From assembly GCA_029244935.1 (NCBI GenBank), contig JAQWQF010000001.1:1-64000 (forward strand): 64,000 nucleotides of DNA, written 5' to 3'. The stretch's first letter is position 1. Every line of letters starts with the position of its first letter. The position numbers were made by a program, and so were the translations under genes. This document shows positions 1-64,000 of the stretch, in pieces. The notes below the pieces were generated by a model that saw only the letters and a list, made by a program, of their open reading frames with translations, searched no databases and had not been told where the DNA came from. The stretch comes from Methylophilaceae bacterium (GTDB lineage: Bacteria; Pseudomonadota; Gammaproteobacteria; Burkholderiales; Methylophilaceae).

Positions 1-750
1 ATGTTAGAAGCGGGCGTTCATTTCGGACACCAGACCCGTTATTGGAATCCAAAAATGGCTCCATATATTTTTGGCGATAGAAATAAAATTCATATTGTAA
101 ACCTTGAAAAAACCCTACCGATGTTCGAAGAAGCTATGAAATTTGCAAAGACGCTTGCCGCTAATAAAGGTCGGATTTTGTTTGTAGGTACAAAAAGACA
201 AGCAAGAGATATCCTTAAAGAAGAGGCTTTAAGAGCAGGGTGTTCTTACGTAAACCATAGATGGTTGGGCGGTATGTTGACTAACTTTAAAACAATTAAG
301 CAGTCAATTAAAAGGTTAGTTGAGCTAGAAACTATTTTTGAAGATGGAAGTTTAGATAAAATAACTAAAAAAGAAGGATTAAACCTAAAGAAAGAATATG
401 ACAAGCTTGAGCGTTCAATTGGTGGAATTAAGAGTATGACAGCATTACCTGATGCAATTTTTGTAATTGATGTAGGTTATGAAAGTGGTGCAGTTGTTGA
501 AGCTACGAAGCTAGGAATACCTATCATTGGAGTAGTTGATACAAATAATTCTACGGAAAATATTGCTTATGTTATTCCAGGAAACGATGACTCAAGTCGC
601 GCAATTCGTCTCTATGCAAGAGGTATGGCGGACATTATTCTTGAAGGAAAAAATACTGCAATTAAAGAAGTTACAAAAATGGTTGCGAAAAATGAAGTAG
701 ATGACGAGTTAATAAGTGAAGAAGTAGAGTCAACCAATGAGGTAACTTAA
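1..750 (+). CDS. rpsB: 30S ribosomal protein S2 (5' end cut by window edge)
   Basis: [20 protein letters not shown]2 signature; the N-terminal residues before MLEAG are missing, so position 1 is probably an internal Met; followed by tsf. Confidence 0.97.
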
Positions 751-785
751 ATTATTTTTTTTGATTTTTTTGGAGTATTTATATA

Positions 786-1661
786 ATGGCTGAAATTACA
801 GCAAGCATGGTTATGGCTTTAAGAGCAAAGACTGATGCACCTATGATGGATTGCAAGAAAGCATTAACAGAGGCCGGTGGCGATGAAGGTCGAGCTGAAG
901 AATTATTAAGAGTTAGGTTCGGTAATAAAGCATCAAAAGCATCAAGTCGAATTGCTGCAGAAGGTGCAGTTGAGGCCTCAATTAGTAGCGATGGTAAAAC
1001 TGGTGTTCTTTTAGAAGTTAATTCCGAAACTGACTTTTGTGCAAAAAATGATGAATTCAAAGATTTTGTGAAAAAACTTTCTTTAGCTATTTTAGAGAAT
1101 AAGCCTACGAATATCGATGCATTAAGTGATGTAAAAATTAATGGGGTTGCTGCTGAAGAGTTAAGGACACAGTTGATTGGAAAGATCGGGGAGAATATTA
1201 CTCCAAGAAGATTTAAGCTACTTTCAGCTAAAGGAGAACTTCACTCATATATTCATGGTGTAAAAATAGGAGTAATTTTAGATCTTGAAGGTGGTAATAA
1301 TGAGTTAGGAAGAGATATTGCAATGCATATTGCTGCCTTAAAACCTAAAGCCATCGATAAATCTGGTGTTGAAAATGAGCTTATAGAAACTGAAAGAAGA
1401 GTAGCTATCGAAAAAGCTAAAGAAGCTGGAAAGCCGGAAGAAATGTTTACTAAGATTGCTGATGGAACTGTAAATAAATTTCTTAAAGAAATTACTTTAC
1501 TCAATCAATCATTTGTTAAAGATGACAAAGTTACCATTGAAGAGCTTTTAAAGAAGAATGATGCAACACTTCATTCTTTTTTGATGTTTAGTGTTGGAGA
1601 AGGAATAGAAAAAATAGAAACTGATTTTGCTGCCGAAGTAGCTGCAGCTACTCAAGGTTAA
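786..1661 (+). CDS. tsf: Elongation factor Ts
   Basis: MAEITASMVMALRAKTDAPMMDCKKAL EF-Ts N-terminus; rpsB-tsf-pyrH synteny. Confidence 0.98.
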   Translation: MAEITASMVMALRAKTDAPMMDCKKALTEAGGDEGRAEELLRVRFGNKASKASSRIAAEGAVEASISSDGKTGVLLEVNSETDFCAKNDEFKDFVKKLSLAILENKPTNIDALSDVKINGVAAEELRTQLIGKIGENITPRRFKLLSAKGELHSYIHGVKIGVILDLEGGNNELGRDIAMHIAALKPKAIDKSGVENELIETERRVAIEKAKEAGKPEEMFTKIADGTVNKFLKEITLLNQSFVKDDKVTIEELLKKNDATLHSFLMFSVGEGIEKIETDFAAEVAAATQG

Positions 1662-1690
1662 AAAGGATTGTTAAAACAATCCTTTTTTTT
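1661..1690 (+). terminator. Rho-independent terminator after tsf
   Basis: AAAAGGATTG-TTAAAA-CAATCCTTTTTTTT hairpin plus T-run right after the tsf stop. Confidence 0.85.
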
Positions 1691-1718
1691 GATTGTAAAT
1701 TAGATAGTTTAAAAATTT

Positions 1719-2435
1719 ATGGCTAAATCAATATACAAAAGAATTTTACTTAAGCTTTCAGGTGAAGCTTTGATGGGTGATGACGCTTTTGGCGTTAATC
1801 CGGAAACAATTAATAAAATTGTTGCTGAAATAAAGACAGTAAAATCTTTAGGTGTTGAAATTGCTATCGTAATTGGCGGCGGAAATATATTTAGGGGCGT
1901 GGCTCTTGGAGCAGCAGGTATGGATAGAGCTACGGCTGATTATATGGGTATGCTCGCAACCGTAATGAATGCATTGGCCCTTCAGGATGCAATGAAGCAT
2001 GCAGGTCTTATTAGTCGTGTTCAATCTGCAATTAATATTGATCAAATTGTTGAGCCCTATATACGAGGTAAAGCTATAAGGTATTTAGAGGATGAAAAGA
2101 CTGTTATATTTGCTGCAGGTACAGGCAATCCTTTTTTTACTACGGATACAGCAGCAGCTCTCAGAGCAATGGAAATTAATGCCGAAATTATGATTAAAGC
2201 AACAAAAGTTGATGGGATATACTCGGATGATCCAACAAAAAATAAAGATGCCGTTATGTATAAGAGTGTTACTTTTAACGAAGCAATCCAAAAGAATTTA
2301 AAAATAATGGACGCAACTGCATTCACGTTATGTCGTGATCAAAAGCTCCCAGTAGCAGTGTTTAATATTTTTAAACAAGACGCACTTCAGAATATTTTAT
2401 TGGGTAATGACGAAGGTACCCAAGTAGTTATCTAA
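1719..2435 (+). CDS. pyrH: UMP kinase
   Basis: [24 protein letters not shown] motifs; synteny. Confidence 0.98.
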
Positions 2436-2453
2436 TCAAACGGAGGTTATTTT

Positions 2454-3008
2454 ATGGAAGAGATTAAAGCAAACGTTAAGACGAAAATGCAAAAAAGTTT
2501 AGATTCACTAAAGTCTAACCTTTCTAAAATTAGAACTGGAAGAGCGCATACAGGAATTTTGGACCATATTAATGTAGATTATTATGGTGCACTCACTTCA
2601 TTGAGTCAGGTTGCAAGTGTTACATTAGCTGATTCAACTACAATTAATATCCAACCTTACGAGAAGACAATGATCCCTATTATTGAGAAAGTTATTCGTG
2701 AGAGTGACCTTGGCCTAAATCCAGCAACTTCTGGTGAAGTTATCAGAATACCAATGCCTCCATTAACAGAAGAAAGAAGAAGAGAATTAATTAAGGTGGT
2801 TAAGTCAGAGGCAGAAAATTCGAAAGTTTCCATGAGAAACATTAGACGAGAAGCAAATGACGCACTAAAAAAATTAATTAAGGATAAGGAGATTAGTGAA
2901 GATGATGAGCGAAGGGCTCAAGATGAAGTTCAAAAAACTACAGATCAATTTATCAATGAAATTGATAAATTAACGGAGCTGAAAGAGAAAGACCTTTTGG
3001 CTATATAG
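2454..3008 (+). CDS. frr: Ribosome recycling factor
   Basis: [23 protein letters not shown] motif; synteny. Confidence 0.98.
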
Positions 3009-3010
3009 AT

Positions 3011-3754
3011 TTGAAGTTTTTTAATTTTTTATTTTCTCGAAAAATTTTTCTTAAATCGAAAAATTTACCTAAACACGTAGCAATTATTATGGATGGGAAT
3101 GGTCGTTGGGCAAAAAAAAGATTGTTGCCAAGAGAAGCAGGTCATGTCAAAGGCGTTAATGTAGTTAAAGACGTTATTAATCTTACAAAAAAATACAATA
3201 TTGACTCTCTCACTTTATTTGCTTTTAGCACAGAGAACTGGGCACGACCAAAGAATGAAGTGCTATCGCTTCTAAATCTATTTGATAGGTCTATTGATGA
3301 TGAAAAAGATAAGATTGAATCTAATAATATAAAAATTAGGTTTATTGGTGATTTAGCATCTTTACCAACTGATCTCCAAAAAAAAATTATATATATTGAA
3401 AAGAAATGTAAGAAAAATAATGGAATGCAATTAAATATAGCTATAAGTTATGGTGGAAGATCGGAGATAGTGAGAGCGGTTAATAAATTTATTAAAAATG
3501 CAAAAGCTAAGCAGAGCATATCCGAAGAATTGTTGTCAAAAAAATTAGACACTTATGGCTTACCTGAGATAGACCTTCTGATCAGAACAGGTGGAGAGAA
3601 AAGGCTAAGTAATTTTATGTTATGGCAACTAGCGTACTCTGAACTTTTTTTTACTGATGCTCTCTGGCCTGATTTTAATGAGTCTATTTTTATCAATGCT
3701 CTATATTTTTTTCAAACAAGAAAAAGACGCTTTGGTTCATTAATGGATATTTGA
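3011..3754 (+). CDS. uppS: Isoprenyl (undecaprenyl diphosphate) synthase
   Basis: HVAIIMDGNGRWAKKR and LLIRTGGEKRLSNFMLWQLAYSELFF motifs; TTG start. Confidence 0.96.
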   Translation: MKFFNFLFSRKIFLKSKNLPKHVAIIMDGNGRWAKKRLLPREAGHVKGVNVVKDVINLTKKYNIDSLTLFAFSTENWARPKNEVLSLLNLFDRSIDDEKDKIESNNIKIRFIGDLASLPTDLQKKIIYIEKKCKKNNGMQLNIAISYGGRSEIVRAVNKFIKNAKAKQSISEELLSKKLDTYGLPEIDLLIRTGGEKRLSNFMLWQLAYSELFFTDALWPDFNESIFINALYFFQTRKRRFGSLMDI

Positions 3755-4551
3755 TAATGCTTAAAACGAGATTTATATCTGCTTTATCAATGTTAATGAT
3801 ATTATTTTTAAGCTTTTTTGTTTTCGACACATGGTTTTTTATTGTTTTTACATCCATTGTTTCATTAACTGCTATTTACGAACTTAGCTTGCTTTTAAAG
3901 TTAAAATTCAACCAAAAAATTATCTTATGGTTAGTCTCATTAACAACCTCTATTTATTTTTATTTCTTCAATGCTGATAATGTAAATATTATTCTTTTTA
4001 CATCATTATTTTTTTGGATTTTATTCCCAGTATTTCATCTTTGTAAAAAATTCCATCTACCTAATAATCTGAAAATTATTTTACCTACTATTTTAATAGT
4101 TCCTTTATGGATCTCTGTTGTCTCTCTATTTTTAAATAATAAATTATTTCTACTATTTATTTTTGTATCTATTTTTATTGCAGATATTGGAGGATATGTA
4201 TTTGGTAAAAAATATGGGAAAAATAAACTTATACCTGATGTCAGTCCAGGGAAAACTATTGAGGGCGTTTTAGGTGCTTTTTTTCTCAATTCGATATTTG
4301 CCTGCCTATTAAGTTTTTATGTTTCAGTCGATTTATTGTTTATTTTGGTTGGAACTATACTGATAACTTTTACAAGTATTTTTGGCGATCTTTATGAGTC
4401 ATTATTAAAAAGGCAGTCAGGTAAAAAAGATAGCGGCTCAATTATTCCTGGTCATGGAGGTATTTTAGATAGAATCGATGGTTTTTGCCCTACCATTCCA
4501 ATTTCTGCATTAATTTTAAATTATTCATATATTTTTGGGGTTATTTTGTGA
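3751..4551 (+). CDS. cdsA: Phosphatidate cytidylyltransferase
   Basis: SPGKTIEGVLGAF and KDSGSIIPGHGGILDRID CdsA signature; real start probably ATG 3757. Confidence 0.95.
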   Translation: MIMLKTRFISALSMLMILFLSFFVFDTWFFIVFTSIVSLTAIYELSLLLKLKFNQKIILWLVSLTTSIYFYFFNADNVNIILFTSLFFWILFPVFHLCKKFHLPNNLKIILPTILIVPLWISVVSLFLNNKLFLLFIFVSIFIADIGGYVFGKKYGKNKLIPDVSPGKTIEGVLGAFFLNSIFACLLSFYVSVDLLFILVGTILITFTSIFGDLYESLLKRQSGKKDSGSIIPGHGGILDRIDGFCPTIPISALILNYSYIFGVIL

Positions 4552-5708
4552 GGTCTTTATCAATCCTTGGATCCACAGGCAGTATTGGTTGTAACACACT
4601 AAATGTTGTTAGGTTACATCCTGATAAATTTAATATATTTGCGCTATCTTCATATACCAATACTGATTTATTGCTTGACCAAGCTATTGAATTCCGACCT
4701 TCAGTTATAGTAACCAAGGATGAAATATCTGCAAAAAAAATTTATGAATTAATAAAAAATACATATATTCCCGAAATTTTATATGGAATTTCTGGCTATA
4801 GGGCTATTGCTAGTGCGGATGAAGCGACAGATATTGTTGCTGCTATATCTGGATCTGCTGGCTTAATACCTACGATGGATGCTATCACTCACGGGAAAAG
4901 AATTCTCTTAGCAAACAAAGAGGCCATGGTAATGGCGGGCCCATTAATGATAGATTTATGTTCAAAATTTAATGCAAAATTAATCCCTGTTGACAGTGAG
5001 CATAATGCTATCTTTCAAATTATCCACACTAATTCTGATAATAATGCTATTAACAAAATAATATTAACTGCTTCTGGTGGTCCATTTCGAGATTTCTCAA
5101 AAGATCAGTTGTTAAATGTTACAGTTGAAGAGGCTCTTAATCATCCGAATTGGGTAATGGGAAAGAAGATTACGATTGACTCAGCAACTATGATGAACAA
5201 GGGTTTAGAGGTAATAGAGGCAGCGTATCTATTCGATATACCAATTGCTAAAATTGATGTATTAATTCATCCACAAAGCATTATCCACTCATTTGTTGAG
5301 TTTCATGATGGAAGTTTAATAAGTCAGCTTGGTTACCCAGACATGAGAATTCCGATTTCATATGCGCTTGGATTTCCTGATCGAATTAAATCTGGTATTG
5401 AAGGTATCAGGCTTGAAGAGGCAAAGGATTTAACTTTTGAGCGACCTGATAATAATTTGTTTCCATGCCTAGATCTGGCTTACCAAGCATTTTCTCTTGG
5501 TATGGCATCAACTATAATTCTTAATGCAGTAAATGAAGTTGCTGTTGAAGCCTTCCTTAAAAAAATTATTCCTTTTACAGAAATACCAAACCTTATTGAT
5601 TCGGCTTTGCAGTCATGGGCGCCGAGGAACCCATCTAGTATAGAGGATATCCTGGATATTGATTCTGAAATAAGAACTAAAGCTATGAGTTTAATATCTA
5701 AGAGCTAA
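4548..5708 (+). CDS. dxr: 1-deoxy-D-xylulose 5-phosphate reductoisomerase
   Basis: SILGSTGSIGCNTLNV, ANKEAMVMAG motifs; GTG start at 4548 in a 4-nt GTGA overlap with cdsA fits better than the ORF-track start at 4485. Confidence 0.96.
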   Translation: MRSLSILGSTGSIGCNTLNVVRLHPDKFNIFALSSYTNTDLLLDQAIEFRPSVIVTKDEISAKKIYELIKNTYIPEILYGISGYRAIASADEATDIVAAISGSAGLIPTMDAITHGKRILLANKEAMVMAGPLMIDLCSKFNAKLIPVDSEHNAIFQIIHTNSDNNAINKIILTASGGPFRDFSKDQLLNVTVEEALNHPNWVMGKKITIDSATMMNKGLEVIEAAYLFDIPIAKIDVLIHPQSIIHSFVEFHDGSLISQLGYPDMRIPISYALGFPDRIKSGIEGIRLEEAKDLTFERPDNNLFPCLDLAYQAFSLGMASTIILNAVNEVAVEAFLKKIIPFTEIPNLIDSALQSWAPRNPSSIEDILDIDSEIRTKAMSLISKS

Positions 5709-5812
5709 ACATAATTTATTTGAGCTATTTAAAATATACTATTCATATAAAAATATATATTTTTTTTATTCCAAAACATTGTTATTTCTCAATCACTTAG
5801 AGTGATATTTTA

Positions 5813-5842
5813 TTGCACGGATACTCAATTTCAGTATATAAT
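5813..5842 (+). promoter_or_regulatory. Candidate sigma70 promoter for bamA
   Basis: TTGCAC (5813-5818), 18-bp spacer, TATAAT (5837-5842) upstream of the bamA ATG at 5869. Confidence 0.5.
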
Positions 5843-5868
5843 CACATTTTTAATTTACCAACACATTA

Positions 5869-8205
5869 ATGATTAAATTTTTATTGTCTTTTTTATTGAT
5901 TTTTACATTTAATTCTTATTCCCAAGAAGAAATTAGAGTCTCTGACATAAGGGTTGAAGGTCTTCAAAGGATAGACCCTGGGCTTGTTTTTAATAATATT
6001 CCGTTTGAGATTGACGATAAAATCAGCAACATTAATTTCTCTAAGACAATAGACTTGCTTTTTAAAACAGGTCAATTTAAAGACATATCTGTTGAGAGAG
6101 AAGATTCTGTAATTATAATCTCAGTCAGTGAGAGACCTATAATCTACGAAATTAATTTTTTTGGCTCCGAGACATTCCAGCCTGATCGTTTATTGGAGGG
6201 GCTTGCTTTCATGAATGTTGCGACTGGTTTGGTTTTTGATAATGCTGACCTTGTAAAAGCTGAACAAGAAATTGCAAAACAGTATTTGGGACATAGTAAG
6301 TACACTGCAAAGGTAGTATCTGAAGTAATACCCCTAGAAAGAAATAGAGTTAATATCAATTTTTATATTGAGGAGGGTCGAATTTCAAGAATTAAATCTA
6401 TTGATATTACTGGTAATCGGACATACCTAAAAGATGATTTATTAGACCTATTAACTTTAAAAGAGACTAACTGGTTGTCTTGGTATGACAAGGACGATAG
6501 ATATTCCAGACAAGAGCTATCTGGAAACCTTGAGACAATAAGATCGTTCTATATGGATAGAGGATTTCTTGATTTTAAGATTAATTCAACTACTGTAAGT
6601 ATTTCCAAGAATAAAAAAAATATATACATTGCAATTAATATTGAAGAGGGCGATAAATACACAATTGGAACTGTTAAGGTGTCAGGAAAAATACCTGAAG
6701 AGGTTCAAAACAAGGATAAGGAAGAGGCTAATCTAAAAGACCTTAGAAAAGAGATTTTTATTGAGGAAGGGACAGTATTTAATAGAAAACTTGTAAATCA
6801 ATCTTCGCAAAAACTGACTTCAATGTTAGGTAATTATGGTTATGCATTTGCTAATGTTAACGCTGTTCCGGATATTGATAAAATAAACAACATAGTAAAC
6901 TTTAATTTTATGTTGGAACCTGGTAAGAGAATTTACGTAAGAAGAATTAATATAAGTGGAAATGATAAGACTAAAGATAAGGTTATTCGGAGAGAGATGA
7001 GGCAATTGGAATCTTCATGGTTTTCTCAGGCTGATATTGATAGATCAAGAGCCAGGTTAAGTCGAACTCAGTTCTTTGATGGAATAAATATTGAGACTCC
7101 AGGCGTCTCCGGTGTGTCAGATCAAGTTGACGTCAATATTCAGGTTAAGGAAAGAAATACTGGTAGCTTAAGTCTTGGGGCCGGCCTAAGTTCAGATGAA
7201 GGTGTTGTAGGGACAATAACTTTATCTCAAGCTAATTTTTTAGGTACTGGTAATCAAGTTTCAACATCGGTTAGTACTGGCGATATCAATAATATTTACA
7301 GCTTAAGTTATGTAGATCCTTACTGGACAGAAGATGGCATTGCTCGAGGATTTACTCTTTATAAAAAGAGCGTGAATACTAAGGGTCAGCTAAACGGGGC
7401 CGCTGCATACAGTACTGATTCATATGGTGCTGGAATGAATTTCACGTTTCCAGTAAGTGAATATGAAAATATTCTAGCAGGATCAACATTAGATATTACA
7501 ACTCTTGAATTAACTGGCAACGCTCCTTCAGCCTATAAAAACTATTGTACTAGTACAGGAAGCTCAACGGGGACTACTTCCTGTGATACTAGTTCTTGGC
7601 TCTTCTTTACAACATATACTACCGACACGCTTGATGATGCAACATTTCCTACATCAGGGCACAAATATGATGTTCTTGCTGATATAACTGCTCCGGTATT
7701 AGATGTTAAGTATTACAACCTTGGATTTTCTGCTCAGAAATTTTACCCTTGGGCAAGTAAATTTACTACAAGACTTCAAGGTGAAGTTGGTTATACTGAC
7801 TCATACGGGGGAGACGTACTTCCGTTTTATAAAAAATACCGTGTGGGTGGACAAAAATCAGTTCGTGGTTATAAGGAAGGTTCTATTGGTAAAAAGGTAT
7901 ATGATAGTGATTACAAGGATTATATAAGTAATGGAGGTAAGACGGTTATTAAAGGGTCAGTAGAAACATTTTTCCCTCTTCCGGGAATGAAAAAAAGTGA
8001 AAGTCTTAGGATGAGTGCATTTATTGATGGTGGTGGGGTATTTGATGACTCTTTATCATTTTCTCAGATGAGATATTCAATGGGTATAGGTGGTTTGTGG
8101 TTATCACCATTTGGACCATTGAATATATCATTAGCTATGCCACTAAATGATGGTCAATTTGATAAAACTGAGACCTTCCAGTTTGGAATGGGAACTAATT
8201 TCTAA
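5869..8205 (+). CDS. bamA: Outer membrane protein assembly factor BamA
   Basis: Signal peptide, POTRA repeats, C-terminal Omp85 barrel with VRGY (SVRGYKEGSIG) and terminal aromatic FQFGMGTNF. Confidence 0.97.
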   Translation: MIKFLLSFLLIFTFNSYSQEEIRVSDIRVEGLQRIDPGLVFNNIPFEIDDKISNINFSKTIDLLFKTGQFKDISVEREDSVIIISVSERPIIYEINFFGSETFQPDRLLEGLAFMNVATGLVFDNADLVKAEQEIAKQYLGHSKYTAKVVSEVIPLERNRVNINFYIEEGRISRIKSIDITGNRTYLKDDLLDLLTLKETNWLSWYDKDDRYSRQELSGNLETIRSFYMDRGFLDFKINSTTVSISKNKKNIYIAINIEEGDKYTIGTVKVSGKIPEEVQNKDKEEANLKDLRKEIFIEEGTVFNRKLVNQSSQKLTSMLGNYGYAFANVNAVPDIDKINNIVNFNFMLEPGKRIYVRRINISGNDKTKDKVIRREMRQLESSWFSQADIDRSRARLSRTQFFDGINIETPGVSGVSDQVDVNIQVKERNTGSLSLGAGLSSDEGVVGTITLSQANFLGTGNQVSTSVSTGDINNIYSLSYVDPYWTEDGIARGFTLYKKSVNTKGQLNGAAAYSTDSYGAGMNFTFPVSEYENILAGSTLDITTLELTGNAPSAYKNYCTSTGSSTGTTSCDTSSWLFFTTYTTDTLDDATFPTSGHKYDVLADITAPVLDVKYYNLGFSAQKFYPWASKFTTRLQGEVGYTDSYGGDVLPFYKKYRVGGQKSVRGYKEGSIGKKVYDSDYKDYISNGGKTVIKGSVETFFPLPGMKKSESLRMSAFIDGGGVFDDSLSFSQMRYSMGIGGLWLSPFGPLNISLAMPLNDGQFDKTETFQFGMGTNF

Positions 8206-8230
8206 TTATTATAATGAACAGGAGAAAGCC

Positions 8231-8725
8231 ATGAAAAAAATATTTTTTACAATTTTCTTAATAATGACTATTAATACTACCTATGCAGAAATAAAAATAG
8301 GTTTTGTTAGAATTAATGAAATTTTGAAACAAGCACCTCAAACGGCAATTAGTAACAAAAAACTTGAAAAAGAATTTAAATCAAAAACAGATAAATTAAA
8401 AAAATCAATAGTTACACTTCAAACTAAAGCGAAGAGCTTAGAAAAAAATGGTTTAACTATGGATGATGCCACTAGAGAATCAAAAAAAAGAGAATTACAA
8501 TTGGCTCAAATTGATATTCAGAGAAGTGAAAGGGAACTTAAGGAAGATATTAATTTAAGAAGGCGTGAAGAATTAAATACTTTGCAAGGGAAAGTTAATC
8601 TTGCTATTGATAAGTTTGCACAAAAAGAAAAGTATGACCTAATTCTCTATCAAGGTGTAGCCTATACTAGCGATGCTGTCGATATAACCGAAGAAGTTGT
8701 TAAGGTACTGGGTTCAGTTAAATAA
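8231..8725 (+). CDS. skp: OmpH/Skp family periplasmic chaperone
   Basis: MKKIFFTIFLIMTINTTYAEIKIGFVRINEIL signal peptide plus coiled coil; start at 8231 preferred over the ORF-track 8147 (overlaps bamA). Confidence 0.9.
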   Translation: MKKIFFTIFLIMTINTTYAEIKIGFVRINEILKQAPQTAISNKKLEKEFKSKTDKLKKSIVTLQTKAKSLEKNGLTMDDATRESKKRELQLAQIDIQRSERELKEDINLRRREELNTLQGKVNLAIDKFAQKEKYDLILYQGVAYTSDAVDITEEVVKVLGSVK

Positions 8726-8735
8726 AAGATAAAGA

Positions 8736-9734
8736 ATGCCTAATGCCTCCTCTAAAGAGCTTGCTGAGCTACTAAATGGTACCTCTACTGATCCTCATTT
8801 AGTAGTCAATAACATTTCTTCGTTGACCTCTGCTAATTCTAGTTCAGTTTCTTTTTACTCAGACAAAAAACTTAAAAATCAACTTAAGACATGCCAAGCT
8901 GGCTTAATGATACTCCGTAAAGAAGATTCTAATGATTGGAAAGGCCCCTCAATATTTGTCAAAGACCCATATCTTGCGTTTGCCATAATAGCTAATTTTT
9001 TTAAAAAAAGAACAGATTTTATTGCATATCAGGATAGTACTGCGTTAATTGGCAATAATTCAATAATTGATAAAGATGTCTATCTTGGCCCATATATCAA
9101 TATCAAAGAGAATGCTAATCTAGGAAAGTTAGTAACTATTGAAGGAAATGTTTCTATTGGTAGTAATGTTTCTATTGGAAGTGAAACTATTATTCACTCA
9201 CAGGTTACAATTGGTGATAACGTTCAAATAGGCTCAAATTGTGAGATATTTCCAGGGGCTGCCATTGGAGTCGATGGGTTTGGTTATTCTCAAGACGAAA
9301 AAAATAGCTGGATTAAGATCCCACAAATTGGTTCGGTGGTGATTTATGACAATGTCGATATTGGCTCAAACACAACGATTGATCGAGGCGCATTAGATAA
9401 TACAATTATTAAATCTGGCGTTAAAATTGATAATCAAGTACAGATTGGCCATAATTGTATTATAAATGAGAACACAATTATAGCCGGTTGTGTAGGGATA
9501 GCAGGAAGTGCAGTGATCGGGAAAAACTGTAAAATTGGTGGCGCAGCTATGATATTAGGGCATTTATCAATTGCTGAAAATACAACTATTTCTCCTGGAA
9601 CAATGATTACAAAATCAATAATTCAGGAAGGAATGAAATATACTTCAATCACCCCTTTTCTTGAGCACAGAGAATGGTTAAAATTTGCTGCAAACATAAA
9701 AAAATTGGATGGAATAGATGACAAAAAAAACTAG
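8736..9734 (+). CDS. lpxD: UDP-3-O-(3-hydroxymyristoyl)glucosamine N-acyltransferase
   Basis: Left-handed beta-helix hexapeptide repeats, [27 protein letters not shown]. Confidence 0.96.
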
Positions 9735-10176
9735 TATGGACATTCATGAAATCTTAGATCATTTACCACATCGATATCCCTTTGTGCTCATTGATAAGGT
9801 TACTTCTATGGATTTAGGCAATGAGATTACGGCCATTAAAAATGTAACCATAAACGAACCATTCTTTCAAGGACACTTTCCTTATCATCCGGTTATGCCA
9901 GGTGTATTAATTGTTGAGGCAATGGCTCAGGCAGCAGCAATATTGTCATTTAAGACAATGGATACTAAGCCATCTGAAGAATCTGTATATTATTTTGCAG
10001 GGATTGATAAAGCTAGATTTAAAAAGCCAGTTGGCCCAGGTGATCAAATCATTCTAAATGTGAAGATTGATCGAGTTCTTAAAGGTATATGGAAATATAG
10101 TGGAACGGCTATGGTCTCAAATGAAGTTGTTGCTGAGGCTAGCATGATGTGCATTCTTAAAAAAATAAAAAAATAA
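9718..10176 (+). CDS. fabZ: 3-hydroxyacyl-ACP dehydratase FabZ
   Basis: [34 protein letters not shown] motifs; start probably ATG 9736. Confidence 0.97.
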
Positions 10177-10184
10177 AATTTTTA

Positions 10185-10970
10185 ATGTCTATACCATCAA
10201 AAATTCACGAAACTGCTGTAGTTCATTCAGGAGCTAGACTCGCTAGAAATGTGGAAATTGGGCCATATTCAGTTATTGGTGAATATGTTGAAATTGGTGA
10301 AGGAAGCGTAATTGGGAATCATGTAACAATTACTGGCCATACTTCCATTGGAAAAGATAATAAAATTTTTCATTATTGCTCCCTTGGCGAATCCCCTCAA
10401 GATAAAAAATATAGTAATGAGCCAACAAAGCTGAAAATTGGAGATAGGAATACAATTCGTGAATTCTGTACTTTTAATCGAGGAACTGTACAAGATAAAA
10501 AAATTACTACTGTTGGAAATGATAACTGGATTATGGCTTATGTCCATATTGCTCATGATTGTGTTATTGGAGACAATATAATTCTTGCTAACAATACTTC
10601 TCTAGCTGGACACGTAGAGATTAATGACTATGCTATTCTTGGTGGAATTACTGGCGTTCACCAATTTTGTAAGGTCGGCTCACATTCAATTATTGCTGCA
10701 GGCTCGATCGTATTTCAAGATATTCCTCCTTTTATTATGGCTGCTGGATATAGTGCAAAACCTAATGGAATAAATGTTGAGGGTCTTAAGCGGAGGGAGT
10801 TTTCTGCTGAAGATATAACAATTATTAAGAAAGGTTATAAGGTTATATATCGTGATGGAAATTCTCTGAATGAAGCAATAGTTATTTTAAAGAAAATGGC
10901 TAATGACTCGTTACTCGTAAATCATTATATTGATTTTATCGAGAAGTCTAATCGAGGTATCGTAAGGTAA
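10185..10970 (+). CDS. lpxA: UDP-N-acetylglucosamine acyltransferase
   Basis: Hexapeptide repeats, IREFCTFNRGT, HIAHDCVIGDN. Confidence 0.97.
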   Translation: MSIPSKIHETAVVHSGARLARNVEIGPYSVIGEYVEIGEGSVIGNHVTITGHTSIGKDNKIFHYCSLGESPQDKKYSNEPTKLKIGDRNTIREFCTFNRGTVQDKKITTVGNDNWIMAYVHIAHDCVIGDNIILANNTSLAGHVEINDYAILGGITGVHQFCKVGSHSIIAAGSIVFQDIPPFIMAAGYSAKPNGINVEGLKRREFSAEDITIIKKGYKVIYRDGNSLNEAIVILKKMANDSLLVNHYIDFIEKSNRGIVR

Positions 10971-12098
10971 ATGACTAAAATAGCACTTGTTGCTGGTGAG
11001 CCTTCAGGTGATTTAATTGCAAGCCAATTAATGCTAGAAATTAATAAAAAATTCAAGAATATTGAGTATGTTGGAATTGGCGGCCCGATGATGCATAAAA
11101 ATGGCCTTATCTCTTTTTTTGATTATAAAATTTTGGGCATACACGGCTATATTGATGCAATAAAAAATATATTTAAATTATTGATTTTAAGGAGGAATTT
11201 AATAAAATACCTTCTCGATCAAAAGCCTGACATTTATATTGGGATAGATGCTCCTGACTTTAATTTTTATATTGAGAAGACATTAAAAAAAAATAAAGTA
11301 ATGGTATTCCATTATGTTTCTCCGTCCGTTTGGGCCTGGAGAAAGAATAGAATTTATTCAATGAAAAGTTATATGAATCATCTTTTTCTGGTTTTTCCTC
11401 ATGAAATAAAAATTTTTAAGTCAATAAAGTTACCTTCAACATATGTTGGCCATCCATTAGCAAAAATTATTCCATTAAAACCAAATTCATTGCTGAGTAA
11501 AAAAAAGGTAGGTGTTCCAGAGACTAGCTTTATTATTTCGATTCTTCCAGGTAGCAGATCTAGTGAAGTTAAGTCTCATCTAGATATCATGTTAAGTTCA
11601 GCCATGATCATTCAAAATAAGATGAAAAATGTGTTGTTTTTAATTCCCTGTAATAACAAGGAAAACTTCGAAAAAATTAATAATAGTATTTTTAGACACA
11701 ATGCATTGAATATTAGGACTATTATTGGCCACTCACATGATGTTATTAATGCTTCTGATTTTGTCATCGTTGCCTCTGGAACTGCAACTCTTGAAACAGC
11801 TCTATATAAAAAACCAATGCTAATTATTTATAAGACCTCTTGGTGGTCGTGGCAGATTTTAAGGAGGATGAAATTAATTCCATGGATCGGACTCCCTAAT
11901 ATTTTATTGAATAAATTAATTTCTCCTGAGCTTGTTCAGAAAAGGGTAAATTCAGAAGAAATTGCAAACGAAGCATTAAAAATTATAAATAATAAAAAAT
12001 ATAAAGCCTCAATTATTAAAGAATTTATTGAGCTACACAAATCACTTAGACGTAATACATCAACATTGATTTTAGATGTATTAAAAAAGTATATATAA
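10971..12098 (+). CDS. lpxB: Lipid-A-disaccharide synthase
   Basis: ALVAGEPSGDLIASQL, YVSPSVWAWRKNR, LPGSRSSEV motifs. Confidence 0.97.
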   Translation: MTKIALVAGEPSGDLIASQLMLEINKKFKNIEYVGIGGPMMHKNGLISFFDYKILGIHGYIDAIKNIFKLLILRRNLIKYLLDQKPDIYIGIDAPDFNFYIEKTLKKNKVMVFHYVSPSVWAWRKNRIYSMKSYMNHLFLVFPHEIKIFKSIKLPSTYVGHPLAKIIPLKPNSLLSKKKVGVPETSFIISILPGSRSSEVKSHLDIMLSSAMIIQNKMKNVLFLIPCNNKENFEKINNSIFRHNALNIRTIIGHSHDVINASDFVIVASGTATLETALYKKPMLIIYKTSWWSWQILRRMKLIPWIGLPNILLNKLISPELVQKRVNSEEIANEALKIINNKKYKASIIKEFIELHKSLRRNTSTLILDVLKKYI

Positions 12099-12099
12099 A

Positions 12100-12678
12100 A
12101 TGTCCTTAGCTTGCGGAATTGATGAGGCTGGAAGAGGGCCTCTTGCAGGACCAGTATATGCTGCGGCAGTAATTCTTAATCCAAAAAATAAAATTTTTGG
12201 TCTAAATGACTCAAAAAAACTTTCTCACAAAAAACTTCTTTTATTAAGTGACGAGATTAAAAGTAATGCATTAGATTATAGCTATTCATCTGCTTCAGTT
12301 AAAGAAATTGACAGTTTAAACATTTTAAATGCATCATTGCTGGCAATGTATAGAGCATTTTGCGGTCTTAGAGTAAAACCTGATTATGTTTTAGTTGATG
12401 GCATATACACACCAGAAATTAAGGGTTTTAAAATTGATGCAATCGTCAGGGGCGACTCATTAGTCGCAGAAATTTCAGCAGCATCAATTATTGCCAAAGT
12501 GGAACGTGATAGATATATGTGTGAATTAGATCTTAAGTATCCTCAATATAATCTTAGAAAGCATAAGGGTTATCCCACAAAAGAGCATATAGAGCTGTTA
12601 AAAGAGCATGGAGTTATTGATATATATAGAAAATCTTTTCGTCCTGTTAAAGACTTAATTCAAAAGATAGATACATAA
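12100..12678 (+). CDS. rnhB: Ribonuclease HII
   Basis: CGIDEAGRGPLAGPVYAAAVIL, DSKKLS, AASIIAKVERD. Confidence 0.97.
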   Translation: MSLACGIDEAGRGPLAGPVYAAAVILNPKNKIFGLNDSKKLSHKKLLLLSDEIKSNALDYSYSSASVKEIDSLNILNASLLAMYRAFCGLRVKPDYVLVDGIYTPEIKGFKIDAIVRGDSLVAEISAASIIAKVERDRYMCELDLKYPQYNLRKHKGYPTKEHIELLKEHGVIDIYRKSFRPVKDLIQKIDT

Positions 12679-13395
12679 TTTTTTTGATAGATTAGGAAGC
12701 TTAGATTCTCTCCAGTTTTTTATACTTCTACTTACTATAACTTCTTCATCAGTTGTTAGATTAATAGCTAAACATAAATTAATTTTTTGATCTAGGATTT
12801 TTATTAGATTTTCAAGTAAAGTATTATTTCTATAGGGAGTTTCTATAAATATCTGGGTCTCATAATGGGCTAGTATATCTTTTTGCATGTGTTCTAATTT
12901 TTTTTTATTCTCTTCTTTATTAATCGGTATATAACCATGGAATCTAAAATTTTGTCCATTAAATCCAGATGCCATAAGTGAAAGGATAATAGATGAGGGG
13001 CCTACTAGTGGAACAACTTTTATATCATTTTGATGAGCAAGTTTAACCACAGTTGAACCTGGGTCTGCAATACAGGGAACCCCAGCATCTGACAATAACC
13101 CTATACTTTGACCTTCTATCAATGGCTTCATATATGAAATTATATTTTCATCAGATGTCTTTTTATTGTGAGGGATGATTATCAATTCTTGGATAGGTGT
13201 AGACAAGTTTAATTTTTTTATTGTTTTTCTTGCTGACTTCTCATTCTCTACAATAAAATATGTTAGATCTTTAATTCTTTTTCTTTGTTCTTCGACCATA
13301 AAATCATAAATAGCATTTTGATCAAGTGATGATGGTATTAAGAATAATGAAGCCAATTTTTTTTTATCATTTTCCATCGAAATAAATTTTTTCAA
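12655..13395 (-). CDS. SAM-dependent methyltransferase, RsmI-like tetrapyrrole methylase fold
   Basis: GLLSDAGVPCIADPGSTVVKLAH and VPLVGPSSIILSLMASGFNGQNFRFHGYIP; shorter than canonical RsmI. Confidence 0.8.
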   Translation of the reverse strand: MKKFISMENDKKKLASLFLIPSSLDQNAIYDFMVEEQRKRIKDLTYFIVENEKSARKTIKKLNLSTPIQELIIIPHNKKTSDENIISYMKPLIEGQSIGLLSDAGVPCIADPGSTVVKLAHQNDIKVVPLVGPSSIILSLMASGFNGQNFRFHGYIPINKEENKKKLEHMQKDILAHYETQIFIETPYRNNTLLENLIKILDQKINLCLAINLTTDEEVIVSRSIKNWRESKLPNLSKKLCIYLLN

Positions 13396-13951
13396 ATTCG
13401 AACATCTTGATTAGGCTTATAAGGGGAAGGCCAATTATAGCTGAAGGGTCATTACTTACAATTTTGTCTAATAGAGTAACTCCTAACCCTTCTGACTTAA
13501 TTGACCCTAGGCAGCCGTTTGGCATTTCATTATCTAGATAGGTGGATATTAATGACTTAGTTAATACTTTATATTTAACATGAATTGTTTCCACGTCCTT
13601 ATACTCAACATTTTTTGATTTATTAATTAAGCATACCGCACTATAAAATGTAACATCTTTACCACTTAGCTTTATTAATTGCTGAAATGATTCATCAATA
13701 TTTTTGGGTTTTTCTATTTGTATTGAATCGTACTCTGCCGTCTGATCTGACCCAATAATGTATGAACTTTCATTATCTTTTGAAACTGCTTGTGCTTTAA
13801 GTGTGGCGAGTCTTAATGCTGAATCAAGACCACCCTCATTGGTTAATTTTTTTTCATCAACCTGTGATGGGATTACTTTAAATTTTTTTGTTAATCTTTC
13901 GAGTAGTTGTTTTCTATAAATAGATGAGGATGCTAGAATAATAGAGTACAT
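13367..13951 (-). CDS. maf: Maf/YceF-like nucleotide pyrophosphatase
   Basis: IILASSSIYRKQLLERL and GSDQTAEYD motifs. Confidence 0.92.
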   Translation of the reverse strand: MYSIILASSSIYRKQLLERLTKKFKVIPSQVDEKKLTNEGGLDSALRLATLKAQAVSKDNESSYIIGSDQTAEYDSIQIEKPKNIDESFQQLIKLSGKDVTFYSAVCLINKSKNVEYKDVETIHVKYKVLTKSLISTYLDNEMPNGCLGSIKSEGLGVTLLDKIVSNDPSAIIGLPLISLIKMFEFEKIYFDGK

Positions 13952-13958
13952 TTAACTA

Positions 13959-15803
13959 TCAGGATCTTTGAATTTCAATTAATGTTTCATTTGGAGAAAC
14001 GGAATCTCCTTTTTTGATATGAACTGCCATAACAGCTCCTGATTTTGATGACTGAATTTCATTTTCCATTTTCATGGCTTCAATTATAACTACTCCATCT
14101 CCTGCTTTAACATTATCACCAATTTTTACTTTGATATCGACAATAGTTCCTGGCATTGCAGTAGTAATACAGCCATCATGACTCGGTTTTGGTCTTGAAT
14201 GCTCAAGATCTTCATTAGTTTTATTTTTTTTCTCGATCACTTGATTTCCGTTAGGTGCCACTAATGATTCATCAAGGGTTTCAATAAGAACCTCTTCAGA
14301 AATACCATCTACTGAAACATAAAAAGGCCTTTCAGCTTCTCCTGAGTCACCTGACCCTTTAACTTTTATATGATAGGTTTCACCATGCAGTGAAATATTA
14401 AATTCACTTGGCGCATAGTGATTTACATTGTTATTATCATTTTTGATTAAAAGTTCTTCTGGCTCAAGGGTACCAGCATATCTTTCTTGAAGAAATATAG
14501 TAGCCATATCAGGAAACATTGCATAAGTTAATAAGTCTTCATCTGATTTAACATACCCTTCAGATTTGGCTCTTAGGTTAGAAATTTCTGGCTTAAGTTT
14601 ATCTGCGGGACGACAAGTTATTGGTTTTTGATCACCAATAGCAATCTTCATAACATCTTTGTTAACGGGTGCAGGGGTTGCCCCATACTGACCTAGAAAA
14701 TAATTTTTAACTTCTGATGTGACTGATTTATACCTTTCACCCGTGATAACATTAAGTGCCGCTTGTGTACCAACTATTTGTGATGTTGGTGTAACTAGAG
14801 GTGGGTAACCTAGGTCTTTTCTTACTTTTGGTATTTCAGCTAATACTTCATCCATTCTATTAATTGCACCTTGTTCATTAAGCTGACTTGAAAGATTTGA
14901 AATCATACCTCCAGGAACCTGATTAATAAGAACTCTTGGATCAAGGTTAGTAAAGTCAGACTCAAATTGCCAATACTTCTTTCTTACTTGTTTAAGGTGA
15001 TCTGTTATATCTTCCATTTTAGAAAGATTAGTATCTGTTTTGTATCCAAGATCATTTAAAGCAACAACAATTGATTCTGTTGTAGGATGACTGGCACCTT
15101 CAGAAAAGCTAGAATTGCATGTGTCAATCATTGTCGCACCATTTTCTACAGCAGTTATTAGGTTTATACTAGCAAGACCAGATGTGGCATGACAATGCAT
15201 ATGTATTGGAAGATTAGTATTTTTTACTAAATTAGAAACTAAATCTTTTGTAACTTGTGGCGTTAATAGGCCAGCCATGTCTTTTATAGCAATACTGTCA
15301 CTTCCAAGTTCTTCAATCTTCTTTGCTAAATTTACAAAGTAATCTATATTATGAACTGGAGATGTTGTAAAACTAATTGTACCTTCAGCATGTTTTTTAT
15401 ATTTTTTAACAGCCTTAATTGAGACTTCAATATTTCTAATATCATTAAGGGCATCAAACACACGAAATACATCAACTCCGTTATCTGCAGATTTTTTTAC
15501 AAACATATCTACTACATCGTCTGAATAATTTCTATAGCCAAGTAAATTCTGTCCTCTTAAAAGCATTTGTATCCTGCTATTTGGTAGGGCTTTTCTGAGC
15601 ATTCTCAAGCGCTCCCAAGGATCTTCTTTTAGGTAACGAACACAGGCATCAAATGTTGCTCCACCCCAGGCTTCAATTGACCAAAATCCCATATCATCTA
15701 GTTGTGGGCATATAGGAAGCATATCTTCTGTTCTAAGACGGGTTGCTATATGGCACTGGTGACCATCTCTTAAAACTAATTCTGTAATATCTATTTTTTT
15801 CAT
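13959..15803 (-). CDS. pycB: Pyruvate carboxylase subunit B / oxaloacetate decarboxylase alpha subunit
   Basis: LRDGHQCHIATRLRTEDMLPI carboxyltransferase domain plus C-terminal biotinyl domain EAMKMENEIQ; adjacent to an AccC-like subunit. Confidence 0.88.
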   Translation of the reverse strand: MKKIDITELVLRDGHQCHIATRLRTEDMLPICPQLDDMGFWSIEAWGGATFDACVRYLKEDPWERLRMLRKALPNSRIQMLLRGQNLLGYRNYSDDVVDMFVKKSADNGVDVFRVFDALNDIRNIEVSIKAVKKYKKHAEGTISFTTSPVHNIDYFVNLAKKIEELGSDSIAIKDMAGLLTPQVTKDLVSNLVKNTNLPIHMHCHATSGLASINLITAVENGATMIDTCNSSFSEGASHPTTESIVVALNDLGYKTDTNLSKMEDITDHLKQVRKKYWQFESDFTNLDPRVLINQVPGGMISNLSSQLNEQGAINRMDEVLAEIPKVRKDLGYPPLVTPTSQIVGTQAALNVITGERYKSVTSEVKNYFLGQYGATPAPVNKDVMKIAIGDQKPITCRPADKLKPEISNLRAKSEGYVKSDEDLLTYAMFPDMATIFLQERYAGTLEPEELLIKNDNNNVNHYAPSEFNISLHGETYHIKVKGSGDSGEAERPFYVSVDGISEEVLIETLDESLVAPNGNQVIEKKNKTNEDLEHSRPKPSHDGCITTAMPGTIVDIKVKIGDNVKAGDGVVIIEAMKMENEIQSSKSGAVMAVHIKKGDSVSPNETLIEIQRS

Positions 15804-15809
15804 ATGTTT

Positions 15810-17228
15810 TTATAATCCTTCATTTGCTGCAATTGCTGCCCCAATTGCAGCAGCAATAATATTTGGTGGTAATTGATCTTCGTAGTCAGTTAGTTCAGGG
15901 TGCGTTTCAACAAAACTTGTATTGAATTTTGCATCAATAAAATTTTGATTCTTTAATATTTCTAAATAATAAGGTATTGTTGTTTTTACTCCAAATAAAC
16001 CAATATCATCTAATGAGCGCATTCCTCTTTGAACTGCGTCATTCCAATTAATTGCCCAAATAGTTAATTTTGCACACATTGAATCATAATATGGTGGTAT
16101 TACGTAGCCAGTATAAATTGAGGCATCAGTTCTTACTCCTGGCCCGCCAGCTGCATAATAACGCGTAATCTTACCAAATGATGGCAAGAAATTATTTTTT
16201 GGATCTTCGGCATTGATTCGAAATTCAATAGCATAGCCTCGATGAGTTATTTTATCTTGCTCGTACTTGAGAGCAATACCACTTGCAATTCTTATTTGTT
16301 CTTGAACAATATCAATACCAGTTATGGTCTCTGTAACTGTGTGCTCAACTTGTAAGCGAGTATTCATCTCCATGAAATAGAAATTATCTTCGCTATCTAA
16401 TAAAAATTCTACAGTTCCAGCATTCTCATAATTAACTGCTTTTGCAGCTTTAACAGCTAGATTACCAATATAGTTTCTTTGATCTTCTGTAAGCTGAGGG
16501 GAGGGGGCAATTTCTATTAATTTTTGGTTCCTCCGCTGTATTGAACAATCTCTCTCAAATAAGTGAACAACATTTCCATGTTGATCGGCAAGAACCTGAA
16601 CTTCAATATGTTTGGGTGTTACCACACATTTTTCAATAAATATTTCTGGACTTCCAAATGCTTTCGTAGCTTCGGAAATTACACGATCAAAATTAGAATC
16701 CATTTCCTTCTCGTTATCACAACGCCTTATACCTCGACCACCACCCCCATTTGTTGCTTTAAGCATCACAGGATAACCAATTGAATTAGCAAATATTTTA
16801 GCTTCCTCTAGGCTATTAATATTTCCTTCACTTCCAGGAATAACAGGCACTTCTGCATCAATCATGGCTTTTCTAGCTTGAATTTTATCACCCATTCTTT
16901 TTATGACTGAAGCATCAGGACCAATAAATTGAATACCTCTTCTTTTACAGATTGCTGCTAATTCAGGATTTTCTGAGAGAAATCCATAGCCTGGATGAAT
17001 TGCATCACATCTTGAAGTAACTGCAATATTAACGATCCTATGAGCATTTAGATATCCAGATAAGGGGTCCGAGCCAACATAGTATGATTCGTCAGCTTTT
17101 TTGACATGAAGGCCGTAACGGTCTGCATCACTATATATTGCAACACTAATTATTCCCATTTCCTTGCAAGCTCGAATAATGCGGACAGCTATTTCACCAC
17201 GGTTTGCAATAAGAATTTTTTGAATCAC
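15810..17228 (-). CDS. pycA: Biotin carboxylase subunit (pyruvate carboxylase subunit A / AccC family)
   Basis: KILIANRGEIAVRIIRACKEMGI, KATNGGGGRGIRR, EMNTRLQVEHTVTE. Confidence 0.9.
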   Translation of the reverse strand: MIQKILIANRGEIAVRIIRACKEMGIISVAIYSDADRYGLHVKKADESYYVGSDPLSGYLNAHRIVNIAVTSRCDAIHPGYGFLSENPELAAICKRRGIQFIGPDASVIKRMGDKIQARKAMIDAEVPVIPGSEGNINSLEEAKIFANSIGYPVMLKATNGGGGRGIRRCDNEKEMDSNFDRVISEATKAFGSPEIFIEKCVVTPKHIEVQVLADQHGNVVHLFERDCSIQRRNQKLIEIAPSPQLTEDQRNYIGNLAVKAAKAVNYENAGTVEFLLDSEDNFYFMEMNTRLQVEHTVTETITGIDIVQEQIRIASGIALKYEQDKITHRGYAIEFRINAEDPKNNFLPSFGKITRYYAAGGPGVRTDASIYTGYVIPPYYDSMCAKLTIWAINWNDAVQRGMRSLDDIGLFGVKTTIPYYLEILKNQNFIDAKFNTSFVETHPELTDYEDQLPPNIIAAAIGAAIAANEGL

Positions 17229-17433
17229 TGAAAGGCTTTCCTAGAATTAATCTTTAGTTTTATTATGGGATATGAGGTTCATATTATAACATGCACCTTT
17301 ATTATATAAATTATACAATAATGCTACTGATTGTCATTAAAAGTAATAAATTTATGTCAGTATATGATAAAATCCTGCATAAAATTTTTATCGTAATCCA
17401 CAGTACTAATAAAGGTTAAGGAGCTAATTAATA

Positions 17434-17613
17434 ATGGCCGTACAAAAAAGTAAAAAATCAACAGCAGGGCGAGGTATGCGTCGCTCACATGATACATTAA
17501 CGAATCCAGCACTGGCAATTGAGCCTACCACTGGAGAAGCGCACTTAAGGCATCATGTTAGCCCGTCAGGCTTCTATAGAGGTAAGAAGGTTATTGCGAC
17601 TAAAGGTGAGTAG
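17434..17613 (+). CDS. rpmF: 50S ribosomal protein L32
   Basis: Read from the sequence; 59 aa, below the ORF-track cutoff: [68 protein letters not shown]; rpmF-plsX synteny. Confidence 0.96.
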
Positions 17614-17636
17614 CTCTCTCCTTTAGTATTCTATAA

Positions 17637-18656
17637 ATGCCCCAATCAATTGCCATAGATGTAATGGGCGGTGATGTTGGCCCCAACGTCACCATACCAG
17701 CTGCAATAGAGTCACTCAACAGACACCCAAGTATCAACATTATCCTTGTAGGAGACGAGAATATAATAAAGAGCCATCTCCTAAAATATCAAAAGAACCA
17801 ATCTTCTCGAATAAAAATCCAACATACAACTGAAGTAGTTTTGATGGACGAGTCCCCCCAAATTGCATTAAAAAATAAAAAAGACTCCTCAATGAGGGTT
17901 GCTATTAATTTAATTAAATCTGGAAAAGCATCTGCTTGTGTTAGTGCAGGAAATACTGGTGCACTGATGGCAACGGCAAGATTTGTTCTAAAAACACTCC
18001 CTGGGATTGATAGGCCTGCAATTGCTTCATTATTACCAAGTATTAAAGGAACGACTTGCCTTTTAGATTTAGGAGCTAATGTTGATAGTTCACCTAAGCA
18101 ACTTTTACAATTTGCAATTATGGGGGCGATGTTATCTTCAGTTTTAAAAAAAGAAAAGTCACCGAGTATAGGGCTTTTAAATGTTGGTAGCGAAAATATT
18201 AAAGGTAATGACACTGTAAAAGAAGCATACAAACTTCTAAGTAGTAGTCATTTAAATTTTTATGGAAATGTAGAGGGAAATGATATTTTCAAAGGTACAA
18301 CTGATGTGGTAGTTTGTGATGGATTTGTAGGTAATATTTCATTAAAAACTACTGAAGGTCTTGCCCATATGATGGGAAAATTTCTTACGGAAGAATTTAA
18401 GCGCAATTTATTAACAAGAATTATGGCATTTATTGCAACCCCTGTTCTAAGAGCATTTAAAAAACGCTTAGACCCTCGAAGATATAATGGCGCATCTTTT
18501 CTTGGGTTAAATGGCATCGTTGTGAAAAGTCACGGAGGCACGGATGCTTTTGGATTTAGATTCGCAATTGAAACAGCAGTTGAGGAAGCGGAAAATCAAG
18601 TGATAGATAAAATAAGAAAACAACTTGAAATTGAATCATTAGTTGGGAATAATTGA
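17637..18656 (+). CDS. plsX: Phosphate acyltransferase PlsX
   Basis: [23 protein letters not shown]; synteny. Confidence 0.97.
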
Positions 18657-18662
18657 TCGTAG

Positions 18663-19613
18663 ATGATTTATTCTAAAATTACTTCAGTTGGCGGCTATCT
18701 TCCATCTAATATTCTAACCAATAAAGATCTAGAAAGGTCATTAGATACATCCGACGAATGGATTGTGACGATGACAGGAATTAAAGAAAGACATATTATT
18801 GATCCTAATGAAACTTCAAGCGATATGGCTTACAAGGCCACATTAGACGCTATCAAAACTTCAAAAAAAGACCTAAAAGAAATAGATTTAATAATTGTTG
18901 CAACTACTACACCTGACAAAATATTTCCCAGTACAGCTTGCGCTTTACAAAATAAACTTGGCATTGGGGAATGTCCTGCCTTTGATATACAAGCAGTCTG
19001 TAGTGGTTTTATTTATGCATTAAGCATTGCCGATAAATTTATTAACACTGGCAGTAAGAAAAATGTTTTAGTCGTTGGTGTAGATGCAATGTCAAAAATT
19101 ACAGACTACTCTGACAGAAGTAATGCAATATTATGGGGAGATGGTGCAGGAGCTGTAATTGTGAGCGCCTCTGATAAACCTGGAATTATATCTACTCATA
19201 TTCATTCTGATGGTAAATATGAATCATTATTGCATGTTCCTCGAACTAAAAACCTATCTGGCAAAGATACAATTGAGATGCAAGGTAATCAAGTTTTTAA
19301 GATTGCTGTGAATACACTTGATAGAATTGTTGATGAAACACTAAAAGCAAATAATTTAAAAAAATCTGATATTGATTGGTTAGTTCCTCATCAAGCGAAT
19401 ATTAGAATTTTAGAAGCTACTGCTAAGAAATTAGACATGTCTATGGATAGGGTAATTGTAACTATCGATAAACATGGAAATACATCTGCTGCATCAATAC
19501 CGCTTGCATTAAATGATGGAATTAAGTCAGGAAAAATCAAGCCAGGAGAAACTATATTGATGGAAGCTTTTGGTGGAGGATTTACTTGGGGCTCGGCCCT
19601 AATTAAATATTAA
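18663..19613 (+). CDS. fabH: Beta-ketoacyl-ACP synthase III
   Basis: DIQAVCSGFIYAL active site, VPHQANIRI, GHGNTSAAS-type motif. Confidence 0.97.
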   Translation: MIYSKITSVGGYLPSNILTNKDLERSLDTSDEWIVTMTGIKERHIIDPNETSSDMAYKATLDAIKTSKKDLKEIDLIIVATTTPDKIFPSTACALQNKLGIGECPAFDIQAVCSGFIYALSIADKFINTGSKKNVLVVGVDAMSKITDYSDRSNAILWGDGAGAVIVSASDKPGIISTHIHSDGKYESLLHVPRTKNLSGKDTIEMQGNQVFKIAVNTLDRIVDETLKANNLKKSDIDWLVPHQANIRILEATAKKLDMSMDRVIVTIDKHGNTSAASIPLALNDGIKSGKIKPGETILMEAFGGGFTWGSALIKY

Positions 19614-19617
19614 TTAA

Positions 19618-20550
19618 ATGAAAGATTACGTAATTACATTTCCTGGTCAAGGTTCTCAGTCAGTTGGGATGATGAATAAATTTGAATCCGTTGATGTTAT
19701 AAAGTCTTCATTTGATGAGGCCTCAGATGTTGTAGGAGAAGATTTATGGGCGATGATTTCATCAGAGAACGACAAAATTAATCAAACCATAAATACCCAG
19801 CCAATTATGTTAACAGCTGGCTTTTCTGCTTGGCGAACTCTTAAAAAAAATGGGGCCAATGACCCTATGTACCTTGCTGGACATAGCCTAGGTGAATTTA
19901 CAGCCCTTGTTGTATCAGGTGTAATTAGTTTCGAGGATGGACTTAAAATTGTTCGTAAAAGAGCTGAGCTAATGCAAGAAGCTGTTCCGGGAAATAAGGG
20001 GGCTATGGCTGCAATACTTGGCCTTGATGACGAGGTTGTAATTCAAATTTGTAACGACCTAAGCGATAAGTATGTTTTAGAAGCTGTCAACTTCAATTCC
20101 CCAGGGCAAGTTGTTATTGCTGGACATAAATCTATAATAGAATCAGCACTGGAAAAATTTAAGGAGGCTGGGGCAAAGAGAGCATTAATATTACCAGTGA
20201 GTGTACCTTCACATTGTTGCTTAATGAAAGCTGCTTCAGATGATTTTTTGGATTATCTAGGTAACTTTATATTTAATAAGCCAAAAATACCTATTGTTCA
20301 TAATGTTGATGTTATGACTCATACCTCGGATGCTGATATTAAAAATGCTTTATCTATGCAGCTATATAAACCAGTCCAATGGACAAGAACAATAAAATAT
20401 CTATCCGAAAAAAAAATGCATATTTTTGTTGAAGCAGGTCCTGGAAGAGTTTTAATGGGATTAAATAAACGGATAATAAAAGATGCTAGTCATTATTCAT
20501 TAGATGGTATTGAGGCTACAGAAAATTTTTTATCTGAAATTACAACCTAA
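19618..20550 (+). CDS. fabD: Malonyl-CoA:ACP transacylase
   Basis: FPGQGSQSVGM, GHSLGEFTALV. Confidence 0.97.
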   Translation: MKDYVITFPGQGSQSVGMMNKFESVDVIKSSFDEASDVVGEDLWAMISSENDKINQTINTQPIMLTAGFSAWRTLKKNGANDPMYLAGHSLGEFTALVVSGVISFEDGLKIVRKRAELMQEAVPGNKGAMAAILGLDDEVVIQICNDLSDKYVLEAVNFNSPGQVVIAGHKSIIESALEKFKEAGAKRALILPVSVPSHCCLMKAASDDFLDYLGNFIFNKPKIPIVHNVDVMTHTSDADIKNALSMQLYKPVQWTRTIKYLSEKKMHIFVEAGPGRVLMGLNKRIIKDASHYSLDGIEATENFLSEITT

Positions 20551-20559
20551 GGAATTAAG

Positions 20560-21312
20560 ATGAACGAATCTGTAATTAATAAAAAAATAGCTCTAGTTAC
20601 TGGGGCAAGTAGAGGTATTGGAGCAGCAATTGCAATCGAATTGGCTAGACAAGGATTTTTTGTTGTGGGAACAGCTACAACACCTAAGGGGTCAGAAATA
20701 ATCACAAAAATGTTTCAGTTTAATAAAATGCAAGGTCTTGGTCTTCCAATGGATGTTAATAGTAATGAATCAATTAGTGATTTAATTACTAAAATTAATT
20801 TAGATCATGGGGATATTAGTGTTCTTGTAAATAATGCAGGAATAACTAGAGATACTCTTTTAATGAGGATGAAGGAGGAAGATTGGGATTCGGTAATAAA
20901 TACTAATCTTAAGTCAGTTTATAAGCTTAGCCAGGCAGTTATTAAAGGTATGATGAAAAAAAGGTATGGAAGAATCATTAATATTTCTTCTGTTGTGGGA
21001 CATACGGGAAATGCAGGACAAACCAACTATGCGGCAACAAAATCAGGGATTTCTGGATTCACAAAATCACTAGCTCAAGAAATTGGAAGCAGGGAGGTTA
21101 CAGTTAACTGTGTGTCTCCTGGATTTATTGATACAGATATGACAAAAGCATTAAGTGAGGATCAAAGAAAGCAATTATTAGACCATATCCCACTTGGGCG
21201 GTTAGGTGTGCCTGCAGATGTAGCTCATGCTGTATGCTACTTAGCTTCAGATTTAGCAGGGTATGTGACAGGTGAAACTATTCATGTAAATGGCGGTATG
21301 CTAATGATTTAG
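20560..21312 (+). CDS. fabG: 3-oxoacyl-ACP reductase
   Basis: ALVTGASRGIG, NNAGITRD, YAATKSG SDR motifs; fab cluster. Confidence 0.97.
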   Translation: MNESVINKKIALVTGASRGIGAAIAIELARQGFFVVGTATTPKGSEIITKMFQFNKMQGLGLPMDVNSNESISDLITKINLDHGDISVLVNNAGITRDTLLMRMKEEDWDSVINTNLKSVYKLSQAVIKGMMKKRYGRIINISSVVGHTGNAGQTNYAATKSGISGFTKSLAQEIGSREVTVNCVSPGFIDTDMTKALSEDQRKQLLDHIPLGRLGVPADVAHAVCYLASDLAGYVTGETIHVNGGMLMI

Positions 21313-21435
21313 TCATTATAATCAATTAGTTATTATTTATTTATGTATTATTTTAAAATAATTGATTGATTTATAGATTCATTTGATAAAATAGCAGCTT
21401 AAATTTTTTATTGTTTTTAAAGGGGTAAGATTAAG

Positions 21436-21672
21436 ATGTCTGATATTGAACAAAGAGTTAAGAAAATAGTTTCAGAGCAATTGGGAACAGATATTGCTAC
21501 AGTAAAAAATGAGTCGTCATTTATAGATGACTTAGGAGCAGACTCTTTAGATACAGTAGAGTTAGTAATGGCATTAGAGGAAGAGTTTGACACAGAGATT
21601 CCTGATGATGATGCTGAAAAAATTACAACAGTCCAGCAAGCGATTGACTATATAAACAAAAACCTTCCATAA
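21436..21672 (+). CDS. acpP: Acyl carrier protein
   Basis: [22 protein letters not shown] phosphopantetheine site. Confidence 0.99.
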
Positions 21673-21714
21673 TCCGAACGGCCTATTTAGTAGGCCTATC
21701 TTAATAGGCAATGC

Positions 21715-22947
21715 ATGACCAAACGAAGAGTTGTTGTTACGGGACTAGGTTTAGTAACACCAGTTGGAATAGGTGTTAAAGACTCGTGGAAAAATATTAT
21801 TTCAGGAGTCTCTGGAATATCAACTATTACAAAGTTTGATCCCACTAATTTTTCCTCTAAAATAGCAGGTGAAGTAAAAAACTTTGATCCTTCATTGTAT
21901 TTGAATCCAAAAGATGCAAGAAGAATGGACACATTCATTCAGTTTGGATTAGTTGCCGGTATTGAGGCATTTAAAGACTCAGGAATAGTCGTAACTGACG
22001 ATAATGCTCATAGAATCGGAGTCTCAATTGGCTCAGGTATTGGCGGTATTAATCTAATTGAATCAACAAATGATTTATATGATAAAGGTGGACCAAGAAA
22101 GGTATCTCCTTTTTTTATACCTGGGACAATTATAAATATGATTTCAGGTAATCTTTCAATTATCTTTGGACTTAAAGGTCCAAATGTGGCTATTGTTACA
22201 GCGTGTACTACAGGAACTCATTCAATTGGAGATGCTGCTAGGATGATTGAGTATGGGGATGCCGATGTAATGGTTGCAGGAGGCTCTGAGGCAGCAATTA
22301 CAGAACTTTCTGTTGCAGGTTTTTCAGCTGCTAAAGCTCTTTCGTCCAGAAATGATGACCCAAGAACAGCTTCGCGACCATGGGATATCGATCGAGATGG
22401 TTTTGTAATTGGTGAAGGTGCGGGTGTTATGGTTCTTGAAGAGTTAGAGCAGGCTAAGAAAAGAGGGGCAAAAATATACTGTGAGTTATCAGGTTATGGC
22501 ATGAGTGCAGACGCCTATCATATAACAGCACCTAGTATTGATGGGCCAAAGAGATCAATGCTAAACGCATTAAAAAATGCAGGTATTAACGCTGATCAAA
22601 TTCAATATATAAATGCTCATGGGACGTCAACTCCTCTAGGCGATCTAAATGAAACAAACGCAATAAAAGAAACTTTTGGTAATAGTGTAGATAAATTGGT
22701 AGTTAATTCAACAAAATCAATGACTGGTCATTTACTTGGTGGTGCAGGGGGAATTGAGTCTGTATTCACGGCACTAGCAATTCATGATCAGATTTCGCCA
22801 CCAACCATAAATATTTTCAACAAAGATCCTGAATGCGACCTTGATTTTTGTGCTAACCAGGCTAGAGAAATAAGAATTGATGCTGCGCTAAAGAATAATT
22901 TTGGCTTTGGTGGGACAAATGGAAGTCTTGTATTTAAAAAAATATAA
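21715..22947 (+). CDS. fabF: Beta-ketoacyl-ACP synthase II
   Basis: RRVVVTGLGLVTPVG, TACTTGTHSIGDA, NAHGTSTPLGD. Confidence 0.98.
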   Translation: MTKRRVVVTGLGLVTPVGIGVKDSWKNIISGVSGISTITKFDPTNFSSKIAGEVKNFDPSLYLNPKDARRMDTFIQFGLVAGIEAFKDSGIVVTDDNAHRIGVSIGSGIGGINLIESTNDLYDKGGPRKVSPFFIPGTIINMISGNLSIIFGLKGPNVAIVTACTTGTHSIGDAARMIEYGDADVMVAGGSEAAITELSVAGFSAAKALSSRNDDPRTASRPWDIDRDGFVIGEGAGVMVLEELEQAKKRGAKIYCELSGYGMSADAYHITAPSIDGPKRSMLNALKNAGINADQIQYINAHGTSTPLGDLNETNAIKETFGNSVDKLVVNSTKSMTGHLLGGAGGIESVFTALAIHDQISPPTINIFNKDPECDLDFCANQAREIRIDAALKNNFGFGGTNGSLVFKKI

Positions 22948-22960
22948 ATAATAAATTTTC

Positions 22961-23773
22961 TTGTCTAATCAATACTTAATAAATGGAAAAGAATCATCGG
23001 GTCTTAATCCTTTTGATAGAGGCTTGGCTTTTGGCGATGGTGTATTTAGAACTATAAAAATACAAAATGGTGCACCTAAGTTTTGGAAGTTTCATTATGA
23101 GATTTTAAGTCATGATGCAAGGTCGATTAGAATTGATATACCAAGTAGTAGAATTTTACTAAGAGATATTAAAAAATTATTTTCTGAGTCGGGTGACTTC
23201 GTTGCTAAATTTATAATTACTCGAGGTATATCTGAGCGTGGATATCAATTTAAAAATAATATTAAATGTACGCGAATCTTACTTAAAAATAAATTCATTC
23301 CCGTTAAAAAAGAAATAGTCAGGACAGGTGTTTCATTGCAGGTGTGCAAGCAAAAACTCTCTGAAAATTTTATGCTATCTGGAATCAAGCATCTTAATAG
23401 ATTAGAGAATGTAATAGCAAAGACCGAGCTTGAGAGAGAAAATTTTGACGGGATTCTATTGGATAGTCATGGCCATGTAAATGAATGTATTAGTAGCACA
23501 ATCATTATAAGGGCTGGAGATACCTTATATTTTCCAAACCAAAATGGTGCTGGAGTCTCAGGCGTTACAAAAAGAATTGTTATGGATAACGCAAGTTATT
23601 TAGGATATAAAGTTAAAATAAAAAACATTTTATTGGATGATTTGATGGAGTCTGATGAGGTGGTTATTACAAATTCTATAATAGGTGCCATTCCAGTTCA
23701 TAAAATTAATAATAAAAAATGGAAATTTTCTAATTTAGCATATGAAATCAATAAAATTTTTGAATCTATCTAA
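22961..23773 (+). CDS. pabC: Aminodeoxychorismate lyase (class IV PLP)
   Basis: DRGLAFGDGVFRTI; gene order fabF-pabC-mltG; TTG start. Confidence 0.88.
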   Translation: MSNQYLINGKESSGLNPFDRGLAFGDGVFRTIKIQNGAPKFWKFHYEILSHDARSIRIDIPSSRILLRDIKKLFSESGDFVAKFIITRGISERGYQFKNNIKCTRILLKNKFIPVKKEIVRTGVSLQVCKQKLSENFMLSGIKHLNRLENVIAKTELERENFDGILLDSHGHVNECISSTIIIRAGDTLYFPNQNGAGVSGVTKRIVMDNASYLGYKVKIKNILLDDLMESDEVVITNSIIGAIPVHKINNKKWKFSNLAYEINKIFESI

Positions 23774-24761
23774 CAGCATAAATTTAATTAAGAGAAGGAA
23801 ATTTTTTATAATTTTCTTAATTTTATTAGTATGGTTTTTTAGTTATTTTTTTATGCCATTAAACATATCAGAAGAAAATGCGTCATTTGAAATTGACTCA
23901 GGAAAAAACCTTGGTCAAATTACTAATCAGTTAATTGAGATGAGGGTATTAAAAGATTCATTTCGTTTTAAATTTTTTAGCCATATTTTTGGTAAAACAG
24001 AAAGTCTTAAGCGTGGACACTATAGGTTAGAAAATTCAATCACGCCATATGAACTTTTAAAGATACTTGCTGATGGAAGAGAGGCACTTTATTCGATTAG
24101 GTTTATTGAGGGTAAAGTATTTAGTGATTTAATTTTAGAGTTAAAAAATAATAAACATATTAAGCATGAAATTACATCTTATAAGGAGAAAGATATTTTA
24201 AGAATTATTTCTGCTGATGAACCAACTGCAGAGGGTATTTTCTTTCCTGATAGCTATTATTTTTATAAAAATACTTCAGATATAGAAATTTTAAAGAATT
24301 CCTATAAAGTAATGAAAGGTAAAATGAAGAACTTATGGGATAACCGTGACTTAGACCTTCCTTATAAAAATATTTATGAGGTACTTATTATGGCATCTAT
24401 CATTGAAAAAGAAATTAGCATTAAATCTGAGGCTCCAATGGTTGCAGGAGTTTTTGTTAATAGATTAAATATTAATATGCCACTTCAAAGTGACCCAACT
24501 GTTATCTTCGGTATGAGGCATCGCTATGATGGCAATATACGTAAATCAGATTTGCGCGAAGTAAATGACTTTAATACATATAGGCGAAGAGGGCTTCCAC
24601 CGTCTCCCATTTCTTCTCCAAGCTTAAATTCAATAATTGCAGCTTTTAATCCAGAAAAAACTGATGCTCTTTACTTTGTGGCAAAGGGCGACCGAACGCA
24701 TCATTTTTCAAAAACCTTGTCTGAGCATAATGCTGCAGTTAGAAAATACCAAAAAAAATGA
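23742..24761 (+). CDS. mltG: Endolytic murein transglycosylase MltG (YceG)
   Basis: MASIIEKEI, LNINMPLQSDPTVIFG, LPPSPISSPS motifs. Confidence 0.94.
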   Translation: MKSIKFLNLSNSINLIKRRKFFIIFLILLVWFFSYFFMPLNISEENASFEIDSGKNLGQITNQLIEMRVLKDSFRFKFFSHIFGKTESLKRGHYRLENSITPYELLKILADGREALYSIRFIEGKVFSDLILELKNNKHIKHEITSYKEKDILRIISADEPTAEGIFFPDSYYFYKNTSDIEILKNSYKVMKGKMKNLWDNRDLDLPYKNIYEVLIMASIIEKEISIKSEAPMVAGVFVNRLNINMPLQSDPTVIFGMRHRYDGNIRKSDLREVNDFNTYRRRGLPPSPISSPSLNSIIAAFNPEKTDALYFVAKGDRTHHFSKTLSEHNAAVRKYQKK

Positions 24762-25372
24762 GTAATGCTAAATTTATTACATTAGAGGGCGTAGACGGTG
24801 CAGGTAAAAGTACACACATAGATTTTATAAAGTCCTACTTTACATCAAAATCACTTGATTATATTTTAACGCGTGAACCTGGTGGCACTAATTTAGGTGA
24901 AAAAATCCGAGAAATATTGCTTAACGATGAAATGTCACCAATCACTGAATCATTATTAATGTTTGCTGCTAGGTCTGAACATATTTCAAATCTAATTCGT
25001 CCAAATCTTAGCAATGGAGTAACAGTTATTAGTGATCGCTTTACGGATGCAAGTTATGCCTATCAGGGAGGAGGTAAGGGGATATCTAGCTCAACTATCA
25101 GTCAACTTAAAATTTTAGTTCAGAAAGATTTAGAGCCAGACCTTACCTTACTATTTGATCTTCCAGTTGAGGTAAGTATAGAAAGATTAAATAATACAAG
25201 AGTCTTAGATCGATTTGAGAAGCAAGACTATGAATTCCATAAGAGAATTAGAGAGGCATATCTAAATATTGCAAATGAAAACAAAGACCGTTTTCATATT
25301 ATTGATAGCACTAAGAGTATCAGTGATATTCAAAATGATATTACAAAGATTCTGGATATAATCACAAAATGA
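24758..25372 (+). CDS. tmk: Thymidylate kinase
   Basis: FITLEGVDGAGKSTH, TREPGGTNLGE, DRFTDASYAYQGGGKG. Confidence 0.98.
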   Translation: MSNAKFITLEGVDGAGKSTHIDFIKSYFTSKSLDYILTREPGGTNLGEKIREILLNDEMSPITESLLMFAARSEHISNLIRPNLSNGVTVISDRFTDASYAYQGGGKGISSSTISQLKILVQKDLEPDLTLLFDLPVEVSIERLNNTRVLDRFEKQDYEFHKRIREAYLNIANENKDRFHIIDSTKSISDIQNDITKILDIITK

Positions 25373-26328
25373 ATATATATCCATGGCATCAGAGTAATTG
25401 GAAAAATTTATTTTTTGATGTTAAAAGATTTTCACATGGATTAATACTTCATGGCCCATCCAATTCAGGAATTAATGACTTTGCGTCTATTGCTAGTAAA
25501 AAATTAATTTGTACAAATTCAAAAGGTAGCGAAAGCTATTGTGGAGATTGTCAAAATTGTTCTTGGTTTGACTCTCAATCTCATCCGGATTTATTCGCTA
25601 TTAATAATAGTTCTTTGGAGGAAACTAAGTCTATTGTTAATATAGATTTAATTAGAGAGCTGAAAGTTTTTTTTGAATTAAGCTCACACCAAAAGAATGG
25701 AAAAAAAGTTGCAGTAATTTATGATGCACATCAAATGAATTTAGCTGCATCAAATGCCTTACTAAAAATTCTAGAAGAGCCTCCTAATGATTCAGTAATT
25801 ATATTAACAACTTCAGGTCTAAGCAGTCTATTACCAACAATAAAGAGTCGTTCAAGACTTGAAGCGTTCCATAAGCCTTCATATACTGAGGCTACTAATT
25901 TTCTAAGAACTATTAATAAAGATAATCTAAGTCCATATTTACAATTACATAATGGAAATCCTTTAGCGTTGATTAATGATCACGAAAATCATCCTTTATT
26001 AATTGAGATTATTCATTGTCTAAAATTGGGGAAAAAATTTAATTTATCTGATATTAATGGGCAATGGTTTTCTAATGGATTATTATGGCTCATTAACCTT
26101 TTGCAGAAATGGTCATACGATATACTCTTATCCAAATATACTAATCAACAACATTATTTTCCTAGTGAAGAGTCAATAATTAATCAGCTAGCTAAAAACT
26201 CAAATGCTTCAGCATTGCTTAAATTTCAAAAAATGTTAATTGATGTAAAACTATACGCAACATCTCCAGTCAATAAAGAGATTAATCTTGATATAATCTT
26301 TATTGATTACCGAAAAATTTTTATTTAA
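25369..26328 (+). CDS. holB: DNA polymerase III delta' subunit
   Basis: YCGDCQNC zinc module, AASNALLKILEEPP, KSRSRLEAF; tmk-holB synteny. Confidence 0.92.
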   Translation: MNIYPWHQSNWKNLFFDVKRFSHGLILHGPSNSGINDFASIASKKLICTNSKGSESYCGDCQNCSWFDSQSHPDLFAINNSSLEETKSIVNIDLIRELKVFFELSSHQKNGKKVAVIYDAHQMNLAASNALLKILEEPPNDSVIILTTSGLSSLLPTIKSRSRLEAFHKPSYTEATNFLRTINKDNLSPYLQLHNGNPLALINDHENHPLLIEIIHCLKLGKKFNLSDINGQWFSNGLLWLINLLQKWSYDILLSKYTNQQHYFPSEESIINQLAKNSNASALLKFQKMLIDVKLYATSPVNKEINLDIIFIDYRKIFI

Positions 26329-26335
26329 TACTTAT

Positions 26336-27109
26336 ATGTTTATTGATTCACATTGTCATATTAATTTTCCAGAGTTGAGAGATAACATCAAAACTATATT
26401 GGAGAATATGAATGATAATAAAATAACTAACGCTCTTTGCGTTAGCGTCACGCTTGATGATTTTCCAGGAGTATTAGAACTCGCAGACAGATATGATAAT
26501 ATCTTTGCATCAGTAGGCGTTCATCCAGATTATGAAGATATTAATGAACCTTCAGTTGATCAGCTTTTAGCATTAGCACAACATACAAATGTAGTTGCTA
26601 TTGGTGAAACAGGTTTAGATTACTTTAGGCTTAAAGGCGATCTTTCATGGCAAAGAGAGCGTTTTAAGACTCACATCAGGTCAGCAATTAAATCTGGACT
26701 CCCACTCATAATTCATACAAGAAGCGCTCAAGAAGATACTATAAGAATTATGAAGGATGAAGAAGCTAGTAAGGCTGGTGGCGTTATGCATTGCTTCACT
26801 GAGTCCTACGATATGGCAAAAAAAGCAATTGATCAAAACTTTTATATTTCATTTTCAGGTATTATTACATTCAAGAATGCTCAAGATCTCCGGGATACTG
26901 TAAAAAAAGTCCCAATGGATCGAATTCTTATTGAAACAGATTCACCTTACTTGGCACCGGTTCCAAATAGAGGAAAAACAAATGAACCATCCAATGTCTT
27001 GTTTGTAGCTGAGAAAATTGCTGAGATTAAGAATTTACCGGTTGAAGAGGTGGCAGCCATTACTACGGCAAATTTTAAAAAGCTCTTCCCAAAATGTCAT
27101 TTAAGTTAA
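26336..27109 (+). CDS. TatD family metal-dependent hydrolase
   Basis: MFIDSHCHINF, GETGLDYFR, IHTRSA, ETDSPYLAPVPNRG; start at ATG 26336. Confidence 0.94.
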   Translation: MFIDSHCHINFPELRDNIKTILENMNDNKITNALCVSVTLDDFPGVLELADRYDNIFASVGVHPDYEDINEPSVDQLLALAQHTNVVAIGETGLDYFRLKGDLSWQRERFKTHIRSAIKSGLPLIIHTRSAQEDTIRIMKDEEASKAGGVMHCFTESYDMAKKAIDQNFYISFSGIITFKNAQDLRDTVKKVPMDRILIETDSPYLAPVPNRGKTNEPSNVLFVAEKIAEIKNLPVEEVAAITTANFKKLFPKCHLS

Positions 27110-27864
27110 CTATTTTGGGTTGTGGCTCTAGTGCTGGCACTCCCGTTGTAGGTTGTTCATGTAAAACCTGCCTTTCCATTAATCCAAAAAATAAGCGTAC
27201 CCGCTGTTCGAGTCTAATTACTTTAGATAATGGAAAAAATATATTAATTGATACAAGTCCAGATCTCAGGCAGCAATCTTTAAGAGAATCTATTAGATCA
27301 ATTGATGCGGTATTATTTACTCATATACACGCGGATCACTGTCATGGCATAGATGATCTTAGAGCCTTTTGCCAAATTAATAAAAAACAAATACCTATCT
27401 ATGGAAATGAAGAGGTTATTGAGCAGCTTAATCTTAAGTTTAATTATGCAATGGCAGAACCAAATGGCTTTTGGGAGAAGCCAGTTCTTAGAGCGCATAT
27501 CATTGATTCATTAATTGAAATATTTAATACTGAAATAACCCCTGTACCCGTTTTTCATGGCAGGAGTTTGATTAATGGCTATCGTATTGGAACGTTGGCC
27601 TATATTACTGATGTCTCAGAAATTCCTAATAAATCATTGGAACTTTTATGTGGCTTAGATGTTCTACTTCTTGATTGCTTGAAGCATGAGCCGCACTATA
27701 CTCACTTTGGTTTTGATCAGAGTCTTGAAATGGCAAAGAAAATTAATGCTAAGGAAACATACTTAATTCATATGACACACAGTTTTGAGTATGAGGAACT
27801 TAAAAATAAACTACCAAAGTCTGTATATGCTGGCTACGATGGTTTAAAATTAACTGTTGATTAA
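27094..27864 (+). CDS. MBL-fold hydrolase, PhnP-like
   Basis: LGCGSSAGTPVVGCSCKTC, LFTHIHADHCHGIDDLR. Confidence 0.88.
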   Translation: MSFKLTILGCGSSAGTPVVGCSCKTCLSINPKNKRTRCSSLITLDNGKNILIDTSPDLRQQSLRESIRSIDAVLFTHIHADHCHGIDDLRAFCQINKKQIPIYGNEEVIEQLNLKFNYAMAEPNGFWEKPVLRAHIIDSLIEIFNTEITPVPVFHGRSLINGYRIGTLAYITDVSEIPNKSLELLCGLDVLLLDCLKHEPHYTHFGFDQSLEMAKKINAKETYLIHMTHSFEYEELKNKLPKSVYAGYDGLKLTVD

Positions 27865-27879
27865 AAAAATAGGAAACAT

Positions 27880-28248
27880 ATGTACAAAAAAACTAAGTTG
27901 TTACTGGTATTTATCGGTATGGTGTGCTTTTCATTAAGTACTTTGGCTGAATCTAAAAGAACATTTACAGAAGATGAGTTCATTTCAGTTTTTAGCGGAA
28001 AACCAAAAGCCCGTGTTGTAAAATATCTTGGGGAGCCTGATAAGCAAGAATTAGCTATCAAACCAAAGGGTGCTAGCAGTGTACTTGGCCGCCCAACGAC
28101 TGATAAATCAAAGCCAGGAAAAAAAGATAAGGTTGAAATGTGGTATTACAGTAAACTTGTTGAGTATTCTCCGAAAAAGCTCTACAAAAGAGTTGAATTA
28201 ACCCTCATAAATGATCGAGTCGTTAATATCGCTTTTTTTAATCAATAG
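27880..28248 (+). CDS. Small exported protein of unknown function, possible SmpA/BamE-like fold
   Basis: N-terminal signal peptide; [27 protein letters not shown] resembles short exported proteins of the SmpA/OmlA type; family not certain. Confidence 0.55.
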
Positions 28249-29020
28249 AGCCAGCAGCTGTGATATTCATACCACCATCAACATAAGTAATCTCGCCTGT
28301 TATTCCTGAGGCAAGGTCACTACATAAAAATGCCGCTGCATTTCCAACCTCATCAATAGTGACATTTCTCTTAAGCGCAGCATGACGCTCATTAAAATCG
28401 TACATCCGGTCAAAATTTGCAATTCCTGAAGCTGCAAGGGTTTTTATGGGTCCTGCAGAGACTCCATTCACTCTTATACCCTTACTTCCAAGGCTATGTG
28501 ACATATATCTTACGTTAGCTTCTAGGCTTGCCTTAGCTAAGCCCATAACATTATAATTGGGCATTGTTCTCTCGGCGCCTAAGTAACTTAATGTCAATAA
28601 ACTTGCATTAGGGTTTAGGTATGGAATAGCGGCTTTTGCTAGGGCTGTGAAGCTATATGAACTTATGTCATGTGCTATCTTAAAGTTTTCTCTTGTTGTT
28701 TGCTCTACAAAATCACCTGATAAAGCTTCTTTAGGAACAAAAGCGATCGAGTGAACTAGAATATCAAATTTCTCCCAATACTTACTTAACTTTGGAAATA
28801 ATTCGTTAATTTGATCATCAATTGCTACGTCACAGGGAACTACAATCTTCGAGTCAAAATTGCTAGCTAATTTTTCAACCCGTCCGTGGTGTTTTTCCAT
28901 CTGGTATGTAAAAGCAAGTTCAGCTCCTTGAGACTTCATTGCAGATGCAATACCATAAGCAATTGACCTATCGCTTAATAAACCGAGGATTAAAACCTTC
29001 TTATTTTTCAGAAAACTCAT
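28238..29020 (-). CDS. fabI: Enoyl-ACP reductase (NADH) FabI
   Basis: [72 protein letters not shown]. Confidence 0.97.
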
Positions 29021-29035
29021 TTTTACAATTCCTAT

Positions 29036-29851
29036 TTATTTATTTTTTGGATCCAGGATATCCCTAAGGCCTTCACCCAGCAAATTATATCCTAACACCG
29101 TCAATAAAATAGCCAATCCTGGAAATAATGATAGCCACCATGCAAATTGAATATATTCTTTTCCATCCGTGAGAATATTACCCCATGAAGCGGTTGGCGC
29201 CTGGACACCTAACCCTAAAAAACTCAATCCGGATTCAACTAGAACCGCACTTGCAATTCCGAGGACTGAACTAACAATTATTGGAGTCATGCTATTGGGT
29301 AATAAATGAAGCACAATTATTTTTATATCTGATGACCCCATTGCTTCTGAAGCCATAACAAATTCACGTCCCTTTAAACTCAAAAATTCTGCTCTTACAA
29401 GGCGTGTAACACCCATCCAAGAAGTTAATCCAATAACAATCATTATATTCCATATAGAGGGCGTTAAAAAAGCGATAACAGCTAATATAAGAAAAAAAGA
29501 TGGTATTGATAACATTATATCCACAATTCTCATAATGAATGAATCAACCCAGCCACGATAAAAACCAGCAACTGAACCCAATATTATACCTATACCTGTA
29601 GATATCCCGACTGCAACAAAACCAACAAGCAATGAAATTTGTGCCCCATAAAGCATCCTTGAAAAAACATCTCTGCCAAGACCATCAGTGCCCATTATAT
29701 GACTATATGTTGGTGCTATAAGGATTGATTCAATATCAATAAAATTTGGGTCATAGGGCGATATAATTGGGGCAAATATTGCAGCAAGTAAAACAGTGGT
29801 TATTATAACTAGACCAGCTAATGCAAGCGAATTACCAATAAATTTTTTCAT
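29036..29851 (-). CDS. Dipeptide/oligopeptide ABC transporter permease (DppC/OppC family)
   Basis: MGTDGLGRDVFSRMLYGAQISL, EAMGSSDIKIIVLHLLPNSMTPI. Confidence 0.92.
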   Translation of the reverse strand: MKKFIGNSLALAGLVIITTVLLAAIFAPIISPYDPNFIDIESILIAPTYSHIMGTDGLGRDVFSRMLYGAQISLLVGFVAVGISTGIGIILGSVAGFYRGWVDSFIMRIVDIMLSIPSFFLILAVIAFLTPSIWNIMIVIGLTSWMGVTRLVRAEFLSLKGREFVMASEAMGSSDIKIIVLHLLPNSMTPIIVSSVLGIASAVLVESGLSFLGLGVQAPTASWGNILTDGKEYIQFAWWLSLFPGLAILLTVLGYNLLGEGLRDILDPKNK

Positions 29852-30870
29852 TATTTTGTAATTCCTTTTCTAATTCTTGGATCAGCCCAAGCATATCCTA
29901 GATCAGCAATTAAATTACCTATTAAAGTTAAAACAGAACCAATTGTTAATATGCCCATAATTACAGGAAAATCTCTCATTAGTACTGAATCATAAAAAAG
30001 CTTCCCCATTCCAGGAATGGCAAAGATTGATTCGGAAATTACTGAGCCACCTATTAGACCAGGTATAGATAAGCCAATTATTGTTATCAATGGAAGGATT
30101 GCATTTTTGAGAGCATGCACAAAAACTATTTTTTTTTCATTAAGGCCTTTTGACCTAGCAGTTACAATAAAATCTTGATTTAATATTTCTAGCATGCCAT
30201 TTCTAACATAAAGTGATATCCCTGCAAGACCGCTCAAAGAAGAAACAAATACAGGTAAGATTAAGTGCTTTATTAGGTCAGTAAATTGACCAAACAAAGT
30301 CAGATTTTGATAATTCAGACTATGTAAACCTGAAATAGGCAACCATTGATTGCTAACACCAGTCCAATACATTAACAGGAGGGCCAGCCAAAATCCAGGA
30401 ATTGCAAAACCAATGAACACAAATAAAGTTATTGATTTATCTACCCAGCTATTTTGTTTTACTGCGGAAAGCGTACCCAAGATTATTGAGATTGAAAAGA
30501 TTACTGTAATTCCAAGTAAATTTATAAGAAGCGTTATTGGAAGAGCTTCTTGAATTAATCCCTTTGTTATATTTCCATTTTTATCTTTTGTCTCCCATAA
30601 AACTGGTCTTTGGTGTGATGAAAATGAATTCCCGAAATCTAACTTAGATATACGCTGAATCCATAAACCATATTGAACAATAACTGGTTTATCTAAATTG
30701 TAAATTTCTCTCAATTTCTGTCTTGATTCTTCAGAGGATTTTGGATTAAAAGATGCTTCTGTAGATGTAACATCTCCTGGGGCAAGATGCATGATAAAAA
30801 ATGATATAAGACTAATTCCTATAAGCATAGGAAACATCCATAAAACTCTTTTTATTAAATATGAAATCAT
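29851..30870 (-). CDS. Dipeptide/oligopeptide ABC transporter permease (DppB/OppB family)
   Basis: FIMHLAPGD, ARSKGLNEKKIVFVHALKNAILPLIT, PGMGKLFYDS. Confidence 0.92.
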   Translation of the reverse strand: MISYLIKRVLWMFPMLIGISLISFFIMHLAPGDVTSTEASFNPKSSEESRQKLREIYNLDKPVIVQYGLWIQRISKLDFGNSFSSHQRPVLWETKDKNGNITKGLIQEALPITLLINLLGITVIFSISIILGTLSAVKQNSWVDKSITLFVFIGFAIPGFWLALLLMYWTGVSNQWLPISGLHSLNYQNLTLFGQFTDLIKHLILPVFVSSLSGLAGISLYVRNGMLEILNQDFIVTARSKGLNEKKIVFVHALKNAILPLITIIGLSIPGLIGGSVISESIFAIPGMGKLFYDSVLMRDFPVIMGILTIGSVLTLIGNLIADLGYAWADPRIRKGITK

Positions 30871-32517
30871 CTATATGTCGGAAATTTCGTTTCTTCTAAG
30901 AATTTTTGGAATAAACCAATCATAACTATTATGGTAAATACCAGCTGGGGGTGATGGTTTCATAATTCCTCTAACTCTTTTATTAATAGCTGAAAGTCCA
31001 TAACCTGCATACAGATAAACAATAGGGGAGTCGTCGAGCAATATGTCTGAAAATTTATGATATATCTTTTCCCTTTTAGATATATCTAACTCTACTCGCC
31101 CTTTTTCTAGGAGACTATCAACTCTTTTATTTTTATAACCTAGGAAATTAAATTGCCCAGGTTCTTGTTGAGATGAGTGCCAAATATTATATTGATCTGG
31201 GTCAAGAGAAAGGCTCCAGCCTAAAACAACAACATCAAAGTCTCCTGTTTTAATGAATTGATTAATAAAGCTAGCCCATTCGATAACTCTAATCGAGACA
31301 TCAACTCCAATTTCTTTTAATCTCCTTTGAATAATTACAGCTGTCATTTCTCTTTGCTTATTCTGGTTGGTTAAAATTTCAAACTGAAGAATTTTGCCAT
31401 TTTTTTCTAGAAAGCCATCTTTATTTTTTTTATATCCTGCTTCATTTAATAATGCCAGAGCCTTGATACTGTCATATGGGTAGGGTTTTAATTTAGTGTT
31501 ATTCCAACGAGTTCCTGGTTTATAAGGGCTTGATAAGGGCTCTCCTAGACCAAGAAGCACCCCTTTTATAATTTCATTTTTATCGATAGCGAAGTTTAAT
31601 GCCTTCCTAACACGCTTGTCATTAAATGGTTCCTTTTTTAAATTAAAGCCAAGATAGGTATATCCATTTCCAAGCTCTTTATATAAACCAATTTTGTTCC
31701 TCAGGTCTTTTCTGCTCGGAAAAACCCTCTGAAATTGTATGGGATTGATATTCATTAAATCAATATTATCCGCAGTTAATTCTAGAAACTGTGAGGATGT
31801 GTCAGGAATAATCCTAGATATTAAATTATTAATATTAGCTTTGCCATTAATACTTAAAGGATTGCTTGTTAAGGAAACCTGTTGCCCACTTTTCCAACCA
31901 TCAAGCTTGTAATAATTTGATCCAACAGGCTTTCTTGAGAAATAAGTACTATTAATATCCTCATTTTTTAAGAGATGCTCTGGAAGTATATGGAGTGCGG
32001 TCCAGGTATCAAGGGCAGGAGCATAACTTTCCTCGTAAGTTACTACAAAGGTAAAGGGGTCTGGCGCAGATGCTTTTTTTACTAACTGGTAATCTGAGGC
32101 ATACGGAGTCCTAGTTTTTGGATCGGTAACTAATTTCCATGTAAACATCACATCGTTGCTTGTTAACTTTTCTCCATCGGCCCAAAATAATCCCTTCCTA
32201 ATTTTAAAGGTTATGGTCTTTTGATTACTTGAAATACTCCAACTTTCTGCAATTTCAGGTGCGTAGTTAAGGGACTCATCATATTTTAGTAAGGAGTTAA
32301 AGATATTATTAGCAATAGCAGATGATGCAGAGTCTCCAGCAATCATCGCAATTAGATTACTAGGCTCACCAGTCATGGCATTAATAAGTCTGCCACCACT
32401 TTCTTTGTCGTAGTAATTTTGATAATTTGTATTAACAGAATTATCTTTACCGCATGCAAAAATGAACGAGCAGAACAAAAATATTAATAAATATGGCTTT
32501 ATATTTTTATAATACAT
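30871..32517 (-). CDS. Peptide ABC transporter substrate-binding lipoprotein (SBP family 5)
   Basis: Lipobox FIFACG; SBP_bac_5 features such as WSISSNQKTITFKIRKGLFWADGEKLTSNDVMFTW. Confidence 0.92.
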   Translation of the reverse strand: MYYKNIKPYLLIFLFCSFIFACGKDNSVNTNYQNYYDKESGGRLINAMTGEPSNLIAMIAGDSASSAIANNIFNSLLKYDESLNYAPEIAESWSISSNQKTITFKIRKGLFWADGEKLTSNDVMFTWKLVTDPKTRTPYASDYQLVKKASAPDPFTFVVTYEESYAPALDTWTALHILPEHLLKNEDINSTYFSRKPVGSNYYKLDGWKSGQQVSLTSNPLSINGKANINNLISRIIPDTSSQFLELTADNIDLMNINPIQFQRVFPSRKDLRNKIGLYKELGNGYTYLGFNLKKEPFNDKRVRKALNFAIDKNEIIKGVLLGLGEPLSSPYKPGTRWNNTKLKPYPYDSIKALALLNEAGYKKNKDGFLEKNGKILQFEILTNQNKQREMTAVIIQRRLKEIGVDVSIRVIEWASFINQFIKTGDFDVVVLGWSLSLDPDQYNIWHSSQQEPGQFNFLGYKNKRVDSLLEKGRVELDISKREKIYHKFSDILLDDSPIVYLYAGYGLSAINKRVRGIMKPSPPAGIYHNSYDWFIPKILRRNEISDI

Positions 32518-32518
32518 A

Positions 32519-33874
32519 TCACTTAGGAATATCTAAAGTACTACCTGAGATTATTTTTGTTGATTTTAGTTCGTTAAATTCCATTAAATCCCTGACAGAC
32601 ATTCTATAGTCATCAGCAATATGGCTTAAAGTTTCGCCTGGACTGACATGATGAGTAATAATTGTTGAGTAATTAAATAAACTATGTTTATCTAGAGGAA
32701 AGTTTGTTTTTGAGGCATCTCCAGATGGAATAAGAACAATACTGTTCTTTCTGAATTTTTTTCTAGAACTAATTTGATTGACCTGAGCCAAGAACTTTGT
32801 ATTGACACCAAATTTTCTTGCAACCTGGTGTACTCTTTCTCCAGGTTTAGGCTTATATGTCTCCCAGCTAACAAGGGGCTTGTCGTAGATTGCCATATTA
32901 TTATGAAAGGTTTGAATTGAGTCTATAGGTAATAATACTTCTTGTGAGTAATGATCAGACCGCATCAGAGGTCTTTTATGTTGAGCATTTAACAATTGAA
33001 ATTCTTCCATTGGAATTTCTGCAAATTCTGCAATTAAGTCAGTATCAATTTCTTTTGGTATCGGGATGGATGCAAAATAAGGCTTATCCGCAATGTCAGT
33101 TATATAAAGACCGTATTTTTCTGGATTGCTAATAATATTTTTAATTGCTAATAGCTTAGGAACATAATTCCTTGTTTCTCTTGGAAGTCTAAGATTATAA
33201 TAATTGGTAGATCTTTTGTACCTTTTATTTCTTTTTATGGCTCTACCTACGCGTCCTTCTCCCGCGTTATATGCTGCCAAAGCTAATTCCCATGATCCAA
33301 ACATGCCGTGGAGCTTCTCAAGGTAATCGAGTGCGGCTGTTGTGGAATCAATAACATTTCTTCTGTCATCTCTCCACCAATTTTGCTTTAATCCATATAT
33401 TTTTCCTGTTGATGGAATAAACTGCCACATACCCATTGCCTTCATTCGAGATTTAGCTAATGGATTGTATGCACTTTCAATCATCGGAAGTAGGGCTATT
33501 TCAGTTGGCATACCACGTAACTGAACTTGTTCTACTACATAAAATAGGTATTTTTCTGATCTGCTAAGCATTCTTTCGATATACTCAGGCCTATCTTTGT
33601 ACCACTTTTCATATTTTTTAATTATCTTCCTAGCTTTTTTTGGCGACTTTGATTTTAGAGCGAATCCATCTTTTATTCTGGGCCAAATACTCATTGGCTG
33701 CATCGGTATATCTGAGGACTTATTATTAGCTTGAGAGTTAAATGTTTTAGAATCAGCAGATGGGTAATCTATTATTGTTATTTTATCTCCAAGTACATTA
33801 GTTAATGACCATGATGAATGAGAATGAAAAAGGACTGATAAAATAAAGATATGAATAATTGTTTTAAAATGCAT
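32519..33874 (-). CDS. mltD: Membrane-bound lytic murein transglycosylase D with C-terminal LysM motifs
   Basis: LPMIESAYNPLAKSRMKAMGMWQFIPSTGK, ELALAAYNAGEGRVGRA; LysM-like HHVSPGETLSHIADDY. Confidence 0.93.
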   Translation of the reverse strand: MHFKTIIHIFILSVLFHSHSSWSLTNVLGDKITIIDYPSADSKTFNSQANNKSSDIPMQPMSIWPRIKDGFALKSKSPKKARKIIKKYEKWYKDRPEYIERMLSRSEKYLFYVVEQVQLRGMPTEIALLPMIESAYNPLAKSRMKAMGMWQFIPSTGKIYGLKQNWWRDDRRNVIDSTTAALDYLEKLHGMFGSWELALAAYNAGEGRVGRAIKRNKRYKRSTNYYNLRLPRETRNYVPKLLAIKNIISNPEKYGLYITDIADKPYFASIPIPKEIDTDLIAEFAEIPMEEFQLLNAQHKRPLMRSDHYSQEVLLPIDSIQTFHNNMAIYDKPLVSWETYKPKPGERVHQVARKFGVNTKFLAQVNQISSRKKFRKNSIVLIPSGDASKTNFPLDKHSLFNYSTIITHHVSPGETLSHIADDYRMSVRDLMEFNELKSTKIISGSTLDIPK

Positions 33875-34592
33875 CTTTTCTGCCTCTAATATTTTTTAAT
33901 TCATTACTGTCGGCAGCCCTAAGAAATGGATTAGTTGCCAGTTCTTCTGAGAGTATTGTAGGTAATGTGATATTTTGATTTAATGTTCTTTGATAGCGAG
34001 CAGATAAATCTAGATTATTAACTTCTTCTGTCATTGCAAACCTTATATTATTTAATGTGTATTCATGACCGCAATAAATTTTTGTTGTTGCTTTAAGGGT
34101 TTTAATTTTTTGAAGGGAGTTAAACATTTGCTTCGCTGTCCCTTCAAATAATTTTCCACAACCACAACCGAACAAAGTATCTCCACAGAAAATTAAATCT
34201 GAGTCGAGGTATGCAACATGATCTAAAGTATGACCTGGTATTTCAATTACTTTGTATTTTAGTTTTGACTTATTCATGACTAGAATATCATTTTCTTGGA
34301 CTGATTTATAACGAAAATCAAATTTACTTTTAGCGGGCCCATAAACTTTTATATTAGGGTAGCGAGCAATAAGTTTTTTTACACCATCAATATGATCAAA
34401 ATGCTTATGTGTTATTAATATTGCTTCAGGGTAAATATTATTTTTTTCAATAAATTCAATAACTTGTATTGATTCTCCAGGGTCTACTATTACAGCGTAA
34501 TTATTTTGAATAATAATCCAAATATAATTATCTTTGAAGGCCTTTATTGGTAATATAGTAGAAGGTAAATTTTCCGGTATTGGTATATGCAT
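33864..34592 (-). CDS. gloB: Hydroxyacylglutathione hydrolase (glyoxalase II)
   Basis: AFKDNYIWII, THKHFDHIDGV, GDTLFGCGCGKLFEGTA, CGHEYTLNN. Confidence 0.95.
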   Translation of the reverse strand: MHIPIPENLPSTILPIKAFKDNYIWIIIQNNYAVIVDPGESIQVIEFIEKNNIYPEAILITHKHFDHIDGVKKLIARYPNIKVYGPAKSKFDFRYKSVQENDILVMNKSKLKYKVIEIPGHTLDHVAYLDSDLIFCGDTLFGCGCGKLFEGTAKQMFNSLQKIKTLKATTKIYCGHEYTLNNIRFAMTEEVNNLDLSARYQRTLNQNITLPTILSEELATNPFLRAADSNELKNIRGRKDAF

Positions 34593-34636
34593 ATTGTCAT
34601 TAAGTGTACTATGTTTTTGTATTATTTTTATAGATA

Positions 34637-35311
34637 ATGAGCTGGTTTAATTCTCCAGCTGGAAAACAATTGCTATTAGCGGAGCAGTTCGTTATTGAGA
34701 GCTTATTACAGGACAAATTTGGGTATTTTGCAATGCAACTTGGAGGTTATGATTGTAATTTTTTGACTGAAAGTAGAATAGCAAAACATCTATTCAATGG
34801 TGGAAAATATCAAAATATTTCTTTCTTTAATTGTGCTATACCAATTGCAGCAGATTCAGTAGATCTAATTATTAGTCCGCACATTATTGAACAAACCTCT
34901 AATACGGAATTTTTATTTAATGAGCTTTATAGAACTATAATTCCTGGAGGGCATGTCATTTTTGTATCATTTAATCCTTATAGTTTTGCAGGAGTAAGAA
35001 AAATATTCGGTTTTGAAAATGTAGCTCCATGGAATGGTAATTTTATGTCAGCAAATTCTGTTCAAAAGTCTTTAATTTCGACTGGATTTACAATCGATGA
35101 GGCAAAGATGAGTAATTATCAATTTATTTTTAACGATCAAAGTATAGGTTTTAAGCAATCCTTTGAGAGCATCGGTTCGAGATGGATTCCATTTTTTGGT
35201 AACATATATTTTATAGTAGCAAAAAAAATAGAGGCTAGTGTTACCCCGATTAAGCCAAAGTGGGTTAAGCCAAGGAAATTATCAGTAGCAATCAACAAAG
35301 GTCGTTTATGA
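34637..35311 (+). CDS. Class I SAM-dependent methyltransferase (type 11)
   Basis: NEL YRTIIPGGHVIFVSFNPYSFAG; commonly sits between gloB and rnhA. Confidence 0.75.
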   Translation: MSWFNSPAGKQLLLAEQFVIESLLQDKFGYFAMQLGGYDCNFLTESRIAKHLFNGGKYQNISFFNCAIPIAADSVDLIISPHIIEQTSNTEFLFNELYRTIIPGGHVIFVSFNPYSFAGVRKIFGFENVAPWNGNFMSANSVQKSLISTGFTIDEAKMSNYQFIFNDQSIGFKQSFESIGSRWIPFFGNIYFIVAKKIEASVTPIKPKWVKPRKLSVAINKGRL

Positions 35312-35742
35312 TAAATATATATACAGATGGTGCATGTAAAGGTAACCCAGGTCCTGGTGGGTGGGGTGCATTAATTATTAATGATAAAGATAAAAAAGAA
35401 ATATATGGTGGTGAAAGAGAGACTACAAATAATAGAATGGAATTATCTGCTGTAATAGAAGCTTTAAAATATATTGACGGTCAAAAATGTTCTTTATCAA
35501 TTTATACAGATTCAACATACGTTCTTAAAGGAATGTCTGATTGGATAAATGGATGGAAAAATAATAATTGGATATCAAGCACGAAAAAACCTGTAAAGAA
35601 TAAAGATTTATGGATGATTTTGGATTCATTGGCTTCATCCCATAAAATAGAATGGATCTGGGTTAAGGGACACTCTGGACATCCTGAGAACGATAGGGCA
35701 GATTTCTTAGCAAATCTGGGAGCAGGGGAGTCAGTTAAATAA
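35308..35742 (+). CDS. rnhA: Ribonuclease HI
   Basis: IYTDGACKGNPGPGGWGALI, TTNNRMELSAVIEAL, WVKGHSGHPENDRAD. Confidence 0.98.
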   Translation: MINIYTDGACKGNPGPGGWGALIINDKDKKEIYGGERETTNNRMELSAVIEALKYIDGQKCSLSIYTDSTYVLKGMSDWINGWKNNNWISSTKKPVKNKDLWMILDSLASSHKIEWIWVKGHSGHPENDRADFLANLGAGESVK

Positions 35743-36411
35743 ATGAGACAAATTTTTCTAGATACTGAAACAACAGGACTTGATCCTAATCAAGGTCATC
35801 GTATTATTGAGATCGCCGCAATTGAGATGTTAAATCGACAACAAACAAATAATCGATTTCATACCTATATAAACCCAGAAAGAGATATCGATCCTGCAGC
35901 CCAGGAAGTTCACGGGATTTCATTAGATTTTTTAAAAGATAAACCCTTATTTAATGATATTAGTGATTCATTTTTGTCATTTATCGAAGGAGCTGAACTT
36001 ATAATACATAACGCACCTTTTGATATAGGTTTTTTAAATATGGAGCTCGGTAAAATTGAGAAAAAGAAAGTTGAGGAATACAGCTTTAAAATTACAGACA
36101 GCTTAAAACTTGCAAAAGAAAACAGACCAGGCCAAAGAAATAATTTAGATGCTCTTTGCCGAGCCTATGGAATCAATAATTCACAAAGAAGCTTGCATGG
36201 AGCGTTATTAGATGCAGAATTATTAGGAGAAGTATTTTTAGCAATGACGAGGGGCCAAGAAGCTTTTTCAATTAATTTTACTAATGAAAACACTGAGGTT
36301 AAATTGGGGCCGGTAGATCAAGAAAAATTAAACATAGTTAAGCCAAGTGCCGAAGAAATAACATTGCATGACAATTATAAATTAAAGATCAAGAGCGCGA
36401 ATAATTGGTAA
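35743..36411 (+). CDS. dnaQ: DNA polymerase III epsilon subunit
   Basis: RQIFLDTETTGLDPNQGHRIIEIAAIEM, HNAPFDIGFLNMEL. Confidence 0.97.
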   Translation: MRQIFLDTETTGLDPNQGHRIIEIAAIEMLNRQQTNNRFHTYINPERDIDPAAQEVHGISLDFLKDKPLFNDISDSFLSFIEGAELIIHNAPFDIGFLNMELGKIEKKKVEEYSFKITDSLKLAKENRPGQRNNLDALCRAYGINNSQRSLHGALLDAELLGEVFLAMTRGQEAFSINFTNENTEVKLGPVDQEKLNIVKPSAEEITLHDNYKLKIKSANNW

Positions 36412-36414
36412 ATC

Positions 36415-36852
36415 TTAGCTAACGTCGGCCCAATTATTAGGAGTTTCATATAACCTAACTTTAACTGGAGTTATTGATTTATTAAATTTTTTCTTAAATG
36501 CCTTTTTGAGAGATTCGAATGCAACTAAGGCCATATTTTCAGCGGTTGGAACCTTAGGTAGGCTGACAGTTTTATGATCTTTTAGAGTGTTTAAGAAATC
36601 TACAACCTCTTGATCTTTTTCGTAAACAATAAAAGCATGATCCCATCGATCTACAATAGTACTTTTAATTAGCTCCTTTGCATCCTTAAAATCCATAACC
36701 ATACCAAACTCTGAAGCTTGCTCTTGCTCAATAATTTCGCCTTTGATAGTTACTTCAAGGGCATAACGATGACCATGTAGATTCTTGCATGTACTTTTAT
36801 GACCAGGGATTCTATGCCCTGCATCAAACTCCATTCTGGTTGTAATTTCCAT
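36415..36852 (-). CDS. queD: 6-carboxytetrahydropterin synthase-like
   Basis: FDAGHRIPGHKSTCKNLHGHRYALEV, DFKDAKELIK. Confidence 0.88.
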   Translation of the reverse strand: MEITTRMEFDAGHRIPGHKSTCKNLHGHRYALEVTIKGEIIEQEQASEFGMVMDFKDAKELIKSTIVDRWDHAFIVYEKDQEVVDFLNTLKDHKTVSLPKVPTAENMALVAFESLKKAFKKKFNKSITPVKVRLYETPNNWADVS

Positions 36853-36854
36853 AT

Positions 36855-38096
36855 TTATAGCTTGTCGATAGCATTAATGCGTAATAATGCCGGTGGATGA
36901 GAGTCGTAGAAACTAGAGTGCAAAGGATCAGGAGTTAATGTTGATGCGTTGTCACGATATAGCTTGATTAATGACTCTTTAAGGTCAGTGGCCTTAGAAA
37001 AATTACAAGCATACTCATCAGCTTCAAATTCATTTTTTCTTGAATAGTAAGCCATAATAGGCCTTATAAAAAAAACAAATAATGGCGATACAAGTAAGAA
37101 TAATAGAACAGCATTAGCATCATTTAGGCTATAAACACCAAGACCTTCGTAAAACCACACACTTTCTTTAAGGTTACCAAGAATATAAAGTCCAATAAAG
37201 CTAATTAAAAACATAAGGGCAATTCTTTTTTTAACATGTTCATGATGAAAGTGCCCGAGCTCATGAGCTAAGACAGCCTCAATTTCTTTTGAGTTTAATT
37301 TTTCAAGCAACGTATCAAAAAATACAATTCTTTTTGATTTTCCAAATCCTGTGAAATATGCATTTCCATGATTGCTTCTGAGTGAACCATTCATAACGAA
37401 AAGGCCGCTGGATTTAAAACCACATCTCAATAACAACTTCTCAATCTTAGCTTTAAGTTTGATGTCACTTAATGGTTCAAATTTATTGAATAATGGAGCA
37501 ATATATAGAGGGTATAAAGATAACATTGCAAAATTAAAAAAACTAATAAATACCCACAACCAAAGCCACCATAATTCACCCAAATTACCGATAATCCAAA
37601 GGGAGAAAAGCAGTATCGGAAGACCAATTAAAATAGAAAGTATTAATTGTTTGACTCCATCAAGAATAAATACCTTAATTGACATTCGATTAAAGCCAAA
37701 TTTTTCATCAATATTAAAAATCTTAAAAAGATTAGCAGGTAAATCAATTAATGAAGATAGAACCATTACTGATATTATTACAAGTGACCCTGAAATAAGA
37801 TTGTTTAATTCTAAAATAGAAATATAATTATTAAGGAAGTTTATTAGACCTCCGACAGTTAGAAAGTATAGAAAGATTGCTTGAACCAGAAGGTCGACAA
37901 TGTTTAATTTTGATTTAGCTACCGTATAATCTGCTGCCTTTTGGTGATCTTTTGCTTTGATGATTGATTTGAACGCGTTTGGTACTTTATTGCGATGATG
38001 CTGAACGTGTCTTATATGTCTTGTAGATAGCCATATTTGTGTCATAACTGTAAAAACTATTAGAAATATAAATAAAAATTGAAATATTGAAGCCAT
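36855..38096 (-). CDS. M48 family (Ste24/CAAX-type) metalloprotease
   Basis: VLAHELGHFHHEHVKKR zinc motif, NEFEADEYA, multi-TM N-terminus. Confidence 0.92.
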   Translation of the reverse strand: MASIFQFLFIFLIVFTVMTQIWLSTRHIRHVQHHRNKVPNAFKSIIKAKDHQKAADYTVAKSKLNIVDLLVQAIFLYFLTVGGLINFLNNYISILELNNLISGSLVIISVMVLSSLIDLPANLFKIFNIDEKFGFNRMSIKVFILDGVKQLILSILIGLPILLFSLWIIGNLGELWWLWLWVFISFFNFAMLSLYPLYIAPLFNKFEPLSDIKLKAKIEKLLLRCGFKSSGLFVMNGSLRSNHGNAYFTGFGKSKRIVFFDTLLEKLNSKEIEAVLAHELGHFHHEHVKKRIALMFLISFIGLYILGNLKESVWFYEGLGVYSLNDANAVLLFLLVSPLFVFFIRPIMAYYSRKNEFEADEYACNFSKATDLKESLIKLYRDNASTLTPDPLHSSFYDSHPPALLRINAIDKL

Positions 38097-38184
38097 AATG
38101 AATGTTCTAATCTAGAAAAAAGATACATTGTGAATCAAAACGTAAACAAAAGTAAGTTAATCTGTCTAATTATAAAGAACTTTA

Positions 38185-38742
38185 ATGGAAATCATGATGA
38201 GTAAAAATAATAGTAATTTAATATGGCTCGATATGGAGATGAGTGGTCTAAATCCAGAAACTGATATGATACTTGAGATCGCTTTAGTTATAACTGATCC
38301 TTATTTGACAATTATTGGAGAAGGGCCTGTTATAGTCATTCATCAAAGCGATGAGGTTCTTGCAAGAATGGATTCATGGAATCAGTCTACCCATGGAAAA
38401 TCAGGCCTTATAGAAAAAGTAAAAAATTCAAATGTTACAGAAGAGGAGGCCACTCATCAGCTAATAGAGTTTATGAGTCAGTATATTGATAAAGGCAAAT
38501 CTCCTATGTGTGGAAATTCAATCTGTCAGGATCGAAGGTTTATGGCCAAACATATGCCTTTATTAGAAAGTTTTTTCCATTACAGAAATCTGGATGTGAG
38601 TGTATTTAAGGAATTAGCTAAAAGATGGAGGCCTGAATTAATCAATGGGTTTAAAAAAAAGAGTAAGCACGAAGCATTAGCTGATATATTGGAATCTGTA
38701 GAAGAGTTAAAATACTACAGAGAACACTTCATAAAGATATAA
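38185..38742 (+). CDS. orn: Oligoribonuclease
   Basis: [39 protein letters not shown]-type motif ([13 protein letters not shown]); start probably ATG 38194 or 38197. Confidence 0.96.
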
Positions 38743-38743
38743 A

Positions 38744-39130
38744 ATGTTTACCCCTATAAATTTTTTACTAATAGGTCTCGCATCAGCGCTTGGAGCTTGG
38801 GCTCGTTGGATTATCGGCTACCTTTTTTATTCTATTTTCCCTAATTTTTCGTTTGGTACCCTGGTTGTGAACTTATTAGGCGGTTTTTTGATGGGATGTT
38901 CAATAGGTTATTTTCAGTCACTTTCATATATTGACGAAGAGTTAAAGATTATTGTTAATATTGGATTTTTAGGTGGACTTACTACTTTTTCAGCATTCAC
39001 TGCTGATCTATTTCATTTATTTGATAAAGATCAGCAGATGACGGCTATTTTATTGATGCTTTGCCATGTTTTTGGTTCCTTAGCCCTAGCATTTATAGGT
39101 TGGTATCTTATTAACCTTATTTTGAAGTAG
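38744..39130 (+). CDS. crcB: Fluoride channel CrcB/Fluc
   Basis: GLASALGAWARWIIGY, GTLVVNLLGGFLMG, GFLGGLTTFSAFTAD. Confidence 0.95.
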   Translation: MFTPINFLLIGLASALGAWARWIIGYLFYSIFPNFSFGTLVVNLLGGFLMGCSIGYFQSLSYIDEELKIIVNIGFLGGLTTFSAFTADLFHLFDKDQQMTAILLMLCHVFGSLALAFIGWYLINLILK

Positions 39131-41342
39131 CCTTTTTTGATTTAGCAGCTGACTTCGGTTTAGCAGCTGGCTTCGGTTTAGCAGCTGGCTTCGATTTTAT
39201 GGTCTTCTTTTTTGTTTCAACCATCTCAATTTTTCCTGTTGAAACGTTTTCTGCTTTCTTTTGCCACCCTGCTACTTTTTTCTTTACAGGTTTCTTTTTA
39301 TTTACTTCAGCCTCAGTCGTTTTAACTTGTTTAGTCTCAACTAGGCTTAAACCTATTTTTGAAAGATCTACTTTTGGTAGCGGCTGTCTTTTAGGTTTAG
39401 GGGCAATTGGTACACGCTCTTTCTTCTTAGACGTATCTATAATAGCTGCTTTTGGAATATCAGGAGCTGATGTTACGCTTTTTGTAGGAGTTTCAATACT
39501 TGTATTATCTTTTTGGTTACTATTACCATCATAACCTGGTTTATTTGACCTATTGTTTGGCCTTTTATTTCTATTTCTATTTCTATTATTTCGTGACCTG
39601 TTCGGCCTATTTAATTTTTCATTTACATTTGTTTCAGCTGTAGCTTCCTCACCTTTGGATACATTTACTTTCTTAACATTCTCATCGTCGACTGTACTTG
39701 TAATTAAGTTCTTGAAAAAACCAAAGATTGACGAGTTCTTTCCTTTCTGTGTTGATCTTGCGGGTATTATAGCTTTAACTGCAGGCTCCAATCTTTCTTC
39801 TATTGTATTCTTTTCATTTTCTTTATTTTCATCCTCATTCGATGGCTCAACAACTGCATAACTAGCTTTACCAAGCTTAGTAGATGATTTTTGTAGGTCA
39901 TATTTCGGTATTTCAAGGTAACGATTCGGTATAATTGCTATTTGATTGCCGGTTTTACTTTCAATATCAACAATTTCATTACGTTTTTCATTGAGGATAA
40001 GGGTAGCAACTTCAACTGGTAGTTGAATAGCTATTGATTGATTATTTTCTTTGTTTGCCTCTTCTTGAATAAGTCTAAATATAAATAGAGCTGTAGATTG
40101 AACATCTCGAACCCTACCTGTTCCTTGACATCTGGGACATGCTCCATTGACCGATTCGCCTATACTTGGTCTTAATCGTTGTCTGGAAAGTTCTAATAAC
40201 CCAAATTTCGAAATTTTTCCAATCTGAATTCTTGCTTTGTCTTGTTTTAGAGTATCTCTTATTCTGTTTTCAACTTCTCTTTGATGCTTTGAATTCTCCA
40301 TATCGATAAAATCAATAACTATCAAACCACCAATATCTCTAAATCTTAATTGTTTGGCTAGTTCATCAGCTGCTTCAAGATTTGTGTTATAAGCTGTTGA
40401 TTCAATGTCTCTACCCTTTGTAGACCTGCTAGAATTGACATCTACCGAAACCAGCGCCTCAGTGTGGTCAATTACAATAGCTCCACCAGATGGCAACTGA
40501 ACTTCCCTTAAAAATGCTGATTCAATTTGATTTTCAATGTTAAATTTTGTAAATAAAGAAGTATCTTCATCATATAATTTAATTCTTTCTGAATAATTTG
40601 GCATTACGTGGCTCATAAATTGAAGAGCTTGGTCGTAAATTTCTTTTTTATCAATTAAAACTTCTTCGATATCTGTAGAGAAGTAATCACGAATAGCCCT
40701 TATTACTAAATTACTTTCTTGGTATATAAGAAAGGGGCCTTCCTGAGCATCTGCTGCATTTTCAATTGCTTCCCATAATTGCGTAAGGTAGTCTAGGTCC
40801 CATTGTATTTGCTCAACAGTTGCTCCAATTCCAGCTGTCCTGCCAATTACGCTAGTGCCTTTCTTTATTTTAATTTTAGAAAGAATATCTTTGAAGCTTG
40901 ATCTTTCATCACCTTCAATTCTTCTTGAGATCCCACCACCATCGCTGTTGTTAGGCATTAATACTATGTATCTACCTGCTAATGAAAGATATGATGTAAG
41001 TGCAGCGCCTTTATTACCTCGTTCTTCTTTGGTAACTTGGATAATTATTTCTTGGCCTTCTGAGATAACATCCTTTATTGATAAGTCTTTTTTTCTTGTC
41101 TTTTTGGAATAATATTCTGGTGATATTTCCTTGAACGGAAGGAATCCGTGACGATCTACACCATAGTTAACGAAGGCTGCTTCTAATGATGGCTCAACTC
41201 TTGTAATTGTTGCTTTGTATATATTACTTTTACGTTGCTCTTTGTTCCCCCGCTCAAAGTCTAGATCCTCTAATTTATTATCATTTACAATTGCAACTCG
41301 CAACTCTTCTGATTGTGTTGCATTAAATAACATCCTTTTCAT
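39117..41342 (-). CDS. rne: Ribonuclease E/G family protein
   Basis: MKRMLFNATQSEELRVAIVNDNKLEDLDFE; CPRCQGTGRVRD zinc link; low-complexity basic C-terminal scaffold. Confidence 0.96.
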   Translation of the reverse strand: MKRMLFNATQSEELRVAIVNDNKLEDLDFERGNKEQRKSNIYKATITRVEPSLEAAFVNYGVDRHGFLPFKEISPEYYSKKTRKKDLSIKDVISEGQEIIIQVTKEERGNKGAALTSYLSLAGRYIVLMPNNSDGGGISRRIEGDERSSFKDILSKIKIKKGTSVIGRTAGIGATVEQIQWDLDYLTQLWEAIENAADAQEGPFLIYQESNLVIRAIRDYFSTDIEEVLIDKKEIYDQALQFMSHVMPNYSERIKLYDEDTSLFTKFNIENQIESAFLREVQLPSGGAIVIDHTEALVSVDVNSSRSTKGRDIESTAYNTNLEAADELAKQLRFRDIGGLIVIDFIDMENSKHQREVENRIRDTLKQDKARIQIGKISKFGLLELSRQRLRPSIGESVNGACPRCQGTGRVRDVQSTALFIFRLIQEEANKENNQSIAIQLPVEVATLILNEKRNEIVDIESKTGNQIAIIPNRYLEIPKYDLQKSSTKLGKASYAVVEPSNEDENKENEKNTIEERLEPAVKAIIPARSTQKGKNSSIFGFFKNLITSTVDDENVKKVNVSKGEEATAETNVNEKLNRPNRSRNNRNRNRNKRPNNRSNKPGYDGNSNQKDNTSIETPTKSVTSAPDIPKAAIIDTSKKKERVPIAPKPKRQPLPKVDLSKIGLSLVETKQVKTTEAEVNKKKPVKKKVAGWQKKAENVSTGKIEMVETKKKTIKSKPAAKPKPAAKPKSAAKSKKATSK
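39141..39194 (-). repeat. Three tandem 18-bp repeats encoding the (K-P-A/S-A-A-K) tail of RNase E
   Basis: TTTAGCAGCTGACTTCGG / TTTAGCAGCTGGCTTCGG / TTTAGCAGCTGGCTTCGA. Confidence 0.9.
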
Positions 41343-41426
41343 TACATTATCTCCATTTATTTTTATGAAGATTTTAGATAAAGGAATTCCTATAAATTAT
41401 TTAAAGAAACTAGTTGCAACGCACCG

Positions 41427-41445
41427 TGTCAATATATTATTGACA
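41427..41445. promoter_or_regulatory. Palindrome in the rne/rluC divergent intergenic region with a TTGACA on each strand
   Basis: TGTCAATA-TAT-TATTGACA, perfect 8-bp arms; TTGACA reads outward toward each flanking gene. Confidence 0.5.
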
Positions 41446-41685
41446 GGCAGCGTAATATGTACATCTACTTTTTTATAAAACTCTTATTCTCTAAAACTAT
41501 TAATTTATTAAAATTCTATTATAAAAATCTTTTTATTTAAGCCTGCTTTTTGTTTAAAGGTGAGCAGCACTAACCGTGAATTCTTTTGTTTATGTATAAT
41601 TCAGAATTGTTTTTCTCTTTAATAAATTTAAAGATATCTGAACAAATTAAGTATATGTGATAAATCATTAAAAGAAAACTAAATT

Positions 41686-42651
41686 ATGCGTCTCGACAAT
41701 AAAAATAATGTTAAATATCATATAATTGACGAAGGTAGCGAAGGTCAAAAAATTGATAATTTTTTAGTTAAAATATTAAAAGACGTTCCCAAGAGCCACA
41801 TATATAAGTTACTTAGAAGTGGTCAAGTCAGAGTTAATAAAAAAAGAATCCGTACTGATTTTAGATTATCTATTAATGATTCAGTTAGGATCCCACCAGT
41901 TTCATATAGAGAAAGAGCTAAATTTGTTCCTATAGCTGCTAATAAGTCTCAAATAACTGATATCGAAAAAGATGTTCTATTTGAGGATGATGCATTTATA
42001 GTTCTAAATAAGCTCCATGGCATAGCTGTACATGGAGGGAGTGGGGTCAATTTTGGTGTTATTGAGCTTTTACGACAATCGCGACCTAATGCTAAATTTC
42101 TTGAGCTAGTTCATCGTATTGATAAAGATACTTCTGGAATTTTGTTAATTGCAAAAAAAAGATTAGCCTTGGTAGGCATTCATAAGCAAATGCGTGATAA
42201 ATCGATACATAAAAAGTATGAAGCAATTGTCCATGGAGAATGGAATAAAAAACAACTCATTGTTGATTTAAATCTACTAAAAAGTTCTGACGTTGATGGC
42301 CAAAAAAAAATATCTGTAGTTGATGATTCAAATAATTCCGTAAATACAAAAAAATCTCGTTCGGTTTTTTTCCTTAAAAAAAATCTTAAAGACTTTACTT
42401 TTCTTGAGGTAAAGTTAATTACGGGTCGCACTCACCAAATTAGGGTCCATCTCTCTCATCTTGGGTTTCCAATAGTGGGTGATCAGAAGTATGGTAATTT
42501 TGAGTTAAATAAAAGATTAAGGAAAATTGGCCTCGGACGTATGTTTCTTCATGCATCAGAGGTAGCTTTTATTCACCCGATTTCTATGGATAAAGTTCAT
42601 TTCTTAGCACCAACACCAATAGAATTTAATAAAATTAATTCATTAAAATGA
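41686..42651 (+). CDS. rluC: 23S rRNA pseudouridine synthase (RluC/RluD family)
   Basis: S4 domain SGQVRVNKKRIRTDFRL, LVHRIDKDTSGILLIAK, GRTHQIRVHLSHLGFPIVGDQKYG; divergent from rne. Confidence 0.94.
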   Translation: MRLDNKNNVKYHIIDEGSEGQKIDNFLVKILKDVPKSHIYKLLRSGQVRVNKKRIRTDFRLSINDSVRIPPVSYRERAKFVPIAANKSQITDIEKDVLFEDDAFIVLNKLHGIAVHGGSGVNFGVIELLRQSRPNAKFLELVHRIDKDTSGILLIAKKRLALVGIHKQMRDKSIHKKYEAIVHGEWNKKQLIVDLNLLKSSDVDGQKKISVVDDSNNSVNTKKSRSVFFLKKNLKDFTFLEVKLITGRTHQIRVHLSHLGFPIVGDQKYGNFELNKRLRKIGLGRMFLHASEVAFIHPISMDKVHFLAPTPIEFNKINSLK

Positions 42652-43304
42652 GAAAAAAATACAAGGTAATAATATTTGACTGGGACGGAACAATTGTTAA
42701 TTCAACAGGATTAATTGTAAAAGCAATAAAAGAAGCTGCTTTAGTTAAGGGTATTACTCTTATTGACGAAAGAAAAATATCTTCAGTAATTGGATTAGGT
42801 CTTGACCAAGCATTTAGAGTTTTATTTAATAATACATCGATGCAGGAAATTATAGAGTTACAAGAACTCTATAAAGATTTTTATTTAGAGAATATCAATA
42901 AAGTATCCTTGTTTGATGGAATTGTGCCTGGCATAAAAGACCTCCATAGACGCGGATACAACTTGGCCATTGCAACAGGTAAAAGTCGAAGGGGTCTAGA
43001 TATCGATCTAAAGCAATCTGGATTAGAACCCTTATTTAATATTACCAAAACGATGGACGAATGCTTTTCTAAGCCACACCCACAGATGGTTAATGAAATA
43101 TTAGATTTTTACATTATTGAAAAGAATGAGGCACTTATAGTTGGTGATTCTACATATGACCTTGAGATGGCATTAAATGCTGGTATTGACTCTCTGGGTG
43201 TAACATTTGGCTCTCATAATAAGGCGGAATTATTGAACTATAATCCTAAAGCAATAGTAGATAATGCTTATGAAATATTTGAATGGATTATGAGGAATGA
43301 ATAA
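42648..43304 (+). CDS. HAD-superfamily phosphatase (phosphoglycolate phosphatase-like)
   Basis: VIIFDWDGTIVNST, GDSTYDLEMALNAG. Confidence 0.9.
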   Translation: MRKKYKVIIFDWDGTIVNSTGLIVKAIKEAALVKGITLIDERKISSVIGLGLDQAFRVLFNNTSMQEIIELQELYKDFYLENINKVSLFDGIVPGIKDLHRRGYNLAIATGKSRRGLDIDLKQSGLEPLFNITKTMDECFSKPHPQMVNEILDFYIIEKNEALIVGDSTYDLEMALNAGIDSLGVTFGSHNKAELLNYNPKAIVDNAYEIFEWIMRNE

Positions 43305-43309
43305 TTAAA

Positions 43310-43654
43310 ATGTTAACAATTTATAAAAATCAATTTACGGCAGAATCTTTAACAGTTAAATTTAATTATAAATCAGAAGGGCTAAAATTATCAGGCTTTG
43401 TTATTCTTTATGAAGGTAATTTTTATGCATACCAAAATCAATGTATGCATCTTTCAGTAGAACTAGATTGGCAGGAAAACAAATTTTTAGACGATGATGG
43501 AAGATATATAGTATGTGCAACTCATGGTGCATTATATAATCCAGACGATGGTAATTGTGTTTCTGGTCCTTGTGAGGGTAAAAAATTAAAAAAAATAATA
43601 TTTGAAGAACAAGCTGATAAAATAATTATAAATAATATAGATGGAGTCAATTAA
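43310..43654 (+). CDS. Rieske [2Fe-2S] domain protein
   Basis: NQCMHL and CATHGALYNP: CxH and CxxH ligands. Confidence 0.85.
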   Translation: MLTIYKNQFTAESLTVKFNYKSEGLKLSGFVILYEGNFYAYQNQCMHLSVELDWQENKFLDDDGRYIVCATHGALYNPDDGNCVSGPCEGKKLKKIIFEEQADKIIINNIDGVN

Positions 43655-44600
43655 AGATATGACAGATAAAGAAAATTGGGGAGACAAAGCTCTAGAAAAA
43701 ATTTCACAAACAGCCTTTTCAGAGCAAAGAAAAGCAAGGCGTTGGGGGATATTTTTTAAGTTAGCTACATTAATATACCTCTCAATTCTTTTATTCTTTT
43801 TTATCTCAGATAATGATAAAAAAATTGCTACAACAGGTTATTTCACTGCATTAATATCTATAAATGGAGAGATAGGTAGTGAATCAGAAGCTAATGCAAA
43901 CGATTTTAAACGAAATTTGAATGATGCTTATAATAACCCTGGTACTAAAGGTATTATTCTCTCTATTAATAGCCCGGGAGGCAGTCCTGTTCAGGCTGGA
44001 ATCATGAATGATGAGATTAGGCGACTTAAATCTCAGTATCCACAAATACCAATCTATGCTGTTGTTGAAGATATATGCGCTTCTGGAGCATATTATGTCG
44101 CAGTCGCTACTGACTCCATCTTTGTAGATAAAGCTAGTATTGTTGGCTCAATAGGGGTTTTAATGGATGGGTTTGGATTTGAAGAGACTATTAATAAACT
44201 TGGAATTGAAAGAAGATTAATGACTGCGGGTAATAATAAGGCTTTATTAGACCCTTTTTCTCCTATTAATCCAAAGCATAAGGCACATGTTCAGGATTTA
44301 TTGGACCAGATTCACCAGCAGTTTATTAATGTTGTTATGGATGGAAGAGGGGAAAAATTAAAGAAAGGTAAAGAAGAAATTTTTTCAGGTCTCTTTTGGA
44401 ATGGTGAAAAATCGATAAAATTAGGTTTGACAGATTATTTAGGCGATCTTGATTACGTTGCCCGTGAAATTATAGGACATGAGCAAATTGAAGACTTTAC
44501 TACTTATGAAACGTTTGCTGATAGATTTGCTAAACAACTAGGGGTTAGTATAGGGTCAGAAATAAGAGGAAAATTTTTTAATAATTTTGTTTTAAAATAA
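43641..44600 (+). CDS. sppA: S49 family signal peptide peptidase (SppA-like)
   Basis: ISINGEIG, LSINSPGGSPVQAG, DICASGAYYVAVATDSI, GSIGVLMDGF. Confidence 0.93.
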   Translation: MESIKDMTDKENWGDKALEKISQTAFSEQRKARRWGIFFKLATLIYLSILLFFFISDNDKKIATTGYFTALISINGEIGSESEANANDFKRNLNDAYNNPGTKGIILSINSPGGSPVQAGIMNDEIRRLKSQYPQIPIYAVVEDICASGAYYVAVATDSIFVDKASIVGSIGVLMDGFGFEETINKLGIERRLMTAGNNKALLDPFSPINPKHKAHVQDLLDQIHQQFINVVMDGRGEKLKKGKEEIFSGLFWNGEKSIKLGLTDYLGDLDYVAREIIGHEQIEDFTTYETFADRFAKQLGVSIGSEIRGKFFNNFVLK

Positions 44601-44604
44601 TAGT

Positions 44605-46257
44605 TTAAAGATTTTTTTTAGTGTAATTTATAAGGTTATTTGTTGAGGAATCAAAAGACGTTGTTGTGTCTTTTTTTCTTAATTCTGGTAACACAAGCGA
44701 AGCAATTTGCTTGCCATATTCAACACCCCATTGATCGAAAGAGTTGATATTCCAGATAATGCCTTGAACAAAAATCTTATGCTCATAAATTGCAATTAAG
44801 CGACCTAGAGTCTTAGGATCCAGTTTGTCGAATAGAATTGAGGTTGATGGGCGATTACCCATAAAAGATTTATGATTTGCTAATAAATCAATATCTCTTT
44901 TAGTGAGACCTTGCCCTAGCATCTCATCCCTGGCCTCATCTTCTGTTTTACCTAGCATTAGGGATTTAGTCTGAGCAATAAAATTTGATATCAAAATTTT
45001 ATGATGGGTGTCTCCATTTGCACCTAGTTTGTATTGTGAGTGAATTGGCATCAGAAAATCTGTTGGGACAATTTCGGTGCCCTGGTGAATTAGTTGGTAG
45101 AAAGCATGTTGACCATTAGTTCCTGAATCCCCCCATATTATTGGCCCAGTATTTAGACATACTCGCTTGCCTTCTCTGTCAATAAATTTTCCGTTACTTT
45201 CCATGTCTAATTGCTGAAGATAAGAGGGCAATAAAGAAAGGCCTTGGTCGTAAGGTAAAATTGCATGTGTTGTAAAGTTAAAGAAATTAATATTCCAAAT
45301 ACCTATTAAAGCTAATACTACTGGAATGTTCTCCTCTAACGGAGCAGTTCTAAAGTGAGTGTCTATATCATACGCTCCAGATAACAGCTCCTTAAAGTTA
45401 TCCATCCCAATAAAAATAGCTATTGGAAGTCCGATTGACGACCACAAGGAATACCTTCCACCAACCCAGTCCCAAAATTTAAACATATTTTCTGTGGGAA
45501 TTCCGAAATCTTCAACTGCAACTTTGTTTGTCGATATTGCTACAAAATGGCTGCTAATAGCAGCAGGATCTTTTAAATTAGAAATCAACCATTCTCTGGC
45601 AGAAAATGCATTTGTCATCGTTTCTTGTGTAGTAAAAGTTTTTGATGCAACAATAAAGAGTGTTGTCTCTGGGTTGCATTGCTCAAGCGTTTGAGCTAAA
45701 TCTGCGCCATCAACATTTGATACAAATAAAGGAATGATATTTTTATTCCCATATGGCTTTAATGCCTTACACACCATAGCTGGACCAAGATCTGACCCAC
45801 CAATACCAATATTTACAATCGACTTAATTCTCTTACCGGTAAATCCTTTCCATTGACCTGATCTTATAGATTCTGAGAAAACACCCATTTTATCAATTGA
45901 GGCATTTATTTCTGGCATTACATCTTTGCCGTCAGTTGTAATAGGGGTGTTTGATTTATTTCGCAATGCGGTATGAAGTGCAGACCGACTTTCACTAAAA
46001 TTAATTTTCTCACCAGAAAATAACTTATCCCTCCACAAATCAATCTTTGCTTCACGCGCAAGGCTTGTTAATAAAGGAAGAGTATCCTTATTAATACGAT
46101 TTTTTGAGTAATCAATAAGTAAATCATCGTATTGGATATGATTATCATTGAATCTATTACTATTCTCTTGAAATAAGTCTCGCATTTGAGCGGACTTAAT
46201 TGTTTTGTGATGGTCGACTAAGGCAACCCATGCGTCACTGTTTGTTATTGATGTCAT
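44605..46257 (-). CDS. pgi: Glucose-6-phosphate isomerase
   Basis: IVNIGIGGSDLGPAMVC, VASKTFTTQETMTNA, GRYSLWSSIGLPIA. Confidence 0.97.
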   Translation of the reverse strand: MTSITNSDAWVALVDHHKTIKSAQMRDLFQENSNRFNDNHIQYDDLLIDYSKNRINKDTLPLLTSLAREAKIDLWRDKLFSGEKINFSESRSALHTALRNKSNTPITTDGKDVMPEINASIDKMGVFSESIRSGQWKGFTGKRIKSIVNIGIGGSDLGPAMVCKALKPYGNKNIIPLFVSNVDGADLAQTLEQCNPETTLFIVASKTFTTQETMTNAFSAREWLISNLKDPAAISSHFVAISTNKVAVEDFGIPTENMFKFWDWVGGRYSLWSSIGLPIAIFIGMDNFKELLSGAYDIDTHFRTAPLEENIPVVLALIGIWNINFFNFTTHAILPYDQGLSLLPSYLQQLDMESNGKFIDREGKRVCLNTGPIIWGDSGTNGQHAFYQLIHQGTEIVPTDFLMPIHSQYKLGANGDTHHKILISNFIAQTKSLMLGKTEDEARDEMLGQGLTKRDIDLLANHKSFMGNRPSTSILFDKLDPKTLGRLIAIYEHKIFVQGIIWNINSFDQWGVEYGKQIASLVLPELRKKDTTTSFDSSTNNLINYTKKNL

Positions 46258-46340
46258 ATTACAGAAGGGGCTTGTTTATTTAATTTAATAGGATGTAATT
46301 GTAGCAAACTTTTTTGATTATAAATGTAGAGCGTGAAAAA

Positions 46341-47399
46341 TTATTTATGTTGATCAATAGCCCAAATGATATGTTTTTTTACAAGATCAGTCGATGAATG
46401 AAGCCTATTTTGTAAAACTTCAAGGATTTCATTGCTTTTGGGAGCATTGCCTAAACCAACAGCAATGTTTCTTAACCATTGTTGGTATCCAATTCTATAG
46501 ATAGCACTTCCTTTAAAATTATTATCAAAGTCTTTCTCGGAAAATTTAAAGCTATCGATTAAAGATAGATTATTAAGATCATGCCTAACTAAGAAATCTT
46601 TTTCACTGGTTATTTTGGCGTATTTATTCCAAGGGCAAACTAATTGACAATCGTCACATCCGTAAACCCGATTTCCTATTGCCTTTCTATACTCTATTGG
46701 TATCTCATCTTTATTTTCGATAGTTAAATAAGATATACATTTTCTAGCATCAAGCTTGTAAGGGGCAATAATTGCATTTGTTGGACAGATATCTATACAT
46801 GCTTTACATGTACCACAATGTGTCGTTACCTCGCTATCATATGGAAGGGAAAGATTGGTGTAAATTTCTCCAAGAAAAAACCATGAACCATGGTCTTTGT
46901 TGAGAAGTAAAGTATGTTTTCCTCTCCAACCTAATCCTGCCTTTTCTGCAATGCCAACCTCGAGCACAGGCGCACTATCAGTAAAAACTCGTATATTTGT
47001 TAAGTGCTGTTTGGCTTCATTTTTGATTTTTTCTGCTAGCTTCTTTAATTTTGATCTAATAACTTTATGATAATCTCTACCCAGCGCATACCGAGAGATA
47101 TACGCACGATTTTTATCCTTTAAAACAGCTAAGGTATTCTCTTCAAGTGGCATATAATCAAGGCGAACTGAAATGATACTAATTGTGTCCTCGACAAGGC
47201 TTTCAGGTGAAAATTTTAGTTTTTGATGCTGCTTTAAATAGTTCATATTTCCATGAAATCCTAATTTTATCCATTTTTGATAGGACTTTTTTTGGCTTTT
47301 TAGGTTAGCATCAGTTATACCGACATGATTAAAGCCTAACTCAATTCCCCAATCCTTAATTTTTTTTGCAAATGCATTAGACTTTAATTTATCATTCAT
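46341..47399 (-). CDS. queG: Epoxyqueuosine reductase
   Basis: CGTCKACIDICPTNAI and CDDCQLVCPWNK 4Fe-4S motifs. Confidence 0.96.
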   Translation of the reverse strand: MNDKLKSNAFAKKIKDWGIELGFNHVGITDANLKSQKKSYQKWIKLGFHGNMNYLKQHQKLKFSPESLVEDTISIISVRLDYMPLEENTLAVLKDKNRAYISRYALGRDYHKVIRSKLKKLAEKIKNEAKQHLTNIRVFTDSAPVLEVGIAEKAGLGWRGKHTLLLNKDHGSWFFLGEIYTNLSLPYDSEVTTHCGTCKACIDICPTNAIIAPYKLDARKCISYLTIENKDEIPIEYRKAIGNRVYGCDDCQLVCPWNKYAKITSEKDFLVRHDLNNLSLIDSFKFSEKDFDNNFKGSAIYRIGYQQWLRNIAVGLGNAPKSNEILEVLQNRLHSSTDLVKKHIIWAIDQHK

Positions 47400-47424
47400 A
47401 TGGAAAAATAATAAACTAAAAACT

Positions 47425-47889
47425 ATGATAAATGTTCCATCAATTGATCTAAATAATGTAAAAGATACTCATGAGCTGGCAAAAAAGATTGCTCAAAAAA
47501 TACGTTCTGGTATGTTAATTTACTTATCTGGAGACTTAGGGTCGGGTAAAACAACCTTTGCAAGAGATTTAATTCATGAATTAGGGTTTGACGGCATAGT
47601 AAAAAGTCCGTCTTATAGTCTTGTTGAGCAATATACTTTTGATACTTATACAGTAAACCATTTTGATTTATATCGATTTAGAAGCCCGGAAGAATGGCAT
47701 GAAGCAGGATTTAATGAGTTTATTAATAGAGAAAATATTAATTTAATTGAATGGCCAGAAAAAGGCGATCCATATTTACCAGTCTCAGATCTGATAATAA
47801 ATTTTTATTATATAAGCAGTGATAAACGAAAGGTTCTAATAACAGCAAGTTCACCAAAAGGGGTCGAATGTATAAAAGAATTAATGTAA
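47425..47889 (+). CDS. tsaE: tRNA threonylcarbamoyladenosine ATPase TsaE
   Basis: IYLSGDLGSGKTTFARDLIHELG, VKSPSYSLVEQY. Confidence 0.96.
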   Translation: MINVPSIDLNNVKDTHELAKKIAQKIRSGMLIYLSGDLGSGKTTFARDLIHELGFDGIVKSPSYSLVEQYTFDTYTVNHFDLYRFRSPEEWHEAGFNEFINRENINLIEWPEKGDPYLPVSDLIINFYYISSDKRKVLITASSPKGVECIKELM

Positions 47890-49121
47890 GTCTATTTTTA
47901 ACTTTATTTTTATTTATTGTTACTAGTAATGCCTATTCAAAAAATGATATTCATGCAGTGAGAATTTGGCCAGCGCAAGAATATACAAGGATTACAATTG
48001 AGTCGATTGCACCATTAAATAATGATCAAATGATACTTAAAAACCCAGAAAGGGTAGTCATTGACCTTAAAAATATTGCTATAAATGATGTAATTAAGAT
48101 GCTCCCATCTAAATTGTCAGAAAATGATCCTAATATTAATAAGATTAGAGTTGCTCAATTTACTCCTACTGTCACTAGAGTTGTTATTGATCTTAAGGGA
48201 GAGGCCCGAGTTAAGATTTTTTCACTAAAGCCAATTGACCCCTATAAAGATAGGCTTGTTATTGATTTATATACAGAAAATCAAGACAGTATTGCGATTC
48301 TTTTAAAGCAATTAAAAGAAAAAAATGAACCAGCTAAGGTAAATTTAAAAGGCACCCCTAACAAAAATATTAAAGTTGAAAAAATTACAAATAAAGAAAA
48401 AATAATAATAAATCAAATTATAGTGGCTATTGATGCTGGCCATGGAGGGGAGGATCCTGGAGCTATAGGAAAAGGAGGCACACGTGAAAAAGATATTAAT
48501 CTTCAAATTTCAAAAAAACTGAAAGCATTAATTGATAAGGAAAAAGGAATGAAAGCAGTCTTAATAAGGGATGGTGATTATTTTGTTCCCTTGGCTGCTA
48601 GAGTAAAAAAGGCAAGAAAAATAAAGGCTAATATTTTTATTTCAATACATGCAGATGCATTTACTAGAAGAAGTGTTAGAGGATCATCAATTTTTGCTTT
48701 ATCAGAAAAAGGAGCTACTAGTGCATTTGCAAAATTAATTGCCAACAAGGAAAATGAATCTGACCTAATAGGGGGAGTAAGTATCGATGATAAAGACCCT
48801 TTACTAGCAAAAACGTTATTAGATTTATCTCAGTCTGCAACAGTTGATGACAGTATAACCCTCGGAAATCACGTTTTAAAAAAAGTTAAGCGAGTTAACA
48901 GACTTCATAAAAAACATGTCGAACAGGCAGGCTTTGCAGTTCTAAAAGCTCCTGATATCCCATCAATTCTAATAGAGACTGCATTTCTAAGTAATCCAAC
49001 TGAAGAAAAGAATTTAAGATCAAAGGCATTTCAGGATAAGTTAGTTAAGAGTATTTTTAAAGGTATAAAAAGTTACTTAAAGACAAAGACTTCTATGAAT
49101 TCCTCAAGTTCATCAAATTAG
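47868..49121 (+). CDS. amiC: N-acetylmuramoyl-L-alanine amidase with AMIN domain
   Basis: VAIDAGHGGEDPGAIGKGGTREKDINLQIS, FISIHADAF, SILIETAFLSNP. Confidence 0.93.
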   Translation: MYKRINVSLFLTLFLFIVTSNAYSKNDIHAVRIWPAQEYTRITIESIAPLNNDQMILKNPERVVIDLKNIAINDVIKMLPSKLSENDPNINKIRVAQFTPTVTRVVIDLKGEARVKIFSLKPIDPYKDRLVIDLYTENQDSIAILLKQLKEKNEPAKVNLKGTPNKNIKVEKITNKEKIIINQIIVAIDAGHGGEDPGAIGKGGTREKDINLQISKKLKALIDKEKGMKAVLIRDGDYFVPLAARVKKARKIKANIFISIHADAFTRRSVRGSSIFALSEKGATSAFAKLIANKENESDLIGGVSIDDKDPLLAKTLLDLSQSATVDDSITLGNHVLKKVKRVNRLHKKHVEQAGFAVLKAPDIPSILIETAFLSNPTEEKNLRSKAFQDKLVKSIFKGIKSYLKTKTSMNSSSSSN

Positions 49122-49124
49122 TTT

Positions 49125-50057
49125 ATGAAAAAGAAAATTTTTTTAATGGGACCAACAGCTTCAGGAAAAACTGAGGCTGCAAAGATAATTTTTGATAATT
49201 TTCCAGTTGAGATTATAAGTGTTGATTCAGCCCAGATATATAAGGGCTTTAATATTGGTTCAGCTAAACCTAAACCAAATGAACTAATTAAGTATCCTCA
49301 TTATTTAGTTGACCGCAAAGGCCCCTGTGATAGATATTCTGTTAATGAATTTAAATTAGATGTTGAAGAAGTTTCATCAAAAATATATAAGAAAAATAAG
49401 GTTCCGATGTTAGTAGGCGGCACAATGATGTACTTTAATTCCTTAGAGAGACCATTGAATGAAATGCCAGGGTCAACGCCTGAAGCTAGAAAAAAAATAA
49501 ATGATGACCTAAATAAATATGGCCTAGATGAGATGTACAAAAAGCTTTCAAGAATAGATCCTGTTATTGTAGAGAAAATTAAAGGTACTGATAAGCAGAG
49601 AATTATGAGGGCTTTAGAGGTTTACTATATTTCTGGTAAACCTCTGTCTTTTTATCATATTCCGAAAGTTAAACCTTTAACTAACTGTAAATTGTTAAAG
49701 ATTGCATTGATTCCCGCAGACAAAACTTTATTAAATAATAGAATTGAGATTCGAGTTAATGATATGTTAAAAAATGGATTTATTGAGGAAGTTGAATCCT
49801 TACTTAAAAATAATCCTGGCCTTGATTTAACATATCCTGCCCTAAGGTCGGTTGGTTACAAGCAGATCTACGAATATCTGATGGGTATGATTTCTTTTGA
49901 TATGTTATCCAAGAAAATTATTATTGCTACGCGTCAATTGGCTAAGAGACAGATGACATGGATTCGAGCTATGGAAAATTTACTAGCGGTTGATCCTTTT
50001 GATAAATCATTCAATATAAAAATTAACAATAGGGTAAAAGAATTTTTAAAAGAATAA
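49125..50057 (+). CDS. miaA: tRNA dimethylallyltransferase
   Basis: LMGPTASGKTEAA, ISVDSAQIYKGFNIGSAKP, RQLAKRQMTWIR. Confidence 0.97.
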   Translation: MKKKIFLMGPTASGKTEAAKIIFDNFPVEIISVDSAQIYKGFNIGSAKPKPNELIKYPHYLVDRKGPCDRYSVNEFKLDVEEVSSKIYKKNKVPMLVGGTMMYFNSLERPLNEMPGSTPEARKKINDDLNKYGLDEMYKKLSRIDPVIVEKIKGTDKQRIMRALEVYYISGKPLSFYHIPKVKPLTNCKLLKIALIPADKTLLNNRIEIRVNDMLKNGFIEEVESLLKNNPGLDLTYPALRSVGYKQIYEYLMGMISFDMLSKKIIIATRQLAKRQMTWIRAMENLLAVDPFDKSFNIKINNRVKEFLKE

Positions 50058-50085
50058 TAAGATTTTCATTAAGTGCCATAAACTA

Positions 50086-51951
50086 TTAAGTTGAACCAGG
50101 TAAGACTCTAGAGTATATTTCTTCAAGATTTCTTGTAAAAACCTTGGGTCTGAATAAATTAGATTTTGCTTTACCTTTAATTATTTTTTCTTTTATTAGC
50201 TTTAACGATTCTTTATCGGATGCATATTTTATTGCTTCATTAATGTAGGCCTCATCAGAATCAACAATAAGTTCACTGCAGCCGACCTCCGAAAGTATAC
50301 TTCCAGCTACACGACTGGAAAAAGTATTTCCTGATTTAGTTAATACAGGGCAATGAGCCCATATAGCATCAGACGCAGATGTATGTGAATTGTATGGAAA
50401 TGTGTCGAGATAAAGGTCAATTATTTGGTGTCTATTAATATGATCTTCTATTTTTGTTTTTTTAGCAAAACATATGCGGGATGACTCAATATCCTTGTTT
50501 TTAGCATATGCTTTCAGATTATTCATACATTCTTTGTTTGATTCTAGAAGCCATAAAATACTATTAGGAGTATTTTTAAGTATTCGTAGCCACAAGTTAA
50601 ATTGACTCTCAGTAATTTTAATAGATTGACTAAATGAAGCGTAAATAAATGTATCCTCAACAAATCCAAAATCTTTTTTATTGACTGATAATAATTTAGT
50701 ACGATTCTCGATATTAGGTTGATAGCAACTTGGAAAATAAATAATATTTTCTGCATAATGCAAAATATTAGTATCTGGAACAAGATAATGATCAACTAAT
50801 ATATGGTCGTAAAGTGGAACGGAATTAATAAACCCCATAGTACTTGGAAAGCCCAACCAATTAATATGTTTTATCGCTGGCCTATACGCAGCAAGGATTG
50901 ACCGACTATTTTTTGTGAATCCTGAAAGGTCAACTAATATATCCGTATCATTTGAAGCAATTAATTTAGCTGCCTCCTGATCACTTAATTCAGAGATATT
51001 AATAAAGTCGTGCCCAAGACTTTGAAAATGATTATGAGCTGCTGAGTCTTCATTGGTGCCTGAGTAATAAAGTGTAATATTAAACTCATCTTTATTATGA
51101 TACTTAAAAATATCAATTATTAAAAAGTATAGCGGATGAAGTCTGAAGTCAGATGATAAATAACCTACCTTTATTTTTGAATTTTTATTGTTATTTCTCT
51201 TAACTTTTTGAATTTTATGCGCGTATTTTTTTGCCCAGCTGGAAGAAACTTTAAGTTGTTCTTCGCAACTAACATTAGGCATTGAAAGAACCGTAAATGG
51301 AGAAATACTTCCAGAATTTATATTGCTTATATGGTTCTTAATATTTTGAAAATGCTTATTTATATTATTCCAGTCACATACATTTTGTTTTAAATGAGTT
51401 AACTCAATCTCAGTATGAATTAAATCTGGATTTTCATTTAACGCAGCAGTATAAAATTTCATTGCTTCTGAAAATTTTCCAATAGATCTAAGAGAATTTC
51501 CAATACATGAGAGTGTCTCAGAATCGTAATTAAGCTCAAGAGATTTATTATAATGTTCTAATGCAGCATTATATTTACCTTGCGCATAACATGCATTACC
51601 AAGGTTAAATAAATATTCTGATTTTGAGGGATTGAGTTTTATTGCTTCAAGAAAGTTATTTTCTGCAAGATAGAAGTTTCTGTTGTCATAAAATTGATTT
51701 CCAATTTCACATAAGCAAAAACATAGTCCGTCTCTTAAATTTATATCATCAGGGTAGGCTAAAAATGCTAGCCTGAAATATTCTATTGCCTTATCAAATA
51801 AACCAAGCATTGCATATAAATTTCCAATCTCTATTTGAATTGCATTATTTGTTGGGTCATTTTCCAATGCTTTTTGGTAGTCAATTAATGCCCCTTCAAG
51901 GTCTCCTTTTTTCTCTTTAGATTGAGCTTTGGTTATATAATCATTATTCAT
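50086..51951 (-). CDS. TPR-repeat protein with O-GlcNAc transferase/SPINDLY-like C-terminal domain
   Basis: N-terminal TPRs (e.g. AIEYFRLAFLAYPDD, ALEHYNKSLELN); C-terminal KVGYLSSDFRLHPLYFLI, DILVDLSGFTKNSRSILAAYRPAIKHINWLGFPSTMG, LDTFPYNSHTSASDAIWAHCPVLT. Confidence 0.9.
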   Translation of the reverse strand: MNNDYITKAQSKEKKGDLEGALIDYQKALENDPTNNAIQIEIGNLYAMLGLFDKAIEYFRLAFLAYPDDINLRDGLCFCLCEIGNQFYDNRNFYLAENNFLEAIKLNPSKSEYLFNLGNACYAQGKYNAALEHYNKSLELNYDSETLSCIGNSLRSIGKFSEAMKFYTAALNENPDLIHTEIELTHLKQNVCDWNNINKHFQNIKNHISNINSGSISPFTVLSMPNVSCEEQLKVSSSWAKKYAHKIQKVKRNNNKNSKIKVGYLSSDFRLHPLYFLIIDIFKYHNKDEFNITLYYSGTNEDSAAHNHFQSLGHDFINISELSDQEAAKLIASNDTDILVDLSGFTKNSRSILAAYRPAIKHINWLGFPSTMGFINSVPLYDHILVDHYLVPDTNILHYAENIIYFPSCYQPNIENRTKLLSVNKKDFGFVEDTFIYASFSQSIKITESQFNLWLRILKNTPNSILWLLESNKECMNNLKAYAKNKDIESSRICFAKKTKIEDHINRHQIIDLYLDTFPYNSHTSASDAIWAHCPVLTKSGNTFSSRVAGSILSEVGCSELIVDSDEAYINEAIKYASDKESLKLIKEKIIKGKAKSNLFRPKVFTRNLEEIYSRVLPGST

Positions 51952-52003
51952 ATTTTTTAGTAATATGTTTTTTCATTTGACGTATTACTGGTTTTATCTA
52001 AAA

Positions 52004-53212
52004 TTAAATTTTATTTCTATAATCTGGTTTGGTAATATGGAGATGTATATTACTGATTGATTTCTCTAAAAACCCACCCTCACAATAGCAGAAATAAAAT
52101 AACCACATCCTTATAAATTCTTCATCGAAACCTAACTTTATAATATCTTTATTGTTCCTAGTAAATTTTTTTCTCCAGTCAGCCAATGTTTTAGCATAAT
52201 GCTGGCCAATATCACTTAAATCATAAACCACCATATCACCTGAGCAAGTTATTGAATTTTGTATGGCATTTAATGACGGTATACAGCTTCCTGGAAATAT
52301 ATACTTTTGAATAAAATCAACTGATCGTATAGCCTTTTGATACCTTTGGTCTCTTATAGTGATTCCCTGAATTAGGGCGTCACCATTTTTGTTTAGTAAC
52401 TCAGATATTTTTTTAAAATACGAATCATAGAATTTGTGACCAACAGCCTCAATCATCTCAATTGAAACTAATTTATCGTATTTACCAGTTAACTCTCTGT
52501 AATCCTTGAATATAACCTTTATATGTTTTTCGAGCTTTAGTTGCTTAATTCTTTCACAGACATATTTGTACTGTTCCTTAGAAATTGTTGTTGTTGTAAC
52601 ATGACAACCATAATGTTTAGCTGCATGTATTGCAAACCCGCCCCAACCAGAACCAATTTCAATAACATGGTGTGATTTTTTAAGGTCTAATTTTCTACAG
52701 ATTATATCTAGCTTATGTTCTGCAGCTACTTCTAATGTTGATGTTTTATTGGGGTAAATTGCCGAGGAATACATCATTGACGGATCTAGAAATAATGAAA
52801 AAAATTTATTACTAAGGTCATAATGTTGTGCAATATTTTTTTTACTTCCATAAAGTGTATTTCTATTCAATGCATGCAATATTCTAAGAAGTGGAGCAGT
52901 TAGAATTCTAAATGGACCTTCAATAGAATCCATAGTTGATTGATTACGCGCCATCAACTGTATTACTTTAGTTACATCTTTTGATGTCCATGATTTATGG
53001 ATATAAGCCTCACTTGCCCCTATAGAGCCTCCAAGAAGAATTTCAGTATAAAAACTTGGGTTGGTGACTTTAATTTCAGCTTTTAGGACACTTTGAGTAC
53101 CAAATTTATAGATATTATTGCTTTCTGTAATTAAAAGCTGACCATTGGAAATTTTTTTAAGATTTCTATGTACTATTTTTTTTGCAAATTTGTTTAAATA
53201 TTCTCTTATCAT
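52004..53212 (-). CDS. Cyclopropane-fatty-acyl-phospholipid synthase family SAM methyltransferase (copy 1)
   Basis: QHYDLSNKFFSLFLDPSMMYSSAIY, VIEIGSGWGGFAIHAAKHYGCHVTTTTISKEQY. Confidence 0.93.
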   Translation of the reverse strand: MIREYLNKFAKKIVHRNLKKISNGQLLITESNNIYKFGTQSVLKAEIKVTNPSFYTEILLGGSIGASEAYIHKSWTSKDVTKVIQLMARNQSTMDSIEGPFRILTAPLLRILHALNRNTLYGSKKNIAQHYDLSNKFFSLFLDPSMMYSSAIYPNKTSTLEVAAEHKLDIICRKLDLKKSHHVIEIGSGWGGFAIHAAKHYGCHVTTTTISKEQYKYVCERIKQLKLEKHIKVIFKDYRELTGKYDKLVSIEMIEAVGHKFYDSYFKKISELLNKNGDALIQGITIRDQRYQKAIRSVDFIQKYIFPGSCIPSLNAIQNSITCSGDMVVYDLSDIGQHYAKTLADWRKKFTRNNKDIIKLGFDEEFIRMWLFYFCYCEGGFLEKSISNIHLHITKPDYRNKI

Positions 53213-53940
53213 GGGTGTGGGTAGAACCTCACTCTTTTTATAAATAATATCAATGCATTAAAATAAATTAGCACAATCGATTTAATTGACATTGGTAGAG
53301 ATAAAAATAAAATTTTATTCAGTGTAAAGTTATTCCATGCTTTCTTTGTCATTTTAAGAGTAGCATTAAATACTAATTTGTCATTACGGTAACTGTCCAT
53401 TGAAACAAAAAGGAAGTCCTTTGGAGGGCTAAATACCCAACTATAATTTATATTCATCGGCATAAATGGTGAGACATGAAACCCTTTATCAAATTCAAAC
53501 TTCTTAGACATTGATGGCTTATTTCTGCAGTCATGAACATAAATATATTTTTCATTCCATGGAGTATTTGTTATGTGGGATACAATTGCCTGAATATTTG
53601 ATGATTCGTCAAAACAATAATAAAAGCTAACAGGATTAAATGTAAACCCGAAGGAGCGTATAGTTGTTAGTAAAAAAATCTTTCCTTTATGGTTTAAATT
53701 AATTTCTTTTAACAATAAGGTCTTAATAGAATTCTTAATTGATTTTCTTTTGTCCCCATAAAAATCTGATCGATAAAAAGAGGCAAGGTTTGGCTTGTTA
53801 TAGCTCCAAAATAATTTTCCTAAGAATGCATCCTGAAGCCCATCAAGATCAAGGAAGAGCATGTTAGTTTTATACCTAAATTTATGAGATTTTGATGAAA
53901 ATCGTGTGTGTGCAATTGTGCCTTGGTAGATTGCATGCAT
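53209..53940 (-). CDS. DUF1365 family protein
   Basis: IYQGTIAHTRFSSKSHKFRYKTNMLFLDLDGL, GFTFNPVSFYYCFD, KGFHVSPFMPMN; 4-nt overlap with the Cfa-like gene. Confidence 0.9.
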   Translation of the reverse strand: MHAIYQGTIAHTRFSSKSHKFRYKTNMLFLDLDGLQDAFLGKLFWSYNKPNLASFYRSDFYGDKRKSIKNSIKTLLLKEINLNHKGKIFLLTTIRSFGFTFNPVSFYYCFDESSNIQAIVSHITNTPWNEKYIYVHDCRNKPSMSKKFEFDKGFHVSPFMPMNINYSWVFSPPKDFLFVSMDSYRNDKLVFNATLKMTKKAWNNFTLNKILFLSLPMSIKSIVLIYFNALILFIKRVRFYPHP

Positions 53941-53941
53941 T

Positions 53942-55183
53942 TTAATTTATCAGCTTATTTAGTTGACTTACGACATCATATGCGCTTTTGACTCCGTCTT
54001 CATGAAATCCATTTCCCCAGTACGCACCAGCGTAAAATGTTCTGTTAGCTCCTGAAATTAAGTGATGATTTTTTTGTGCATTAATTCCATCAATCGTAAA
54101 CACAGGGTGTGCATAACTTAATTTTTTTATAATTTTTTTCGGGTCAATATTACTTTTTGGATTTAATGTTACAAGAATAGGGCTCTCACTTTTAATATTT
54201 TGAAGTATATTCATATTGTATGTCAGAGAGATAGGTTCATGGCTTTTGTTATCAATATTATAGTTCCATGCAGCCCATGATAATTTATGTTTTGGCATTA
54301 TCGATGCGTCTGTATGCAAATAAACTTCATTATCAGCATAGGGTATTGAGCTTAGTAATTCTTTTTCCTCGTAGCTAGTGTCTTTTATTAGTTGCAAGGC
54401 TTCACTACTATGACAAGCCATGAATAAATAATCAAAACTTTCACTGCCTTGATTGTGGTGAATAACGACTTTATTTTCCATTCTTTCAATCAACCTTATA
54501 TTAGAATTCAGTTTTATTGAATTAATAAATGGCTCACATAGCTTTTTAACATAGGACTCTGATCCCCCAGTGACTGTTAGCCATTGAGGCCTATCATTGA
54601 TATTGAGCATGCCATGATTATGAAAAAATTTTACAAAAAACTTGGCTGGAAAGTTAAGCATAGTTTTTAAATTAGACGACCAGATTGCTGAACCCATAGG
54701 TAATATATAATGTTTTGAAAAGTAGCTAGAATAATTATTATTAGCTAAATAATCACCTAATGTTATCTCTTCTTTAGCACTAAGTAACTCAAGAGCCTCT
54801 TTATTAAAGCGAAAAATTTCTAAAATCATTTTAATAAACTTAAGATTGAATAAGTTTTTTCTTTGAGAGAATAAAGTGTTTAGATTTGTACCGTTGTATT
54901 CAAGACCAGACAGTTTTGAAAAAACACTAAAACTCATATTACTATTTTCGTAATCAACTCCCAATTTGTCGAGTAATGATGTAAATAATGGGTAAGTTTT
55001 TTTGTTAAAAACAATAAATCCTGTGTCGACAGGAATAGATTTACCCTCTAATTGAACTTTATGAGTATGTGAATGACCACCAATTCGGTCATTTTTCTCG
55101 AATACTGTAATTTTATGTTCTTTATGAAGAAGGTGGGCGATAGTATTTCCAGAGATGCCAGCCCCAACTATAGCTATTTTCAT
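53942..55183 (-). CDS. FAD-dependent (amine oxidase-like) oxidoreductase
   Basis: MKIAIVGAGISGNTIAHLLHKEHKITVFEKNDRIGGHSHTH; C-terminal FYAGAYWGNGFHEDGVKSA. Confidence 0.92.
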   Translation of the reverse strand: MKIAIVGAGISGNTIAHLLHKEHKITVFEKNDRIGGHSHTHKVQLEGKSIPVDTGFIVFNKKTYPLFTSLLDKLGVDYENSNMSFSVFSKLSGLEYNGTNLNTLFSQRKNLFNLKFIKMILEIFRFNKEALELLSAKEEITLGDYLANNNYSSYFSKHYILPMGSAIWSSNLKTMLNFPAKFFVKFFHNHGMLNINDRPQWLTVTGGSESYVKKLCEPFINSIKLNSNIRLIERMENKVVIHHNQGSESFDYLFMACHSSEALQLIKDTSYEEKELLSSIPYADNEVYLHTDASIMPKHKLSWAAWNYNIDNKSHEPISLTYNMNILQNIKSESPILVTLNPKSNIDPKKIIKKLSYAHPVFTIDGINAQKNHHLISGANRTFYAGAYWGNGFHEDGVKSAYDVVSQLNKLIN

Positions 55184-56151
55184 TTTTGGTAAATATTTTT
55201 TTCAGGGCTATTAATTCGATTCGATTCCCTAATATTAGTAGACACAGTTCTTACGTCCCATATCAAGCCGAATAATGACATTAATTTTAGAAGGTAATAG
55301 GTTATATCAATTTCCCACCAATAGAATCCTTGGCGAGCTGAGCCCGGGAAATGATGATGATTATTATGCCAGCCTTCGCCGAACGTTAGTAAGGCGATAA
55401 AAAAATTATTTTTACTTTCATCCTTGGTTTTATATCGAGGCTTCCCCCAAAGGTGAGCAACTGAATTTACAAGAAATGTAGAGTGGTATAAAACAACTGT
55501 TGATAATACAAAGCCCCACGACAATAGTTGCAGACCGTTAGTATTCAAAGTAGGGTGATTCGTATTCAAATATTCACCAAAGAAATAGAGGGATACGCAT
55601 GTTATGATAGGTACGAGTACGTCAAAACGATCAATTAACCTTAGTTCGGGGTACCGAAAAAGCTCTTTTACCATTTTTGTGTGTGTGAGAAAATTAGCTT
55701 TTGTTAGAAACCATCCTGTGTGACTCCAAAAGAAACTGTGTGCCTTCGGCGAATGTTTGTCATTAATTGTATCAGAATGCACATGATGTTCTCTGTGATG
55801 TGCAGCCCACCAAATTGGACCTCTTTGAACAGCTGAGGCACCTACAATAGCAAAAATAAATTGCATTAGTCGACTAGTTTTAAAAGTTTTATGGGAAAAA
55901 TAACGGTGATAAAAGCCGGTAATAGCAAACATTCTAATAGCATACATTGATATGAATACCGCAATTGCAGTTTTACTTACTCCGACAAAGAATAGAGATA
56001 TAAGAGAGAGATGAATAATAATATAAGGGATAACCCGAGCCCAATCAATTTCTTTTCCGTGCAGGTTGATATTAAGATATTTTTCTTCAACAACTCTGTT
56101 GTCAAACCAGCTAACAAAATGACGTATTAGATATTTTGTTATGCGGATCAT
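55180..56151 (-). CDS. Membrane fatty acid desaturase (delta-9 acyl desaturase family)
   Basis: Three His boxes HRYFSH, HREHH, HNNHHH; multiple TM segments. Confidence 0.93.
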   Translation of the reverse strand: MIRITKYLIRHFVSWFDNRVVEEKYLNINLHGKEIDWARVIPYIIIHLSLISLFFVGVSKTAIAVFISMYAIRMFAITGFYHRYFSHKTFKTSRLMQFIFAIVGASAVQRGPIWWAAHHREHHVHSDTINDKHSPKAHSFFWSHTGWFLTKANFLTHTKMVKELFRYPELRLIDRFDVLVPIITCVSLYFFGEYLNTNHPTLNTNGLQLLSWGFVLSTVVLYHSTFLVNSVAHLWGKPRYKTKDESKNNFFIALLTFGEGWHNNHHHFPGSARQGFYWWEIDITYYLLKLMSLFGLIWDVRTVSTNIRESNRINSPEKNIYQK

Positions 56152-56666
56152 TGATGGGGAACCATTCTAAGTAGGTCGGTGTTATAGCCTAAAGCGTTTA
56201 TGTGAGCCACTATTTTATCAAGCTCTGGTTTATCTATCTCATTGGCTCTTGACATTATCCATACATAATCAAGGGCATCACGAGCTATTACAGTTGTTTT
56301 GTAATCATTATCTAGATAAGTTATTTTGTATTGAGACTTAAAAGGCCATATAAACTGCATATCCCATTGAGCATTATTCGTACCTTCTACAATAAAGCCT
56401 TTTGGATTATATGTCTTTTCTTGACCCTTAAGAGAGCCTTTATTAAACGTAAATGTTGTTGCAATAGTGCCATCATTATTAAGCTCATACGATTCAATTG
56501 CGTTATAGGCTTCTTTTTCAATAAATGTCGGTATGTGCGCGATCACATACCATGAACCCATAAACTCATTTATGTCGACTTGATCAACTGTTCTTAGGTT
56601 AACTGAGTTCATTGAACATCCAGAAATAAAAAAAAATATAAAAAAAATTATTTTAAAAACAATCAT
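56148..56666 (-). CDS. Lipocalin-family lipoprotein (Blc-like)
   Basis: Lipobox FISGC; EFMGSWYVIAHIPTFIEKEAYNAIESYELN lipocalin GxW motif; YVWIMSR. Confidence 0.88.
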   Translation of the reverse strand: MIVFKIIFFIFFFISGCSMNSVNLRTVDQVDINEFMGSWYVIAHIPTFIEKEAYNAIESYELNNDGTIATTFTFNKGSLKGQEKTYNPKGFIVEGTNNAQWDMQFIWPFKSQYKITYLDNDYKTTVIARDALDYVWIMSRANEIDKPELDKIVAHINALGYNTDLLRMVPHQ

Positions 56667-56679
56667 ATATAATAAATAA

Positions 56680-57306
56680 TTAAATTAATTTATAGAAAAT
56701 ATCACCTATTGGTGTTGGTGATTTTAAACCAACCCAATTCATTTCTTTATCATACCAAAGATCAATAACTAGACGTTCATTCCCCTCCTTAGTTCCTTTT
56801 AAAACATAATGATTTGTCATTATGTTTTGCCCTTTAACTGACAACAATTCTTGTTTAATTAAAGTTGTTTCAATGTCCAGCCATTCTGCATTTTGTGGAT
56901 TAAGAAGCTTTTTTTCTTTTAGCATATTTGGATCCCAATAAGCGAATGTCATAATACAAGCGGGAAGGGATTCGGTAAGTTTGTTAGTTTTAATAAGAAA
57001 TTCATTACCATTTAAAAGGCCATTCACTTCAATGATTTTTCCATCATCATCTGTTTTGCTATCAATTTTAGTCAAACATCCCTGAGTCCATAATTCCGTT
57101 GATACATGTTTGTAGTATATATCCATAAACATAAATTCAATATGAAACTTAGCAGAACTAATTGTTTTCTTATTATCAATCCTGAATGTATGTTGCCCTA
57201 TGATTTTATCATTGAGGATCGCATCAAATTTCCATTCCTGAGCACTCACATTTTCAGAAAAAATAAATAATAGAGTAATTAGGTAGGCTATTTTTTTGGT
57301 GGCCAT
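56680..57306 (-). CDS. Exported DUF6134-like protein
   Basis: Signal peptide ending SENVSAQ; GQHTF and C-terminal DLWYDKEMNWVGLKSPTPIGDIFYKL; family assigned from memory. Confidence 0.6.
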   Translation of the reverse strand: MATKKIAYLITLLFIFSENVSAQEWKFDAILNDKIIGQHTFRIDNKKTISSAKFHIEFMFMDIYYKHVSTELWTQGCLTKIDSKTDDDGKIIEVNGLLNGNEFLIKTNKLTESLPACIMTFAYWDPNMLKEKKLLNPQNAEWLDIETTLIKQELLSVKGQNIMTNHYVLKGTKEGNERLVIDLWYDKEMNWVGLKSPTPIGDIFYKLI

Positions 57307-58049
57307 GGGATAAAGCTCGATGTGTGTTGTGCGTATTTTTTATATCCTGGCCGTCTACCAGAAATAGTACTTTCCATTCTGCCAATACCAGAAAATTTGA
57401 GGAGTAACCATGTCATGAGAATTGGTGAGAAAATTGCAATCAGATGACCGGAGCTGAAAGAGACAATATAAAAACCCCACCAAACTAGAAATTCACCAAA
57501 ATAATTTGGATGCCTTGAATATCGCCATAAGCCTGTATCTAGAACTCCCTTGTGATTACCATTAACAAATTGCTTAAGCTGGTAGTCGGCTATAGTTTCG
57601 TACAATATGCCAAATATAATGATTCCAAGTCCAATCTTATCAATCATACTGTAAGGGTGGTCACTATTTGCTAATGCTATCAATGGTAGGGATATAACCA
57701 TAGCTAATACAGCCTGGAATATAAATATTATATATAAGCTTTTGAATTTAAAGTTTGGCTCATTGTTGCTTCTAATTTCCTGGTACCGAATATCTTCCTT
57801 GGAGCCAAAGTTGCGGATTGAAAGATAGGCCGTTAATCTTGCTGACCAAATTAAAACCAAAAATAAGACTGCTATATTTTGATTGGAAAGTAGCCATGTT
57901 TCTTGCAATGCTGTGACGTATGCAATAACAATAAAGATACTCCACATACTATCTACATGTGTAACATTCTTTGTTACTAGGCTAACTGCCCAACCAATGA
58001 TCGCAAAAATAAGTAAGTTTCCAGCTATTAAAATATAAATATCAATCAT
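57288..58049 (-). CDS. DUF1295 membrane protein (steroid 5-alpha-reductase-like fold)
   Basis: DTGLWRYSRHPNYFGEFLVWWGFYI, multi-TM, C-terminal SGRRPGYKKYAQHTSSFIPWPPKK. Confidence 0.9.
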   Translation of the reverse strand: MIDIYILIAGNLLIFAIIGWAVSLVTKNVTHVDSMWSIFIVIAYVTALQETWLLSNQNIAVLFLVLIWSARLTAYLSIRNFGSKEDIRYQEIRSNNEPNFKFKSLYIIFIFQAVLAMVISLPLIALANSDHPYSMIDKIGLGIIIFGILYETIADYQLKQFVNGNHKGVLDTGLWRYSRHPNYFGEFLVWWGFYIVSFSSGHLIAIFSPILMTWLLLKFSGIGRMESTISGRRPGYKKYAQHTSSFIPWPPKK

Positions 58050-58545
58050 TTTTTTGGGATAAATATACTAATAGAGGCGTAAAAACAGCCCATCCTAATG
58101 AAAGAACGAATAATGCTTGAGTTTCAGTGATGGTTATAGCGCCTAATTTCTCGCCTGCAATATAGGCTAAAGGACCACCAATTGATCCAAATAAGGCAGC
58201 CAAGGCCATCCGTCCTTTTAACCAACTAAGACTATGGTTTAAGGTCATAGCAAACATTATCCAAAGAATAATGATCCATAATGGCGTAAGGGGGTATGGC
58301 CATCCTGGATCATTATATAAAATTAAGCTGTTGTATTGTATTAGCCCATCGAATAAAAACCCGATGATAGCTGCGTAGATAAATAATTTAATATCCTGCA
58401 TATAGTTTTGAATAACTTTTAGGTGAATTAATATAATAACTACTGAAACAATTATTGCTTCTGAGGTTCTTCCGTAGGCTGCTCCTAAAATGGCAGTAAA
58501 CCATCCAAACTGAAATAAAAGAAAGTTGATTAATTTAGATTTCAT
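58042..58545 (-). CDS. DUF2878-like multi-TM membrane protein
   Basis: Multi-TM; PLTPLWIIILWIMFAMTLNHSLSWL; position in the Cfa/DUF1295 cluster. Confidence 0.75.
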   Translation of the reverse strand: MKSKLINFLLFQFGWFTAILGAAYGRTSEAIIVSVVIILIHLKVIQNYMQDIKLFIYAAIIGFLFDGLIQYNSLILYNDPGWPYPLTPLWIIILWIMFAMTLNHSLSWLKGRMALAALFGSIGGPLAYIAGEKLGAITITETQALFVLSLGWAVFTPLLVYLSQKND

Positions 58546-59573
58546 TTTTTAAAAAGATAATGTGAAACTCGCCATTCATCACCGTCGTTGAAGCCCCAGA
58601 GCTCAGCACATGCCATAAAGAATATTCTCCAACGCTGTAACCATTTTTTTGCATCATTTTTTCCGTAAACACTCTCCAGAGATTGTATAGCTTTTATATT
58701 ATTTTTATCAATATTTTTAAGCCAGGCATTAGCCGTATTTTCATAATGGTTTCCTGACCAAGTCCATTGCTTCTCTATCTTAATTTTATCTTGAAAGTGA
58801 AGAGGAAGGTCCTCACTTGGCATCATTCCACCAGAGAAAAAATACTGACTCATCCAGTCATCCTTGTCCTCAACTTCGAAGAGATAAGGTTGAGATTTAT
58901 GCACAAATATGTGCATAAAGAATTTTCCTTTAGGGTTGAGCCACCTAGAAATATTTGCAAATAATTTCCTATGATTTCGCATATGTTCAATCATTTCTAC
59001 AGATACTATTCGGTCATATTTTTTGTTAGTTTTAAAAATATTCATATCGCATGTTATTACCTCAATATTTTTAAGTTTTCTTAATTTTGCTTGAGATAAA
59101 ATATAAGTGCGTTGTGAGGATGAATTTGATACGGCAGTTATCGAACTTTTTGGGTAATGTTTAGCCATCCATAGAGTGAGCGAGCCCCACCCACAACCAA
59201 GTTCTAGAATACTTAGGCCATCCTTAAGATTGGCATGATTACAAGTTTTTTTTAAGGCTAACTTTTCAGCTTGATCAAGATTATTTGTTTTTTTATCCCA
59301 ATAACAAGAACTATATTTTTTATTTAATCCTAAGCAAAGATTATAAAATTCAGCAGGAACCTCATAATGTTGTTCGTTAGCTAGCTCTGGAACCAATGCA
59401 ATTGGAGACTCGTCCATTGCATTAATAAAATTTTGTTTTATCTTCTGTCTCTCCTCTGATGTCCCTTTTGAGAGTGAATGTAGTCTTTTTTTAAGAAGGG
59501 ATCTAATTCCATACCGTATTAATGTATCCGGCAAAAGATTTTTTTCAGCAATTTTTATTAATATTGTAATCAT
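58542..59573 (-). CDS. Cyclopropane-fatty-acyl-phospholipid synthase-like SAM methyltransferase (copy 2, divergent)
   Basis: ILELGCGWGSLTLWMAKHYPKSSITAVSNSSSQRTYI; YFFSGGMMPSEDLP; DAKKWLQRWRIFFMACAELWGF. Confidence 0.9.
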   Translation of the reverse strand: MITILIKIAEKNLLPDTLIRYGIRSLLKKRLHSLSKGTSEERQKIKQNFINAMDESPIALVPELANEQHYEVPAEFYNLCLGLNKKYSSCYWDKKTNNLDQAEKLALKKTCNHANLKDGLSILELGCGWGSLTLWMAKHYPKSSITAVSNSSSQRTYILSQAKLRKLKNIEVITCDMNIFKTNKKYDRIVSVEMIEHMRNHRKLFANISRWLNPKGKFFMHIFVHKSQPYLFEVEDKDDWMSQYFFSGGMMPSEDLPLHFQDKIKIEKQWTWSGNHYENTANAWLKNIDKNNIKAIQSLESVYGKNDAKKWLQRWRIFFMACAELWGFNDGDEWRVSHYLFKK

Positions 59574-59649
59574 AGGTCTAAGCTGAAATTATTTTATTGA
59601 TATCTGATTATGACGAAATTAATTAAAAATAGTTTAGATTTAATTAAAA

Positions 59650-59725
59650 TGGTGACCCCAAGGGGAGTCGAACCCCTGTTGCCTGGATGAAAACCAGGTG
59701 TCCTAGGCCTCTAGACGATGGGGTC
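59650..59725 (-). tRNA. tRNA-Glu (anticodon TTC), CCA encoded
   Basis: Minus strand: GACCCCATCGTCTAGAGGCCTAGGACACCTGGTTTTCATCCAGGCAACAGGGGTTCGACTCCCCTTGGGGTCACCA; cloverleaf arms and GGTTCGA T-loop present. Confidence 0.96.
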
Positions 59726-59793
59726 GTTCTAGAAAGTGGAACATTTTACTACAATATATGGAAATGTATCCATTAAATTTCAATTGTTTTTAC

Positions 59794-60225
59794 TTATTTA
59801 GTTACTTTATTTATATTTATAACGCCTTTAGACAGGCTAACTTCTCTTAAAAAGCTTAACAAACCAAGAATAAGTGTTGTCATGGCAACGATAAAAAGGA
59901 CTGAAAGGTATTGGTCTAAGTTAAAACTCACTTCAATCGCTATAAAAATCATTGCAATTAAGACACAAATTAATAACGCAGATACAGTTGTTAGATAAAT
60001 TGCTATATGAGTCCAACGAGCACGGCATAATAAGGAGATAAGTTCTTCGGCTTTATTTTCTTTTTTTACATATAGATTTTTACCTTCATTAAGGACTCGA
60101 AAGCGATCCACAATCCTACTTAAACGAGTTGCCATAACAGTTAATATTGCTCCTATACCAGTAAGCAAAAAAGCTGGGGCAACAGCCATCTGTATAACAA
60201 CTCCAATTTCACTAAGATTAATCAT
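59794..60225 (-). CDS. DUF2721 family membrane protein
   Basis: AVAPAFLLTGIGAILTVMATRLSRIVDRFR, LLCRARWTHIAIYL. Confidence 0.85.
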   Translation of the reverse strand: MINLSEIGVVIQMAVAPAFLLTGIGAILTVMATRLSRIVDRFRVLNEGKNLYVKKENKAEELISLLCRARWTHIAIYLTTVSALLICVLIAMIFIAIEVSFNLDQYLSVLFIVAMTTLILGLLSFLREVSLSKGVININKVTK

Positions 60226-60244
60226 AACTAAGTCCTTATTCCAT

Positions 60245-60763
60245 TTAATTTTTTAACTGAATCACTTGTAGACTTGGCTTAACCTGTTCGTATAGTTCAT
60301 TCAAGAATTTTTGTGTATCCTCAGGGAAGGGTATTTTTTCAAAGTAAGCATTAACTGCTGGGCATATAACATTTTTATCGCTGCTATTTGTATATTTTTT
60401 TTCAACATCAGTTACCTTACTTTCATTGTCTGTATGGAAAATATTCTGTTGCGACCAAATATCATTATCAATACTTTTGATATCCAATCCAATAAAGGAT
60501 GTTTGGTCTTCCAAAACATAGGCAGATGCTCTTGCAAATGCTGTTGCCTTATATTTATCCGCCAGAAAATTAACGAAATATGCTTCTAATTCGCCGTATA
60601 TACCTTTACCGCCATTTACCTCTGAAAACATGCCGGTAAATAATAGGTATTGATTTTTATTATCGCAAAACGTAATAACTTTATTAACTGCCTTGTGCTC
60701 TAAAACAATATCCCTATATGTATTAGAAAAATCTTTTTTTAAAAACTCGAATACTTTATTCAT
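60245..60763 (-). CDS. Hypothetical protein
   Basis: Intact 172-aa ORF with no stronger overlapping alternative; no family recognised. Confidence 0.65.
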   Translation of the reverse strand: MNKVFEFLKKDFSNTYRDIVLEHKAVNKVITFCDNKNQYLLFTGMFSEVNGGKGIYGELEAYFVNFLADKYKATAFARASAYVLEDQTSFIGLDIKSIDNDIWSQQNIFHTDNESKVTDVEKKYTNSSDKNVICPAVNAYFEKIPFPEDTQKFLNELYEQVKPSLQVIQLKN

Positions 60764-60862
60764 TTAGTAAATATACCTTTAAAGTTGTTTGACCTATTAT
60801 ATAATGGGTTGGTAAAATAGTTGTGATGTTGTAAATATTTATTTAATTTTTTGAGGTTAGTT

Positions 60863-61060
60863 ATGCACACAGAAGAATATACGGAAATGATAATACAAAT
60901 ATCAACACTCCTTGATATTGAGCATGATGAGGTAACTAAATTCCTTGAGCTAATGCTTGATGGTTATAATTTCGAAGATGCTGTGAATGGCTGTTCATTA
61001 ACTACGGACGAATGTAAATTAGTTTTAAGCGAAATTCAAAAAAGAAAACCAAAAGAGTAG
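60863..61060 (+). CDS. Small hypothetical protein (65 aa)
   Basis: ATG start at 60863 with upstream GAGGTTAG; acidic helical composition; followed by a terminator-like hairpin. Confidence 0.55.
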   Translation: MHTEEYTEMIIQISTLLDIEHDEVTKFLELMLDGYNFEDAVNGCSLTTDECKLVLSEIQKRKPKE

Positions 61061-61087
61061 ATCTAACGTTTTATTAATCTATATAAG

Positions 61088-61139
61088 TAAGCATTGGTTT
61101 GCCCCATAATTACTGGTGTGGTGCTTATCCTTTTTTTTT
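61088..61139 (+). terminator. Candidate intrinsic terminator
   Basis: TAAGCATTG ... TGGTGCTTA (9 pairs including wobble) followed by TCC and nine Ts. Confidence 0.4.
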
Positions 61140-61226
61140 GGAAAGGCTGAATAATAAGTTTCTTATCTGTGAAGCAATTCATTCTTTTTTTACATCCACA
61201 TCTAACCCTTTGAGACTTTTTATAGA

Positions 61227-61289
61227 TGTAACTAAATTGTTACAAAATAGTAAAAAATTGTTACACAATTGTAAATATATTGTTATACT
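61227..61289 (+). promoter_or_regulatory. Candidate operator array plus promoter for the cytochrome c/PQQ dehydrogenase genes
   Basis: Alternating GTAAC/GTTAC half-sites starting at 61228, 61239, 61250, 61260, 61271, 61282; TGTAAC-N6-GTTACA palindrome at 61227-61244; TGTTATACT extended -10-like element with TATACT at 61284-61289. Confidence 0.6.
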
Positions 61290-61321
61290 AAAATTGCAGT
61301 TTTTTTACTTGTTAGGCTTTT

Positions 61322-61651
61322 ATGATTAAATTATTTATTAGTTTCTTTGGCATTGTTTGTTGTCTTTTGTCATTTCAGGCTTTAGCGGCTGATGCTGCTG
61401 CTGGAAAAATGAGATACAGCAAAACATGCGTTAATTGTCATGGCCCAGCAGGAAAAGGTGCCGCCAGTTATCCAAAAATTTCTGGTAAGGAAATTCCATA
61501 CATAATAGATAAACTTGAAACTTATCGGTCTGGAACTAAAATTGGACCAAATTCAGGTTTAATGATTATGATGGCAAAACCATTAACCGATGAAGAAATT
61601 GCAAATTTAGCAGCGTATTTAAAAGATGCTAAATATATCGTTAACAATTAG
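61322..61651 (+). CDS. Exported class I cytochrome c (single heme)
   Basis: Signal peptide ending ALAA; CVNCH heme site in RYSKTCVNCHGPAGKG; C-terminal MAKPLTDEEIANLAAYL. Confidence 0.93.
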   Translation: MIKLFISFFGIVCCLLSFQALAADAAAGKMRYSKTCVNCHGPAGKGAASYPKISGKEIPYIIDKLETYRSGTKIGPNSGLMIMMAKPLTDEEIANLAAYLKDAKYIVNN

Positions 61652-61663
61652 GAGAGTTATAAA

Positions 61664-62968
61664 ATGAAAGTATTAAGTAAGGTATTTACAGTCATAGTTT
61701 CTGCTATGTTGCTTACTGCAACTTCAGCCTATGCGGAACATCACGGGTCTAAAGGAATGAATGTTCCCAAGATCGGTTCAATGGTAGTTATGTCTGGTTT
61801 ATCAAACCCATGGGACATGACATTTACTAAAGATGGTTCTATGTTTTACACTGAAAAATGTGACGGCCTTTCAGTAAAAACAGCTTCTGGAAAAACACAT
61901 AAGCTTTATGGAATGAAAGGTTCTAAGGGTTATAAGAGTTCTGGTAATGATCTTTTTTGTAGTGGTCAAGCAGGTATGCTAGGCGTTGAATTAGATCCAA
62001 ACTTTAAAAAGAACCGTACACTCTATCTTTATTCTACATCAACCAAATATCATGGTTCTGGATGTAAAACCAATTTTGAAAGATGTGACGGTAATATTGT
62101 TATGAAATTCAAAGTTGCTAAAGATTTGTCAAAAATTTCTGGACGTACCGATATTGTTAAAGATATTCAGTACAAGCCATTTGAGTCTAATCAACCATTT
62201 GGTGGGCCAGGTGCGCACAACGGTGGAAGAATGGCATTTGGACCAGAAGGCTATCTTTGGGTAGGTACTGGTGACCGTCATAGAGGAGTTTGCCCTCAAG
62301 ATAATTCATTAGCTTGTGGTGTAGTTCTTAGAATTGACGGAAATGGTAAAGGCCATCCAAAAAATAAGATTAAAGCGGATAAACGTTTTTATACTTATGG
62401 CCATAGAAATGTTCAAGGTTTAGACTTCCGTCCAAGTGACGGCCAAGCATTTACTGCTGAACATGGACCTTGGCACAATGATGAAATTACTGCATTAGTA
62501 AACGGCGGTAATGGTGGCTGGGATCCACATGAAAAAAGAGCTGGCCGTGGTGCTTGTCCAGATCAATATTGTGGTTATGAGCCGAATCAAATGGAAGGTA
62601 TGACTCCTGCTGTTCGTGCTGCTTATACTCCAATGAGTGATACTCGTTTTAAAGATCTAATGCCTCCTGCTTGGAATAACAACGGCTACTCTCAAGGAAC
62701 TGGTTCTGCTGCTTTCTTGAAAGGTAAAAACTGGGGTATTTATGAAGGACGTTTAGCTACTGGAATCATGGGTATTGGTTTTGGTGGAACACCAGGTGGT
62801 ATGCGTATTGATATCGTTGATCTTGCTAAAGACGGAAAATCAGTTAAAAGTGTGATTCACATGCCTGTTGGCGTATCAAAGAGATTCCGTGGCCTAGAAA
62901 TGGGACCGGACAATGCTTTATATGCTACTACTGATGAAGGTGAAATTTATAAAGTTTCAGCTCAGTAG
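61664..62968 (+). CDS. PQQ-dependent sugar (aldose/sorbosone-type) dehydrogenase, exported
   Basis: Signal peptide; beta-propeller motifs GMLGVELDPNFKKN, GAHNGGRMAFGPEGYLWVGTGDRH, YGHRNVQGLDF, EHGPWHNDEI. Confidence 0.9.
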   Translation: MKVLSKVFTVIVSAMLLTATSAYAEHHGSKGMNVPKIGSMVVMSGLSNPWDMTFTKDGSMFYTEKCDGLSVKTASGKTHKLYGMKGSKGYKSSGNDLFCSGQAGMLGVELDPNFKKNRTLYLYSTSTKYHGSGCKTNFERCDGNIVMKFKVAKDLSKISGRTDIVKDIQYKPFESNQPFGGPGAHNGGRMAFGPEGYLWVGTGDRHRGVCPQDNSLACGVVLRIDGNGKGHPKNKIKADKRFYTYGHRNVQGLDFRPSDGQAFTAEHGPWHNDEITALVNGGNGGWDPHEKRAGRGACPDQYCGYEPNQMEGMTPAVRAAYTPMSDTRFKDLMPPAWNNNGYSQGTGSAAFLKGKNWGIYEGRLATGIMGIGFGGTPGGMRIDIVDLAKDGKSVKSVIHMPVGVSKRFRGLEMGPDNALYATTDEGEIYKVSAQ

Positions 62969-63014
62969 TTTTAAAATACTTGCCTAGCTTATAGCTATGC
63001 AGATATGATTAAAT

Positions 63015-63049
63015 AAAAACCCCCATTAATTTTAGTGGGGGTTTTTTTT
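63015..63049 (+). terminator. Strong Rho-independent terminator
   Basis: AAAAACCCCCA-TTAATTTTAG-TGGGGGTTTTTTTT. Confidence 0.92.
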
Positions 63050-63149
63050 AGATTTATAAATTAATTTTTTATAGAACTTTATTCGAAAACTATCCTCTTA
63101 AGAATTGATACAAAAATAATTTCACTGTAATGTTAGTTAAAGGGAGTGT

Positions 63150-63851
63150 TTGAAAATTTTATATTTATTAGCTAATCCTCAAAGAAAAATAATTTTTAAT
63201 TTTGCATTTCTATTCTTTTCTTTAATGGCGCATGCTGGAGAATCAAACTTGATAGATAAAAAACAACTTGTAGTTTTTGAATCTGAGACATGTGGCTCTT
63301 GTAAAGAGTTTGAGAAAGATGTAACAGCTAATTGGAAGTCATCATTTTCAATAGAAAAAACCTATAATATGCAGGCCCCAACTGGTCTTAAACTAAAAGA
63401 ATCTGTATGGGCTACCCCAACTATTGTTATGTTCGATGATGGTAAGGAAGTTTCGAGGTACACAGGTTACGATGGCAATAAACAAGCGTTTTGGAGATGG
63501 TTTGGGCAGAATACTATGACACCAGAGCAAAAAAGAATTGCCTTTGAAGATGGAACAGAGCCTGCCTTTAGCGGATCACTTCTTGATAATCATTTACCAG
63601 GTTATTACGTAGATCCATTAACGGGTGAGCGTTTATTTCGAAGTGATAAAAAATTTGATAGCGGAACTGGTTGGCCAAGCTTTTTTAATCCTGTTCCAGG
63701 TTCATTGGTATTTAATGACGATGGACGAAGGGTTGAAGTATTAAGTGCAAGTTCAGGCATTCATTTAGGCCATGTATTTAATGATGGCCCTCCACCAACT
63801 GGAAAACGTTATTGTATTAATAGTGCTGTATTGAAGTTTGTAGCCGACTAA
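63150..63851 (+). CDS. msrB: Exported thioredoxin-like domain fused to peptide methionine-(R)-S-oxide reductase MsrB
   Basis: Signal peptide; ETCGSCKEFEKDV Trx-like site; GYYVDPLTGERLFRSDKKFDSGTGWPSFF ... HLGHVFNDGPPPTGKRYCINSA MsrB signature; TTG start with GGGAG RBS. Confidence 0.92.
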   Translation: MKILYLLANPQRKIIFNFAFLFFSLMAHAGESNLIDKKQLVVFESETCGSCKEFEKDVTANWKSSFSIEKTYNMQAPTGLKLKESVWATPTIVMFDDGKEVSRYTGYDGNKQAFWRWFGQNTMTPEQKRIAFEDGTEPAFSGSLLDNHLPGYYVDPLTGERLFRSDKKFDSGTGWPSFFNPVPGSLVFNDDGRRVEVLSASSGIHLGHVFNDGPPPTGKRYCINSAVLKFVAD

Positions 63852-63875
63852 AAAATATCTAGTTTTGAGTGAACT

Positions 63876-64000
63876 ATGAAATCAATATATTGGTTTAGGA
63901 ATGATTTAAGAATAAATGATAACCACTCATTAAATTTAGCAATAGATAGGTCTGATAAGATTCTTTTTGTTTATATTCATGATATTGCAAATAAAAGAAA
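63876..64000 (+). CDS. Deoxyribodipyrimidine photolyase/cryptochrome family, N-terminal fragment (runs off window)
   Basis: MKSIYWFRNDLRINDNHSLNLAIDRSDKILFVYIHDIANKRK: WFRNDLRxxDN photolyase N-terminal motif. Confidence 0.88.
   Translation, partial: MKSIYWFRNDLRINDNHSLNLAIDRSDKILFVYIHDIANKR

Follow-up and report, generated by a model that had tools for sequence, protein, structure and literature searches.

Upstream of a cytochrome c/GSDH gene pair in an OM43-clade Methylophilaceae genome (1.25 Mb, 33% GC; G000) lies a tandem array of six TGTWACA-like units, which is likely to be an OmpR-box site for the cell's own OmpR/RisA-type regulator and part of a predicted methanol-oxidation and respiration regulon. 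The array is situated in the stretch of 64,000 nucleotides analysed here (the window), and the genus relatives with which it was compared include the OM43-clade isolates HTCC2181 (G015), KB13 (G016), LSUCC0665 (G006) and LSUCC0717 (G003). In the OM43 strain NB0046, xoxF is reported to be the most abundant transcript; in coastal waters it ranks with the most strongly transcribed genes, and its level changes 20-fold with the nutrient regime under a regulatory scheme that is unexplained (PMC5120137). A triple OmpR-type box on the xoxF -35 position, together with a regulator that has the same box at its own promoter, offers a testable candidate for xoxF control, and the window array provides another instance of the xoxF-type site, in expanded form.

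A phased array at the cytochrome c/GSDH promoter

The six units start at 61227, 61238, 61249, 61259, 61270 and 61281, i.e., in steps of 11, 11, 10, 11 and 11 bp, and these starts lie 57, 46, 35, 25, 14 and 3 bp before the TATACT hexamer. With respect to the TGTWAC core, units 1, 2 and 4 are exact, units 5 and 6 have one mismatch and unit 3 has two. The preliminary description of this DNA had placed the half-sites correctly (GTAAC 61228, GTTAC 61239, GTAAA 61250, GTTAC 61260, GTAAA 61271, GTTAT 61282), had found the direct repeat AAATTGTTACA at 61234 and 61255, and had noted the -10-like element, at a distance of 33 nt from the start codon (ATG at 61322). The features of the promoter and its genes are as follows.

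61227-61237, + strand: unit 1, TGTAACTAAAT; part of the 61227-61247 stretch identical to the genome's own xoxF site
61238-61248, + strand: unit 2, TGTTACAAAAT; perfect core
61249-61258, + strand: unit 3, AGTAAAAAAT; degenerate, 10-bp step; with unit 4 forms the 21-bp stretch missing from the nearest relative, G026
61259-61269, + strand: unit 4, TGTTACACAAT; perfect core; overlaps the -35 region, starting 25 bp before the -10
61270-61280, + strand: unit 5, TGTAAATATAT; one core mismatch; within the -35/-10 spacer
61281-61287, + strand: unit 6, TGTTATA; one core mismatch; overlaps the -10
61284-61289, + strand: -10 hexamer TATACT with extended TGT (TGTTATACT); TATACT kept at this promoter in G026, G010, G027, G018, G002 and G020
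61322-61651, + strand: small c-type cytochrome, first downstream gene (Pfam PF00034/PF13442)
61664-62968, + strand: soluble GSDH-type (PQQ, beta-propeller) dehydrogenase, second gene (Pfam PF07995, E 1.3e-48)

The array is real and beyond chance. Scored against TGTWACA it reaches 36/42 over six units. Dinucleotide shuffling of the entire 64-kb window, repeated 60 times, gave a best chain of 32, and 3000 shuffled versions of the AT-rich intergenic DNA at 61053-61321 all stayed below 36 (maximum 33). The signal needs the 10-11 bp step, and steps centred on 7-9 and 12-16 bp score at the background of 28-31.

As judged from sequence, the flanking DNA holds two cyclopropane-fatty-acid-synthase-like genes with desaturase-, lipocalin-, DUF1365- and DUF1295-like genes (52004-59573, - strand), and a methionine-sulfoxide-reductase-like gene, a photolyase and a photolyase-related gene (63150-64000, + strand). 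Together these gene sets resemble a light/singlet-oxygen response cluster.

The same site at xoxF, coxB and risA

A genome-wide pattern search found exact TGTWAC-N5-TGTWAC at four places only in G000.

C2:62418: upstream of coxB
C21:47233: between risA and an EF-hand gene, in their divergent promoter
C32:17098: upstream of xoxF (methanol dehydrogenase)
Window array: cytochrome c/GSDH promoter

At xoxF, a triple site of three 11-bp direct repeats is present in all 26 genus genomes examined, and the family members G031 and G032 have a degenerate version (TGTAAATAAATTGTAAATAGAGTATTGCA). Unit 3 of the triple site occupies the -35 position and starts 23 bp (6+17) before a conserved -10 of the TATAAA/TATAGA type. 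In PhoB-type promoters the activator site replaces the -35, and by this analogy the placement of xoxF unit 3 is the PhoB-type arrangement. The risA promoter carries TGTWAC-N5-TGTWAC in nearly all genus genomes, from which autoregulation of risA appears likely. The coxB site is missing in G018, G004 and G028, and in some lineages the coxB sites may be reverse-oriented. Among 10 well-assembled genus genomes, 14 of the 17 distinct exact sites lie just upstream of xoxF, risA or coxB; since raw exact-site counts are only about twice those of a reversed-pattern control, and the 10 genomes share ancestry and are not independent, it is the placement of these sites and not their number that is informative. 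With one or two mismatches allowed, the motif count across G000 falls to the control level, and weaker sites are therefore not callable.

Several risA promoters (G021, L066; G008, L067; G011, L072; also L073, L076 and L078) have a degenerate or 10-bp-spaced site, for example TGTTAATAAAATGTAACG and, in family members, TGTAAAAATTTGTAACA, which suggests drift between 10- and 11-bp spacing. HTCC2181 has exact sites upstream of a rhodopsin gene (L141, G015:C3:167956) and of an fdsG-type formate-dehydrogenase operon (L156, G015:C3:359625); sites at these two promoters are missing in most other relatives, and the fds site is also present in UBA4017. G000 itself encodes a tandem pair of rhodopsin-family genes (C21:3880-5339), the second 76% identical to the HTCC2181 rhodopsin and the first, a distant paralogue, 37%. 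Porins are the classical kind of OmpR target, and a one-mismatch TGTWAC-N5-TGTWAC (L012:2833-2850, G000:C29:31832) lies about 130 bp upstream of a gene judged from its sequence to be porin-like.

Orientation of the units

The half-sites had been described as alternating in orientation, and this reading is not supported. TGTWACA is its own reverse complement, so that nothing about orientation can be read from the switching between GTAAC and GTTAC, which differ only at the central W position. Across the 26 genus genomes the xoxF units read TGTAAnnAAAT / TGTWACRAAAN / TGTTGCAnnnN, with TGT invariant in all three units and the 3′ half (the ACA end) of unit 1 variable. Because this conservation is one-sided, the alignment identifies the xoxF units as head-to-tail direct repeats with an 11-bp step and the core TGTWAC. 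The window array taken alone fits both orientations about equally; the + orientation is preferred because the genome's own xoxF site (TGTAACTAAATTGTTACAAAAC in L009) matches the first 21 bp of the array (61227-61247) base for base.

These alignments also bear on an inverted-repeat operator, TGTAAC-N6-GTTACA, bound by a dimer of the CRP/FNR, TyrR or PpsR/CrtJ type. The perfect 18-bp palindrome TGTAAC-TAAATT-GTTACA reported earlier is indeed present at 61227-61244, and it is found in the genome's own xoxF site as well, which speaks for such an operator, but it is a by-product of W=A followed by W=T in adjacent direct units, and most xoxF orthologues do not preserve it, reading TGTAAnn-N4-TGTAACA instead; we regard this reading as very improbable. 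TyrR and CrtJ/PpsR, which had been offered as comparators, bind spaced inverted repeats, the form that is not kept at xoxF, and the comparison does not appear to be supported. A CRP/FNR operator was rejected because no protein matching the CRP-family HTH model (HTH_Crp_2, PF13545) was found in G000, which is ~95% complete; the same model matches in 14/14 control genomes.

The array among relatives

The window array is, on comparison of orthologous promoters, lineage-specific. In G026, the nearest relative, the promoter is 21 bp (two units) shorter than in the window and carries four units, which lie 36, 25, 14 and 3 bp before the -10; two units each are found in G027, at 34 and 23 bp before the -10, which is the xoxF register, and in G010, at 48 and 37 bp; and the units are missing, though the gene is kept, in at least six relatives (G018, G002, G020, G019, G023 and G017). 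Within the genus, therefore, the site at the cytochrome c/GSDH promoter seems to have arisen, grown or disappeared. Conservation in orthologous promoters, a check proposed in the preliminary description, accordingly gave a divided outcome: the window array itself occurs only in close relatives, while sites of this class are conserved throughout the genus at xoxF and are widespread at risA and coxB.

This distribution raises the question of whether the array is a lineage-specific tandem duplication of a shorter site, with extra units that have no function of their own. The same distances, or nearly the same, from the -10 in G026 despite the missing 21 bp, the two units in G010 and G027 and the lack of units in at least six relatives favour duplication; against it, the indel preserves helical phase, the core of unit 4 is perfect, and four lineages still have strong units in front of this gene. 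We judge functionless extra units to be unlikely, yet a contender of some weight, and one that is compatible with an OmpR-box function of the core units.

The candidate regulator

Sites of the OmpR/PhoB family are direct repeats bound as tandem dimers. The earlier proposal of a cooperative operator whose units face the same side of the helix and are read by a tandem-binding regulator is supported by the 10-11 bp phasing and by homologous sites in orthologous promoters of other genes, and tandem binding is predicted on these grounds. Only two Trans_reg_C proteins were found in G000, namely PhoB and an OmpR/RisA-type regulator (C21:46448-47161; L010) encoded just upstream of a RisS/EnvZ-type kinase that has the RisS periplasmic domain (PF16524). 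The regulator scores 321.0 bits against the NCBIfam OmpR cut-off of 331, and because it falls below this cut-off it is called OmpR/RisA-type and not OmpR. The closest solved structure to its DNA-binding domain is that of E. coli OmpR, with an identical recognition-helix region (RSIDVQISRLRR). The critical core of OmpR sites is reported to be TGTAAC/GXXAC (PMC7867234). The window array combines a direct-repeat step of 10-11 bp, half-sites with this core and a cognate regulator with a site at its own promoter; the 10-bp step at unit 3, a departure from 11 bp, counts against the OmpR-box reading. So do the score below the OmpR cut-off, the restriction of the window array to close relatives, the coxB sites that are missing or perhaps reversed in some lineages, and G007 (91% complete), in which the xoxF and coxB sites are present and no close RisA orthologue was found, perhaps owing to incompleteness. 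The regulator, called unknown in the preliminary description, can be assigned a predicted kind: an OmpR/RisA-type protein whose own promoter carries the site.

The other Trans_reg_C protein invites a reading of the array as a set of PhoB pho boxes. PhoB binds 11-bp direct repeats of 7-bp motifs, the same architecture as here; PhoB (TIGR02154, 326.9 bits against a cut-off of 296.2) and PhoR are both encoded in G000; and xoxF transcription in NB0046 depends on the nutrient regime (PMC5120137). However, the phoB and pstS promoters of G000 have TGTCAT-N5-TGTCAT (TGTCATAAAAATGTCAT, TGTCATTAAAGTGTCAT), a half-site unlike the TGTWAC of the array, and TGTWAC is found at the risA promoter rather than at phoB, which makes a pho-box array improbable.

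A first lead had been an operator for CarH/LitR, a MerR-family, B12-dependent photoreceptor with tandem 11-bp repeats of nnnnTnnACAn. Known CarH operators place such repeats over the -35 and -10 (PMC9304148), and a photolyase-like gene follows at 63876, but the sole MerR-type protein found, in a frame of 115-141 aa, has no room for a cobalamin-binding domain and, at 27.7, falls far below the CarH cut-off of 400, and the sites lie at xoxF, coxB and the OmpR-type gene, not at the photolyase. The lead was dropped since no full-length MerR/B12 protein was found in G000, and we consider this reading barely credible.

Proposed mechanism

Under the OmpR-box reading, three head-to-tail dimers would probably occupy the six 11-bp half-sites. 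By analogy with OmpR, the phosphorylated regulator would fill the strong upstream pair (61227/61238) first and would then spread to the -35-region pair (61249/61259) and finally to the weak -10 pair (61270/61281). Low occupancy would recruit RNA polymerase; in E. coli ompF, full occupancy over the -10 has been proposed to shut the promoter, and on that model it may do so here. Its own gene, xoxF and coxB would likewise be transcribed under this regulator's control, and methanol oxidation would thereby rise and fall in step with its partner cytochromes and with the terminal oxidase.

More tentatively, the OmpR/RisA-type system might be a main controller of electron input and respiration in the OM43 clade (methanol dehydrogenase, cytochrome c/GSDH and terminal oxidase, joined in HTCC2181 by rhodopsin and formate dehydrogenase). 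It would then be an EnvZ/OmpR-type pair turned from envelope control to the regulation of methylotrophy, with targets gained and lost by two-unit (two-turn) indels; we think this possible rather than probable.

Relation to known systems

E. coli EnvZ/OmpR acts on three tandem 20-bp boxes each at ompF and ompC. The window array is like these sites in having three tandem two-half-site boxes at a promoter with the core TGTWAC (PMC7867234), and differs in its period of 11 bp versus 10. The targets differ too: they serve methanol use and respiration, and a porin gene may be among them at one site (C29:31832, one mismatch). In Bordetella RisA/RisS, as here, a betaproteobacterial regulator of the OmpR type is paired with a kinase that has the RisS periplasmic domain, but the targets are others, and the Bordetella RisA paper states no RisA binding motif (PMC5020355). 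M. tuberculosis PhoP recognises 7-bp motifs repeated directly with 4 bp between them, and it can assemble there as trimers and tetramers as well (PMC4832192). The array shares this 7 + 4 layout with the PhoP box and the PhoB pho box, as well as, by prediction, their tandem head-to-tail binding; its half-site is TGTWACA as opposed to TGTCAT or TCACAGC. The tandem 11-bp repeats over -35 and -10 are common to CarH/LitR operators (PMC9304148), whereas the targets here are unrelated to light. MxbDM, MxcQE, MxaB/MxaY and PedS2/PedR2 are known regulators of methanol/alcohol dehydrogenases and, like the system predicted here, exert two-component control of PQQ alcohol dehydrogenases including xoxF; they are other proteins, from alpha- and gammaproteobacteria, and the portion of the source available to us reports none of them as an OmpR/RisA orthologue with such boxes (PMC5018670). 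The array is thus a known kind of site in a new instance; the literature searched contained no description of a regulon of xoxF, coxB, the regulator and cytochrome c/GSDH, and no published link between OmpR and xoxF.

The gene sharing the risA promoter

The gene divergent from risA, which shares its promoter (L010:8258-8818, + strand), encodes a small EF-hand protein with a weak match to lanmodulin (22 bits against a cut-off of 135). By tblastn it is present at 29/30 RisA loci across the genus and family, and this pairing of an EF-hand gene with an OmpR-type regulator and kinase, conserved in lanthanide-using methylotrophs, may merit a look.
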